DNA of 64,000 bases from Candidatus Barnesiella excrementigallinarum (GTDB lineage: Bacteria; Bacteroidota; Bacteroidia; Bacteroidales; Barnesiellaceae), in assembly GCA_019114445.1 (NCBI GenBank), contig DXFL01000030.1:107287-171286 (forward strand). The letters run 5' to 3'. How positions within the stretch are numbered: position 1 is the stretch's first letter; each line of letters opens with the position of its first letter. Shown here one piece after another: positions 1 through 64,000 of the stretch. The position numbers were made by a program, and so were the translations under genes. The notes under the pieces are model-generated. The model had not been told where the DNA came from. It saw only the letters and a list, made by a program, of their open reading frames with translations, and searched no databases.

Positions 1-1884
1 GCTCAAACTGATATTGAAGGTAAGAATATGCGAACCGTTATCGGTCATCGAAGCAAAGGTATTGTCGGTGCTGGCCTGACCTGCCGTAAAGTTGCACACC
101 TCGATTTCGGGATATTGCTCCATCCACTGGTGGTAAAGGCGCATACCTATCTCGCGCGAGATTTCGGTGCGGGTACCAATAGGCATCTCTACGGTCACAC
201 CTATACGGGCATTATCCTGTGTAGGCATAAATTCCGTACCTACAAACCGCACCAAAAAGAGGCTCAATACAAAGAACGACATACACCCTACGATAACGAT
301 GGTGCGGTGTCCTACCGCCCAACGCAGCAAGCGGGCATAGGCATTGTCGAAACTGTCCAACCCTTTCTCAATAGGTCCGTAAAGCAGTTTGAATACTTTC
401 GACTGCTTCGGTTGAAGTTTCAACATACGCGAACACAACATAGGCGTAAGCGACAATGCACACACGATAGAGATTACCATAATGATGGTTACCATCCAAC
501 CCAACTGTTGGAAAAGGACACCGGTCATACCGGTTACCAGCGTCAACGGGAAGAATACGGCAATAAGAGTAAGCGTAGAGGCTACAACCGAAAGTCCCAC
601 CTCGTTGGTACCGTGAATGGCGGCTTGCCGAGGTTCACTACCCCGCTCGATATGGTTGGTTACGTTTTCGAGTACCACAATGGCGTCGTCCACCACCATA
701 CCGATAGCAATAGACAGAGACGAAAGCGATATGATATTCAGCGAATTGCCAGTTGCCGCCAAATAAATGAACGAGGCTACCAGCGAAATAGGTATCGTAA
801 TGATAATGATTATCGTGGCTCTCCACCGACCCAAGAAGAGGAATACCACTATCGACACGAAAATCAGAGCCAGAATAACAGTCTCGAACAGCGTATTGAT
901 GGTGTTGCGAATGTTGTCGGAGGTATCGACAATCACACCCAGTTTTACGTCGCTGGGCAAGTTTTTCTGCAACCGGGGCATGGCAGCCTTCACCGCATTG
1001 GAAATTTCCACCGAATTGGCTCCCGATTGTTTTTGGATAACAATCATCGCACCTTGAATACCGTTATTGTAAGTCTCTTGCGCACGCTCTTCCACCGAGT
1101 CGTGTACCACAGCCACATCGCGCAAATAAATGGTTTTCCCGTTGTAATTGCCCACAACGATGTCGTTCATTTGCAAAGCATCGCTAAACTCGCCTTGCAC
1201 ACGCAACGAATAGGTATCGGAACCCACATCGAACGTACCACCCGGAATGTTCCGGTTCTCGGCTCCGATAACCGAAGCGATAGTCTCGATACTGAGATTA
1301 TAGGCTTCGAGTTTGACCGGGTCGACATAAACCTGAATCTCCCGTTCGGGAGCACCGCTAATGGAGACAGAACCTACCCCGCTGATACGCGCCAACGGGC
1401 TGGCTACATTGTCGTCGAGAATCTTATAGAGTGCCGGCATACTCTCGTTGGCTTGCACCGAAAGTATCACAATAGGAATCATGTCGGAGCTGAATTTGAA
1501 GATAATGGGATTCTCCGCCTCATCGGGCAGCTCCGATTTCACCATATCCAATTTGTCCCGCACATCGTTGGTAAGCACATCGATATCCTCGCCGTATTCA
1601 AATTCGAGGGTAATCAGCGAGATGTTTTCTTTCGACTGGGAGGTAATGTGTTTCAAGTCGCTCACGGCATTGAGGGCATTTTCCAACGGTCGCGTCACAT
1701 TGTTTTCTATATCGGCGGCACTGGCACCGGGATATGCCGTCATCACCATAATCATGTTGGTCTCTATATCGGGATAGAGGTCAATCGGCAATTTTGTAAG
1801 GGAAAAAAGACCCATGATAGCCACTGCAACAAAACAGAGCGCCGTCATAATGGGTTTCTTCACCGAACCTTCGTATATACTCAT
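1..1884 (-). CDS. RND efflux transporter, inner-membrane permease (AcrB/MexB-like), C-terminus beyond window edge
   Basis: Minus-strand translation from ATG at 1884 reads MSIYEGSVKKPIMTALCFVAVAIMGLFSLTKLPIDLYPDIETNMIMV..., with RND motifs (GMVVDDAIVVLENV). Open to the window start, so not listed in the ORF track. Confidence 0.93.
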   Translation of the reverse strand, partial: MSIYEGSVKKPIMTALCFVAVAIMGLFSLTKLPIDLYPDIETNMIMVMTAYPGASAADIENNVTRPLENALNAVSDLKHITSQSKENISLITLEFEYGEDIDVLTNDVRDKLDMVKSELPDEAENPIIFKFSSDMIPIVILSVQANESMPALYKILDDNVASPLARISGVGSVSISGAPEREIQVYVDPVKLEAYNLSIETIASVIGAENRNIPGGTFDVGSDTYSLRVQGEFSDALQMNDIVVGNYNGKTIYLRDVAVVHDSVEERAQETYNNGIQGAMIVIQKQSGANSVEISNAVKAAMPRLQKNLPSDVKLGVIVDTSDNIRNTINTLFETVILALIFVSIVVFLFLGRWRATIIIIITIPISLVASFIYLAATGNSLNIISLSSLSIAIGMVVDDAIVVLENVTNHIERGSEPRQAAIHGTNEVGLSVVASTLTLIAVFFPLTLVTGMTGVLFQQLGWMVTIIMVISIVCALSLTPMLCSRMLKLQPKQSKVFKLLYGPIEKGLDSFDNAYARLLRWAVGHRTIVIVGCMSFFVLSLFLVRFVGTEFMPTQDNARIGVTVEMPIGTRTEISREIGMRLYHQWMEQYPEIEVCNFTAGQASTDNTFASMTDNGSHILTFNISLS

Positions 1885-1933
1885 ATAATTTTATTCTTTA
1901 TTGTGTGAATAGTTTGGGTGGGGTATTATGTTC

Positions 1934-2950
1934 TCATTCCGCAATTTTCACGGCGGCGCCATCTTTCAACCGGGTATGACCGGCGGTCACAACCATCGAA
2001 CCGCTCTCTACCCCCGAAATAAGTTCATACGTATTGTCGATGTGCCGACCCAACTGCACTTGGTTGAACGAAACTTTACCATCTTTATAGACATAAACGA
2101 AGCGGTCGCCCGACCCCGAACGTTTAATCACGGCACGATCGGGTACTACTACACGATTGACATTGCCGAAATCGATGTTTACACGGGCAAACATTCCCGG
2201 ACGAATGCGATTGTCGGTATTAGGGATATTGATTTCGGTCACAAATGTACGGGTAGAAGCATCGATGGTGGGATGTATCAACGACACCTTGCCTTTGAAC
2301 TTTTCATCGCCATACACCTCGACATTCACATCGACCGGCATACCCTGTTTTACCTTCGTAAAATCGCTTTCCGATACGTTTACCAATACTTTTACCGGCT
2401 GTATTTGCATAACGGTGAGAATAGCACCGCTGGCCATATCGCCATCGTCGAAATTACGGGCGGTGACCACCCCGTTAACAGGGCTTACCAATACGGTATT
2501 CTCATCTAAGTTCTCATACGCCGTCTTGGTTGTTTCGTACTGTGTGCGCATTTGATCCACCTGTTGTTGCGAAGCTCCACCTACGGCAAACAACTCTTTC
2601 ACCCGGTTGTATTCCAATTCGAGGTTATCGAGTTGCAACTTCTGTTGTGCCAAATTGGCACGGTCGAGGTCTACCAGTTTCTGCCCGGCCTTTACGTGGT
2701 CGCCTACCTCTACATAAATCTTCTTGATACGATTGGGGAGCGACGAACTGATGAGGTTTCGTTTATACGGTTCTACCGTAGCCGTATACGATACAACCTG
2801 AGGTATGGGTTGTTCCACTACCTTTTCGACTTTCACCAGTTGGACAGTCTCCTCTTCGGCCTGTCCGGTAGCCTCTTTTTTACCCGAACAAGCGACAAAC
2901 AGCACGGCCGCACAAACAGCCATCATGTAGGACAAATGTTTTCTTTCCAT
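1934..2950 (-). CDS. RND efflux periplasmic adaptor (membrane fusion protein), lipoprotein
   Basis: 338 aa, lipobox-like FVAC, biotinyl-lipoyl-like and HlyD-like segments; between an RND permease and a TolC-like gene. Confidence 0.93.
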   Translation of the reverse strand: MERKHLSYMMAVCAAVLFVACSGKKEATGQAEEETVQLVKVEKVVEQPIPQVVSYTATVEPYKRNLISSSLPNRIKKIYVEVGDHVKAGQKLVDLDRANLAQQKLQLDNLELEYNRVKELFAVGGASQQQVDQMRTQYETTKTAYENLDENTVLVSPVNGVVTARNFDDGDMASGAILTVMQIQPVKVLVNVSESDFTKVKQGMPVDVNVEVYGDEKFKGKVSLIHPTIDASTRTFVTEINIPNTDNRIRPGMFARVNIDFGNVNRVVVPDRAVIKRSGSGDRFVYVYKDGKVSFNQVQLGRHIDNTYELISGVESGSMVVTAGHTRLKDGAAVKIAE

Positions 2951-2990
2951 ATAATTGTTTTCTTTTTATTATTCTGTAACTGTATGTGTG

Positions 2991-4475
2991 TTATTTTTTT
3001 TCTTGGTTAGCCGGTTTGTACTGTTCCAAATCGGTGTTGCCGAGCAGCAACTGCAAATCCGATTTGGCGGCCAAAAAATCGTATATTGCCTGATTGTAGG
3101 ATAACCGCGAATTGGTCAATGCCAAGTCGGCATCGTTCAACTCGATAAAGGTGGCCGAACCTATCTCGAAACTCTTTTGCATAATCGAATAAGCCTTCTC
3201 GGCCTGACGAACACCCTCTTTATTGGAGGCTATCTGTTTGATCGACTTTTGAATATTGTCCATCGACATTTGCACCTGCATGGAAAGGGTGTTTTTAAGA
3301 TTGTCGCGTTGCAAACCCAGTTGCAGAACATTCGACTTGGCCTGCTTGATCTTAAAATGGCGGGAGCCGCCTTGAAAAATAGGCAGCGACAACGAAAGGC
3401 CCACCGTAGAATAGGGGCTCCAACGAAAATCGTCGAACATACCGCCATAACTCATCGAAATCCAGTTGTAGTTGGCTGTGGCCGACAGCGTGGGGAACCA
3501 AGCCATGCGCTGAACATCGACCGCCTTTTTCAAATAAGCGGTTTGCAAATCCAACTGACGTAAGTCGGTATTTTGTTCGAGCGAGGTATCGATATTCAAG
3601 GTCTCTTCATACATGGATGCTTCGTAATCGTCCAGTTTATCGGTTACTTCAATCTCCACAGCCATGTCGACACCCATGAGAACCTTCAACTGCAATTTAC
3701 TCAATTTCACGCTGTTTTCGGTCTGTAACAACGAAGGTTCGAGGTTACGCACTTGCACCTCGGCACGCAATACATCGTATTCCGAAGCGGTTCCCTGTTC
3801 AAACTTGTTGCGGTAATCTTTGGCATTGAGCTTGGCATTGTCGTAACTCATCTTGATTACCTCGTAGGAGTTCTGAGCCAATAACAAACTGTAATAGGCT
3901 TTCTCGACTTGATTGACCATACTCAAACGCGAGGAACGGGCAGCTTCGACCGCCTGTTCGATGTCGGCGCTCGACATCTGTACGCTCTTCCACAACTGGG
4001 GGGCGATAATGGGTAACGAGGCACTAAACCCTACCGAATAAGTGTTGTCGGTACCCACTTTCATGCCGGTCTCGCCCGACGAAGAGGAGGAACCTCCCGT
4101 TTGCGGCATCTGAAAATCGGGGTGGAGCTGGCCTATCGTGTTATATATGGGGGCAAACATGGCACTCATGTCGAAAGCCTCGGAATCCATATACATGGTT
4201 TGTTTCTCTATCGTACGACTGTACGAAGCGGCAGCATCGATACGGGGAAACAAACCTGCAATAGTCTCTTTCTTGGAATAGTCCTTCTTCTCTATTTCCA
4301 TATCGGCCACCTTTATTGTGGGATTTTCGTTAAGGGCTATACTAATGGCGGTTTTCAAATCGAGGGTAAGCGATTGAACCGGTTGGGATTGCGTCTGTGC
4401 CCAACAAGTCCCCTGAAAAAGCAACAGAGCCAATGCGGCACCCATCATACGGTGCCCGATCGTTCTTCCGTTCAT
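2991..4475 (-). CDS. TolC family outer membrane efflux protein
   Basis: 494 aa with signal peptide; TolC-type coiled-coil repeats (EKAYYSLLLAQNSYEVIKMSYDNAKLNAKDYRNKFEQGTASEYDVLRAEVQVRNLEP). Confidence 0.93.
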   Translation of the reverse strand: MNGRTIGHRMMGAALALLLFQGTCWAQTQSQPVQSLTLDLKTAISIALNENPTIKVADMEIEKKDYSKKETIAGLFPRIDAAASYSRTIEKQTMYMDSEAFDMSAMFAPIYNTIGQLHPDFQMPQTGGSSSSSGETGMKVGTDNTYSVGFSASLPIIAPQLWKSVQMSSADIEQAVEAARSSRLSMVNQVEKAYYSLLLAQNSYEVIKMSYDNAKLNAKDYRNKFEQGTASEYDVLRAEVQVRNLEPSLLQTENSVKLSKLQLKVLMGVDMAVEIEVTDKLDDYEASMYEETLNIDTSLEQNTDLRQLDLQTAYLKKAVDVQRMAWFPTLSATANYNWISMSYGGMFDDFRWSPYSTVGLSLSLPIFQGGSRHFKIKQAKSNVLQLGLQRDNLKNTLSMQVQMSMDNIQKSIKQIASNKEGVRQAEKAYSIMQKSFEIGSATFIELNDADLALTNSRLSYNQAIYDFLAAKSDLQLLLGNTDLEQYKPANQEKK

Positions 4476-4508
4476 AGGTCTTTTTTTATCATTAAAGGGT
4501 TACTATAT

Positions 4509-5126
4509 TCATTTATTTTTATTTTCTGCAAAAAACTGGTCGGTAAACTTTATTCCTTCGGGTGTAGCAATACCCCGGATAAAGCTCTTAAATATGGTCT
4601 CGAAAATCTCGGTAAACGTATATTTCGAATTGAATATACGATCGGCATTTTTCAACAAATCGAATTGCAACGAAAGCAACGTGGCTACAATTTCCATATT
4701 TATATCGTCGCGTATCATTCCCTCGCCTATACCCTCGCGCAGCAAATCGACCATCGCCTGCTTGTGGACCTCGCGCTCCCGGGCATACCGGTCATACACC
4801 TTCGGGTAGTGCCGCTCCATATCGAAAAAATAGGCGGGACTGGCCTCACGCATAAACCGCAATATGTCCATGTGGACCCTCAGCAACAAATCGATTACAT
4901 TTTTTCTTTGGAGATAGTACTGCTCCAACCGCTCGTTACGCTCTTTCTCCGCCTCTTCCAAACAGACCAACAGCAGTTCGTTTTTCTCTTTGAAATTTTC
5001 ATACAGCGTCCGCTTCGAGATACCCAACTGCGACGCAATCATATCCATCGTAACTGCCTTGATTCCGTTACACAGGAACATTCGCGTTGCTTGCTTGATG
5101 ATTCGGGCTTGTAACTCTACATTCAT
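4509..5126 (-). CDS. TetR/AcrR family transcriptional regulator
   Basis: N-terminal HTH IIKQATRMFLCNGIKAVTMDMIASQLGISKRTLYENFKEKNELL. Start at 5126 (MNVELQ) preferred because the ORF start at 5150 lies upstream of the predicted TSS. Confidence 0.92.
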   Translation of the reverse strand: MNVELQARIIKQATRMFLCNGIKAVTMDMIASQLGISKRTLYENFKEKNELLLVCLEEAEKERNERLEQYYLQRKNVIDLLLRVHMDILRFMREASPAYFFDMERHYPKVYDRYAREREVHKQAMVDLLREGIGEGMIRDDINMEIVATLLSLQFDLLKNADRIFNSKYTFTEIFETIFKSFIRGIATPEGIKFTDQFFAENKNK

Positions 5127-5147
5127 ACGGGTTTTACTTTGGTGTGG

Positions 5148-5185
5148 CAAATGTATAGAAAACTTTGAAAACTAAAATAGTTTTC
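5148..5185 (-). promoter_or_regulatory. Predicted promoter (-7 TACATTTG, 5155..5148) with overlapping 19-bp palindromic operator (5167-5185)
   Basis: Minus-strand TACATTTG matches TAnnTTTG. GAAAACTA-AAA-TAGTTTTC is a perfect 8-bp-arm palindrome over the expected -33 position. Confidence 0.65.
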
Positions 5186-5307
5186 TGCGACTCATTTATA
5201 TACTGCTTCTGTTAATTAAAACAAACTTCTTTGAAGTATCGTTATCCATACCCTTTTACAACCACACTACAACACTCCCCAAGCTATTTTTCTCGCTTAA
5301 TCATAAA

Positions 5308-5345
5308 AAAACGAAACCCGGCCATAAATAGCCGGGTTTCGTTTT
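5308..5345 (-). terminator. Intrinsic terminator downstream of the lpxA-like gene
   Basis: AAAACGAAACCCGGC-cataaata-GCCGGGTTTCGTTTT, perfect 15-bp stem with T/A flanks (potentially bidirectional). Confidence 0.9.
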
Positions 5346-5369
5346 ATCACAGTTTTATATTTCTCGCTT

Positions 5370-6155
5370 TTACATTCCTTCGCCGTAAGTGGCGATGATT
5401 CCCATTTTCGTCTCCTCGAAGAAAGAGAGGATATAGTCGATTTCGGGACTGGGGGTTACAACCTCCTTGATACGGAGTATCGCGTTTTCGAGGCTGGTTC
5501 CCGATGAATAAACCTGACGGTAGGCCAAAGCGATATTCTCGATCGTGGCTTCGCTGAATCCTTTCCGACGAAGGATAAAGGCATTGATTCCCTTATAGGT
5601 AATGGGATTGTGTGCCGCCAAAATATACGGGGGGATATCTTTGCTGGTACGGCAACCACTCTTGACGAGCGTCCAACTGCCTACCCGACAGTTTTCTTTC
5701 ACAATGACACGACCGGCCAAAATGGCTTTGCTGTGTATGTGGCAACAGCCCGAAAGGTCGCAGTCGATACCGAGTATACAGTCGTCGTCGACCCGGCAAT
5801 CGTGACCGATACGGGTTCCTTTCAAAAGACATATTCTGTTCCCGATAACGGTTTCGCCTTCGGGAGTAGTGGCGCGGTTAATTACTACATATTCGCGAAT
5901 CACATTGTTATCGCCTACCGTGAGCCGGGTAGCGTCGCCTTTGTAGTGGAAGTCTTGCGGCTCGGCGCCCAAAATGGCTCCCTGAAAAACCCGGTTGTTC
6001 TTGCCCAAGACCGTCCCCGCCAAGATGCTGGCATAGGGATATATCACGCAATTATCACCGATAACTACATCTTTATCGATGTAAGCAAAGGGGTGAATCG
6101 TTACATTGTTGCCGATCACGGCTTTGGGATCGACGTATGCTAACGGACTAATCAT
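5370..6155 (-). CDS. LpxA-like acyl-ACP--UDP-N-acetylglucosamine O-acyltransferase paralog
   Basis: 261 aa, left-handed beta-helix hexapeptide repeats and C-terminal RRKGFS / YILSFFEETKMGI; collinear with E. coli LpxA as recalled. Confidence 0.85.
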   Translation of the reverse strand: MISPLAYVDPKAVIGNNVTIHPFAYIDKDVVIGDNCVIYPYASILAGTVLGKNNRVFQGAILGAEPQDFHYKGDATRLTVGDNNVIREYVVINRATTPEGETVIGNRICLLKGTRIGHDCRVDDDCILGIDCDLSGCCHIHSKAILAGRVIVKENCRVGSWTLVKSGCRTSKDIPPYILAAHNPITYKGINAFILRRKGFSEATIENIALAYRQVYSSGTSLENAILRIKEVVTPSPEIDYILSFFEETKMGIIATYGEGM

Positions 6156-6175
6156 AGTATGCTGTTTTTAATTTT

Positions 6176-7582
6176 TTACTTTGTATTTTCCTCTATCTCT
6201 CTACCGCCACCCAAAGCGTGGTAGAGGCTCACTACGGCAACCATACATTGGTACGAATCGGATATTTGCGACAGTTGTGCGTTCAACAACGACTGTTGTG
6301 CGGTAAGTACTTCGAGGTAAGTCGATGTACCCAGTTTCATCAACGACTCGGTCGATTCTACGGCTCGTTCCAACGAAGCGACTTGCAATTCGCGATTGGC
6401 AAGCGTCTCTTTGGAAGTTTGAATTTGATACAAGGCGTTGCTTACTTCGGCTCCGGCATTCAGTATAGTCTGTTGAAAATTAATGGCAGCCATCTCCTGT
6501 TGAGCCTTAGCCGCTTTCAAGTTGGCTATGTTGCTTCCATGATTGAAAATGGGTTGCACCAACGAGGCTGCCGCCGAAAGCAGCACTTTCCCGGGATTGA
6601 CAATGGCACTACCGGCCGAATTGGTCCACCCGGCCGAACCCGAAATAACCAAATTGGGATAAAATGCCGACCGGGCTATGTTGGTCGTATAGTATGCCGC
6701 AGCCAACGAGAGTTCGGCCGACTGCACATCGGGACGGTTGGAGAGGAGCTGTACGGGAACTCCGGCATGGATTACCTCAGGGAGTTTTTGATCTGCAAAT
6801 TTTCCGCGTTCAATCGCTTGCGGAGCTTGATAAAGAAGGGTCGAAAGACTGTTTTCGGCCTCTCTTATCTGCTGACGCAAGGCTGGTACCGAGGCAGCAA
6901 TCATGTAGCTGTTAGCCTCGCTTTGGGCTACGGCAGCCTCGTTGGCCATACCGCCAATCTTCATGGCCTTGATGGTTTCGACACTCTTGTTCCAAGTCTG
7001 TGCGGTTGCTTCGGTAATGGCCAGTTGCTCGTCGAGCATCAACAACGTATAATATCCGTTGGCTATCGCCGATATGATTTGCGTACGTACCGCCTGTTTG
7101 TAGGCTTCGCTTTGCATAAGCACGGCTTTGGCATTGCGTTTGGAGTTGAGGATTCGGCCAAACAGGTCGATTTCCCAACTGGCCGTAACCGGAGCGCTGT
7201 AAGTCCAAGTACCTTTACTGCCGTCGAAACTGCTTACCCCACCTTGCGGTGTAAGATTGAGCGTGGGCAGAAAGGCCAATCGGGCAGCCTTAAAACTGGC
7301 ATTGGCAGCCTCGACCTGCAACATGGCTGTTTGCAAATCGCTGTTCTTCTCCAATCCTATGCGAATGAGACGTTGCAAAATGGTATCGGTAAAGACCTCT
7401 TCCCAGGGCAAATCGCCCATGTTGAGGGAGTCGGCGGCAAGCGTGTCGCCCGCCGCAACGGTATCCCTGAAAAGACCCTCGACATTCACGTCGGGTCTGT
7501 GGTATTTATTATATATGTGGCAACTGTTGAACATGGTAATCATGGTCAAACCACATACGGTATATAAAAGGATTCGTTTCAT
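6176..7582 (-). CDS. Efflux transporter outer membrane lipoprotein (NodT/TolC family)
   Basis: 468 aa; TolC-like (VQLLSNRPDVQSAELSLAAAYYTTNIARSAFYPNL), lipobox FNSC; downstream of RND permease. Confidence 0.93.
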   Translation of the reverse strand: MKRILLYTVCGLTMITMFNSCHIYNKYHRPDVNVEGLFRDTVAAGDTLAADSLNMGDLPWEEVFTDTILQRLIRIGLEKNSDLQTAMLQVEAANASFKAARLAFLPTLNLTPQGGVSSFDGSKGTWTYSAPVTASWEIDLFGRILNSKRNAKAVLMQSEAYKQAVRTQIISAIANGYYTLLMLDEQLAITEATAQTWNKSVETIKAMKIGGMANEAAVAQSEANSYMIAASVPALRQQIREAENSLSTLLYQAPQAIERGKFADQKLPEVIHAGVPVQLLSNRPDVQSAELSLAAAYYTTNIARSAFYPNLVISGSAGWTNSAGSAIVNPGKVLLSAAASLVQPIFNHGSNIANLKAAKAQQEMAAINFQQTILNAGAEVSNALYQIQTSKETLANRELQVASLERAVESTESLMKLGTSTYLEVLTAQQSLLNAQLSQISDSYQCMVAVVSLYHALGGGREIEENTK

Positions 7583-7611
7583 ATATTCTGTTTTATAGCG
7601 TTACCTCCATA

Positions 7612-10600
7612 TTATTTGGAATACTGTTCAATCTCCGAAAGTACCTCCTTATTATCCAAATCGTCCCATTTGAGCGGTTTGATCTTCTCTTGAATAATCT
7701 GGAATACCACGAACAAGGCCGGTACGATAAATATCTGGCATATCATACCGATGAGCATACCGCCTACGGCGCCGGCACCCAGCGTGCCGTTACCATTGGC
7801 GCCTACGCCGGTGGCAAACATCATAGGCAACAAACCGATGACCATAGCCAGCGAAGTCATTAAGATAGGACGCAAACGGGCTGCTGCTCCGTCGATGGCG
7901 GCATTAATGATAGGCATACCGGTACGGCGACGATCCAACGCAAACTCTACAATAAGAATCGCATTCTTGGCCAACAAACCGATAAGCATAATCAAAGCGA
8001 TTTGCAAATAGATGTTGTTCTCTACACCCATCATCAACGCAAAGATGAAGCTGCCGGCCAAACCGAACGGAATCGAAAGGATTACCGATAGCGGCAATAT
8101 GTAGCTCTCGTACTGGGCACTCAGCAACAGGTAAACGAATACCAAACACAAAATAAAGATAATGGCCGTCGTGCCGCTGCTCGAACTTTGTTCCTCACGG
8201 GTCATACCTGAGAACTCATAGCCATAGCCTACCGGCAACGTTTCGGCGGCAACCTCCTCGATAGCTTTGATAGCCTCGCCCGAACTGTACCCGTCGGCGG
8301 GGTTACCGTTGATGGTCATTGCTGTAAACATATTGAAACGCTTAATGTTATCGGGGCCATACACCTTCTTCAACGTAATGAAGTTGGTAATCGGAGCCAT
8401 CTCGGAACCATTACGAATCTTAATGTTGTTGAGGCTTTCGGGATTGGTACGTGCATTGGGATCGGCCTGTATCATCACACGATACAATTTACCGAAACGG
8501 TTGAAGTTCGACGAATACATACCTCCCAAATAACCTTGCAATGCCGAGAGCACATCTTTCGGGCTAATGCCGGCCTGCTTGCACTTGGCAACATCGACAT
8601 CGACCATGTATTGCGGGAACGAGGGGTTGAAGGTAGTCGAAGCCATAGCAATTTCGGGACGTTTCATCAACTCGGCCAAGAAGTTTTGTGCCACTTCGTA
8701 GAAATGGTCGAGCGAACCACCCGTCTTGTCTTGCAAGTTCAACTCAAAACCGTTACTGATACTGTAACCCGGAATCATAGGCGGTGCGAAACACAACACA
8801 CGGGCATCCTTAATTTCGGTGGCAAACTTGCCATAAAGGGCTCCGATAACCGAGTTTACGTCCATACCTTTGTCGGTACGTTCGCTCCAATCTTTCAATT
8901 TCACGATAAACGAACCGTAAGTATTACCCTGTCCGCCGATGAAACTGAAACCCACGATTTGAGTACGGCTCTTCACCGCAGGGTGTGTAGCAATAATACT
9001 GTCGACTTCCATCAACACTTTTTCGGTACGTTCCTGCGAAGTACCCGGCTGCAAGTCGGCGGTAATCATAATCGTACCTGTATCCTCATTAGGTACCAAA
9101 CCCGTAGGAGTAATGTTCATCAGTACAACGAGAACAACAATTCCCACAATAACCCCGGCAAAAGAAAGTTTCTTGTGATTTACAAAATGCTTGACCCCGT
9201 TTTTATATTTACCGAGCAACGTATCGTAAGCCGCATTGAAAGCGGTGTGGAAACGGTCGATAAAGGTAGTCTTTTTGTGCCCGTTCTTATCATGTGGTTT
9301 CAACAAAATGGCACACAAGGCAGGGCTCAACGTCAAGGCGTTGATGGCCGAAAAACCGATGGCAAATGCCATAGTGAGACCAAACTGGCGGTAGAATGTA
9401 CCCGAAGTTCCGGTCATGAAACTTACCGGGATAAACACCGACATCATCACCAACGTAATCGATATAATGGCGCCCGACAACTCGCGCATGGCATCGATCG
9501 ACGCCTTCCGAGCCGAACGGTAGCCCTGGTCGAGCTTGGCATGGACACCCTCGACGACCACTATCGCATCGTCGACCACTATCGCAATGGCCAGCACCAA
9601 TGCACAAAGGGTCAACAGGTTCAAGCTGAATCCCATGAGGTAAAGGGCAAAGAAAGTACCGATAAGCGATACGGGAATGGCGATGGCAGGGATCAGCGTA
9701 GAACGGAAATCCTGCAAGAAGATATACACCACGAAGAATACCAAAATAAAGGCTTCGATAAGGGTCTTGATTACCTCGTGAATCGAAGCAAACAAGAAGT
9801 CGTTGGCATTAAGAGTGGTTTCTATTTTCATTCCCGGCGGAAGATCTTTCTCAATCTCGCCGAGCAATTCGGTAATATCACCGATAATTTGAGTGGCGTT
9901 AGAACCTGCCGTTTGGTAAATCATGGAGCTCACGGCATTATGACCGTTTTGGAAATTCTTAAACCCGTAGGTCAAACGTCCCAACTCCACATCGGCTACA
10001 TCTTTTAAATAAAGAATCTGGCCATCGGCATCGGCCCGTATCACCATATCGCCAAACTCTTCGGGAGTTTGCAAACGGCCTTTATAGGTAAGCACATATT
10101 GGAACGATTGGTTACCTTGATCGCCAAACTGACCGGGAGCCGCCTCGATATTCTGTTCGGCCAAGATAGCCGAAATATCGGAAGGCATTAAGCCATATTG
10201 CGCCATCACATCGGGTTTCAACCAAATACGCATGGAGTAGTCGGCCGCCATTACGTTGGCATCGCCCACACCCGGCACACGCTGAATCAACGGAATCACG
10301 TTGATTTTCGCGTAGTTTTCGAGAAATTCGAGGCTATACCGGTCATCGGGACTATACAGCGAAAACACCATCAACATACTGGTTTGCCGCTTTTGGGTGA
10401 TCACACCCACCTGCGTAACCTCGGCAGGCAACAAGTTCTGAGCTTTGGCCACACGGTTCTGCACGTTCACCGCAGCCATATCGGGATCGGTACCCTGTTT
10501 GAAATATACGTTAATCGAGGCCGAACCTGTATTGGTGGCCGTAGAATTCATATACAACATATCCTCCACACCGTTGATCGACTCCTCCAACGGAGCGATA

Positions 10601-10785
10601 ACGCTATTCAATATCGTTTGGGCATTGGCACCCGTATAGCTTGTCGAAACTTGAATCGTAGGAGGCGCAATATCGGGATATTGCGTAATGGGTAGGAACA
10701 CAAGTCCTATAATACCCAGTATGACCATAAAAATGGAGATAACGGTCGATAATACCGGGCGATTGATAAATCTGTCTAACTTCAT
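7612..10785 (-). CDS. RND multidrug efflux transporter permease (HAE1 family, AcrB-like)
   Basis: 1057 aa; MKLDRFINRPVLSTVISIFMVILGIIGLVFLPITQYPDIAPPTIQVSTSYTGANAQTI and AIAIVVDDAIVVVEGV. Confidence 0.96.
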   Translation of the reverse strand: MKLDRFINRPVLSTVISIFMVILGIIGLVFLPITQYPDIAPPTIQVSTSYTGANAQTILNSVIAPLEESINGVEDMLYMNSTATNTGSASINVYFKQGTDPDMAAVNVQNRVAKAQNLLPAEVTQVGVITQKRQTSMLMVFSLYSPDDRYSLEFLENYAKINVIPLIQRVPGVGDANVMAADYSMRIWLKPDVMAQYGLMPSDISAILAEQNIEAAPGQFGDQGNQSFQYVLTYKGRLQTPEEFGDMVIRADADGQILYLKDVADVELGRLTYGFKNFQNGHNAVSSMIYQTAGSNATQIIGDITELLGEIEKDLPPGMKIETTLNANDFLFASIHEVIKTLIEAFILVFFVVYIFLQDFRSTLIPAIAIPVSLIGTFFALYLMGFSLNLLTLCALVLAIAIVVDDAIVVVEGVHAKLDQGYRSARKASIDAMRELSGAIISITLVMMSVFIPVSFMTGTSGTFYRQFGLTMAFAIGFSAINALTLSPALCAILLKPHDKNGHKKTTFIDRFHTAFNAAYDTLLGKYKNGVKHFVNHKKLSFAGVIVGIVVLVVLMNITPTGLVPNEDTGTIMITADLQPGTSQERTEKVLMEVDSIIATHPAVKSRTQIVGFSFIGGQGNTYGSFIVKLKDWSERTDKGMDVNSVIGALYGKFATEIKDARVLCFAPPMIPGYSISNGFELNLQDKTGGSLDHFYEVAQNFLAELMKRPEIAMASTTFNPSFPQYMVDVDVAKCKQAGISPKDVLSALQGYLGGMYSSNFNRFGKLYRVMIQADPNARTNPESLNNIKIRNGSEMAPITNFITLKKVYGPDNIKRFNMFTAMTINGNPADGYSSGEAIKAIEEVAAETLPVGYGYEFSGMTREEQSSSSGTTAIIFILCLVFVYLLLSAQYESYILPLSVILSIPFGLAGSFIFALMMGVENNIYLQIALIMLIGLLAKNAILIVEFALDRRRTGMPIINAAIDGAAARLRPILMTSLAMVIGLLPMMFATGVGANGNGTLGAGAVGGMLIGMICQIFIVPALFVVFQIIQEKIKPLKWDDLDNKEVLSEIEQYSK

Positions 10786-10813
10786 AAATATTCTCCTTTA
10801 TTGGAAGTCCCTT

Positions 10814-11956
10814 TTATTGATTTTTTTGCGAGCCGGCAACTTGAATCGTCATGCCGTCTTTCAATGTGTTCACGCCCTCGGTAACAATGCGGTCACCGGC
10901 TTTTACACCCGAAAGTACCATATAATCTTTCCCGTTATTAACAGGAGCCACGGTGATTTCGGTCGAGGTTACCGTCGAATCGGCATTCAGTACATAAACG
11001 AATTTCTTGTCCTGAATTTCGTATGTGGCTTTTTGGGGTACCAAAATGGCCTGATTGTTCTTCATCGGGATCAGAATTACACCGGTACCACCGCTACGCA
11101 ACAGTCTATCGGGATTTTCAAACGTAGCACGCATATTGGACGACCCCGTCTGCGTGTCGATAATACCGCTCACTGTTTCGATGCGCCCCTTCAACGGATA
11201 AATGCTACCATCGGAAAGTTTCAAAGATACTTCGGGTAACTTTTTCAAGAAGTTACCGGCACCATATTGGGCCGCCAATTCAAGAATTTGGCGCTCGGTC
11301 ATCGAGAAATAGACATACATCTCGGAATTGTCCGAAACCGTTGTAAGCGGGGTTGCCGAAGAGGGCGAAACCAAGCTACCTACCCGGAAAGGAATCTCAC
11401 CTACCACCCCGTTCAGCGGACTGGTAACACGTGTATAAGAGTCGTTGTTGCGAGCATTTACCAACTGAGCCTCGGCTTGTGCCAATTGAGCTTTGGCCGA
11501 AGCGTAAGAGTTCTCGGCCATCTGCAAATCGTATTCGCTGATAATGTCGCGACGTTGCAATTCGCGTTTATTCTCAGCCGTGAGACGGGCTGTTTCGGCA
11601 TTGGCCTTAGCCACCTCGACATTCGTTTGAGCCACTTTCAATGCAGCTTTATAGGGTACGGTATCAATTACGAAAAGCACTTGCCCTTTACGTACAACCG
11701 AACCTTCGTCCACCCGCAGTTCCGTGATAAAACCGCTCACATTCGGACGTATCTCTATATCCTGTTTCCCCTTGATTGCAGCAGGATAATTGCTATACCA
11801 CTCCATCGAGTCGGGAGCCAATGTCATTACGGCATACTCTCGTGCCATACCGCCTCCATTTTGGGCGTTTTTCCCTCCGCAAGAAAATAAGAAAATGCAA
11901 AGCACCGCTCCGGCGATGGGCTGAATAAAATTTTTAGTCAATTTCATAAGCAACAA
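10814..11956 (-). CDS. RND efflux periplasmic adaptor subunit (AcrA-like lipoprotein)
   Basis: 380 aa; FLFSCGG lipobox, IRPNVSGFITELRVDEGSVVRKGQVLFVID, TRVTSPLNGVVGEIPFRVGSLV. Confidence 0.95.
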   Translation of the reverse strand: MLLMKLTKNFIQPIAGAVLCIFLFSCGGKNAQNGGGMAREYAVMTLAPDSMEWYSNYPAAIKGKQDIEIRPNVSGFITELRVDEGSVVRKGQVLFVIDTVPYKAALKVAQTNVEVAKANAETARLTAENKRELQRRDIISEYDLQMAENSYASAKAQLAQAEAQLVNARNNDSYTRVTSPLNGVVGEIPFRVGSLVSPSSATPLTTVSDNSEMYVYFSMTERQILELAAQYGAGNFLKKLPEVSLKLSDGSIYPLKGRIETVSGIIDTQTGSSNMRATFENPDRLLRSGGTGVILIPMKNNQAILVPQKATYEIQDKKFVYVLNADSTVTSTEITVAPVNNGKDYMVLSGVKAGDRIVTEGVNTLKDGMTIQVAGSQKNQ

Positions 11957-12341
11957 AAATTATTTTTCAACGTTGATATTTCAAATTAAAATTTTATATT
12001 TAAAAATGTTAAACCATATTCGTTAAAAATTCTCCTCCGCGCCTGCATAGAGGCTCAAAAAAGCCCTATAAATAGGCATTTTACAGGGATATTACAAACG
12101 ATACAAATTTAGATATAAACTCTGTATAATAGAGGGAAATAATTAAAAAATAAAATAAAAATTACATACCCTATTATTTTAGGGGCAAAGATAGAGGCAT
12201 ATTCTTGTATATTCGAGTTCTTTAATACTCCCGTTTTGGTCTATTTTTCCGATACAAACAAGAACCCTTACTCTAATATTTCAACGGCAGGAATATAGAT
12301 TTACTATTTTTCGAGCCTATTTTTCTCGTCAAATTTTACCC

Positions 12342-12399
12342 TAAAAAAGGCGGCTTTTTTTCTCCGCTCCCAATAAGGAGAAGAGAAGAAAAGCCGCCT
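12342..12399 (-). terminator. Intrinsic terminator at end of the glucan PUL
   Basis: Minus-strand AGGCGGCTTTT ... AAAAGCCGCCT followed by TTTTTT, just downstream of the GH97 stop. Confidence 0.85.
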
Positions 12400-12433
12400 G
12401 CTGAATGAAAAATGATTTATTGTATGCCTTTAA

Positions 12434-14596
<2,163 letters not shown>

Positions 14597-14615
14597 TTAT
14601 GTATGTTTTTACGAA

Positions 14616-17600
14616 TTAGTTTTTCAACAGTTTACAAACCGTTGTTTGTCCTTGCTCCGAGATTCTTACGAGGTAGGTACCCTTAGACAACTGTGCAATA
14701 TTCAAGGTAGATACTTTTCCCGTCAGTTTTTGTTGCATCATGCACTGCCCGCTAATGGAAAATATTTCTATCTCTCCTTCGTTTGCAGTCAAATGCACAT
14801 TGAGCAATTCTTTGGTGGGATTGGGATAAATATAGTTTTGTTCCGCTACCGGAGCCTGCACACCCGAACTTTCCTTGCTTATGCTATAAACCAAAGTCTG
14901 GTCGTTGAACCGTATGGTATATTCACCGGCGGTCTCGACGGTAAATTTGAGGTTGGGTTTTCCACCGGTGGTTTCGATGGCGGTACCGCTCAATCCTTCG
15001 GCTCCACCCCAATCCTTATCACTGAAATTGTTGGTGTTGGCAAATTTCAATTCCCACTCTCCGGCCGGCAGATTCACCTCGGTTACCTCCCACTGGTTAT
15101 CGCCCACCAACTCCATATAGCCGGCACCCAGCGTCCAGTTGTTGTACGATCCACCTACATACATCTCTTTTTGTACGGAATTATAGGTGCGTACAACCGC
15201 ATATTGCAGCGTTTGAGGATTGAAGGTGATGTAGTAGTTTCCGCTCGTTTCTATGGTAAACTTGATATTTTGGCAATTCGGGTCGGGACCCTTGATGGCT
15301 GTGCCCGTGAGGCTGTTATTCCCCTGAACGGCTCCCCAGTCGGTATCGCTCCAATTGTCGGTATTGGCAAACTTCATTTCGTAAGTACCGGCTTCGAAGT
15401 AGAGGCGGTCGCTCCTTAAAGTCCCATCTTCCGACGGATTGCCGAGCATCAACCGCTTGTCTTCGTCGCCATTGAACCAGTTGGTAAAGGTGCCGGCAAT
15501 GAAATAAACGCCTACTTTGCTCAAATCCAATGCCCCGGTCGTATCTTCTACTTTCGGCACCAAAATCGTGTTACTGCTCGTCCAGTCGGAGTATTGTGTC
15601 TGTTCACCCCCGACGATTGCCACGCGGAAATAGCGGGCAGGACGCTCGAAGTTACCTTCGCTCTGCGTGATGCTGACCGACAGAGAATCGGCATTATATT
15701 CCGTACAGGTGAATTGCAACAGAGCATAGCCACCGTTGCGATAGTCGAAACCTTCGCCCTCATCGTCATACAAACGGCCTTCGGCTTGGCCATCGTCGAG
15801 CGGATTGACAAAGAGCGTAATCGAGTCGCACGCATATTCTACCGTACTTTGTATGTCGTGGCCCAAATAGGGCAGAATGGCTCCCGGACGAAGGGCTACA
15901 ATAGCTTGATAGCCGTCATCTTGGGCTTCGAGTTTCAGTTCGTCCCAGTCGCCTTCGGGCATAACAGGATTAACCGCCCAGCGCGGAATCACGAGCAGGT
16001 CGTTACCCAGCAAGAAGGCTTGTTGTTCTTCGCGCAAATTTTCATTGGTGAAATCGGCAAAGAAGAGCGGACGCATAACAGGCATACCCGTTTGAGCCGA
16101 TTCGTGGAACAGTGTATAGAAATAGGGCAACAGGTGGTAACGGCGGTTCACGGCGTTGCGAGCCACCTTTTCTATTTTGCTGCCAAAAGCCCACGGTTCT
16201 TGGGCGTGTTCCGACGTATGGTTGCGCGAGAACGGATAGTAAGGAGCCATAGCAAACCAGTGACCCATCAAATCGGTATTACCTATACGACCGTAGCCCC
16301 CCACGTCGGGTCCGCCGAAAGGCTGTCCCGAAAGACCGAGGTTAAGCAGAACGGGTACTGTCACTTTCAGGTGCTTCCATGTATCGAGGTTATCGCCTGT
16401 CCATGTAGCGCAATAGCGTTGAGCCCCCAAGTGATTGGCCCGCGAAAGGAGGAAAGGACGTTTATCGGGGCGGCTCTTCGTAAGTCCTTCGTAAGAAGCT
16501 TTGGTCATGAGCGACCCGTACAGGTTGTGGTAACGCATATGAGGCCCGGCCGCCAAATCGCCGCCACCCCGGTGCCAGTTGGTGGTGAGCATGGTCCATT
16601 CGGGAGTATTGAATACGCCCGGCTCGTTCATGTCGTTCCATGCGCCGTCCATATTGTTTTCCTTGTAGAACTCGCCATAGAGGCCGGCCCACCATTCGCG
16701 GGTCTCGGGACGTGTGAAGTCGGGGAATTTACACATACCCGGCCATACTTCACCCTCATAATCGGTCACTTTGTCTTCATTTTTCACCCAGTGGTCGCCC
16801 TCTTGCCCCTGTTGGTAAACGATGTAGCTCTCGTCGATTTTCACACCCGGGTCGGTAATGTAACCGGCCTTGAAGTTGCGGCTGTGGAGCGAATCGTTCA
16901 TGGCTATGGGGTTGGGAACACCGTCGCCCGAAAAATAGTCCGAGCCATCGTAGGTGAAGATACGCTTCCCGTCCATGTAGTCGATGTCGAACCAAATCAC
17001 ATCGCACGGGTGGTGACGACGGCGCATCTCGTTGGTAATCCACAGCACATCGGACGGCTTGTACGAAGGGTTATAGCGCGACTGGTGGTAACCGATGGCC
17101 CACAGCGGGGGCAGATTGATGGTACCTGTCAACTCGCCCAGAGCCTGCATCATCTCGGCGGGAGAATCGCGCTCGATCACGATAACCCGGAAAGCAGGGC
17201 CTTCGCTGGTTATCTGCATCGGATTCGAAAGGTTTATTCTCGACCGCCAGCTATTATCGGCTATGATACCAAAGGTTCTACCGTCGGGACGTACACCCAT
17301 AATCCAGGGGTGCGACTGGTAAAGGCCATCTTTGTAATAGCCATAATTATCGTTATTCCACAAGGGAATGTCGTAACCGTTACGACGTAGGTTACCGTTT
17401 ACAAGTCCCGTACCGTATAGGTCTATATCGTTTCCGTAAGGTATCTCGACCAAAGTTTTTCCCTCATCATTGGTTTTAAATTCGGGGCGAATTTCCCAAT
17501 CGGCAGGCAGTTCGCCCTGCTGGGTCAACTCTTTCTGTATGGCAAACGAGGCCAATGTCTGCGATGCATCGAAATCGGCCGGATAGAACACAGCTATTCT

Positions 17601-17681
17601 ATCGCCACACAAATATTCTTCCTGAGCTTGTGCACACAGGCTGGCACACAATACCAATACGGATAAAAATTTGTACTTCAT
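14616..17681 (-). CDS. Glycoside hydrolase family 31 alpha-glucosidase with two C-terminal SusE/SusF-like modules and a T9SS type A sorting domain
   Basis: GH31 motifs (WFDIDYMDGKRIFTYD, MDGAWNDMNEPGVFN, WTGDN); tandem modules MKFANTDNWSDTDWGAVQG / LKFANTNNFSDKDWGGAEG; C-terminus YPNPTKELLNV...SISGQ...LSKGTYLVRISEQGQTTVCKLLKN. Confidence 0.94.
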   Translation of the reverse strand: MKYKFLSVLVLCASLCAQAQEEYLCGDRIAVFYPADFDASQTLASFAIQKELTQQGELPADWEIRPEFKTNDEGKTLVEIPYGNDIDLYGTGLVNGNLRRNGYDIPLWNNDNYGYYKDGLYQSHPWIMGVRPDGRTFGIIADNSWRSRINLSNPMQITSEGPAFRVIVIERDSPAEMMQALGELTGTINLPPLWAIGYHQSRYNPSYKPSDVLWITNEMRRRHHPCDVIWFDIDYMDGKRIFTYDGSDYFSGDGVPNPIAMNDSLHSRNFKAGYITDPGVKIDESYIVYQQGQEGDHWVKNEDKVTDYEGEVWPGMCKFPDFTRPETREWWAGLYGEFYKENNMDGAWNDMNEPGVFNTPEWTMLTTNWHRGGGDLAAGPHMRYHNLYGSLMTKASYEGLTKSRPDKRPFLLSRANHLGAQRYCATWTGDNLDTWKHLKVTVPVLLNLGLSGQPFGGPDVGGYGRIGNTDLMGHWFAMAPYYPFSRNHTSEHAQEPWAFGSKIEKVARNAVNRRYHLLPYFYTLFHESAQTGMPVMRPLFFADFTNENLREEQQAFLLGNDLLVIPRWAVNPVMPEGDWDELKLEAQDDGYQAIVALRPGAILPYLGHDIQSTVEYACDSITLFVNPLDDGQAEGRLYDDEGEGFDYRNGGYALLQFTCTEYNADSLSVSITQSEGNFERPARYFRVAIVGGEQTQYSDWTSSNTILVPKVEDTTGALDLSKVGVYFIAGTFTNWFNGDEDKRLMLGNPSEDGTLRSDRLYFEAGTYEMKFANTDNWSDTDWGAVQGNNSLTGTAIKGPDPNCQNIKFTIETSGNYYITFNPQTLQYAVVRTYNSVQKEMYVGGSYNNWTLGAGYMELVGDNQWEVTEVNLPAGEWELKFANTNNFSDKDWGGAEGLSGTAIETTGGKPNLKFTVETAGEYTIRFNDQTLVYSISKESSGVQAPVAEQNYIYPNPTKELLNVHLTANEGEIEIFSISGQCMMQQKLTGKVSTLNIAQLSKGTYLVRISEQGQTTVCKLLKN

Positions 17682-17773
17682 AAAAAATCTATATTCCAAA
17701 ATAAATAATCTCTTTCTCTCTATTCAAGAGCCAGAAGGGAGAGGGCTCCTCCCCCTCCTGGCCTATCTCTTTA

Positions 17774-19549
17774 TTAATATTCGACCACTACCATATCCCA
17801 GTATTTGATAGCCGGGAGTGTAACCGTCACTTTACCACCTACATACTCATATTCGAGAGGTATGGCTACGCCGTCTTTCACATCGGGCGAAGCAACCCAC
17901 ACCGATTTGGGAGTCTGTTTTACAGCGAAACTTACCTTCAAATTCTCCAACAAATCGGGTTCTCCCTGATTGGCATTGGTATCGCACCAGTCGAGATGGG
18001 TGGCATTTCGATAGCTCAACAAATGTATCACATCGCAATTGGCAAAACGTTTGCCTACTGTGGCAATCTGCCCTCTTACGGGCCCCCATTGGTTGAACAC
18101 GACATTGCCTTCGGCCGCAGTCACATCTATACCATACCATTCGCCGTCTTCCCTCAACAAATTTTGATAGGCTGTGAGAAAATCGTAGTAATGAACCAAT
18201 GCAATTTTCAATTCGCCACGCATTGTGAGGTTATTGTTGGGGAAATACTCATTGCAAAGCAAGTGTTCGCCCAGTTGCAGGATAGAACCACCCCAAGCAA
18301 AAGCAGCGGCACTTCCCATCAAAATACCGGGAGTATTGAAATAGCTGCGTCCTTTACGACCATGCTCGTAGTTCATGTACGCCGCCAAAACGGTCTCTTT
18401 TCCGTTCGACCATTTGTCGTTGTTGGTAATGATGTCCGAGAAAATCGTAAACCCTTTATCGTCATTGTGATCCCACACCTCGGTATAAAGGAAATCGACC
18501 GGAGCTTTCGAAATTTGGTTTTCCTGTCCATATTGTCCTACGGCATTCATCACCAGCGACTTGTCGGGGTGCGATTCCTTCATGCGTTCAATAAAATGTT
18601 TGAAGGTTTGGTCGAGATAGACACGAGAACCATAATAATCATAGGTATCGCCCCGGCCGCCCAACTGGTCTATTTGGTAACCGTCGAAATCAAAAACGGC
18701 ATATACATCGCTATTCTGTTTGGCAATATAGTCGATCCACGACTCGTTGCCCGGATTAACCAAATAGATACTGCTCTTGAACGGTGAGCCAAGTTCGTGA
18801 CAATCCCTCAACACATGGTTGGCATCCTTAAATATGTACCACTCTTCTTGTACACCATCTTCCTCGGCATCGGCCAATGCTCCGTAAGCCAAGTTATAGA
18901 ACAGCGACTTCATACCATACTGGTGCGACTTTTCGATAAATCCTTCTACTGTTTTTTTATAACAGTCCCGGTTGATGATATCGGTCCATATTTCCATCGG
19001 AGCCGACGCCGTCCCTGCCAACGGTTTATGGTGCTTATAATGCCAGTCTTGGAACTGCACATAATTGATGTGGTGGCGATTCAGATTCGACATAATATCG
19101 GAAATATCTTGATCCGACATATTCCCATAAGACGAAAGGAAACCATTGCGCGGGAAACGGTCGGGCGAAGACGATACATCGACAGCAATACTGCCATAAA
19201 CGGTCTCCACACCATTGCCATCGGTACTGTAAAGATCGACCAAATAGCCCTGATAGTCGGTGGCTGGCGGTTGCCACGTCCATTCACAACTGCTCAATGG
19301 ATCCTCGCCGATGGTCGTACCCAAATGACGATAGCGCACCATCACGTTAGGCGCATCCTGAATGAGTTTGTTAAGGGTAAATTTCACAGCCTCGCCCGGA
19401 GCATAACAAGCCTTGTCGGTATTGAGCTGCACTTCCATATAACCGTCTCCGTATGTAATAGGATCATTCTCCACATCAAATCGATTGCAAGCCGAAATCG
19501 ACATGAGAATCGATACAGAGAGATAGGCTAAAAATATCTTCTTTATCAT
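17774..19549 (-). CDS. Glycoside hydrolase family 66 (dextranase-like) lipoprotein
   Basis: 591 aa; ISAC lipobox, FDFDGYQIDQLGGRG (candidate nucleophile Asp) and DFLYTEVWDHND (candidate acid/base Glu). Confidence 0.9.
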   Translation of the reverse strand: MIKKIFLAYLSVSILMSISACNRFDVENDPITYGDGYMEVQLNTDKACYAPGEAVKFTLNKLIQDAPNVMVRYRHLGTTIGEDPLSSCEWTWQPPATDYQGYLVDLYSTDGNGVETVYGSIAVDVSSSPDRFPRNGFLSSYGNMSDQDISDIMSNLNRHHINYVQFQDWHYKHHKPLAGTASAPMEIWTDIINRDCYKKTVEGFIEKSHQYGMKSLFYNLAYGALADAEEDGVQEEWYIFKDANHVLRDCHELGSPFKSSIYLVNPGNESWIDYIAKQNSDVYAVFDFDGYQIDQLGGRGDTYDYYGSRVYLDQTFKHFIERMKESHPDKSLVMNAVGQYGQENQISKAPVDFLYTEVWDHNDDKGFTIFSDIITNNDKWSNGKETVLAAYMNYEHGRKGRSYFNTPGILMGSAAAFAWGGSILQLGEHLLCNEYFPNNNLTMRGELKIALVHYYDFLTAYQNLLREDGEWYGIDVTAAEGNVVFNQWGPVRGQIATVGKRFANCDVIHLLSYRNATHLDWCDTNANQGEPDLLENLKVSFAVKQTPKSVWVASPDVKDGVAIPLEYEYVGGKVTVTLPAIKYWDMVVVEY

Positions 19550-19562
19550 ATTTCTTTAATCT

Positions 19563-21023
19563 TTATAATTTTACAAATGAGATGGTTTCGTTTTCCACAT
19601 CGATGGTAATACGATAATTTCCGGCTTCAGATTCGGGTACAATCCACTTATTATCGGGCTGGTTACCGATGAAATAGGTTCCATTGGCCGACATGGGGCA
19701 ATTGGCTTGCGGAGCCAATATGAAATCACCGCCAAAACTGTGGTCGATTTCGAGCGGGAATTTAAGCTCACCGGGCGTTGTGGCGCTCTCGGCTTTCAAA
19801 GGCCCTTCATAAGTGAAGACATTGGGATTGGAAGCATCGCGTTGCATCTCGGTAATATTATCCCACGACCAACCGCCGGGAGCTGCCGAACCCATGATCC
19901 AAATATGCTCATAGCCCACATAGTTTCCTATGGTCAACAAATTGTTCCTCAAATCGAGTTCAACACTATACTTGTTGGCCGACGGGATATTCCACTGGTT
20001 CGAGGCGGAAGCTATATCGTTAATTTGCAAAATATTGGTTGTTCCCAAACCATTATTATCGGCCGGTTGATAGCCGGGGCATCCGCTGGTCGCAGTCGTA
20101 CTCGAAACGAGCATATTACCGGCTGCCAAAGGCCCATTATAAGTAAAGATAAAGGGATCGTCACTCGATTGGTCGAGTTTGATGGCCGTAGGAGCGGCAT
20201 CGCCTACCAAATAGAGTGTCGTGAAGGGCACATTTCCATCGAGATTGGTGAAGCTGACCGTAAGCAGGTCGAGATTCACATCGATCAGATAATTACCGGC
20301 CACATCGATTTCCCATTTGTTATCGGGATAGTCTTCCTCTTTTTCGCGATAGTGCATTTGGGTAGGATCGTCGTTATCGCGCACATAGCAAGGATACCAA
20401 TCGCCCAGTTGGGCATTGAACTTGATTTCTCCCTTTTTAAGCATACCTTGCCACGTGAACTGGGCAATATTGTCATAATCTCTGATCATAGGCGTTGCCA
20501 ACTGATTGTCCCAACCGTTGGGAGTTGCATCACCTATAATATAAAGGTTCAGCACCCGCCATTTGTAAGGAGCGATGCTAATTCCCTTGACGGGCGATAC
20601 CTGTGTGGGCACAGAGGCCGACGCCACAGTTGCCGTTACCCGCATCTCAAAATCGCTGTACTGTTCGAACGGAATCGTCGGGAAATAGTGCAACAACGTA
20701 TCGGTAAGCTCCTTGTGAGTAAAGGTTATCACCCGCGAATCGGTCTTGCCGATGTTGTACTTGATACCGCCCTCGAAATTGTTGCCCTTCAAGTCCATTT
20801 CAAAGAAATAGGCTATCGCAGCGCCCGTGCCTTGATTCGTACCGCTGGTCCACGTAATTTGCAATGCCTCCTGAGCATCGCTACGCTGGTCGCACTGTAC
20901 CGAATCGGTCGAGAGATTCACCACAAGGGGAGTCTCGCCCTTATCGAGCACTATCTCTTCCTCGCACCCGGTCATACCGATCGCGGCGAGTAACATCATA
21001 CCAATTATTGATTTTGCTTTCAT
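19563..21023 (-). CDS. SusE/SusF-family outer membrane glycan-binding lipoprotein
   Basis: 486 aa; MTGC lipobox, N-terminal SusE domain, repeated LYIIGDATPNGWDN / LYLVGDAAPTA / IWIMGSAAPGGWSWDN modules. Confidence 0.92.
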   Translation of the reverse strand: MKAKSIIGMMLLAAIGMTGCEEEIVLDKGETPLVVNLSTDSVQCDQRSDAQEALQITWTSGTNQGTGAAIAYFFEMDLKGNNFEGGIKYNIGKTDSRVITFTHKELTDTLLHYFPTIPFEQYSDFEMRVTATVASASVPTQVSPVKGISIAPYKWRVLNLYIIGDATPNGWDNQLATPMIRDYDNIAQFTWQGMLKKGEIKFNAQLGDWYPCYVRDNDDPTQMHYREKEEDYPDNKWEIDVAGNYLIDVNLDLLTVSFTNLDGNVPFTTLYLVGDAAPTAIKLDQSSDDPFIFTYNGPLAAGNMLVSSTTATSGCPGYQPADNNGLGTTNILQINDIASASNQWNIPSANKYSVELDLRNNLLTIGNYVGYEHIWIMGSAAPGGWSWDNITEMQRDASNPNVFTYEGPLKAESATTPGELKFPLEIDHSFGGDFILAPQANCPMSANGTYFIGNQPDNKWIVPESEAGNYRITIDVENETISFVKL

Positions 21024-21042
21024 TGTTTTTCAGTCTCTTTGA

Positions 21043-22542
21043 TTAGTAACCCGGATTTTGCGTTAATTTCGGATTGGCCTCGATCTCCTGCTGCGGAATC
21101 GGGAGCAACAAATGTTTGGTGCTGGCCGATGTCTTTCCTATGGAATGGAGGAAGTTGAGGGCATAATTATCTTTATACCGAATCATGTCGAACCAACGTT
21201 GCCCTTCAAAAGCAAGCTCGATACGACGCTCGTGAATGATCTTTTCGCGCATTTGGGCTTGCGTGAGGTTTTCTATATCGGCTCTGTTTGTCAAACCGGC
21301 ACGTTTGCGCACCTCATACAGCGGGTCCTCGGCCTGAACCGTACGACCCAGTTCGTTCAAAGCCTCGGCTTTCAGCAACAAAATGTCGGCATAACGGGTA
21401 ACTACCCAATCGGCATCACTCGTATTATAATCGGGCGACTGTGCTTTCGTGAGTAAAAACTTACGTACATTGTATCCCGTAGTCGAATAGGACGAACTGT
21501 ATTGTTTGCCGTCGAAGGTGGGGCAACCCATATAGAAAATAGTCTTGTCTTTGCGAAGGTCGCCCGACTCGTATTGGCTCACAAACTCGGCGGTAGGCTG
21601 GTTCCAACCATAACAACCGGCTGCCATGTTGGAGTTGCGCGGTCCCATAAAGGTACTGGTCCACGAACATTGGTTTTCGTTACTCCAAAAATCGTAATTG
21701 GTCTTGCCGTAATATTGTACCTCAAAAATAGATTCTATACCATTCTTTTTGGCAGGATCGAAATTATCGGAATAGTCGCTGGCCAAATCGTAACCCATCG
21801 CCCCTATTTCGTTGCACATACGTACTACCTCTTCGTACTTATCGTTGTTTGGCTCATAGGTCATATAAACTCGTATAAGCTCGGCCATAGCGGCCTCACT
21901 GGTAGCTCGACCCAAATCGGTAGTCGAGTACTCCGACTTTTTGGGCAAGAGGGTGATAGCGTTTTTGAGATCCGAGGTGATAAGTTCATAAATCTTGTCG
22001 ACCGATGCCCGTTCTACCAACAAATCGGTTTCAGACGTCTGTGGTGTGGTAATATAGGGTACCCCTCCGAAAAGACGGACCAAAATGAAATAATAGTGCG
22101 CCCTCAAAAAATAGGCTTCGCCCAAACATCTGTTTTTGAGAGATTGCTCTATATCCATCTCAGGGACATTTTGCAACACGAAATTGCATCGCAAAATACC
22201 GGGTGAGGGACCGCGCCACAAATCCAAAGCAGCAAAGTTATCGGCCGTAGTAATAAAGTTTGCCAAATCGACAGTCTCTATACCATCGGTACCGCCACCG
22301 GCACCTACGACACTATTACCGGCCATGATGTCGAGGGTCCAGATACGCATATTGTAGAGCTTGGCCCATTGCAGAGGCTGATAAGCCGCATTGACAGCCG
22401 CCACGGCATCCTCGGCGGTTTGGAAACCCTCCGACGTATCGACCGAGTCCCACGGCTCGCGATCCAAAAAATCTTCGCACGCGCTCAACGACATGGCGAG
22501 AGCGCCGAGTATCAATATGATATAATATGTTGTTTGTTTCAT
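21043..22542 (-). CDS. SusD/RagB family nutrient-binding outer membrane lipoprotein
   Basis: 499 aa; LSACEDFLDREPWDSVD start and RRIELAFEGQRWFDMIRYKD near the C-terminus. Confidence 0.97.
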   Translation of the reverse strand: MKQTTYYIILILGALAMSLSACEDFLDREPWDSVDTSEGFQTAEDAVAAVNAAYQPLQWAKLYNMRIWTLDIMAGNSVVGAGGGTDGIETVDLANFITTADNFAALDLWRGPSPGILRCNFVLQNVPEMDIEQSLKNRCLGEAYFLRAHYYFILVRLFGGVPYITTPQTSETDLLVERASVDKIYELITSDLKNAITLLPKKSEYSTTDLGRATSEAAMAELIRVYMTYEPNNDKYEEVVRMCNEIGAMGYDLASDYSDNFDPAKKNGIESIFEVQYYGKTNYDFWSNENQCSWTSTFMGPRNSNMAAGCYGWNQPTAEFVSQYESGDLRKDKTIFYMGCPTFDGKQYSSSYSTTGYNVRKFLLTKAQSPDYNTSDADWVVTRYADILLLKAEALNELGRTVQAEDPLYEVRKRAGLTNRADIENLTQAQMREKIIHERRIELAFEGQRWFDMIRYKDNYALNFLHSIGKTSASTKHLLLPIPQQEIEANPKLTQNPGY

Positions 22543-22555
22543 CGGTGGTTATGGA

Positions 22556-25546
22556 TTAAAAGGTTATGTTCAATCCGAAAGTAAAATTACGAGTCACGGG
22601 ATATACGTTGCTATCATTACCCGAACCGCTCACTTCGGGATCGAGCCCTGTGTAACGGGTGATGGTAAACAGGTTTTGTGCCGAAACCGACAGACGTACC
22701 TGCTGCATAGCAGCTTTCTTGGTCAACTCGCTGGGAAGTGTATATCCCAACGAAATATTTTTCAAACGCAGGTAGCTGCCATCTTCCAAAAAGCGGTCGG
22801 AAACCCGGTTGTTTTTATTGGGGTCGCCGAATACGGCACGCGGCATTGTATTGCTCGTACCGGGACCGCGCCAACGGTCGAGGACAGTGGTCATTTGATT
22901 TTGTGCGACGCTCATCGCTTCGAGCGAAGCCCGGTTTCCGTTGTAGATTTTGTTTCCGGCTACACCCTGAAAAAATATCTCCAAATCGAATCCTTTATAC
23001 GAGAACTGGTTATTCATGGCAAAGGTCCACGAGGGTGTAGGACTGCCCAAAATAGTTCGGTCGTCGTCGTTGATTACACCATCGTTGTTCAAATCCTTAA
23101 AGCGGATATCGCCCGGCTGAGTGCTCGATGTAGGATCGCTTCCCACCGTTTGTATAGCATGGTTATCTACCTCTTCTTGGGTTTGGAAAATACCATCGGT
23201 TACATAACCGTAGAAGGCACTGATAGGATAACCTACCATATGTACGTTGTTATCGAAATACATGGGAACATCGCTGTTGAGGCTTATCAGTTCATTGTGG
23301 TTATACGACAGGTTTGCCGTGGTAGTCCAAGTGAAATCGCCTCTGAAATTGAACGAGGTCAAAGCCAACTCAGCACCTACATTTCGCATTAGACCGGCAT
23401 TGATTTGCGACACGTTCTCGTCGGAGTAACCCGATGAAATGGGCACCGACATGGGCACCAACATATCGTTGGTATTCTTGATATATCCGTCCAAAGTCAA
23501 CAAAAGGCGGCTGTCGAGCAACGAAGCGTCGATACCTACATTGTATTGTTCCACCTCTTCCCAACGTACATTGGGGTTAGGCATTACCCACGGAGCCAAG
23601 CCCGACACCTGATTGCCGTTAAAGTTGTACTGCACGGTTTGCAATACCGAAGCATAAGCATAGTTCCCTACACTGGCTTGGTTACCGGTTACACCGTATC
23701 CGGCACGGATTTTCAAATCGCTCAGGGCAAAACTCTTGTTAAACCACTCTTCCTCGCTCATACGCCAAGCCAACGAAACCGAGGGGAAAGCACCCCAACG
23801 ATTGGCTTTGCTGAAACGAGAACTACCGTCGGCACGCATGGTGGCCGTAAAGAGGTAACGATTGTCGTAAACATAATTGACACGACCCATAAACGACAGG
23901 AGCGCCCAGTCGCTTCCGTTACCTGTCAAGGTAGGCTCCAAAATACCATTGGCCAATTCTTGCGCCGTATCGCTGATAAAGCCTTGTATGCTACCGCTCA
24001 TAAACTCGTAGGTATTGGTTTGCGCCGACGAACCTATCATGGCGGTCAAAGTATGCTTTTCGTTGATTGTTTTATTAAACGTCAACAAGTTATCCCACAG
24101 CCACGTAAAACTTTTGTTATATTGGCGGGAAGCTTGCGATTCGGGTTGTTCGATAGGTTCCCAGTCGTATTTGGGAGCCCAGCTTTTGCTATCCCAGAAC
24201 AGGGCTTGAATACCAAACGTACTCTTGAAAGTGAGCCATTCCCACGGTTTTATTTCGGCATAAATATTGCCCAGCAAATTATAACCTTTCGTTGTCGAAG
24301 TGTTCTCCATCATTTTACCGATAGGGTTGGCAATATCGCCCACATACATAGCCAATCCCACTGGGCCGGCCCACGTGCCGTCGTCGTTCTTGATAGGCTG
24401 CGTAGGCAACGCTTTCATGGTGTTTTGTATATTATATTCGCCCTGCGATTTAATATCGTGGTTGAGCGAAAGGTTATGCCCCATTTTCAACCATTTATAC
24501 AACTCTACATCGGAGTTGAATTGAAGGGTAAACCGTTTATAATCGGTCGTTTTGATAATACCTTGTTGATCGTAATAGGTACCCGACACGTAGTAACGGC
24601 TCTTTTGGGTGCCACCCGAATAATTGGCCGAGTAGGTTTGTGTGGGAGCATATTGGAAAAGTTCGCCCATCCAGTCGGTCCCTTCTCCCAACTTGGTAGG
24701 ATCGAGGAATTTGGGATACTGAGGCTGTCCGCCGGCACTCATCATCTCGTTGTGTAACGAAGCGAATTGCGAAGCATTCAGCAACGGCAATGTGCGTTGC
24801 AGTTGGTCGAATCCATACGAAACCTTCACATTCAGGTTGTTACGTTCTTGCGAGCCTCTCTTGGTCGTAATGATAATTACTCCATAAGCACCCCGCGAAC
24901 CGTAGATGGCCGTTGCCGAAGCATCTTTAAGAATATCGACGCTCTCTACGTCGTCCATATTAATCATATTCAACGGCACATCGGTAGGAACACCGTCGAT
25001 GACTAAAAGAGGATCGCTATTGTTGATTGACCCGATTCCCCGGATCTTCATGCTCACATTGCTACCCGGAGCTCCGCTCGAAACAACCTGTAAACCGGGC
25101 GCCCGACCTTGCAAGGCAGCACCCAAACTCGGCGACGGCTGACGTGCCAAATCCTTAGACGAAACCTGCGAAATGGCACCCGTTAAATCGCTTTTCTTCT
25201 GAATGCCATATCCTATCACTACAATCTCGTCCAACATTTCGTTATTCTCTTGCAGAACAATCTGTACCGTACTTTGGCCATTTACAGCGACATCTTGTGC
25301 TACATAGCCCACATAACTGACGTGTAGCACGGGATTAGCCGAACTCAAACTGAGATTGAAACGGCCGTCTATATCGGTAACCGTCCCGTTCGAAGTCCCC
25401 TTCTCCACCACATTAACACCGATAAGGGGCTCTTGATTTACATCGAGAACAACACCCCCGACCTTATTCTGAGCCCACAATGTTATCGGCAACAAGTATA
25501 AGAGGATTGCAGAAATGACTATCCTGCCATAATGGTTATTTTTCAT
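22556..25546 (-). CDS. SusC/RagA family TonB-dependent outer membrane transporter
   Basis: 996 aa; carboxypeptidase-like N-terminal domain (GVVLDVNQEPLIGVNVVEKGTSNGTVTDIDGRFNL), plug motif DEIVVIGYGIQKKSDLTGAISQVSSKDL. Confidence 0.98.
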   Translation of the reverse strand: MKNNHYGRIVISAILLYLLPITLWAQNKVGGVVLDVNQEPLIGVNVVEKGTSNGTVTDIDGRFNLSLSSANPVLHVSYVGYVAQDVAVNGQSTVQIVLQENNEMLDEIVVIGYGIQKKSDLTGAISQVSSKDLARQPSPSLGAALQGRAPGLQVVSSGAPGSNVSMKIRGIGSINNSDPLLVIDGVPTDVPLNMINMDDVESVDILKDASATAIYGSRGAYGVIIITTKRGSQERNNLNVKVSYGFDQLQRTLPLLNASQFASLHNEMMSAGGQPQYPKFLDPTKLGEGTDWMGELFQYAPTQTYSANYSGGTQKSRYYVSGTYYDQQGIIKTTDYKRFTLQFNSDVELYKWLKMGHNLSLNHDIKSQGEYNIQNTMKALPTQPIKNDDGTWAGPVGLAMYVGDIANPIGKMMENTSTTKGYNLLGNIYAEIKPWEWLTFKSTFGIQALFWDSKSWAPKYDWEPIEQPESQASRQYNKSFTWLWDNLLTFNKTINEKHTLTAMIGSSAQTNTYEFMSGSIQGFISDTAQELANGILEPTLTGNGSDWALLSFMGRVNYVYDNRYLFTATMRADGSSRFSKANRWGAFPSVSLAWRMSEEEWFNKSFALSDLKIRAGYGVTGNQASVGNYAYASVLQTVQYNFNGNQVSGLAPWVMPNPNVRWEEVEQYNVGIDASLLDSRLLLTLDGYIKNTNDMLVPMSVPISSGYSDENVSQINAGLMRNVGAELALTSFNFRGDFTWTTTANLSYNHNELISLNSDVPMYFDNNVHMVGYPISAFYGYVTDGIFQTQEEVDNHAIQTVGSDPTSSTQPGDIRFKDLNNDGVINDDDRTILGSPTPSWTFAMNNQFSYKGFDLEIFFQGVAGNKIYNGNRASLEAMSVAQNQMTTVLDRWRGPGTSNTMPRAVFGDPNKNNRVSDRFLEDGSYLRLKNISLGYTLPSELTKKAAMQQVRLSVSAQNLFTITRYTGLDPEVSGSGNDSNVYPVTRNFTFGLNITF

Positions 25547-25570
25547 GTATGTTTTTCTTTAAGAAAATAC

Positions 25571-25606
25571 AAAAAAGGAGGCTTACCCCCTCAAAGAGCA
25601 GCCTCC
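25571..25606 (-). terminator. Intrinsic terminator / attenuator between the first PUL gene and susC
   Basis: Minus strand GGAGGCT-gctctttgagggggta-AGCCTCC-TTTTTT, starting about 9 nt after the stop of the 25615-26979 gene. Confidence 0.75.
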
Positions 25607-25614
25607 AATAGGTT

Positions 25615-26979
25615 TTAGCGAATTACTATTTTAGATGTAGAGCGTCCTTGCGGTGTCTCTATCGATAAGATATATACACCCGAATTTACGCCATCGAAAG
25701 GCAACAAAGTACCATTCACCGAAGCAATTTTCCGCCCGCTTATGTCATACAAAGCCATAGCGTGAGCTTTTTCACAAACGATTCCGTAAGCATTCTGAAT
25801 CCAATCGGCCACTTCTATTTCTTCTACAACCGTCGAAGTTCCGTCGTTTTCCTTGACATTGAGTTTCATGTTTTTCAAATCAACCGTCAACGTATAATTG
25901 GCTGCTTGATCGGCTTCGACTTTGAATTTGTTATCATCGCCACCCAATACGGTGAGGGCCAAATCGCCTTCTTGAAGAAGGGTTCCATTGCTTTCGGCAC
26001 CATAAGCAACAGCCGTGAAAGTATCGCCATTATAGAACTTCAACTCACCTTCTCTCAAATCGCCGGTCCACGTATAAACGCCCTCTTCGCCGGTATTTAC
26101 AAGAATATTCTCATCTTTGAATGCCCACTCGCTTTCTAAGGCATTACCAACAGCCCACAATTGAACAGGATAAGCGGTAGGTTCTGCAATCGTCATCTTC
26201 ATGGCGTTCACATCGACCGTCACTTCATACAGGCCATCGAGTTTTACGCTGAATTTCCAGTCTTCGTCTCCACTGGTCGTATATTTCAAATCATACTCGC
26301 CAAGAACTTCAACCGTTTGCTCAGGTTGAGCCGATACATACATACGGTTATTCCATTTCCGAGCCATCATGAATTTCAGGCCGTCAAACGTATCACACGT
26401 TTTTATATACATCATCGTTCTATAAACGCCCGAATTGAAAGAGGTCTCAGGCAATATCACGGCATCTTCGATTGTCCAACCCGCATTCGTCGAAGCCCCT
26501 ATCGCATAAATCGACTCGAAATAAGAAGCCGATTGATCGGGCAATCCGGCACCATCACTTACCTCAACAACAGGTTTCTCACCCGTGAGGTCGATTCTGA
26601 ATTTGTAACGTCCGGCTGCCGTAACCTTAAACGATTTGTCGGGCGAAGTGTAATCGTTGCGATATTCCAGTTCGTGAGAACCTGTGGTCAACTCCAAAAA
26701 AGTTTCATTGGGATTATCTCCCACAGGTGTAGAAGCCATGGCAGGACCATAGCCCGGAGCAAAATCATACGTTGTCACAAATCGCATACGACCTTCTGTC
26801 AAATCAGCAGTGTACTCATACACACCTTCTTCAACGGTCATCATACGAATGACATTATCACTCTCCCATTGAGCCGGAGTGGCATCCCCTATTACATATA
26901 AAGAGGTGGGATAATTGCCGGCAACTATCGAAGCCGAACATAAGGCAAAAGCCGAAAAAAGTAAGAATTTGCTTTTCAT
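25615..26979 (-). CDS. SusF/SusE-like multi-module glycan-binding protein with T9SS sorting domain
   Basis: 454 aa; signal peptide without clear lipobox; three repeated SusE/F-like modules (LYVIGDATPAQWES, IYAIGASTNAGWT, LWAVGNALESEWAF); C-terminus MALYDISGRKIASVNG...GVYILSIETPQGRSTSKIVIR. Confidence 0.85.
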   Translation of the reverse strand: MKSKFLLFSAFALCSASIVAGNYPTSLYVIGDATPAQWESDNVIRMMTVEEGVYEYTADLTEGRMRFVTTYDFAPGYGPAMASTPVGDNPNETFLELTTGSHELEYRNDYTSPDKSFKVTAAGRYKFRIDLTGEKPVVEVSDGAGLPDQSASYFESIYAIGASTNAGWTIEDAVILPETSFNSGVYRTMMYIKTCDTFDGLKFMMARKWNNRMYVSAQPEQTVEVLGEYDLKYTTSGDEDWKFSVKLDGLYEVTVDVNAMKMTIAEPTAYPVQLWAVGNALESEWAFKDENILVNTGEEGVYTWTGDLREGELKFYNGDTFTAVAYGAESNGTLLQEGDLALTVLGGDDNKFKVEADQAANYTLTVDLKNMKLNVKENDGTSTVVEEIEVADWIQNAYGIVCEKAHAMALYDISGRKIASVNGTLLPFDGVNSGVYILSIETPQGRSTSKIVIR

Positions 26980-27044
26980 GTTATTTAATTATTTGTGGTT
27001 ATTAAAAGAAAGACGTGGAGACTTCTCTGCGTCCGATTTTGTCA

Positions 27045-27075
27045 CAAAAATAAATGCGTTGTTCTGCTCTGTCAA
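27045..27075 (-). promoter_or_regulatory. Predicted PUL promoter (-33 TTG, 20-bp spacer, -7 TATTTTTG)
   Basis: Minus strand TTG (27075..27073), N20, TATTTTTG (27052..27045), about 66 bp upstream of the first PUL gene. Confidence 0.7.
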
Positions 27076-27289
27076 TTAGATGTAGTAAAAAAGTAGAATT
27101 TTAATAAAAATAAAAGTTTTATAATCAAATATTTATATAAATAAATAGTAGTTGTAAAAGTAGCTATTATAATAGCATTTTTACCGAATAAACCAGCAGG
27201 ATTACAAAATATTTTTTATCTTTGTTTGACAATTAAATCTTAATTTTACAGAACTCTAAAAAAAATAAGAATATAATCTGTTATACACC

Positions 27290-28927
27290 ATGAATATCCC
27301 CCGGCATTTAACATACATTCTGTTTAGTTTGGCTTTCGTATACCTCACCGGAACTTCTCAAACGCAGGCTTCTCCCGCAAACAATAAATCGACTTTCCCC
27401 ACTGTCGAAAGCGTTCTCGACTCCCTCGATCATCTTATCGGAGAACGCTACCGTTTTACCCAACAAAAAGAGACACAAATACGGGAGATAAAACAAAAAC
27501 TGAAAAACCAGCTAAATCCCGCCGAACGGTTTCAAATTATGGGAAATTTAATCGACGCTTACAGGGCTTTCAGTATCGACTCCCAAACGGTTTATGTAAA
27601 AAGACAAATTGAACTGGCCGACAATCGGGGGACCCACGATATGCAAATACAGGCGAGGCTCAACATGGTTGAATGCCTCTATACCGCAGGTATGTACAAA
27701 GAGGCCGATGAACTTTTAACAAAGACCGAACGGAAACAACTCCCCCACTACATTCTACCTTATTATTACCATTTGAAACGAACACTTTACGGATTGCTCG
27801 CCGATTATGCCCTGCAACCCGAAATTCGCGACAATTATACCCAAATGCTCAACCTCTACCGCGATTCTATTTTACAGGCCAACCCCTCCACTTCTTTCAC
27901 ATACAGCGTGGTCAAAGCCGATGAACTGACCTCTCAGCATGACTATGCCGAGGCTTTGGAAATCTTGCGAAAGGCGCTCTCACAAAACCTGCAAAACTCT
28001 CACGATCAAGGCATCGTCTACTATTGCATGGCCGAGATCTTCTCAAAAACATACCAAAGCGATAGTACGAAAATCTATTATGCCCTCTCGGCCCAATGCG
28101 ACTTAAAAGCCTCGGTACGGGAATATGTATCGCTCCACCGGCTTGCCGAACAACTGTTCCAAGAAGGCGACATCGAACGGGCTTATGCCTATATTAAATG
28201 TTCGGTCGAGGATGCCCGAACTTGTAATGCCCGGGTACGAAGCCTCGAATTTATGCCGGTTTTCACCATTATCGAAGAAGTATATCAAGCACAAATTCAA
28301 AAGCAACGCAAACTGTCATTAACATTTACCTATATTACCTGTGCCTTTTGTATCATTTTATTGATCACCTTTGTCATTCTATTTTTCCAAAACCACAAAC
28401 TCAACCTCGTCAAAGAGAAACTCAACCAAACCAATCGACATTTGCAAACCGTCAACGACTCGCTAATCGAGAGCAACCATGTCAAAGAAGAGTATCTCAG
28501 CCGTTATATGGACCAATGTGCCGTATACATCGACAAAATGGACGACTATCGCCGATCGCTCAACAAGCTGGCGGCATTGGGGAAAGTAGATGAACTGGCC
28601 AAAAACCTGAAATCCCAAAATATCATCAACAACGAGCGTAAAATGTTTTACGCCGAATTTGACCAATCATTCCTAAAACTCTATCCCGACTTTGTCGAAA
28701 AATTTAACGGATTGCTGGTACCCGAAGCTCGAATCACTCCAAAGCCCAACTCGCTTACACCCGAACTCCGTATCTACGCGTTGGTACGCTTAGGCACAAC
28801 CGATAGCGCCCAAATAGCCCGATTCCTATGTTATTCCGTTTCGACTATTTACAACTACCGCGTAAAAATACGTAACTCGGCTATCGGCTCTCGCGAAAAC
28901 TTCGAAGAGCAGGTAATGCACCTCTGA
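27290..28927 (+). CDS. DUF6377/SusR-like membrane-bound transcriptional regulator (periplasmic TPR, one TM, C-terminal HTH)
   Basis: 545 aa; signal/TM N-terminus, TPR-like region, TM LTFTYITCAFCIILLITFVILFF, C-terminal LTPELRIYALVRLGTTDSAQIARFLCYSVSTIYNYRVKIRN; divergent from the PUL. Confidence 0.85.
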   Translation: MNIPRHLTYILFSLAFVYLTGTSQTQASPANNKSTFPTVESVLDSLDHLIGERYRFTQQKETQIREIKQKLKNQLNPAERFQIMGNLIDAYRAFSIDSQTVYVKRQIELADNRGTHDMQIQARLNMVECLYTAGMYKEADELLTKTERKQLPHYILPYYYHLKRTLYGLLADYALQPEIRDNYTQMLNLYRDSILQANPSTSFTYSVVKADELTSQHDYAEALEILRKALSQNLQNSHDQGIVYYCMAEIFSKTYQSDSTKIYYALSAQCDLKASVREYVSLHRLAEQLFQEGDIERAYAYIKCSVEDARTCNARVRSLEFMPVFTIIEEVYQAQIQKQRKLSLTFTYITCAFCIILLITFVILFFQNHKLNLVKEKLNQTNRHLQTVNDSLIESNHVKEEYLSRYMDQCAVYIDKMDDYRRSLNKLAALGKVDELAKNLKSQNIINNERKMFYAEFDQSFLKLYPDFVEKFNGLLVPEARITPKPNSLTPELRIYALVRLGTTDSAQIARFLCYSVSTIYNYRVKIRNSAIGSRENFEEQVMHL

Positions 28928-29107
28928 ATCCGTATTTCAATCATTTGTTCCTATCCGGGTTAGGACAATCATATCCGGTATCCCCCTTCAAACCGTTCTC
29001 CTTTTTGAGAGAAATTCCATGCCTGCTTTTCTCACCCGATAAACCGAGAAAAGCAAATGTTTATATAAACTTTATTTTTATTAATAGAAGAAACAAAATA
29101 AAATTGC

Positions 29108-29115
29108 TACATTTG
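29108..29115 (+). promoter_or_regulatory. Predicted -7 element of malic enzyme promoter (TACATTTG)
   Basis: TAnnTTTG match 82 bp upstream of the ORF; flanked by GCTAC/GTAGC dyad. Confidence 0.5.
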
Positions 29116-29196
29116 TAGCGATTATACTTACAAATTAAAATTTATTTTAACCTTTAAGAATACAAATTAAACAGAAATCAACCAAATAATATATTT

Positions 29197-31482
29197 ATGT
29201 CAAAAGTTTCAAAAGAAGATGCTTTAAAGTATCACAGCGAAGGCAAAGCCGGAAAAATAGAAGTTATCCCTACCAAACCATATAGTACGCAACGCGACTT
29301 GTCCCTCGCCTACACACCGGGTGTAGCCGAGCCTTGTCTCGAAATAGAAAAAGACCCCGAAAAGGCTTACGAATATACCTCGAAAGGCAATTTGGTTGCC
29401 GTTATCTCCAACGGCACGGCCGTACTGGGACTGGGCGACATCGGCGCATTGGCCGGGAAACCGGTTATGGAAGGTAAAGGTTTGTTGTTCAAGATATTTG
29501 CCGGAATCGACGTTTTCGACATCGAAGTCAACGAAAAAGACCCCGAAAAATTTATTGCGGCCGTAAAAGCCATCGCCCCCACATTTGGAGGGATCAATTT
29601 GGAGGATATAAAAGCGCCCGAATGTTTCGAAATAGAGACCCGTTTGAAAGAGGAATTGAACATACCGGTCATGCACGACGACCAACACGGTACAGCCATT
29701 ATTTCGGGTGCCGGTCTGCTGAATGCCCTCGAAATTCAAGGAAAGAAAATCGAGGAGGCCAAACTGGTGGTAAACGGTGCCGGAGCCGCTGCCAGTTCGT
29801 GTACCAAACTATATATGGGACTGGGTATTAAAAAAGAAAATATTGTCATGGTGGACAGTAAAGGTGTAATCAGTACGAGCCGTACCGACCTGACACCGGC
29901 CAAACGAGAGTTTGCCACCGAACGGACCGATATAAAGACTTTGGCCGACGCCATGCGGGGTGCCGACATATTCTTGGGGCTCTCGGTAGCCGACGTGCTG
30001 ACTCCCGAGATGGTACAGTCGATGAACGACCGGCCTATCGTATTCGCCCTCGCCAATCCCAATCCCGAAATCGCTTACGACAAGGCGATGGCGTCGCGCG
30101 ACGATTTGATTTTCGCTACCGGACGGTCGGACTATCCAAACCAAATCAACAATGTACTGGGATTCCCCTATATCTTCCGGGGTGCGCTCGACGTTCGAGC
30201 CACAGCCATCAACGAAGAGATGAAACTGGCAGCCACCTATGCTATCGCCCGACTGACCAAAGAACCGGTACCCGATGTGGTAAACTCGGCTTACGGGATA
30301 CAACGCCTGTCGTTCGGTCCCGAATACATCATTCCCAAAGCCCTCGACCCCCGCTTGCTCACAGCCGTAGCACCCGCCGTGGCCAAAGCAGCTATGGATT
30401 CGGGCGTGGCCCAACACCGCATTACCGACTGGGATGCCTATAACGACCGATTAAAAAAACTGATGGGTTACGACAATAAGATGTTGCGCGAATTTACCGA
30501 AATGGCCCGCAAAGAGCCCAAACGGGTCGTATTTGCCGAGGCAAACCACGCCAATATGCTCCAAGCGGCATCTACCGCCATGAAAGAAGGTATTTGCAAG
30601 CCTATCTTGCTGGGCAACGACGAGTTGATTGGCAAACTGGCCGTATCGATAGGGGTAGATTTAAAAGGTATGCAAATCATCAACCTGCGTCACCCCAACG
30701 AGGAGGATCGCCGTATCCGTTACGCCAAAATGCTCACCGAGAAGAGACAGCGCGAAGGTATGACCTACGCCGAAGCTCACGAAAAAATGTTCGACCGCAA
30801 CTACTTCGGCATGATGATGGTCGAGGCCGGCGAAGCCGATGCTTTCATCACGGGTACCTACTCGAAATATGCCGAAACCATACAAATTGCCAAAGAGGTG
30901 ATAGGCATACGCAAAGGCTACAACCACTTCGGAGCCATGCACATCATGAATACCAAACACGGTACTTACTTCCTTGCCGATACCCTCATCAACCGTAGAC
31001 CTACGACCGAAACGCTTATCGACATTGCCAAACTCTCTTACGACTCCGTACGATTTTTTGCCCAAGACCCTGTCATTGCTATGGTATCCTACTCCAACTT
31101 CGGGTCGGACAATCAAGGAAGTCCCCAAAAAGTACACGAAGCCGTAAAAGCCTTGCACGAACAATATCCCGAAATGATTATCGACGGCGAAATGCAGGTA
31201 AATTTTGCCCTCAACAACAAACTCAGGGACAAATCGTACCCCTTCAACAAACTCTACGGACGGGAAGTAAATACGATTGTATTCCCCAACCTGAGTTCGG
31301 CAAACACCGCCTACAAGATGATGTTGGAAATGGGTGTGGCCGAATCTATCGGCCCGATACAAATGGGATTGAACAAACCTATCCACTTTACCGACATCGC
31401 CAGCTCGACACGCGATATTGTCAACCTTACTACCGTTGCCGTTCTCGACGCCATCGTGCAAGAACGGCGCAATAACCAATAA
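29197..31482 (+). CDS. maeB: NADP-dependent malic enzyme with C-terminal phosphate acetyltransferase-like domain
   Basis: 761 aa; [38 protein letters not shown], and C-terminal PTA-like domain. Confidence 0.96.
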
Positions 31483-31491
31483 AGAATTGTT

Positions 31492-32259
31492 ATGCACATT
31501 GTCTATTTCAGCCCCACCGGCGGAACCCGAAAAGCTGCCGAAATTATCGCAAACGCCATCGCTCCCACGACGGCCGAGATAGATATTACCGACCACAAAC
31601 AACAGGAAGAGCCGATCGAGTTAACCCCCGACGACTCTATCCTTGTGGCCGTACCCGTATATGGAGGCCGCGTGCCTGCCGTTGCCATAAACCGATTGAA
31701 ACGTATAACCGGGCACAATACCCCGGCTATACCGGTTGTGGTCTATGGAAACCGCGACTACGACGATGCGCTGCTCGAATTGAAATCGGCATTGGAAGCA
31801 AACGGATTCAAAACCGTAGCTTGCATGGCTTGTATTGCCGAGCACTCCATTATGAGGGTCTACGCTCACGGAAGGCCCGACGCAGCCGACACCGCACGTT
31901 TACAGGAATTTGGCCGGCAAATCAAAGCGAAACTGTCGAAACTGAAACCGGGCGAGATACCCGTCGCCCCCACCGTAAAAGGGAATCCCGATTACAAAAT
32001 CTACAACGGTGTACCCTTAAAACCCTACGTCACTAAAAAATGCAACCTTTGCGGGAAATGTGCCGCCTTATGCCCGGTAGAAGCAATCCCGGTCGATAAT
32101 CCCAAAACCACCGACAAAGAGCGGTGTATCTCGTGCATGAGGTGCATGGCCGTTTGTCCCCAAAAAGCCCGCAAAGTAAGCCCGATAAAGGTGCATCTAT
32201 CGACCCAGATGCTCAAAAAGGCGTGCGAAACGCGCAAAGAGCCCGAACTGTTTATCTGA
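31492..32259 (+). CDS. EFR1 family ferredoxin (flavodoxin-like domain plus 2x[4Fe-4S])
   Basis: 255 aa; IVYFSPTGGTRKAAEII; CNLCGKCAALCPVEAIP and CISCMRCMAVCPQKAR. Confidence 0.9.
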   Translation: MHIVYFSPTGGTRKAAEIIANAIAPTTAEIDITDHKQQEEPIELTPDDSILVAVPVYGGRVPAVAINRLKRITGHNTPAIPVVVYGNRDYDDALLELKSALEANGFKTVACMACIAEHSIMRVYAHGRPDAADTARLQEFGRQIKAKLSKLKPGEIPVAPTVKGNPDYKIYNGVPLKPYVTKKCNLCGKCAALCPVEAIPVDNPKTTDKERCISCMRCMAVCPQKARKVSPIKVHLSTQMLKKACETRKEPELFI

Positions 32260-32294
32260 GAGCGTGTTGGAGTACAACCGTTCCCCCTATCCCG

Positions 32295-33053
32295 TCAAAC
32301 AATAAATACAGGATTGTTTTCGCTCGAATGTGCCGGAGAATACCGGAATCCTTCGGCCGAGAACGAGAGTATATCGTCGGGGGCTGTAATCCTGTTTTGC
32401 AAGATATACCGGGTCATGGCACCCCTCATCATTTTGGCATATACGACAATAGTCTTCAAACGCCCGCCGGAAGTGACTTTAAATTCGGGAGTAATCACTC
32501 TCGTCTCGCGATTAATACGCGCCCAATCCAACGACAGCCGAATCTCCTTGCTGGCCAAATTGACCAATACACCGCCGGCCTCCTTTATATCGGCAATCAA
32601 ACGGTCGGTCAACAACGGCTTCCAATACGCTGCAACCGGAATCCCCATAGAAGGCAGTTCCACCGAATATTCCATGCGGTAGGGTTTGATAAGATCGAGC
32701 GGACGGCTCATACCATAACAGGCCGAAGCAATGCGCAAATGGCTTTGAGCATATTCAAAATCGGCTTTGGAGAAATCGGCGGGAGCCATATAACGAAACA
32801 CAATACCCGTATAGGCCAACAACGCCGGCAGCCCCCGATTGTCGGGCGAATGAAAATGGTTATACCGCTCTTTGGTCTGCAAAGCCAGCCCTCGATTGGT
32901 ACCCAACATACCCGCAAGTTCGTCGACCGAATAAGCCGCCATTTCCCACGCGATATGCTCCGCCTCTCGAAGATAGAGCGGTTGTGTAACTGCGGGAACC
33001 GTAATCGTGGTGCTCCCGGACATCGTTTTTGCCGGAGATAATAAAACCAACAT
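32295..33053 (-). CDS. yaaA: Peroxide stress protein YaaA family
   Basis: Translation from MLVLLSPAKTMSG...; YaaA-type LVNLASKEI; start chosen at the conserved LLSPAK N-terminus. Confidence 0.9.
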   Translation of the reverse strand: MLVLLSPAKTMSGSTTITVPAVTQPLYLREAEHIAWEMAAYSVDELAGMLGTNRGLALQTKERYNHFHSPDNRGLPALLAYTGIVFRYMAPADFSKADFEYAQSHLRIASACYGMSRPLDLIKPYRMEYSVELPSMGIPVAAYWKPLLTDRLIADIKEAGGVLVNLASKEIRLSLDWARINRETRVITPEFKVTSGGRLKTIVVYAKMMRGAMTRYILQNRITAPDDILSFSAEGFRYSPAHSSENNPVFIV

Positions 33054-33066
33054 AATGGCAATTAAT

Positions 33067-34956
33067 TTAGTTGAAGCGTTTTTGCAACTCGTCGTGCGAC
33101 ACCGAAATAAATACGGTTTTGCCGTCGGGAGTATAGGTCGGAACATTCAACGCCAGCAAATCGTCGATCAACGACGACATCTCTTCTTTCGAAAGCGATT
33201 GCCCCACCGGTAAGGCGGCAGCCTCGGCCAAAGTCCAAGCAATACGTCGCTGCAACGACAATTTCACGTCGTGCTCTTTCTCCGAGGCCGTAGCTATCAT
33301 CTGCCCAATCAAATCACACGCGTCCACCCCCTCGACCCCTGCCGGCAACGCATTGATGGAATAACTGTTCTGCCCCATATCGGCCAAATCGAAACCGAGG
33401 GCTGCCAAGTCGTCCCAAATAGACAACAGAGTGGCCGACTGCGACACAGTGAGTTGAATGATTTCGGGAAATAAAACCCGTTGCGAGGCTATTTCGCGGG
33501 ATTCCATTCCCGCCATAAAACGCTCGAACAGCACCAAACTATGGGCCCGATGTTGGTCTACGACCAACAGGCCGTCGGGGATAGGCGTCAACACATACCG
33601 CCCCTTCAACTGCATGACAGGCCGCCCGCTTTGATTCAACTTCGATTCAAATTCGGGGAAGGCCGCCTGCCCCTCATTCCCGGCCGAAAGTTTCGACTCA
33701 TACTCGGTATCGCCCTGCATATTGACCTTCGAAGCAAATTCGGCCGTTTCGCCGGCAGGACGAAGATCGTCATCGGGTTTTGCGCTGTTGAAACTGCTGT
33801 ACAACTGCTGCCAATCATAATCGGGACGCTTGGCCGACGAACTTCCGGTGCGGAACGGGTTATACGAAGTATCGACATGAACCGTGGGAGGCTGTACATA
33901 TACACCCGGTTTCGAGGCCGGTATCTCAGGGGCATCGTCCATATCGAAGTCGATAGTGGGTGCGGTGCTGAATTTTCCCAAAGCCTCCTTTACCGAAGCC
34001 GAAAGAATTTGCCAAATGGGTTGCTCGTTTTCGAACTTAATTTCGGTTTTCGTAGGGTGAATGTTTACATCGATTGTATCGGGATCGACGGTAAGGTTTA
34101 TGAAATAGTTGGGCATCTCGCCCACAGGTATCAATTGTTCGTAACAAATAGTCACGGCCTTGTGGAAATAGGGATGACGCATATAACGCCCGTTGACAAA
34201 GAAATATTGCAAAGCCCCCCTTTTGCGAGCCGACTCGGGACGCCCCACATAACCCGATATTTTCACCAACGACGTTTCGGTTGCTACCGAAAGCAACTGC
34301 TGGTTGAGGCTTTTCCCAAAAAGAGCCACAATACGCTGCCGCAAATTGGTCGCCGGCAAGTTAAACATTTCGGTATCGTTGTGGACAAGCGTAAAACTCA
34401 CCTGAGTATTGATCAACGCCATGCGTTCAAACTCATTGAGTATATTGCTCAACTCTACTTGATTGGATTTTAAAAACTTACGACGAGCCGGCACATTAAA
34501 GAAGATATTCTTTACGGCAAAATTACTGCCCACAGGGGTAGAAATGCTATCCTGTCCCTCGCACCGGGAGGCCGACATTCGCACACAAGTGCCTACCTCG
34601 TCCTCTTCCCGACGAGTGCGTAACTCTACCTGCGAAATCGCAGCAATCGAGGCCAATGCCTCGCCTCTGAAACCCATAGTCCGCAACGAAAAGAGATCGT
34701 CGGCCGAACGGATTTTCGAGGTCGAATGCCGTTCAAAAGCCAACCGGGCATCGGTGGGCGACATTCCTTTACCGTTGTCGATCACCTGTATAAGCGTGCG
34801 CCCGGCATCCTTCAAAACAATCTGTATGGAAGTAGCTCCGGCATCAACGGCATTCTCGACCAACTCTTTAATAACCGATGCCGGCCGTTGTATAACCTCA
34901 CCCGCCGCTATTTGATTGGCCACAGAGTCGGGTAACAAATGTATCACATCACTCAT
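33067..34956 (-). CDS. mutL: DNA mismatch repair protein MutL
   Basis: GHKL ATPase motifs LPDSVANQIAAGEVIQRPASVIKELVENAVDAGATSI, DNGKGM, TMGFRGEALASI. Confidence 0.96.
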   Translation of the reverse strand: MSDVIHLLPDSVANQIAAGEVIQRPASVIKELVENAVDAGATSIQIVLKDAGRTLIQVIDNGKGMSPTDARLAFERHSTSKIRSADDLFSLRTMGFRGEALASIAAISQVELRTRREEDEVGTCVRMSASRCEGQDSISTPVGSNFAVKNIFFNVPARRKFLKSNQVELSNILNEFERMALINTQVSFTLVHNDTEMFNLPATNLRQRIVALFGKSLNQQLLSVATETSLVKISGYVGRPESARKRGALQYFFVNGRYMRHPYFHKAVTICYEQLIPVGEMPNYFINLTVDPDTIDVNIHPTKTEIKFENEQPIWQILSASVKEALGKFSTAPTIDFDMDDAPEIPASKPGVYVQPPTVHVDTSYNPFRTGSSSAKRPDYDWQQLYSSFNSAKPDDDLRPAGETAEFASKVNMQGDTEYESKLSAGNEGQAAFPEFESKLNQSGRPVMQLKGRYVLTPIPDGLLVVDQHRAHSLVLFERFMAGMESREIASQRVLFPEIIQLTVSQSATLLSIWDDLAALGFDLADMGQNSYSINALPAGVEGVDACDLIGQMIATASEKEHDVKLSLQRRIAWTLAEAAALPVGQSLSKEEMSSLIDDLLALNVPTYTPDGKTVFISVSHDELQKRFN

Positions 34957-34978
34957 AACGAAAGCTCCTTGCAAGTAA

Positions 34979-36580
34979 CTAATGGTTGAAACGATGTTTC
35001 TTTTTATCTTCGACAGCCTCGACCTTTACTTCGGGTTTTCGGAATATATCCTGCGGATCGACCGGCCTCAATTCGTCGTACCACCTATAAGCCGGCAAAT
35101 ACAATTGTTCGGGCTTTACAAGTTCCATAGGCGTCATACTGCCCTGCGGCTGCGGCCAAATGACAATTTTTTCCATCTGCCGGTTTTTCAAAAACATCCT
35201 TAAAAAACCGCTTTCCGCCTTATTGAGCCCGGTCAGTGTAGAATCCCGCTCTTGCGGATAAAAGATGGTTTGGGCGTTGCCGTTCACATCGACCTGCCGC
35301 AACTCGCCATGCTCAAAAAAGGCTTTCAGGGTTTTCCCCGATACTTGATCGAAAAATACCGAATCTTTGTGCTGTGCCGCAAAAGCCGCCGACGGGATAA
35401 AAGCCCAATCGATAGAACTGTCGTTCATGTGTATGCGAATCGTGTCGCCGGTAATTTGATAATTTTCGTTCCAAATAATGGGAAGTTTATACATATGCAA
35501 CAACGAATCGGCACTGGTAAACTCCATCGAATCGCACACGCCCTGAGCGTCGACCCTGAAAAACCGCACCCCGTGATAGGCTTGCAAAAGACGGGTAGAA
35601 TCGGGCAGAATCAAATGCGATTTCAACGTATCGGCGTGCATATACAGGGTATCGCCTCGTGAGAATTCGAGCACACGGGCCGAATCGGTGGCAAAAGAAT
35701 ATTCGGTCTTTTCGTTGTAAAAGCCATATTGCCCCTCCATAATGATGGAGCGCACCGAATCGTTGAGGACCATATTCCCGAAGACCTCGCCAAATCCCGA
35801 CCCACGGTCGTAAAAAATCGTATCGCCCGTAAGGCTTTGCCCCTTCGACGTAATCAGCGACCGTTTCAACAACATGGATTTATCGGTCTCGGTATTGTAC
35901 CACCCCGAAGTAGAATAGATGATATTACTGTCGGAAACGATGGTCGACGGACCTACAATATCGGCAATCTTGGTTTGGGTGTTATATTCGAGCGTATCGG
36001 AATAGAGGGTATATTTCTCGTTTATGAGTTGTACGTCGAAATTAAAGACCGACTGTTTGGTGTCGGGCGAATACTGCCCGTAAACCGATGTCAACTCATT
36101 TTGCGAATCCACCAGTTTTCCCCCATCGAAATAGTAGCCGATGTTGGGAATCATCTCGTAATTGAGGCTATCGGTAAACAGCGTTACATCGCGGTTCTCC
36201 ATGCGCACATTCTCCCGCAAACGGGCAATTTGTTCGTTTCCATTATAGTAGAGCACATCGCCATAAATAAACAGCGTATCGCCCTGCTCCATGCGCACAT
36301 TGCCAAAGGCATCGAGCGAATTGTCTTTCTCGTAGAAATAGGCACTGTCGCAGTACATATACATACTGTCCTTTCGGAATATGACATTACCCCTAAGCAC
36401 CCGATAGTCGGGGCTTAATGCCTTGTCGAAAGTTAGCTCGTCGCTATTCTCCAAATAAACTTTATTGGGGTCGTCTCGTGCCGGTAAATTCTTTCCGGGA
36501 GTCCCTGTCGCTGCCCACATACCAAGAGTAAGCAGGCATAAAACACCGGCCAGTGTTTTATGCCCCACTCCTTTATTCAT
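34979..36580 (-). CDS. OstA/LptA-like LPS transport-associated protein
   Basis: Repeated OstA-type beta repeats (FGNVRMEQGDTLFIYGDVLYYNGNEQIARLRENVRMENRDVTLFTDSLNYE); start at MNKGVG preferred. Confidence 0.8.
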   Translation of the reverse strand: MNKGVGHKTLAGVLCLLTLGMWAATGTPGKNLPARDDPNKVYLENSDELTFDKALSPDYRVLRGNVIFRKDSMYMYCDSAYFYEKDNSLDAFGNVRMEQGDTLFIYGDVLYYNGNEQIARLRENVRMENRDVTLFTDSLNYEMIPNIGYYFDGGKLVDSQNELTSVYGQYSPDTKQSVFNFDVQLINEKYTLYSDTLEYNTQTKIADIVGPSTIVSDSNIIYSTSGWYNTETDKSMLLKRSLITSKGQSLTGDTIFYDRGSGFGEVFGNMVLNDSVRSIIMEGQYGFYNEKTEYSFATDSARVLEFSRGDTLYMHADTLKSHLILPDSTRLLQAYHGVRFFRVDAQGVCDSMEFTSADSLLHMYKLPIIWNENYQITGDTIRIHMNDSSIDWAFIPSAAFAAQHKDSVFFDQVSGKTLKAFFEHGELRQVDVNGNAQTIFYPQERDSTLTGLNKAESGFLRMFLKNRQMEKIVIWPQPQGSMTPMELVKPEQLYLPAYRWYDELRPVDPQDIFRKPEVKVEAVEDKKKHRFNH

Positions 36581-36605
36581 ATTTCTTCGATGCCTCATTG
36601 GCCTC

Positions 36606-37961
36606 TTATTTTATCCAACCGTCGTACTTGAACTCACAATTTCGCCACCCTTCCTTTACACGGATATAGGTCTCGCTCTGCTTTTTGGCCAACCATTCGT
36701 TCAAAATATCTGTTTTCTTTTTCTCCTCGACAATCGCTTTCAAGGTTTGGTAGTCGTCCGACATATTAGCCTTATGCCCGTCGATACGGTTTTTCAATTT
36801 TACGATAGCTACCACCTCTTTGTTTTTACGCTCGTCGGTCATCACAAAAGGTTTCGAAATTTCGCCCACTTTCAAATCGGCCACCACCTTAGCAACGTCC
36901 TGAGGCAAATGCCCCATTTCGAATTTCGAGGTTCCCGTCTGCGGATTCACCATAAGCCCCTTGTTGTTACGGGTATCCTTATCTTGCGAAACATATTGGG
37001 TAACTTCGTCGAAAGTAAATTTTTTATCCAGCAGATCGGTACGCAACGAGTCGAGACGGACCAATGCATCGGAAAGGTCTTTATCCGAAACGTGCGGACG
37101 GAGCAAGATGTGGCGCACATTGATACGGTCGCCCCGTTTTTCGATTAACTGGATAATATGATAACCATATTCGGTCTCTACGATTTTCGAAACTTTCTTG
37201 GGATCGCTCAAATTAAATGCCACATTGGCAAACTCGGGTACCAAATTGCTCTTGCTCACGAATCCCATTTCGCCACCCATCATGGCCGACGCACGGTCCT
37301 CGGAGTAGAGTACTGCCAATGTCGAGAAGTCGCGTTCTCCGCTATTCACCTGCTCGCTGAAATCGCGCAAGCGGGCTTTTACATTATCGATCTCCTGTTG
37401 CGGCACTTTGGGATTCAACGTAATAATTTGCACCTCGACCTGCATGGGGATATAGGGAATACTGTCGGCAGGCAACTGATTGTAAAACTTACGTACTTCG
37501 GCAGGAGTTGTCTTTACATCTTTCACCAAATTACGCTGTACCTCCTGCACGGTACCCTGATCACGGATAATATTAGCCAATTCCTCGCGAATCTCGGCAA
37601 CCGGTTTCTTAAAATATTCTTCCATTTTTTCCTTCGAACCGATATTGGCTATGAGGTAATTGATACGAGCCTCTACCTGCTGAAACACGGTCGCATCGGG
37701 AACTGTAATCGTATCGAGTTTTGCTTGATGCAAAAAAAGTTTTTGTACGGCGAGCTGTTCGGGAATCACACAATAGGGATCGCCATCGATACGTTGCCCG
37801 TCGTATTGCATTTGTCGGTACTGTTCTTCGACTTCCGACTTATAAATGGCCTCATCGCCTATTATCCACACCACTTCGTCAATTACATTGTCGTCGGCAA
37901 CAAGCGGAAGAGCAACTGTTGCCACAAAGAAAAACAAAAGCCAATCAGTAAGTTTACGCAT
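36606..37961 (-). CDS. SurA-like periplasmic peptidyl-prolyl isomerase
   Basis: 451 aa; IDEVVWIIGDEAIYKSEVEEQ, two parvulin domains (GGEMGFVSKSNLVPEFANVAFNLSDPKKVSKIVETEYGYHIIQLIEKRGDRINVRHILLRP). Confidence 0.92.
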   Translation of the reverse strand: MRKLTDWLLFFFVATVALPLVADDNVIDEVVWIIGDEAIYKSEVEEQYRQMQYDGQRIDGDPYCVIPEQLAVQKLFLHQAKLDTITVPDATVFQQVEARINYLIANIGSKEKMEEYFKKPVAEIREELANIIRDQGTVQEVQRNLVKDVKTTPAEVRKFYNQLPADSIPYIPMQVEVQIITLNPKVPQQEIDNVKARLRDFSEQVNSGERDFSTLAVLYSEDRASAMMGGEMGFVSKSNLVPEFANVAFNLSDPKKVSKIVETEYGYHIIQLIEKRGDRINVRHILLRPHVSDKDLSDALVRLDSLRTDLLDKKFTFDEVTQYVSQDKDTRNNKGLMVNPQTGTSKFEMGHLPQDVAKVVADLKVGEISKPFVMTDERKNKEVVAIVKLKNRIDGHKANMSDDYQTLKAIVEEKKKTDILNEWLAKKQSETYIRVKEGWRNCEFKYDGWIK

Positions 37962-37971
37962 AATTCAAATA

Positions 37972-38862
37972 TTATTTTATACTCTCTTTTTCAGATTCAT
38001 CTTTTTTATAGATCCATTTTATCTTGCCCGACTCTTCGGCATCGCGATAAAGGTTCTCTTCCAGTTCGCGGTTAAACTCCAACCGGGTACTGTTGGTGAG
38101 AATCTCCTGTATACGGGTTTTGGCAAAATCGTAAGGCATCACCTCGCCCGGCAGCCGGTATTCCGAGATATACAGCAAATACCAATATCCGTTTTTATTG
38201 ACTTCCAGTTTCTTATTGTTTTTCAAGAAACTTACGGAATTGCCAAACTCATAAGGTATATTACTGACAATCTCCTCAAACGGTATCCATTTATCGTAGA
38301 AATAGTCGTAGTTCACGACATTTTTCAAAGCATATTTTTCGATCTTCTCCACACCATCGGGGGTCGACGCACAATACCATTTTTTCAACTGGTTAAGGTT
38401 GGGGGCATTTTCGGGGACTTTAAGGAAAAGGCCTCTGAGAATAGGCTCTCTCAAACGGAAAAGTTCGGAGTTGTTTGCGTAATAGTTCTCCATCTCGGCC
38501 TCGCCAAAAGCCTCGGTAGACCGCTCGCTGAGAAAGCGTTTGCGATATTCGAAGATAACCAAATCGCGACGGTATTTTTCGACCAAGACGTCGATTCGCT
38601 CCATATCGGGAATATTCTTTGTCGCAATCTCGTACAACAGCACATCGCTAACCCAACGGTGAATATATTTTTCGGCAAAATTGGCACTGTCGGTCGGCGA
38701 AAGGCCTTCGGGCATGGCTTCGAGCAGTTCCTTGCGCGACAAAGTCTCGTCGCCCACCTGAACCAAAGAATCTTCATTGCCCTGTAACCCACTTCGGCAC
38801 GCCGTAAAAAGGCATGCCGAAAGTGTTACATACAATAGTGCTATTGTCGAAAATCTATACAT
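37972..38862 (-). CDS. SurA/PpiC-like lipoprotein lacking a recognisable parvulin catalytic domain
   Basis: 296 aa; lipobox LFTAC, helical SurA-N-like region (LVQVGDETLSRKELLEAMPEGLS); between two PPIase genes. Confidence 0.7.
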   Translation of the reverse strand: MYRFSTIALLYVTLSACLFTACRSGLQGNEDSLVQVGDETLSRKELLEAMPEGLSPTDSANFAEKYIHRWVSDVLLYEIATKNIPDMERIDVLVEKYRRDLVIFEYRKRFLSERSTEAFGEAEMENYYANNSELFRLREPILRGLFLKVPENAPNLNQLKKWYCASTPDGVEKIEKYALKNVVNYDYFYDKWIPFEEIVSNIPYEFGNSVSFLKNNKKLEVNKNGYWYLLYISEYRLPGEVMPYDFAKTRIQEILTNSTRLEFNRELEENLYRDAEESGKIKWIYKKDESEKESIK

Positions 38863-38914
38863 TATCTTCTTGCATACTTAACCGTGCGCTAAATTACGAT
38901 TAAATCATAACCGA

Positions 38915-40852
38915 CTATTGCTTATTAACCGTTTTTAGAACATCTTCATTTATTTCTACCGGGTATTTTTTATTCAGGTTTTCCACCCATACCTTTTCGA
39001 GGTAGTTTTGGTAATCGGCTGTAACCTGTCCCCGCACATCGGTATAGTCTTCGGGTCTCTTCAACAGTTTGCCCGAAACAAATGCTACCGGCAATTTCTC
39101 ATCGACTTTTGCAGGTTCGCCTTTGAACACCAATTCGTCGATTTTGGCATTCTCGCCCTCGACAAAGAGGCCGCGTTCAACCTTTACCTGTGTCAAGGAA
39201 TCGGTATTAAATTCGCGGGTCAGCACCACAATTACCGAATCGGCATCCAGTTTTTTCAACCGTTTTTTCACGGCCGTAGCCGTAGCTTCGTCACTGCACT
39301 GGATAAGGAATCCTTTATAATGGGGTTTTTCCCATTTGTATTGTTTCTTGTTTTTCTTGAAATATTTCTGCAAGCCTTCGGTATCTTTCGAGGCTTTCTC
39401 CCAAACTTCCCGATTGCTCACTTCAAAAAGCAACATTCCGTCGCGATATTCGTTCATAAGATTTCTGAAATCGGGATATTTATCTTCCAAACAACTTTTT
39501 TCGAAATTCAAGATTTCTTTATCGGACATCTGCCCTATCATGGCTACGATATATTCGGGAGCATTGAAAGTGATATTGCGTCCCTGCGGCAAAAATGCGG
39601 CAAAATCGGCTACCGTATATGCATGGTCCTTGAACGAAAACAAGGGACTTTGATCGTTATGGATAGCGGCTATATACGAAGAATCGACTTTCCCCATCTC
39701 GCGAGCCAAAGTTTCCAATTTTTGTTGTTGAGCACTGTCCAAAGTAAACCCATATTCATCTTTCAATTTCTTCACCATGGCTGCACGAGCCATACCGCCC
39801 CGTTCGTCGCGGGCCATCATGCGCACAATTTCGGAACGAAGTTGCTCAAAAGGTTTAATACCCCGCTTGTCCATCAATTTAATGATATGCCAACCATAAG
39901 CGGTAAGTACCGGCTCGGTAATGTCGCCTTTATTTTTAAGGGCAAAACCTGCATCCTCAAATTCTTTTACAAATTGGCCGCTGCTCACCCACGGCAATTC
40001 GCCGCCCCGCATGGCCGAACCTTTATCCTCCGAACGCTCTTTGGCAAGAGTTGCAAAATCGGCACCGGCTTTCAACTCCTCATAGATAGCCCGAATCTCA
40101 GCTTCCTTTTGGGCTTTCACTTCGTCGGAAGCATTGCGGGGCACCAATATCATAATGTGAGAGAAAAGGTACTCTCCCGGATTGGGACGACGGCTGTGTA
40201 CTTTGATTATATGGAAACCGAACTGGCTCTCCACCACATCGGAAACTTCGCCGGGTTGCAAGGCAAATGCAGCCTTCTCGAAAGGATAAACCGTACGTCC
40301 ACCCCGGATAAAGCCCAAATAACCTTTATTTTGTTTCGAACCGTCTTCGCTATATTTTTCAGCCATAGCGCCAAAATCTTCACCGGCTTTAATCAGATTC
40401 AAAATAGAGTCGGCCTTTTGTTTGGCCGCAGCCCTGTCTTGTGGCATACGGGCATTCAAGCCCACCAAAATATGGCTTACCTCTACATCTTCTTTCATTC
40501 GCTCATAAGCCTCTTGGGCCAAACGGTCATCGACCGATGCGTCAATCAAATAGGGTCTAGCAAGCTCTTCCCGGTAGCCGGCCAATTCGTTCTTAAACGC
40601 AGCAGTCGTATCGATACCCATCGATTCGGCTTCTGCAACTTTCAACTTATAGTTTTTGAATAGCGTAACATACTCGTCAAGCGACTTATGATCTATTTGC
40701 TGCTGGCTGTTTTTATTATAAATGTATTCAAACTCCGATTTGTGAATCTCCTTGTTATTCACTTTCATAATAACCGGATCGACATCCGATGCCAATCCCC
40801 AAGAGCAAAAATTTCCAGCGAACAAAGCCGCTAAAAGCCATTTGTTTTTCAT
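38915..40852 (-). CDS. Peptidyl-prolyl cis-trans isomerase (double parvulin domain)
   Basis: Signal peptide from MKNKWLLAALFAGNFCSWGLA; two parvulin segments (VSHILVG..., YLFSHIMILVP...). Confidence 0.92.
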   Translation of the reverse strand: MKNKWLLAALFAGNFCSWGLASDVDPVIMKVNNKEIHKSEFEYIYNKNSQQQIDHKSLDEYVTLFKNYKLKVAEAESMGIDTTAAFKNELAGYREELARPYLIDASVDDRLAQEAYERMKEDVEVSHILVGLNARMPQDRAAAKQKADSILNLIKAGEDFGAMAEKYSEDGSKQNKGYLGFIRGGRTVYPFEKAAFALQPGEVSDVVESQFGFHIIKVHSRRPNPGEYLFSHIMILVPRNASDEVKAQKEAEIRAIYEELKAGADFATLAKERSEDKGSAMRGGELPWVSSGQFVKEFEDAGFALKNKGDITEPVLTAYGWHIIKLMDKRGIKPFEQLRSEIVRMMARDERGGMARAAMVKKLKDEYGFTLDSAQQQKLETLAREMGKVDSSYIAAIHNDQSPLFSFKDHAYTVADFAAFLPQGRNITFNAPEYIVAMIGQMSDKEILNFEKSCLEDKYPDFRNLMNEYRDGMLLFEVSNREVWEKASKDTEGLQKYFKKNKKQYKWEKPHYKGFLIQCSDEATATAVKKRLKKLDADSVIVVLTREFNTDSLTQVKVERGLFVEGENAKIDELVFKGEPAKVDEKLPVAFVSGKLLKRPEDYTDVRGQVTADYQNYLEKVWVENLNKKYPVEINEDVLKTVNKQ

Positions 40853-41007
40853 CGTGTTATGCGTTATGTTTTTTATGGAGACCCAACAGTCTCGAGTTAT
40901 CAAAAAAAATAATACACTATTTTAACGTCCCAAATATAATAAAATTATATGGCAATCGGTAAAATAGTGTATCATTCCCAAAAATATGTTTCTTTCGCTA
41001 CCGGGGA

Positions 41008-42567
<1,560 letters not shown>

Positions 42568-42714
42568 TTATTGTTGAGTAATGGAGTTGAAAAACTATAC
42601 CAACAGCCCAAAGATTAACCGAATGCGGGATTTGCCCCAATAGCTAATCCCATAAAAAAAACATCGGGGGCTGCCGCAATCGACTGCCCCCAATGCTATG
42701 AATATTTATTCTTT

Positions 42715-44895
42715 TCAATTTCCCATCTCCGAGAGGAATTTGATACGGATCAACCGTATCTCCTCTTCGCTGTATTCCATACCAAACTCTTCGATGGCAT
42801 CTTCGAGACTGTCGCTTTCGCTCTCTTTGAAATATTCGAAAATATCGTCGATATGTTCGTCGTCCATAATCTCGTGCAAGAAATAGTCGATATTGATTTT
42901 GGTACCCGAATAGACAATCGCCTCTATCTCGTCGAGCAATTCGCCAAATTCCAATCCTTTCGATTCGGCCAACTCATCAAGAGCTATTTTGCGGTCGATG
43001 GCTTGGATAATCGACACTTTCAACTTCGATTTGTTGGCTACGGTACGCACTCTCAAATCTTCGGGGCGTTCTATCTCGTTTTCCTCCACATGAGCCTTGA
43101 TCACCTTCACAAACTCCTCGCCATAACGTTTTGCCTTACCGGCTCCCACACCGGGTATATTTTGCAGCTCTTCGAGGGTGATGGGATAGGTTGTTGCCAT
43201 AGCCTCCAACGATGGATCTTGGAAAATCACATAAGGCGGTAGTTCCAAACGTTTGGCTATTTTTTTGCGAAGGTCTTTCAAGATCGAATACAATTCGGGG
43301 TCGACGGCGCACGAAGCTCCCCCTTTCATGGGTACTTCTTCTTCCACCTCTTCGAAATCGACATCTTTCACAATTTTGAACGATACCGGATTTTTCAAAA
43401 ATGCGTGTCCGGCTTTCGTCACCTTCAACAATCCGTAATTTTCAATATCTTTATCGATATAACCGGCAATCAACGCCTGACGGATAACCGCATTCCACGT
43501 ACGATCATCTTCGCCCTGTCCGCTTCCAAAAACTTCCAAGTCTTCGTGCTGATAGGAAAGCACCTGACTGGTCTCTTTCCCCAACAAAACGTCGATTACA
43601 TATTCGGCTTTGAATTTTTCTTTCAGTGCAATAACGGTTTCGAGAACCGCACAAAGTTGATCTTTTGCTTCCACTTGTTTTTTAGGATTTAGGCAATTAT
43701 CGCAATTTCCACAATTATCTTCTTCATACTCCTCGCCAAAGTAATGCAGCAGGATTTTGCGACGGCAGAGCGACGACTCGGCATAGGCGGCAGTCTCCAA
43801 CAACAGTTGTTTGCCAATCTCCTGCTCGGCAATAGGTTTCCCCTGCATGAATTTTTCGAGTTTCTGCAAGTCTTTATTGATATAGAAGGTTATGCACTGG
43901 CCTTCACCCCCGTCTCGCCCGGCTCGCCCGGTCTCTTGGTAATAGCCTTCGAGACTCTTGGGTATATCGTAGTGTATGACATACCTTACATCGGGTTTGT
44001 CTATCCCCATACCAAAAGCTATCGTAGCAACAATTACATCGATTTTTTCCAACAAAAATGCATCTTGGTTTTGTGTACGGGTAGTAGAATCCATTCCGGC
44101 ATGATAGGGCAAGGCTCGAATTCCGTTTACTTGTAACAGTTCGGCCAACTCCTCGACTTTTTTCCGGCTGAGGCAGTAGATAATGCCCGACTTACCTTCT
44201 TGCGATTTGATATATTTTATAATGTCTTTATCGATATTGGCGGTCTTGGGCCGCACTTCATAGTAAAGGTTGGGACGATTGAACGACGATTTGAATACCG
44301 CCGCATCCAACATACCCAGATTCTTTTGAATATCGTGTTGTACCTTTGGCGTGGCAGTTGCCGTGAGAGCAATAACCGGCCGCACCCCTATTTCGTTTAT
44401 AATGGGGCGTATCCGCCTGTATTCGGGACGGAAATCGTGACCCCATTCCGAAATACAGTGCGCTTCGTCCACCGCATAAAACGACACATTCACTTGCCGG
44501 AGGAAATCGATATTCTCCTCTTTGGTCAACGATTCGGGCGCGACGTAAAGCAATTTGGTCTTACCCGACAGGATATCGGTTTTCACCTGATCTATCGCGG
44601 CTTTATTCAGCGAAGAGTTTATAAAATGAGCCACGCCGTCCTCGGCGCTGAAATTCCGCATGGCATCGACCTGATTTTTCATCAAGGCAATCAAGGGCGA
44701 GATAACCACGGCTGTCCCGTCCAAGATAAGTGAGGGCAATTGATAACAGAGCGATTTTCCCCCTCCGGTAGGCATCAATACAAATGTATCTTTCCCGGCG
44801 AGTAAATTTCTGATAATTGCTTCCTGATTTCCCTTGAATGTATCGAATCCGAAATTCCTTTTCAGTTCCTCAGTCAAATTTACTTCTTTTGCCAT
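42715..44895 (-). CDS. recQ: ATP-dependent DNA helicase RecQ
   Basis: 726 aa; LMPTGGGKSLCYQLPSL, DEAHCISEWGHDFRPEY, RQC zinc residues CGNCDNC, HRDC domain. Confidence 0.98.
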   Translation of the reverse strand: MAKEVNLTEELKRNFGFDTFKGNQEAIIRNLLAGKDTFVLMPTGGGKSLCYQLPSLILDGTAVVISPLIALMKNQVDAMRNFSAEDGVAHFINSSLNKAAIDQVKTDILSGKTKLLYVAPESLTKEENIDFLRQVNVSFYAVDEAHCISEWGHDFRPEYRRIRPIINEIGVRPVIALTATATPKVQHDIQKNLGMLDAAVFKSSFNRPNLYYEVRPKTANIDKDIIKYIKSQEGKSGIIYCLSRKKVEELAELLQVNGIRALPYHAGMDSTTRTQNQDAFLLEKIDVIVATIAFGMGIDKPDVRYVIHYDIPKSLEGYYQETGRAGRDGGEGQCITFYINKDLQKLEKFMQGKPIAEQEIGKQLLLETAAYAESSLCRRKILLHYFGEEYEEDNCGNCDNCLNPKKQVEAKDQLCAVLETVIALKEKFKAEYVIDVLLGKETSQVLSYQHEDLEVFGSGQGEDDRTWNAVIRQALIAGYIDKDIENYGLLKVTKAGHAFLKNPVSFKIVKDVDFEEVEEEVPMKGGASCAVDPELYSILKDLRKKIAKRLELPPYVIFQDPSLEAMATTYPITLEELQNIPGVGAGKAKRYGEEFVKVIKAHVEENEIERPEDLRVRTVANKSKLKVSIIQAIDRKIALDELAESKGLEFGELLDEIEAIVYSGTKINIDYFLHEIMDDEHIDDIFEYFKESESDSLEDAIEEFGMEYSEEEIRLIRIKFLSEMGN

Positions 44896-44998
44896 ACGGT
44901 TCTCTCTTTCTCGTTATGTGTGTTTAACCGACGAGTTTTATCGGTCAAACAAATTTATAAACAACTCTGCCTAATTACCAAATTTTCTTGTCGTTTTT

Positions 44999-46225
44999 TT
45001 ATGCGGTTAATAGTTTTGCTTTTTCCAATTTTTTCTCGGCGTAACCACGTGTAATGTGAAGTTTCTTTTTCGACGACGAAGGTGTCTCGTACATGGCATC
45101 CATCATGATCGATTCGACGATCGAGCGTAATCCACGGGCTCCCAATTTAAACTCTATGGCCTTATCGACTACATAATCGAGCATATCGTCGTCGAAAGTC
45201 AGCTTCACGCCATCTATATCGAAGAGTTTGACATACTGTTTGATAATCGAATTTTTAGGTTCTACCAATATTCGGCGCAAAGCCTCCCTGTCGAGGGGTT
45301 GCAAGTAGGTGAGGATTGGCAACCGACCTATAATTTCGGGAATAAGGCCAAACGATTTCAAATCTTGCGGGGCAATATATTGCAACAGATTTTCCCGATC
45401 GATACGACTATTGCTGCCACCACCATTGTAACCTACCACATGGGTATTCAGGCGCATGGCAATCTTGCGCTCGATACCGTCGAAAGCGCCGCCACAGATA
45501 TACAGTATATTTTTGGTATTGACCGGGATCATCTTCTGTTCGGGGTGCTTGCGCCCTCCTTGTGGCGGAACGTTCACGATAGAGCCTTCCAAAAGTTTCA
45601 ACAAGCCCTGTTGCACACCTTCGCCGCTCACATCGCGCGTAATCGACGGATTGTCGCTCTTACGGGCTATTTTGTCTATCTCGTCGATAAAAACGATACC
45701 TCGCTCGGCAGCCTCCACGTCATAATCGGCCACTTGCAACAATCGTGTAAGAATGCTCTCTATATCCTCCCCCACATAGCCGGCCTCGGTCAATACGGTG
45801 GCATCGACAATGGTAAAAGGCACTTTCAGCAACCGGGCTATGGTCTTTGCCAACAATGTCTTACCCGTACCGGTGGGGCCTACCATGATGATATTCGACT
45901 TTTCAATCTCCACATCATCGCTATCGGCCACCTGCATGATACGTTTGTAGTGATTATAGACCGACACCGCCAAATAGCGTTTGGCATCGTCCTGCCCGAT
46001 TACATATTGGTCGAGAAAACTTTTTATCTCGTCGGGTTTGGGCAAATCTTCTCGCGAAACGACCCACTTCGAGTTTTTCTTTCTTTTTTTATTCAAATAC
46101 TCTTCGGAGAGGAGATAAGCCTGCTCGGCACATTCGTCACAAATACAGCCGTCGCGGCCGGGCATCAGCAGCCGCACTTCGTTTTCTCCCCTTCCACAAA
46201 AGCTACATTTTTCGCCTTTCGCCAT
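44999..46225 (-). CDS. clpX: ATP-dependent Clp protease ATP-binding subunit ClpX
   Basis: 408 aa; zinc finger [39 protein letters not shown]. Confidence 0.98.
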
Positions 46226-46228
46226 CGC

Positions 46229-46906
46229 TTACATCATTTTCTTCGATTTCACCAATACGTCGTCGATCATACCATACTCTTTGGCTTCGAGGGCTGTCAT
46301 CCAATAGTCACGATCGGAATCTTTCTCGACCCGTTCGTAGGTATTCCCCGAGTGGTCGGCTATAATCGTATAGAGTTCTTTTTTAAGTTTTTGTATTTCA
46401 CGTGCCGTAATTTCTATATCCGAAGCCTGACCTTGCGCACCGCCCATCGGTTGATGTATCATCACCCGCGAGTGTTTCAAGGCAAAGCGTTTCCCTTTGG
46501 TACCGGCAACCAGCAGCACGGCACCCATCGAGGCTGCCATGCCGGTGCAGATGGTCGATACATCGCAACTGATAAACTGCATGGTGTCGTAAATTCCCAA
46601 CCCGGCATATACCGAGCCGCCCGGTGTATTGAAATAGATAGATATATCTTTGCCGGGATCGGCCGAATCGAGATAGAGCAGTTGAGCCTCTATCACATTC
46701 GAAGTATAATCGTCGATGGGTGTTCCCAAAAAGATGATGCGGTCCATCATCAAACGCGAAAACACGTCCATCTGGGTCACATTCAACTGCCGCTCTTCCA
46801 TAATGGAGGGAGAGAGATAGCTGCTGGTAAATTGTGCATATTGATCGAGGGCAAGTCCGTTCATGCCCAAATGTTTCACTGCATAATTTCTAAAATCGTT
46901 AGTCAT
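46229..46906 (-). CDS. clpP: ATP-dependent Clp protease proteolytic subunit ClpP
   Basis: 225 aa; TICTGMAASMGAVLL (Ser) and RVMIHQPMGGAQGQASDIEI (His). Confidence 0.98.
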   Translation of the reverse strand: MTNDFRNYAVKHLGMNGLALDQYAQFTSSYLSPSIMEERQLNVTQMDVFSRLMMDRIIFLGTPIDDYTSNVIEAQLLYLDSADPGKDISIYFNTPGGSVYAGLGIYDTMQFISCDVSTICTGMAASMGAVLLVAGTKGKRFALKHSRVMIHQPMGGAQGQASDIEITAREIQKLKKELYTIIADHSGNTYERVEKDSDRDYWMTALEAKEYGMIDDVLVKSKKMM

Positions 46907-47086
46907 AATTATTGTTTTTTTAATTGTTTTTCAAACCCTATTTTCAGTCAAAGATATAAATAAAAACAATTATACCCCAAATAAAAATAGGAGTCCGGGA
47001 CTTTTTTGCGGGCTTCTTTCACAAAAAATAATACATCACAGCGGCAACGTAGCCCCAACGGGTCGATTGCCATAACTGGGAAGGAA

Positions 47087-47123
47087 GAAAAAGAGCCCCG
47101 AATGGGAATGTATTCGGGGCTCT
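47087..47123 (-). terminator. Intrinsic terminator downstream of tig
   Basis: Minus strand AGAGCCCCGAA-tacattccca-TTCGGGGCTCT-TTTTC, perfect 11-bp stem. Confidence 0.88.
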
Positions 47124-47147
47124 ATATCAGCATTTTATCTTAGTTTG

Positions 47148-48509
47148 TTATTCAGCCGGCTCGAACATTTTTTGGAATTTCTCCATGGTCACTTCTTTAT
47201 CCGAAAGGGTTACCGATTCTTTGATAGCCATTTGGATTTTCTGTTCGGTAGCTTGGTCGATAAGACGCGAGCGCGACTCTTTGCTCGAAAGCATCTCTTT
47301 GGCGTAGCGTTCGAGAACATCGTCGGGCACACCGGTCATGCCATATTGAGCGAACTGACTTGCAGCCACGCGTTTTGCCAAAGCCAACAGGTCGGCATCG
47401 TCGACATGAATATCGAACTGTTTCACAATTTGCTCTTTAATCAACTGCCACTTCAAGTCGGGAACCATCTTGACGAAATCGTCGTCGATAGTTTCGGCTT
47501 TGCGGTTTTTATCGGTAGCCAGCAGCCAGCGTTTCAAGAAGGCTTCGGGCAATTCAAATTCGCCTACGGCTTTTTCGATGGCAGCACGGGCATCGATCGA
47601 GAATTTATAATCGCTCTCGGGACGCAACTGAGCGGCAATCATTTCGCGCAGTTTGGCAAAATATTCCTCTTCGCTCTTCACGGCGTCTTTGCCAAATACA
47701 TTGTCAAAGAGTTCCTGATTCAACTCGGCGGGTTGCAAATGAGTAATATCGGTTACTGTCATTTCAAAATTCGATGTCACATTGGCAGCTTGCTCTTTGT
47801 CGATATTCAACATCGAAGCCAATTCGGCAGCCGAAGCATTGCAACTCTTCGAAGGATTGAACATTACTTTGTCGCCTTTCTTTACACCGGCAAATTTAGC
47901 TTTCTCCTTATCGTCCTTGAAGTAAGCCGGCGAAACGATGGTGCTTTCGACTGTAATGCCGCCTTCCACGGGGGTGCCTTTTTTCACCATCTCGACCATC
48001 GAACCTTTAATAAGGTCACGCTCGTCGGTCGACTCCTCAACCGAAACTTGTTTACCGAAGCGGGACAAGAACGATTCGTTTTGGCGTTTCACCATGTCGT
48101 CGTCGACAGTAATCGTATAATAAGGTACTTTTATTTTTTTATCGATTTTCACATTCAATTCGGGAGCCAAAGCCACATCAAAGCGGAATGTAAAATCGTC
48201 TTGTGCGTCCAAATCGACCGTCATGTCCTCGGCAGTCATCGGCTCGCCCAAAATATTGAGTTTGTTGTCACGAATGTAATTGTAAAGAGCTTCCGAAACC
48301 AATCGGTTAATTTCTTCAACCCGTACCGATTTTCCAAACATCTTCATCAGTATGCTGAAAGGCACTTTCCCTTTTCTGAAACCGGGGATATTGGCTTTTT
48401 GGCCATAAGCGCGAAGCGACTTAGCCACTTTTTCCTGATAATCGGCTTGCGAAATTTCAATCGAAATCACGGCGTTCAGGTTGTCGGTGTTTTGATGTGA
48501 AACGTTCAT
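47148..48509 (-). CDS. tig: Trigger factor
   Basis: 453 aa; ribosome-binding N-terminal region (YGQKANIPGFRKGKVPFSILMKMFGKSV), upstream of clpP-clpX. Confidence 0.93.
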   Translation of the reverse strand: MNVSHQNTDNLNAVISIEISQADYQEKVAKSLRAYGQKANIPGFRKGKVPFSILMKMFGKSVRVEEINRLVSEALYNYIRDNKLNILGEPMTAEDMTVDLDAQDDFTFRFDVALAPELNVKIDKKIKVPYYTITVDDDMVKRQNESFLSRFGKQVSVEESTDERDLIKGSMVEMVKKGTPVEGGITVESTIVSPAYFKDDKEKAKFAGVKKGDKVMFNPSKSCNASAAELASMLNIDKEQAANVTSNFEMTVTDITHLQPAELNQELFDNVFGKDAVKSEEEYFAKLREMIAAQLRPESDYKFSIDARAAIEKAVGEFELPEAFLKRWLLATDKNRKAETIDDDFVKMVPDLKWQLIKEQIVKQFDIHVDDADLLALAKRVAASQFAQYGMTGVPDDVLERYAKEMLSSKESRSRLIDQATEQKIQMAIKESVTLSDKEVTMEKFQKMFEPAE

Positions 48510-48699
48510 TCTTATGATTTTAATTTAAATTAGACTCAAATTTTACTCTCCAATTTCCACAAAAAGCGTGCAAATTTTGAGAGCGCAAAATTAGTGCTTA
48601 TCTTTCGATAATCAAATTATTATTAAATTTTTTCTTTCTGTTGCAAAAGGGAACCCGCCTATGACGGGAAGGGAGGCGAAATTCACACGGACAATTCCC

Positions 48700-49161
48700 C
48701 TACTTCGTATCGGCCATCAGCTCTTCGAAGAAATCATCGAGCTCCTTATCCATTTTTTCCCAAAAATCGTCTTGCAGATAGACATTCTCGTCATCGAGAG
48801 TAATCAAATCGGCCACAGGCTCCATATCGTTATCGACCAACACTACCGAAAACGGGTGTATCACGTCCAACGAATGCAGCGACTTGTTCACTTCGTCCTG
48901 TGCCAACACCTCTCTTAACAGAGCAATAAGAGCTGCATTGGAAGGCTCATTGTCGTTAGCCTCTCGCCATTCGTCAAGGGCTTCGATAGTCGACTGCGCC
49001 AAAAGGGTTTCGGCATCGTCAAAAACAGAAAAAAGCTGCTCGTCATATTTCACCTGCACATACATATCGGTTAACGTCATCGCCTCTGTGCGGGCTTTTT
49101 CAACAGCCGTACAAAAGGTCCCGCACATTGCAGAGAAAAGTGTTAATTCCGAATCTTTCAT
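48700..49161 (-). CDS. Hypothetical acidic protein
   Basis: ORF of 153 aa from MKDSELTLFSAMCG, no family recognised; consistent strand with tig cluster. Confidence 0.6.
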   Translation of the reverse strand: MKDSELTLFSAMCGTFCTAVEKARTEAMTLTDMYVQVKYDEQLFSVFDDAETLLAQSTIEALDEWREANDNEPSNAALIALLREVLAQDEVNKSLHSLDVIHPFSVVLVDNDMEPVADLITLDDENVYLQDDFWEKMDKELDDFFEELMADTK

Positions 49162-49415
49162 AAACCACACATTTATTTGACTTCAAAGATAGCGAAAGGT
49201 GAGCGCAGAGGCAAATCGAAAACATAGTTTTCAAGTTTGCCCTATGCCGAACCGCATCCTATTTTCTACAAAGATAGTGAAAAATTTGGCAGATATTGTC
49301 GTTAGCCTGTTTTTTTCTTACATCAAACCGATGAATCGGAAAAAGCAAAATTTCGCCACCCAAAAACAGCCGAATAAAAAAAATCTCTGTTTCTTTAAAA
49401 ATAAATATCTTTTTG

Positions 49416-49446
49416 TTTGGATTAAAAAATGATTTCATTACATTTG
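49416..49446 (+). promoter_or_regulatory. Predicted promoter of the Phe/Tyr operon (-33 TTTG, N19, -7 TACATTTG)
   Basis: TTTG 49416-49419, 19-nt spacer, TACATTTG 49439-49446, matching the Bacteroidetes consensus. Confidence 0.8.
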
Positions 49447-49473
49447 CAACATCAAACTCATTTTTGACACACA

Positions 49474-49533
49474 ATGAAGAATTTTGATTTTGCATATTAC
49501 TTTGACTTTTATTTTTATTTTGAGCCAAAATAA
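49474..49533 (+). CDS. Phe/Tyr leader peptide MKNFDFAYYFDFYFYFEPK (attenuator)
   Basis: ATG AAG AAT TTT GAT TTT GCA TAT TAC TTT GAC TTT TAT TTT TAT TTT GAG CCA AAA TAA; 6 Phe and 4 Tyr codons in 19; followed by alternative antiterminator/terminator and pheA. Confidence 0.87.
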   Translation: MKNFDFAYYFDFYFYFEPK

Positions 49534-49534
49534 A

Positions 49535-49600
49535 AACGGGGTTTTATGCCAAAATCTATTGTAAAGAATAATATAAAGTTTACCACAATAAAATCCCGTT
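49535..49600 (+). promoter_or_regulatory. Predicted antiterminator pairing
   Basis: AACGGGGTTTTAT (49535-49547) pairs with ATAAAATCCCGTT (49588-49600): 13 bp with one G-U, sharing the 5' arm of the terminator. Confidence 0.8.
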
Positions 49601-49621
49601 CAAGTATGAGCGGGATTTTTT
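49591..49621 (+). terminator. Leader (attenuator) intrinsic terminator
   Basis: AAATCCCGTTC-aagtat-GAGCGGGATTT followed by TTT; 11-bp stem with one G-U, ending 25 nt before pheA. Confidence 0.9.
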
Positions 49622-49645
49622 ATAAAACAGACTATAAGAATCGAC

Positions 49646-50491
49646 ATGAGTAAAAGAGTTACCATACAAGGGATAGCCGGTTGTTACCACGAAGCCGCCG
49701 CACGAGCCTACTTCGAGGACGAAGAGATCGAGACTGTGGCTTGCTCGACCTTCCCCGAAATGTTCGAGCGCATGGACAGCGACCGCACCCTGCTGGGGAT
49801 TATAGCCATCGAGAACACCATTGCCGGCAGCCTGCTGCAAAACCACGAACTGCTGCGCAAAAGCGAATTGAGCATTATTGGAGAATACAAATTGCGTATT
49901 TCGCACGTATTGGCAGCCCTGCCGGGCGAAACCCTCGACGACATACGCGAAGTAAACTCCCACCCGATGGCGTTAATGCAATGCGGCGAATTTTTACAAG
50001 CCCACCCCCAAATGAAAGTGGTAGAAAAAGACGACACGGCCGGCAGCGCACAAGAGATTTCCCAACACCACCTATCGGGCCACGCAGCCATCTGCGGGAA
50101 ACTGGCGGCCGAAATTTACCACATGAACGTCTTGGCCGAAGGAATCGAGACAAACAAACGCAACTTTACCCGTTTCCTGATCCTTGCCGACCCGTTTTAC
50201 AGCGAAATCCTTACCGCCGGCAAACGGATAAACAAATCGTCGTTGGTATTCAGTCTGCCCCATACGCAAGGCAGCCTCTCGAAAGTGCTCACGATTCTTT
50301 CGTTCTACGACATCAACCTGTCGAAAATACAGTCCATGCCCATCATCGGGCGAGAGTGGGAATATCGGTTCTACATCGACCTCACATTCGACAACTTCAC
50401 CCGATACAAGCAGTCGCTCGAAGCCATCAGACCATTGACCAAAGATTTCAAAATACTCGGAGAATATGCAGAATTCAACAAACCCCTTTAA
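49646..50491 (+). CDS. pheA: Prephenate dehydratase
   Basis: 281 aa; VTIQGIAGCYHEAAARAYF, NTIAGSLLQN, C-terminal ACT-like domain (SLSKVLTILSFYDINLSKIQSMPI). Confidence 0.93.
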   Translation: MSKRVTIQGIAGCYHEAAARAYFEDEEIETVACSTFPEMFERMDSDRTLLGIIAIENTIAGSLLQNHELLRKSELSIIGEYKLRISHVLAALPGETLDDIREVNSHPMALMQCGEFLQAHPQMKVVEKDDTAGSAQEISQHHLSGHAAICGKLAAEIYHMNVLAEGIETNKRNFTRFLILADPFYSEILTAGKRINKSSLVFSLPHTQGSLSKVLTILSFYDINLSKIQSMPIIGREWEYRFYIDLTFDNFTRYKQSLEAIRPLTKDFKILGEYAEFNKPL

Positions 50492-51650
50492 CATAACACC
50501 CGCCAACCGGGTCAACACCGTGAGTGAATACTATTTCTCGAAAAAACTGAGAGAGATAGCCGAATTGAATGCCCGTGGACTAAATATCATAAGTTTGGGC
50601 ATAGGTGGTCCCGACCGGCCCCCTCATGCCGCTACCATCGATACGCTCTGCACAGAAAGCCGGCGTCCCGACGTCCACAGCTACCAACCCTACGTGGGAA
50701 TACCCGAATTGCGACAGGCTTTTGCCGACTGGTATGCCCGTTGGTACGGCGTGACACTCGACCCCCAAAAAGAGATTCAGCCGCTTATCGGTTCGAAAGA
50801 GGGTATACTCCACATTAGCCTCGCCTTCCTCAACGCGGGCGACGGAGTATTGGTACCCAACCCGGGCTATCCCACATACAGCTCGGTGAGCCGATTGGCC
50901 GAAGCCGAAATTTTCACTTACGACCTCGACGAAAATAACGGATGGCAGCCCGATTTCGACCAACTGGAATCGCTACCGCTCGACCGCATAAAACTCATGT
51001 GGGTCAACTACCCCAATATGCCTACCGGCGCCAACGCCTCGATGGAACTGTTCGCCCGGCTGGTCGATTTCGGGAAACGGCACCACATCATTATTGTCAA
51101 CGACAACCCATACAGTTTTATCCTCAACGACAAGCCCATCAGTCTGTTGGCGGTACCCGGAGCCAAAGATATTTGTATCGAGATGAACTCGCTGAGCAAA
51201 TCGCACAACATGGCCGGGTGGCGTATTGGAATGTTGGCATCCAACCCGCAATTCGTAGAATGGATACTACGGGTAAAGAGCAACATCGACTCCGGTATGT
51301 TCAGGCCTCTGCAAAGTGCGGCCATCAAGGCTCTCGCCTGCGAAAAAGAGTGGTACGACAAAGTAAACGCCACTTACCGCAAACGCCGCCGCATTGCCGA
51401 GAAAATCATGCAAGCCCTCGGATGCAGCTACGACCCGTCACAAGTAGGCCTGTTTGTCTGGGGCAGAATCCCCGACGAAGCCAAAGACGCCGAATCGTTG
51501 GCCGACGAAATACTGTACAACGCCCACGTGTTCGTCACACCCGGATTTATATTCGGGAGCCGGGGCAACCGTTACATACGCATTTCGCTATGCGCCCCCG
51601 AAGAAAAAATGGAAGAGGCATTACACCGTATCGAAAAAATAAAATCATAA
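50466..51650 (+). CDS. PLP-dependent aminotransferase (class I/II, aspartate/aromatic type)
   Basis: 394 aa; GIGGPDRPPHAATI, NPGYPTYSSVSRLAEAE, SLSKSHNMAGWRIG; overlaps pheA by 26 nt. Confidence 0.93.
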   Translation: MQNSTNPFNITPANRVNTVSEYYFSKKLREIAELNARGLNIISLGIGGPDRPPHAATIDTLCTESRRPDVHSYQPYVGIPELRQAFADWYARWYGVTLDPQKEIQPLIGSKEGILHISLAFLNAGDGVLVPNPGYPTYSSVSRLAEAEIFTYDLDENNGWQPDFDQLESLPLDRIKLMWVNYPNMPTGANASMELFARLVDFGKRHHIIIVNDNPYSFILNDKPISLLAVPGAKDICIEMNSLSKSHNMAGWRIGMLASNPQFVEWILRVKSNIDSGMFRPLQSAAIKALACEKEWYDKVNATYRKRRRIAEKIMQALGCSYDPSQVGLFVWGRIPDEAKDAESLADEILYNAHVFVTPGFIFGSRGNRYIRISLCAPEEKMEEALHRIEKIKS

Positions 51651-51662
51651 AAACATATCACC

Positions 51663-52727
51663 ATGAACGATTTACAATCTATCTTACTTCCCGGAGTAGA
51701 CGCTAAACGTCCCATCATCATAGCCGGCCCGTGCAGTGCCGAAACCGAAGAGCAAGTAATGACAACAGCCCGAAAACTGGCCGAGAGAGATATAAAAATA
51801 TTCCGCGCAGGCATTTGGAAACCCCGCACCAAACCGGGAGGATTCGAAGGCGTAGGCGTTGAAGGACTGGCGTGGCTGAAACGGGTAAAAGAAGAGACCG
51901 GTATGTACACTGCTACCGAAGTAGCCAACGAACGCCACGTGTTCGAAGCCTTGAAACATGGTATCGACATCTTGTGGATAGGCGCACGCACCACGGCCAA
52001 CCCCTTTGCCGTGCAAGAGATTGCCAACGCCTTGAAAGGGGTGGATATTCCCATCTTGATTAAAAACCCGGTAAACCCCGACTTGGAACTGTGGATCGGT
52101 GCCGTCGAACGCATATACAACGCCGGGCTCCACAAACTGGCCGTCATACACCGGGGATTCAGCAGCTACGACAAACAGTTGTACCGCAATATGCCCCAAT
52201 GGCATATCCCCATCGAGTTACGCCGCCGGTTGCCCAATCTGCCCATATTCTGCGATCCCAGCCACATCGGCGGGAAACGCGAACTCGTAGCTCCGCTATG
52301 CCAACAGGCTATGGACTTGGGATTCGACGGATTAATCGTAGAATCGCATTGCGATCCCGACTGCGCATGGAGCGATAAGAATCAGCAAGTTACCCCCGAT
52401 GCTTTGGACTACATACTCAATATGCTGGTTATCCGCGAAACCACGCAAACCACCGAAAACCTCTCGGAACTGCGCCACCAAATAGACGAACTCGACAATC
52501 AACTGCTCGAACTGTTGGCCAAACGTATGCGGGTATCGCGCGAAATAGGACAGTACAAAAAAGAGCACAGTATGCCCATATTGCAAACCAACCGCTACGA
52601 CGAAATTCTGCAAAAACGCATGGCTCAGGCCGTAGAATTGGGAATGGGTGCCGAATTTATGAAAGAGGTGATGCAAGCGATACACGAAGAGTCGGTTCAC
52701 CAACAAATGGAAATTATCAACAAATAG
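51663..52727 (+). CDS. Bifunctional DAHP synthase / chorismate mutase
   Basis: 354 aa; IIAGPCSAETEEQVM, FCDPSHIGGKRE; C-terminal chorismate mutase domain (LRHQIDELDNQLLELLAKRMRVSREIGQYKKE). Confidence 0.95.
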   Translation: MNDLQSILLPGVDAKRPIIIAGPCSAETEEQVMTTARKLAERDIKIFRAGIWKPRTKPGGFEGVGVEGLAWLKRVKEETGMYTATEVANERHVFEALKHGIDILWIGARTTANPFAVQEIANALKGVDIPILIKNPVNPDLELWIGAVERIYNAGLHKLAVIHRGFSSYDKQLYRNMPQWHIPIELRRRLPNLPIFCDPSHIGGKRELVAPLCQQAMDLGFDGLIVESHCDPDCAWSDKNQQVTPDALDYILNMLVIRETTQTTENLSELRHQIDELDNQLLELLAKRMRVSREIGQYKKEHSMPILQTNRYDEILQKRMAQAVELGMGAEFMKEVMQAIHEESVHQQMEIINK

Positions 52728-52736
52728 GAGGCTTTT

Positions 52737-53510
52737 ATGAAAATAGTAATTTTGGGAGCCGGGAAAATGGGCTCGTTCTTTGCCGATGTGCTTAGTTTCG
52801 ACCACGAGGTAGCCCTCTACGACATAGATCCTCGCCGGTTAAGGTTTGCCTTCAACACCCTACGCATGACCCAGCCCGAAGAGATACGCGATTTTGCGCC
52901 CGACTTGGTCATCAACGCAGCCACTGTAAAGTATACGATCGAAGCATTTCGGGCGGTACTCCCCTATTTGCCGAAACAAACAATCCTCTCGGATATTGCC
53001 TCGGTTAAAACCGGGCTACCCGAATTTTACGCCCAAGCCGGCCACCCGTTCGTATCGACCCACCCCATGTTCGGCCCTACCTTTGCCAGCCTGAGCGACC
53101 TGAGTATGCAAAACACCATTATCATCACCGAGGGCGACCACATGGGAAAAATCTTTTTCAAAGACATTTACCAACGGTTACGGCTAAACATCTTCGAATA
53201 CAGTTTTAAGGAGCACGACGAGACCATTGCCTACTCGCTCTCCATACCCTTTACCTCCACGCTGGTGTTTGCCTCGATCATGAAACATCAGGACGCTCCC
53301 GGTACAACCTTCAAACGCCACATGGACATCGCGAGAGGTCTGCTATCGGAGGACGACTTCTTGTTGACCGAGATTCTGTTCAACCCCAACACCCCCGATC
53401 AAGTACGGCGAATACAGGAACAGCTCTCGAACCTTCTCGACATTATCGAGCATAAAGACACCGAGAAGATGCAGGAATACCTCACCCGAGTAAGAAAAAA
53501 CATAGAATAA
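52737..53510 (+). CDS. tyrA: Prephenate dehydrogenase
   Basis: 257 aa; IVILGAGKMGSFFADVLSFDHEVALYD, STHPMFGPTFAS. Confidence 0.92.
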   Translation: MKIVILGAGKMGSFFADVLSFDHEVALYDIDPRRLRFAFNTLRMTQPEEIRDFAPDLVINAATVKYTIEAFRAVLPYLPKQTILSDIASVKTGLPEFYAQAGHPFVSTHPMFGPTFASLSDLSMQNTIIITEGDHMGKIFFKDIYQRLRLNIFEYSFKEHDETIAYSLSIPFTSTLVFASIMKHQDAPGTTFKRHMDIARGLLSEDDFLLTEILFNPNTPDQVRRIQEQLSNLLDIIEHKDTEKMQEYLTRVRKNIE

Positions 53511-53524
53511 CACCCCATTCCCTA

Positions 53525-53567
53525 CCGCCATAAAAACCCGTTCCATACAGTTTTTATGGCGGTTTTT
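53525..53567 (+). terminator. Intrinsic terminator of the Phe/Tyr operon
   Basis: CCGCCATAAAAAC-ccgttccataca-GTTTTTATGGCGG-TTTTT, 13-bp perfect stem. Confidence 0.93.
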
Positions 53568-53771
53568 ACCGTCTTTAAACAGAGCTTGTGAAAGCTTATA
53601 AATTATTCGCAATCAATCGATTTTAAGCCTATAATCCAACAACGGAAAGTACCGGTCTTTCTGTTCGAATCCCCATTACTCAACCTCCGGGAGACGACCA
53701 ATCGCCCAAGTGTCGCATTACATTTAAAAGTGAATTTGGAATAATCTTTTCTTTTCTTGCAAAAGAATACC

Positions 53772-53779
53772 TATATTTG
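53772..53779 (+). promoter_or_regulatory. Predicted -7 element (TATATTTG) for small ORF-dxs transcription unit
   Basis: TAnnTTTG match 51 bp upstream of the ATG at 53831. Confidence 0.55.
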
Positions 53780-53830
53780 TAGGTTGACTTTGGAGGTTAT
53801 ACCTGCACATCGAAAAACCCGAAATTTGAT

Positions 53831-54010
53831 ATGAGAAAATATAATGCGTTTCGTATTTCATGTATAGCGCTGCTATGGCTCTTTTTATGTGTATTGCTCA
53901 TTCGGACAAAAGGCATTTCGGGACTGATATTGTTTGAGATAGCGGTCTCGGGTATCATTGTATTCGTACCTCTCTACAAACAGTGGAAAAAAGAGAGCAA
54001 AGGCAAATGA
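53831..54010 (+). CDS. Small two-TM membrane protein (59 aa), upstream of dxs
   Basis: MRKYNAFRISCIALLWLFLCVLLIRTKGISGLILFEIAVSGIIVFVPLYKQWKKESKGK; promoter upstream, basic C-terminus; absent from ORF track (too short). Confidence 0.7.
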   Translation: MRKYNAFRISCIALLWLFLCVLLIRTKGISGLILFEIAVSGIIVFVPLYKQWKKESKGK

Positions 54011-54032
54011 GCCGCCAAGTCGATAAAAAACA

Positions 54033-55937
54033 ATGGAAATGGAAGCCGATAACATAGAACTACTCAAACAGATAAATCTTCCCGCCGACCTGCGCAAACT
54101 GCCGGTCGAAAAATTGCCAGAGGTTTGCGCCGAGATACGGCGATTCCTCATCGACTCGCTCTCGCACAACCCGGGCCACTTCGGGTCGAGCATGGGAGCT
54201 GTCGAATTGACCGTGGCGCTGCACTATGTGTTCGACACCCCTTACGACCGAATCGTATGGGACGTAGGGCACCAAGCCTACGGACACAAAATACTCACCG
54301 GCCGCCGGGAGCAATTCGATACCTGCCGCAAGTTGAACGGGCTGAGCGGATTTCCCAACCCGGCCGAAAGCGAATACGATGCCTTCATCGCCGGGCACGC
54401 TTCCAACTCCATATCGGCGGCATTGGGTATGGCCATAGCCACGCAACTGAAACACGAACGAAAGGAGCGCAAAGTCATTGCGGTCATCGGCGATGCCTCG
54501 ATTGCCGGAGGGTTGGCCTTCGAGGGATTGAACAACGCCTCGACCAATCCCAACAACCTGCTCATCATCTTGAACGACAACGATATGGCCATCGACCATA
54601 ACGTAGGCGGAATGAACGAATATTTGGTAAACATTACCACATCGAGAGGTTATAACAAGTTACGCTACGATGCTTACCGCACGTTGCGCAAACTGAATCT
54701 GATAGACGAAGACCACCGGGGCGCAATACTCCGGTTCAACAATAGCCTGAAAGCACTGCTCACCAAACAGCAGAACATATTCGAAGGGTTAAACATACGC
54801 TACTTCGGGCCCATCGACGGGCACAACGTCATCAATATCGTCAATAAACTCAACGATATAAAAGACATGACCGGGCCCAAGATACTCCACCTGCGCACCA
54901 TCAAGGGAAAAGGATACGCCCCGGCCGAAAAAGAGCCGACCATTTGGCATGCTCCGGGCTGCTTCAACCCCGAGACGGGCAACAGGATAGTGGCCAGTTC
55001 CGAACAAAAACCACCTAAATTTCAAGATGTATTCGGGCAAACTTTGGTCGAATTGGCCCAAAAGAACGACAAAATTACCGTAATCACCCCGGCCATGCCC
55101 ACCGGCAGTTCGGCCTGCTTCATGATGGAAAAATTCCCCAAAAGGTCTTTCGATGTAGGAATCTCCGAAGAACACGCCGTTACCTTTGCCGCCGGATTGG
55201 CCAAAGAGGGATTGCAACCCTTTTGCAGTATCTACTCTACATTCCTCCAACGGGGATTCGATGAGGTGATTCACGATGTCGCAATACAAAATTTACCCGT
55301 AACATTCTGCATAGACCGCGCCGGACTTGTGGGCGAAGATGGGGTTACCCATCATGGAGCTTTCGACATAAGCTACCTCCGTTGCATCCCCAATATGACC
55401 ATTGCCGCCCCTATGGACGAGCACTATCTGCGGCACCTCATGTATACGGCTCAATGTACCAACCACGGGCCATTTGCCATTCGTTATCCCAGAGGGAACG
55501 GCTCCCTTGTCGATTGGGAATGCCCCATGCAGGAAATTCCTATCGGGAAAGGCCGCAAGATATGCGACGGCGAAGAACTTGCCGTACTGAGTATCGGGAC
55601 CATAGGCATACCCGCCCGGCAGGCTGTATTGCGGGCCCATGAAGCCGGTGTAAATGCCGCCCTTTACGACATGATTTTCGTCAAGCCCCTCGACGAAGAA
55701 CTGCTTCACGAAATAGCTAAAAAATACAAGCGAATCGTCACGATCGAAGAGGGTTGTATAAACGGAGGATTCGGTAGTGCGATTTTGGAGTTTATGGCCG
55801 ACAACGGTTATTCACCTCGCATAAAAAGAATGGGTATCCCCGACAAATTCATACCGCAAGGCTCCGTAAAAGAGCTACACGCCTTGTGCGGCATAGACGA
55901 AGAGAACATTTATTCGACAATTATAGGCAACTGGTAA
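54033..55937 (+). CDS. dxs: 1-deoxy-D-xylulose-5-phosphate synthase
   Basis: 634 aa; [54 protein letters not shown]. Confidence 0.97.
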
Positions 55938-55953
55938 ACAAAAAGGCACTGTT

Positions 55954-57288
55954 ATGAAAATAATCATCGCCGGAGCTGGAGAAGTAGGAACCCACTTGGC
56001 CAAGCTTCTTTCCCGGGAAGAACAAGACATTATCCTCATCGACAAAGACGAAGAGAAACTGCGGGAACTCGATGCAAATTACAACCTGATGACTATCGTG
56101 GGAAATCCCACCGCATTCCAAACTTTGAAACAAGCCGAAGTTCATCAAGCCGATTTGTTTATCGCTGTCATGCCTTTTGAAACCCGCAACATCATGGCTT
56201 GTACCATGGCCTCGAAATTAGGAGCGAAAAAAACACTGGCGAGAGTGGACAATTATGAATATCTGTTACCCGAAAACAAAGCTTTTTTCGATAGTTTGGG
56301 TGTAAATGAGCTTATTTATCCCGAAAAACTGGCAGCCGAAGAGGTAATAACTGCTCTGAAACATACTTGGACCCGCAACTGGTTTGAACTTTGTAACGGC
56401 GAACTGATTGTATTAAGCGTGAAACTGCACGACAATGCAAAAATACTAAACAAAAAACTGTTCGAACTCACCACGGCCGACAGCCAATACCACATTGCGG
56501 CCATCAAACGAATGCACGAAACCATTATCCCAAGAGGTAGCGATGAGATAAAATCGGGCGACATCGCCTATTTTACCACCACACCCAATCATATTCGGGA
56601 AATTCAGGAACTATCGGGCGAAACAGAAACAGATATCCACAAAGTAATGATTATGGGGGGCAGCCGAATAGCCATTCGCATATCGAGCTATGCCCCCGAC
56701 GACATGACAATAAAACTCATCGAGTGCGACAGGCAAAAAAGTTACAAACTGGCCGAGTATATGAACGATGTAATTATCATACAAGGCGACGGCCGCAATG
56801 TAGATCTGTTGAAAGAAGAGGGTATTCGCGACATGGATGCGTTCATTGCCTTGACCGACAGTTCGGAAACCAATATACTCTCCTGCCTCACCGCCAAAGA
56901 GTTAGGCGTAAACAAAACCATTGCCGAAGTGGAGAATATCCAGTTTATCTCGACAGCCGAACGGTTGAACATCGGGAACATCATCAACAAGAAACTATTG
57001 GCTGCAAGCCGTATTTTCCAGTTGCTGCTCGACGAAGACTCCTCGAATGCCAAATGCCTCGCCCTATCCGATGCCGAAGTGGTAGAATTGGTCGCAAAAG
57101 AGAACTCAAAAATCACCAAAGCTCCGGTAAAAGAACTGAAACTGCCTACCGACCTCACAATTGGCGGACTAGTTCGCGACGGTCACGGTATGATTGTAAC
57201 CGGTAATACCCATATACAACCCAACGACCATGTCGTCATTTTCTGTTTAGACACAGCCTTACACAAAATAGAGAAGCTATTCAATTAA
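55954..57288 (+). CDS. trkA: Trk system potassium transport regulatory subunit TrkA
   Basis: 444 aa; two NAD-binding/RCK halves (IIIAGAGEVGTHLAKLLSREEQDIILIDKDEEKL). Confidence 0.96.
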   Translation: MKIIIAGAGEVGTHLAKLLSREEQDIILIDKDEEKLRELDANYNLMTIVGNPTAFQTLKQAEVHQADLFIAVMPFETRNIMACTMASKLGAKKTLARVDNYEYLLPENKAFFDSLGVNELIYPEKLAAEEVITALKHTWTRNWFELCNGELIVLSVKLHDNAKILNKKLFELTTADSQYHIAAIKRMHETIIPRGSDEIKSGDIAYFTTTPNHIREIQELSGETETDIHKVMIMGGSRIAIRISSYAPDDMTIKLIECDRQKSYKLAEYMNDVIIIQGDGRNVDLLKEEGIRDMDAFIALTDSSETNILSCLTAKELGVNKTIAEVENIQFISTAERLNIGNIINKKLLAASRIFQLLLDEDSSNAKCLALSDAEVVELVAKENSKITKAPVKELKLPTDLTIGGLVRDGHGMIVTGNTHIQPNDHVVIFCLDTALHKIEKLFN

Positions 57289-57296
57289 CACTTGCT

Positions 57297-58760
57297 ATGG
57301 CTAAAATCAATTTTCGCGTCATACTCAAATTCATAGGGATACTGTTGTGCATGGAAGCGGTATTCATGCTCATGCCGCTTTTGGTAGCCCTTTATTACGA
57401 CGACGGCGATGCTCCGGCATTCATCAAATCCATTTTAATTACAGCACTCGCAGGGTGTGCTCTATTCTATTTTTTCAAAGATTCCCGCAACGAAGTAGGC
57501 AAACGGGAAAGCTATTTGGTAGTCACTTCCATTTGGTTTTTTTTTACAATATTCGGGATGTTGCCATTCTGCTTCATGCCCAACTCCATGAGTATTACCG
57601 ATGCCTTCTTTGAAACCGTATCGGGGCTAACCACCACAGGGGCATCGGTTCTCAAAAACGTAGAAACCCTGCCCCACGGCATTCTATTTTGGCGAAGTTT
57701 TTCACAACTTATCGGAGGTATGGGGATAATCCTGTTGACCATAGCCATACTCCCCATGCTCAACCATCAGGGAGGATTACTCCTTTTCAACTCCGAAGTG
57801 ACCGGTATAACTCACGAAAAACTAAAACCCAAAATCGGAGAGACCTCCAAAAAACTATGGAGCGTATATGTATCGCTCACCGCAATACTCTGTATTCTAC
57901 TCTGTTTGGGCCCCATGAAACCGTTCGATGCCATTTGCCATGCATTCAGCACTATGGCCACTGGTGGGTTTTCTACTAAACAAGCAAGCCTAAGCCACTG
58001 GAACTCACCTTATATCGACTATGTAATCACTATATTTACATTCATAGCAGGTATAAATTTTGCTTTGGTATATCGAGCAGTTACCGGCGATTTCAAAAAA
58101 TTATTCTCCAACGAAGAGACTAAATGGTATACTGTAATTACACTGGGTGCCACTTCCCTTGTAGTCTTGGGATTGTATCTTACCGGACAAAACGGCACCT
58201 TTGAAGAGACCCTACGAATATCGTTAACCCAAGTCGTAACTGTCATTACCAGCACCGGATATACTGTTGGAGATTATGTAGCATGGGGACCCTTCTTCAC
58301 CACCATATTCCTGCTGCTTATGTTTTTCGGGGCTTGTGCCGGGTCGACTTGCGGTGGAGCAAAAATAGACCGTTTGGTGGTACTGGCCAAAAACACGAAA
58401 AACGAATTTTACCGGGCGATACACCCCAATGCCATACTGCCTGTACGGGTTAACAAGAAAGCTATTTCCCACGAAGTAGTTTCCAAAATACTGGCATTTA
58501 TCCTAGTGTATGTAATGGTACTCATTGCCGGTTCGGTCATTCTTTCGGCATTAGGGCTTTCCATTGAAGAAGCGTTCGGCTCTACCCTATCCTGCCTGAG
58601 TAACATAGGTCCGGGAGCCGGGGCTACGGGCCCGGCCGGGAACTATGCCTTCATTCCCACAATAGGCAAATGGGTACTCTCCATCATCATGCTGGTAGGC
58701 CGTCTCGAGCTCTTTACCGTACTTATTCTGTTTACCTCCTATTTTTGGAAAAACTCATAA
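57297..58760 (+). CDS. trkH: Trk/Ktr potassium uptake transmembrane subunit
   Basis: 487 aa; FETVSGLTTTGASV, STMATGGFSTKQAS, GACAGSTCGGAKIDR, SNIGPGAG. Confidence 0.96.
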   Translation: MAKINFRVILKFIGILLCMEAVFMLMPLLVALYYDDGDAPAFIKSILITALAGCALFYFFKDSRNEVGKRESYLVVTSIWFFFTIFGMLPFCFMPNSMSITDAFFETVSGLTTTGASVLKNVETLPHGILFWRSFSQLIGGMGIILLTIAILPMLNHQGGLLLFNSEVTGITHEKLKPKIGETSKKLWSVYVSLTAILCILLCLGPMKPFDAICHAFSTMATGGFSTKQASLSHWNSPYIDYVITIFTFIAGINFALVYRAVTGDFKKLFSNEETKWYTVITLGATSLVVLGLYLTGQNGTFEETLRISLTQVVTVITSTGYTVGDYVAWGPFFTTIFLLLMFFGACAGSTCGGAKIDRLVVLAKNTKNEFYRAIHPNAILPVRVNKKAISHEVVSKILAFILVYVMVLIAGSVILSALGLSIEEAFGSTLSCLSNIGPGAGATGPAGNYAFIPTIGKWVLSIIMLVGRLELFTVLILFTSYFWKNS

Positions 58761-58829
58761 AGTCACTTATAAATCGCCGACTTTTCGCTATATTTGTACT
58801 TGAATACCAACTACAATATTTTTCCTTAT

Positions 58830-61322
58830 ATGCCTACTAATCAAGAACGAAATAAAACGACAAACACCACCGAAGAGGCCGCCGAAGAGTCTGTATCCAA
58901 GACAGGCAGGATTAAAACGCTCCTGAAAAACGAACGGATAAACTTCACTATCGGTATCGTACTGGTTATTTTTTCGCTCTATTTGGCGATAGCCTTTATC
59001 TCGTTCCTATTCACCGGAAGCGCCGACCAAAGCAAGATAGAAAACCTGTCGATAAGCGAATTGTCGTCGATTAAAAACGATATACAAAACTGGACAGGAG
59101 CATTGGGTGCGTACCTCTCCAACCTTTTGATAAACCGGTGGATGGGCATATCGGCCTTCATCGCTGTCCTGTGGCTGTATGTTGTAGGTCGTAATTTCAT
59201 GAAGGTGACCCATACCCGCATGATACGTTTTACCATCACCTGTGCCCTTTCCATCATTGTGCTGTCGCTCTTTTTCGGGTTTATATTCATGCACAGCTAC
59301 AACGACACATTTCTTTTCTTGGGAGGCTATCACGGATACTACATCACCCTTTGGCTAAATGCGTGGATAGGCCCGTGGGGAACAGCGTTGTTCATCGCGG
59401 CCCTCACCATCATATTGCTCGTGCATCTGAGCTATAAAACCATCGAATACATACGTCGAATCTCTGCCGTCAACCTTCCGAAGAAAGCCATACAAGCGAT
59501 AAAAAATAAAAACAATACGTTGAAAAACAACGACGAGGAAGAAGAGAACGAGACAGGGAACGACAACGAAGAGATTGTGATCGACGATACCCCCCAACCG
59601 TCGGAGGAATATGCAGCCGACGAACAATTTACCGGACAGTTGCCCCAATACCCCGACGATCCGGTAGAATCAATTCCCACCCCCGAAGAGATTCAAGAAG
59701 AAACCGGGCCAAACAAAGAGGAACCGAAACGGTTGACAATCGAAACCGACGATCCCTCGTTTGTTATCGAAACAGCCGAAACCGAAGTTTTGGCTACACA
59801 GGCAGCTCCTATGGAAGATTACGACCCCACCAAAGACCTTTCGCACTACAAGCGTCCCACATTCGATTTGCTGGACAAACGCGAAAACTGCGAAGTGGAA
59901 ATCAACATGGAGGAGCAAGCCGCCAATAAGAAACTGATTACCGATACCTTGAAAAATTACAACATCGGTATCAGCTCCATCACGGCAACCATCGGCCCCA
60001 CCGTTACGCTTTACGAAATAAAGCCCGAAGCCGGTGTACGAATTGCCCGCATCAAAAGTCTCGAAAACGATATTGCCCTCAGTCTGTCGGCACTGGGTAT
60101 CCGCATTATCGCACCTATTCCCGGCAAAGGGACAGTAGGTATCGAAGTACCCAACAAAGACCCCAAAACCGTGTCGATGTATTCGGTTTTGGCTTCCAAA
60201 AAATTTCAAGAGTGCAAATACGAATTGCCATTGGCATTGGGGAAAAGCATTACCAACGAAGTCTACATTGCCGACCTCTGCAAAATGCCGCACATTTTGG
60301 TGGCCGGCGCTACCGGACAGGGAAAATCGGTAGGGCTGAATGCCATTATCACCTCGCTGCTCTATAAGAAACACCCGGCGCAGCTCAAATTCGTGCTGGT
60401 CGACCCCAAAATGGTCGAATTTAGCATATACTCGGTCATCGAGCGACATTTCATGGCCAAATTACCCGACGCCGAAAAAGCGGTGATTACCGAGAGCGAT
60501 AAAGTAATAGCAACCTTAAACTCGCTTTGTATCGAGATGGATAACCGGTACGCCCTGCTCGCCAAAGCCAACGTGAGAACCATCAAAGAGTACAACGACG
60601 AGTTTATCCACCGTCGGCTCAATCCCAATAACGGGCACAGATTCATGCCCTATATCGTTGTCATCATCGACGAGTTTGCCGACTTAATCATGATGGCAGG
60701 CCGAGATGTAGAAATGCCCATCGCACGTATCGCCCAAAAAGCCAGAGCCGTGGGTATCCACATGATCATTGCCACACAACGGCCCTCTACAACCGTCATT
60801 ACCGGTAATATCAAGGCAAACTTCCCGGCTCGTATCGCATTCAGGGTAATGCAAATGGTCGACTCCCGCACCATTCTCGATGCTCCCGGCGCCAATCAAC
60901 TCATCGGACGAGGCGATATGCTGTTTACCGAAGGCGGAGATTTAAAACGAATCCAATGTGCGTTTATCGATACCCCCGAGGTAAAACGCATTTGCGAATA
61001 CATCAGCAACCAGCAAGGATATCCCGAAGCATACGAACTCCCGGAATACAAAAATACCGAAACCGAATTGGGGAGTGGAGGGAACGACCTGAGCAGCAGA
61101 GACCCGCTGTTCGAAGAGGCCGCCAAAGTAATTGTCGTTTCGGGTACAGCCTCCACATCGTCCCTGCAACGCCGATTCTCTATCGGGTATAACCGGGCCG
61201 GTCGCCTCATGGACCAACTCGAAGCCGCCGGTATCGTAGGCCCGAGCGAAGGCGGGAAAGCCCGCCAGATTTTAGTCATGGATCTTATGGCACTTGAAAA
61301 TAAACTCGACTCAATGAAATGA
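58830..61322 (+). CDS. ftsK: DNA translocase FtsK/SpoIIIE
   Basis: N-terminal TM segments, motor motifs GATGQGKSVGLNAII, VVIIDEFADLIM, C-terminal gamma domain. Start at MPTNQE preferred because the ORF start overlaps a -7 motif (TATATTTG 58789-58796). Confidence 0.96.
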   Translation: MPTNQERNKTTNTTEEAAEESVSKTGRIKTLLKNERINFTIGIVLVIFSLYLAIAFISFLFTGSADQSKIENLSISELSSIKNDIQNWTGALGAYLSNLLINRWMGISAFIAVLWLYVVGRNFMKVTHTRMIRFTITCALSIIVLSLFFGFIFMHSYNDTFLFLGGYHGYYITLWLNAWIGPWGTALFIAALTIILLVHLSYKTIEYIRRISAVNLPKKAIQAIKNKNNTLKNNDEEEENETGNDNEEIVIDDTPQPSEEYAADEQFTGQLPQYPDDPVESIPTPEEIQEETGPNKEEPKRLTIETDDPSFVIETAETEVLATQAAPMEDYDPTKDLSHYKRPTFDLLDKRENCEVEINMEEQAANKKLITDTLKNYNIGISSITATIGPTVTLYEIKPEAGVRIARIKSLENDIALSLSALGIRIIAPIPGKGTVGIEVPNKDPKTVSMYSVLASKKFQECKYELPLALGKSITNEVYIADLCKMPHILVAGATGQGKSVGLNAIITSLLYKKHPAQLKFVLVDPKMVEFSIYSVIERHFMAKLPDAEKAVITESDKVIATLNSLCIEMDNRYALLAKANVRTIKEYNDEFIHRRLNPNNGHRFMPYIVVIIDEFADLIMMAGRDVEMPIARIAQKARAVGIHMIIATQRPSTTVITGNIKANFPARIAFRVMQMVDSRTILDAPGANQLIGRGDMLFTEGGDLKRIQCAFIDTPEVKRICEYISNQQGYPEAYELPEYKNTETELGSGGNDLSSRDPLFEEAAKVIVVSGTASTSSLQRRFSIGYNRAGRLMDQLEAAGIVGPSEGGKARQILVMDLMALENKLDSMK

Positions 61323-61954
61323 AAACAAACCGTATCCTGTTATATTGCACCATACTCCTCGCAGCTCTATGCGCCGAACCGGTTGTCGCACAAAGCGGCA
61401 CCGAAGCATTGGACAAAGCGGTAAGTAAACTGGAAGCCTCGAACGGGACTTCGGCGGCCTTCACGTTGACCCTGTTCAACGCGTTGAACGAACCGGTGGA
61501 AAAACAATCCGGCACCCTGAAATTACGGGGAGACAAATTCTATTGGAAAACCGGGACCATGACCGTATGGTACAACGGGAAACAACAATGGGCTTACTTA
61601 AACGGCGAAGTAAACCTGACCGAACCGACGGCCGAAGAAATAGCCGCCGTGAATCCCTATATCCTTATCAATACCTACAAACAAAATTTTCAGGTAAAGG
61701 CATTGAAAGCCAAAAACAACAAAGAGAGCATATCGGAACTCACCCCCAAGAAAAAGGGGTCGAACATCGAACGAATTGTCGTTACAATCAACACGACAAC
61801 ATGGACACCCTCTGCTTTCACAATCTATTTCAGCGACCGTACCCACAGCCACATCGTCCTTTCGAAATACCTAACAGGACAAAACTTTCCCAACTCGACA
61901 TTTGTTTTTGATCCTAAACAGTATCCCGACGCCGAACTCATTGATTTACGCTAA
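61319..61954 (+). CDS. LolA-like outer membrane lipoprotein carrier protein
   Basis: 211 aa; signal peptide, GTLKLRGDKFYWKTGTMTVWYNGKQQWAYL; ATGA overlap with ftsK. Confidence 0.85.
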   Translation: MKTNRILLYCTILLAALCAEPVVAQSGTEALDKAVSKLEASNGTSAAFTLTLFNALNEPVEKQSGTLKLRGDKFYWKTGTMTVWYNGKQQWAYLNGEVNLTEPTAEEIAAVNPYILINTYKQNFQVKALKAKNNKESISELTPKKKGSNIERIVVTINTTTWTPSAFTIYFSDRTHSHIVLSKYLTGQNFPNSTFVFDPKQYPDAELIDLR

Positions 61955-61972
61955 CACAAAAAAGATAAAATT

Positions 61973-62920
61973 ATGGAACAAAATGAACGCATCCGTTGCT
62001 TGATTATCGGTTCCGGCCCCGCCGGTTATACCGCTGCCATATATGCATCCCGGGCAAACTTGTCGCCGGTTTTATACGAAGGTATGCAACCCGGAGGACA
62101 ACTGACCACCACCAGCGAAGTGGAAAATTTCCCCGGTTATCCCGAAGGTATTTCGGGATTCGACATGATGGAGGATTTGAAAAAACAGGCCGGACGATTC
62201 GGTACCGACATTCGTCGCGGAATCGCCACTGCGGCCGACTTCTCCCAAAAGCCCTACCGCATTACCATCGACGGTGAAAAAGTTGTCGAGGCCGACGCCA
62301 TCATCATCTCGACCGGAGCCTCGGCCAAATACTTAGGGCTTCCCGACGAGGCCAAATATGCCGGCATGGGAGTCTCGGCCTGTGCTACCTGCGATGGATT
62401 TTTCTACCGCAAAAAAATCGTGGCTGTGGTTGGTGGGGGCGACACCGCTTGCGAAGAGGCCGAATACCTCTCTCACTTAGCCTCCAAAGTATACCTCATC
62501 GTGCGGAAAAACTACTTGCGGGCATCGAGTATCATGCAGCAACGGGTACAGGAAAATCCCAATATCGAAATCCTGTTCGAGACCCAAGCCGAAGGTCTGT
62601 TCGGTGAAAACGGCGTAGAGGGAGTACATTTGGTCAAAGGAAAAGATACCGATCACGAAGAACATTACGACCTGCCCATCGACGGCTTCTTCCTCGCCAT
62701 CGGCCATACCCCCAATACCAACATATTCAAAGGCGCTATCGACCTCGACGAGAATGGCTATATCGTCACGGCTCCGCATACCACCGAGACCAATATGGCC
62801 GGCGTATTTGCGGCCGGCGACGTGGCCGATCCCCGTTACCGGCAAGCCATCACGGCTGCGGCTTCGGGCTGTAAGGCGGCTATCGATGCCGAACGTTACC
62901 TCATCAACAACAACCTGTAA
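61973..62920 (+). CDS. trxB: Thioredoxin-disulfide reductase
   Basis: 315 aa; GSGPAGYTAAIYASRANL, CATCDGFFY active site, GGGDTACEEA. Confidence 0.98.
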   Translation: MEQNERIRCLIIGSGPAGYTAAIYASRANLSPVLYEGMQPGGQLTTTSEVENFPGYPEGISGFDMMEDLKKQAGRFGTDIRRGIATAADFSQKPYRITIDGEKVVEADAIIISTGASAKYLGLPDEAKYAGMGVSACATCDGFFYRKKIVAVVGGGDTACEEAEYLSHLASKVYLIVRKNYLRASSIMQQRVQENPNIEILFETQAEGLFGENGVEGVHLVKGKDTDHEEHYDLPIDGFFLAIGHTPNTNIFKGAIDLDENGYIVTAPHTTETNMAGVFAAGDVADPRYRQAITAAASGCKAAIDAERYLINNNL

Positions 62921-62940
62921 AAATAGCTTTTACACATATT

Positions 62941-62980
62941 TTTAGGGCATGAACTCAACCATTCATGCCCTAAATTTTTT
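62941..62980 (+). terminator. Intrinsic terminator downstream of trxB
   Basis: TTTAGGGCATGAA-ctcaacca-TTCATGCCCTAAA-TTTTTT, 13-bp perfect stem. Confidence 0.92.
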
Positions 62981-63088
62981 ATACGCCATATCCTGTTTAT
63001 CACATAAAATTATAGTTTTTACTCTTTTAAGAGACAATATATCAATTTTTTGCGTATTTTTGTGCTGTAAAACATAGTTATAAGACAA

Positions 63089-63790
63089 ATGGTTAAGAAA
63101 AGCACCTTAGAATCGATTTTACAAAAAGAAATGTCTGATTTTTGGGCCATACTCGGGAATGAGGAAAAACGTCTTATTGCCGAAAATTTTAAAATTCAGA
63201 ATTTCAAGAAGAACGAAATCATTTATAGTGAGGGTGAGAATCCTACACAACTAATGTGCTTACTCAAAGGGAAAGTAAAAATCTACAAAGACGGAGTGGG
63301 CGGACGCAGCCAAATTATCCGGTTAATACGTCCTGTCCAATACTTCGGTTACCGCGCCTATTTTTCACGTGAAGCCTATGTAACCGCCGCTGCCGCCATC
63401 GAAAACTCTACCGTGGGATTCCTGCCCATGTCGCTCGTCGAAGAGTATATCCGCAACAACAACGATTTGGCTTGGTTCTTCATCAAAGAGTTGTCCAACG
63501 ATTTGGGTATATCCGACGCCCGCACCGTAAACCTCACCCAAAAACATATCCGGGGAAGACTGGCCGAATCGTTGCTGGTTCTGAAAGAGAACTACGGAGT
63601 GGAAGAAGATGGCCTCACCCTCAACATTTATATGGCACGGGAGGATTTGGCCAATTTGTCGAACATGACTACCTCGAACGCCATTCGCACCCTGTCGAGC
63701 TTCACCAACGAGAAAATCATCACAGTCGATGGTCGACGCATACAAATCATCGACGAAGAGCGTCTGCGCAAAATAAGTAAATTCGGATAA
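63089..63790 (+). CDS. Crp/Fnr family transcriptional regulator
   Basis: 233 aa; cyclic-nucleotide-binding-like N-terminus and Crp-type HTH (LTLNIYMAREDLANLSNMTTSNAIRTLSSFTNEKII). Confidence 0.93.
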   Translation: MVKKSTLESILQKEMSDFWAILGNEEKRLIAENFKIQNFKKNEIIYSEGENPTQLMCLLKGKVKIYKDGVGGRSQIIRLIRPVQYFGYRAYFSREAYVTAAAAIENSTVGFLPMSLVEEYIRNNNDLAWFFIKELSNDLGISDARTVNLTQKHIRGRLAESLLVLKENYGVEEDGLTLNIYMAREDLANLSNMTTSNAIRTLSSFTNEKIITVDGRRIQIIDEERLRKISKFG

Positions 63791-63809
63791 ACCTAAATAC
63801 CCCCATACA

Positions 63810-63842
63810 AAAAAAGCTCCGGCAATTTACCGGGGCTTTTTT
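63810..63842. terminator. Bidirectional intrinsic terminator between Crp/Fnr gene and GH3 gene
   Basis: AAAAAAGCTCCGG-caattta-CCGGGGCTTTTTT. Confidence 0.85.
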
Positions 63843-63864
63843 CGTACAGATATGATCGCAAAGC

Positions 63865-64000
63865 CTATCTCAATTCAAAGGATACTTGCGATTTTATATC
63901 GCTGGACGAGGCACCTATCAAGGCTTCGAATTTACCCGGCTCGGCCACCCATTCGTGTTTCGCTTCGTCGAAATACGAAAGGCTTGCACGGTCGATGGTA
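63865..64000 (-). CDS. C-terminal end of a GH3 family beta-glucosidase-like protein (Fn3-like domain), partial
   Basis: Minus-strand translation ...TIDRASLSYFDEAKHEWVAEPGKFEALIGASSSDIKSQVSFELR*, typical GH3 C-terminal Fn3-like end. Confidence 0.75.
   Translation of the reverse strand, partial: TIDRASLSYFDEAKHEWVAEPGKFEALIGASSSDIKSQVSFELR

Follow-up and report, generated by a model that had tools for sequence, protein, structure and literature searches.

We predict that the region upstream of pheA in Candidatus Barnesiella excrementigallinarum carries a ribosome-mediated attenuator for an operon of pheA, an aminotransferase gene, a DAHP synthase/chorismate mutase (DAHPS/CM) gene and tyrA, and that the signals sensed are charged tRNA-Phe and tRNA-Tyr. 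Based on sequence analysis, we assign this reading a probability of roughly 0.93. Its components, i.e., a leader ORF and two mutually exclusive stems, together with their conservation, covariation and spacing, are established at the sequence level. A ribosome-operated switch had been proposed in a first-pass annotation of this DNA, and this proposal is now well supported by conservation of the leader, by covariation in both stems and by the fixed distance between control codons and antiterminator. In what follows, the window is the whole stretch of DNA that was analyzed (64,000 nucleotides).

Leader region and proposed switch

The following features of the window are relevant to the predicted attenuator. 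All are on the forward strand.

49416..49446, +, promoter-like motif of the Bacteroidota type, TTTG-N19-TACATTTG, with TTTG at 49416-49419, TACATTTG at 49439-49446 and a 19-nt spacer between them (direct reading)
49474..49533, +, leader ORF of 19 codons with product MKNFDFAYYFDFYFYFEPK*, stop codon at 49531-49533 (direct reading; kept in relatives)
49535..49547, +, 5' strand of the antiterminator (region 2), AACGGGGTTTTAT (reading, folding, covariation)
49588..49600, +, 3' strand of the antiterminator (region 3), overlapping the 5' strand of the terminator (reading, folding, covariation)
49591..49621, +, intrinsic terminator, stem and T-run (reading, folding, covariation)
49646..50491, +, gene 1, pheA, prephenate dehydratase (Pfam PF00800, E 5.8e-54), start codon ATG at 49646
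50466..51650, +, gene 2, class I/II aminotransferase (Pfam PF00155)
51663..52727, +, gene 3, DAHP synthase fused to chorismate mutase (Pfam PF00793 and PF01817)
52737..53510, +, gene 4, tyrA, prephenate dehydrogenase (Pfam PF02153, E 3.4e-10)

The leader ORF contains 6 Phe and 4 Tyr codons, so that 10 of its 19 codons specify one of these two amino acids. When the 260 nt preceding pheA were shuffled with dinucleotides kept, an ATG ORF of equal Phe/Tyr density arose by chance in 3 of 20000 cases. The antiterminator (49535-49547 with 49588-49600) consists of 13 bp, including one G.U pair, and the terminator stem (49591-49601 with 49608-49618) consists of 11 bp, again including one G.U pair, and is followed by T's. 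Because one strand is common to both, the two structures are mutually exclusive. The promoter motif, the leader, the terminator with its T-run ahead of pheA and the antiterminator sharing the terminator's 5' arm had all been reported in the first-pass annotation; upon re-reading, each was recovered at its position, base for base.

Folding agrees with this alternation. An RNA ended at position 49604 adopts the antiterminator with precisely its 13 bp (-16.1 kcal/mol, z -4.3, with 0 of 200 shuffles as good), and the complete segment adopts the terminator fold (-23.4 kcal/mol, z -3.9). In the full-length RNA the terminator is the more stable fold, so antitermination would have to rely on kinetics, as it does in the classical model. 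We also simulated folding in the window with a ribosome in place. With the ribosome at the stop codon, the sequence left outside it folds to the terminator only, and when its A site is placed at the final Phe codon, the antiterminator forms in the partial transcript.

We infer leader translation, stalling, termination, a response to amino acids and separate action of Phe and Tyr, which would fit together as follows. The 5' end of the transcript is expected approximately 7 nt past the promoter motif, i.e., RNA polymerase would start some 20 nt ahead of the leader ORF, with a ribosome following it. Where both Phe and Tyr are ample, the ribosome would reach the stop codon and cover or unwind positions 49535-49547; with this strand masked, the terminator at 49591-49618 would form, and transcription would stop ahead of pheA. 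Where Phe-tRNA or Tyr-tRNA is scarce, the ribosome would stall on Phe or Tyr codons, at approximately 13 nt or more upstream of positions 49535-49547. The strand left free could then pair with positions 49588-49600 once these are transcribed, which would block the terminator and allow transcription of the operon.

Conservation, covariation and spacing

For comparison, we used 80 named genome contigs together with genomes belonging to the same order; the sequences upstream of pheA in these gave 135 distinct regions of 260 nt, almost all of them from Bacteroidales. As a leader we counted an ATG ORF in which at least 8 of 12 residues are Phe or Tyr. Conserved micro-ORFs of this kind, proposed earlier as a check on the attenuator, are present in 113 of the 135 regions, and the corresponding rate in shuffles is approximately 0.24%. 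On the opposite strand of the 135 regions, no ORF reaches this threshold, and the runner-up amino-acid pair (FS) is found in 21 regions, versus 113 for Phe and Tyr. Several loci (L080, L131 and L145) have a Phe/Tyr-rich frame without an ATG ORF, where a non-ATG start is possible, and a few relatives, e.g., L039, L047 and L117, have no recognizable leader at pheA. Of 114 Bacteroidales loci, 98 have a TAnnTTTG box ahead of the control codons; approximately 11 would be expected from shuffles.

Another 80 pheA loci, sampled across the phylum and including 20 from Bacteroidales, relate the leader to operon content. The leader is present in 51 of 52 loci that have the DAHP synthase/chorismate mutase gene after pheA, in 1 of 4 in which an aminotransferase or tyrA alone was detected beside pheA, and in 0 of 24 for which no operon partner was found. 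Given these restrictions and the box counts, we conclude that promoter, leader, switch and operon co-occur. One family of the class has pheA-aminotransferase-tyrA operons (L200, L203 and L206) in which a Phe/Tyr leader is not recognizable.

The first-pass annotation had explained the mixture of Phe and Tyr codons by the presence of tyrA in the operon. This explanation found no specific support: the share of Tyr is 0.42 where a TyrA is detectable nearby and 0.39 where it is not (42 versus 10 loci, p = 0.50). For lack of a difference in this share, we rejected a specific link between the Tyr codons and tyrA, with the caveat that the group without TyrA comprises only 10 loci. The mixture does fit the Phe/Tyr branch as a whole, with its shared DAHP synthase/chorismate mutase.

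Directly ahead of pheA, a terminator built as AAATCCCG...CGGGATTTTTT is present in most of the upstream regions. Of 116 leader/terminator pairs, 94 have a complement to the terminator's 5' strand on the 3' side of the control codons at p<=0.05 relative to shuffles (74 of them at p<=0.005), and in the other 22 the antiterminator is no better than p = 0.05. We aligned the 116 leader-terminator segments and examined covariation in both stems, a second check proposed with the original annotation. For the antiterminator, 84.5% of alignment cells are paired and 132 are compensatory (shuffles reach at most 78.9% and 62, and slid partners give 31-50%), and for the terminator 92.9% are paired and 168 are compensatory (shuffles at most 83.5% and 72). 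Both stems thus covary beyond shuffles; kinship among the sequences inflates the counts of compensatory cells, although the gap to the shuffles is wide all the same.

An A opposite a C recurs in the core of the antiterminator, such that 14 of 115 rows are unpaired at that column. Among Bacteroidales it occurs in, e.g., L010, L012 and L042, where the antiterminator strand reads GGCGAGA or GGCGAGG. Perhaps this mismatch tunes the strength of the stem.

The distance from the last Phe or Tyr control codon to the antiterminator strand is 13 nt with an SD of 2.1, and shuffled regions have an SD of 18.9. Among the 94 pairs, the stop codon lies at or just before the start of the antiterminator strand in 40, past the strand in 48 and inside it in 6. 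A sensor of ribosome position needs control codons at a near-constant distance and a stop codon that either closely precedes the strand or lies beyond it, as observed here. Together with the fold simulation, this geometry indicates that the position of the ribosome would decide whether the antiterminator strand is free.

Tandem forms and leaders at other operons

The pheA locus of the window has a single attenuator. At least nine other loci (L015, L029, L062, L085, L086, L087, L099, L124 and L129) have two Phe/Tyr leaders in series, and a terminator-like hairpin comes after each of the two. In several of these, the arms of the second attenuator are unlike those of the first; the second often has arms of the CCCACCTT type and a control run that ends in ...FYFM. 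A locus from another family of the phylum (L171) shows such a tandem pattern as well.

We also observed leaders with other codon biases. In the genome to which the window belongs, a His-rich leader, MTTLFLHHHHVHSFFPKGR, lies upstream of hisG (L155:1204-1340), and is followed by the complementary sequences ACGGTGAG and CTTACCGTC and then by a terminator; it is a candidate his attenuator. A leader rich in Ile, Leu and Val, MNTMLLHVISLSVISELIVVSR, lies upstream of ilvD in the same genome (L162:1219-1375), is followed by GGCGGAAAGG and by CCTTTCCGC...GGAAAGGTTTTT, and is a candidate ilv attenuator. At both hisG and ilvD, the complement to the terminator's 5' strand is close to the end of the leader. 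A Trp-rich leader, MIKFNLNNWWWRFIFTKIS, upstream of a trpE-like gene (L159 in G258) is a candidate trp attenuator. Judging from these leaders, these bacteria seem to use attenuation generally. Among approximately 50 loci inspected in the genome, none presented a second Phe/Tyr leader with the combined appearance of leader and terminator, and runs of five Phe/Tyr codons are at background level genome-wide (85 sites versus 105 in the reversed control).

Alternative explanations and known systems

A Phe/Tyr-rich ORF ahead of a terminator might also act through its peptide. In such a mechanism, resembling TnaC or ermC, the aromatic nascent chain would arrest the ribosome from within the exit tunnel, perhaps with free Phe or Tyr, instead of uncharged tRNA slowing decoding. 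The strikingly uniform leader sequences inside families, e.g., MTRFYAYYFFFYFYF, are what might be expected of an arrest peptide. Between families, however, length, start and end vary, Phe and Tyr replace one another freely, and the features that stay constant are the Phe/Tyr content and the distance to the stem. The His and Ile/Leu/Val leaders in the window's genome, at operons that match them, likewise obey a codon logic, and we consider peptide-mediated arrest improbable. Less probable again is that the switch is run by a T-box, a riboswitch or an RNA-binding protein, with the micro-ORF being incidental. It is generally known that T-boxes and riboswitches also use alternative pairing at amino-acid operons, but the whole window has 0 matches to Rfam families at the gathering score, including T-boxes, riboswitches and enteric amino-acid leaders. 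We therefore rejected these families for the window, in which no tRNA genes were found either. In addition, Phe/Tyr-rich ORFs occur phylum-wide with a fixed distance to the stem, and just some 20 nt are available 5' of the leader ORF, which leaves no space for an aptamer.

The terminator could also be fixed and unregulated, or the leader could give rise to a small RNA, either of which would reduce basal expression of pheA. The locus does have a good intrinsic terminator, yet this explanation leaves unaccounted for both the covarying antiterminator and a Phe/Tyr ORF at constant spacing from it, and we give it scarcely any credence.

The comparative evidence is strong that classical ribosome-mediated attenuation is a native and widespread form of amino-acid control in Bacteroidota, with a scope that includes Phe/Tyr, His, Ile/Leu/Val and probably Trp. 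The leaders have no matching Rfam family, and direct experiments on them are apparently scarce. The mixture of Phe and Tyr codons would make the pheA leader a two-input sensor. Because the switch would need a ribosome close behind RNA polymerase, the locus offers a ready test of transcription-translation coupling in major gut commensals, and the tandem forms provide natural variants with which sensitivity could be tested.

The principle is a textbook classic, and leader attenuation has already been suggested for a flavobacterium. Ribosome-mediated attenuators were reportedly predicted in several phyla by Vitreschak and co-workers in 2004 and by Lopatovskaya and co-workers in 2010, and the comparative-genomics predictions of the former are said to include some in Bacteroidetes/Chlorobi. 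Among reviewed systems, attenuation of pheA in Escherichia coli is classical (PMC1183508). The authors of a 2010 paper stated that they knew of no leader-peptide systems shown outside Proteobacteria and Actinobacteria before their own case in Firmicutes (PMC2965389). Leader-like sORFs have been noted in a Bacteroides map (PMC7366714).

Our element is like the enteric pheA, trp and his attenuators in having a leader ORF of cognate codons, exclusive antiterminator and terminator stems, the first structural gene directly after the terminator, and the same logic. It is unlike them in its mixture of Phe and Tyr codons, its operon spanning DAHP synthase/chorismate mutase, pheA and tyrA, its Bacteroidota promoter and its lack of an Rfam match. 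It also seems to differ in the 1:2 pause or protector hairpin: the window has a weak candidate (-7.6 kcal/mol, z -2.3), but there is no conservation of an enteric-type hairpin among the relatives' loci (median z -0.7). The earlier equation with classical enteric attenuation is supported for the stalling and exclusive-stem logic, with the qualification that this hairpin does not appear to be conserved.

In Flavobacterium psychrophilum, transcriptome work published in 2021 gave strong clues of leader-peptide attenuation at amino-acid operons; pheA and hisG are each preceded by a structured 5' element, and that of pheA is kept in Flavobacteriaceae and has no Rfam hits (PMC9723704). These elements share their phylum and genes with ours. 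In the parts of that account available to us, the Phe/Tyr mixture, alternative stems and spacing are not described, and the conservation concerns one family (PMC9723704), whereas we followed the element across Bacteroidales and into further families of this phylum.

The less familiar aspects of the present system are its dual Phe/Tyr codons, its phylum-wide reach and its tandem forms. On balance we lean toward the view that this is an uncatalogued Phe+Tyr dual-codon attenuator, widespread at the Bacteroidota aromatic operon, which repeatedly became two complete attenuators in series for the same amino acids, and which would imply attenuation-tight coupling of transcription and translation despite initiation that is largely free of Shine-Dalgarno sequences. 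In Salmonella mgtCBR, tandem leader-ORF attenuators read different signals, ATP and Pro (PMC3641672). The tandem pheA forms are like mgtCBR in having two leader ORFs in series on one transcript, but unlike it they have Phe/Tyr coding in both ORFs (e.g., L015, L062, L085, L086, L087, L124 and L129).
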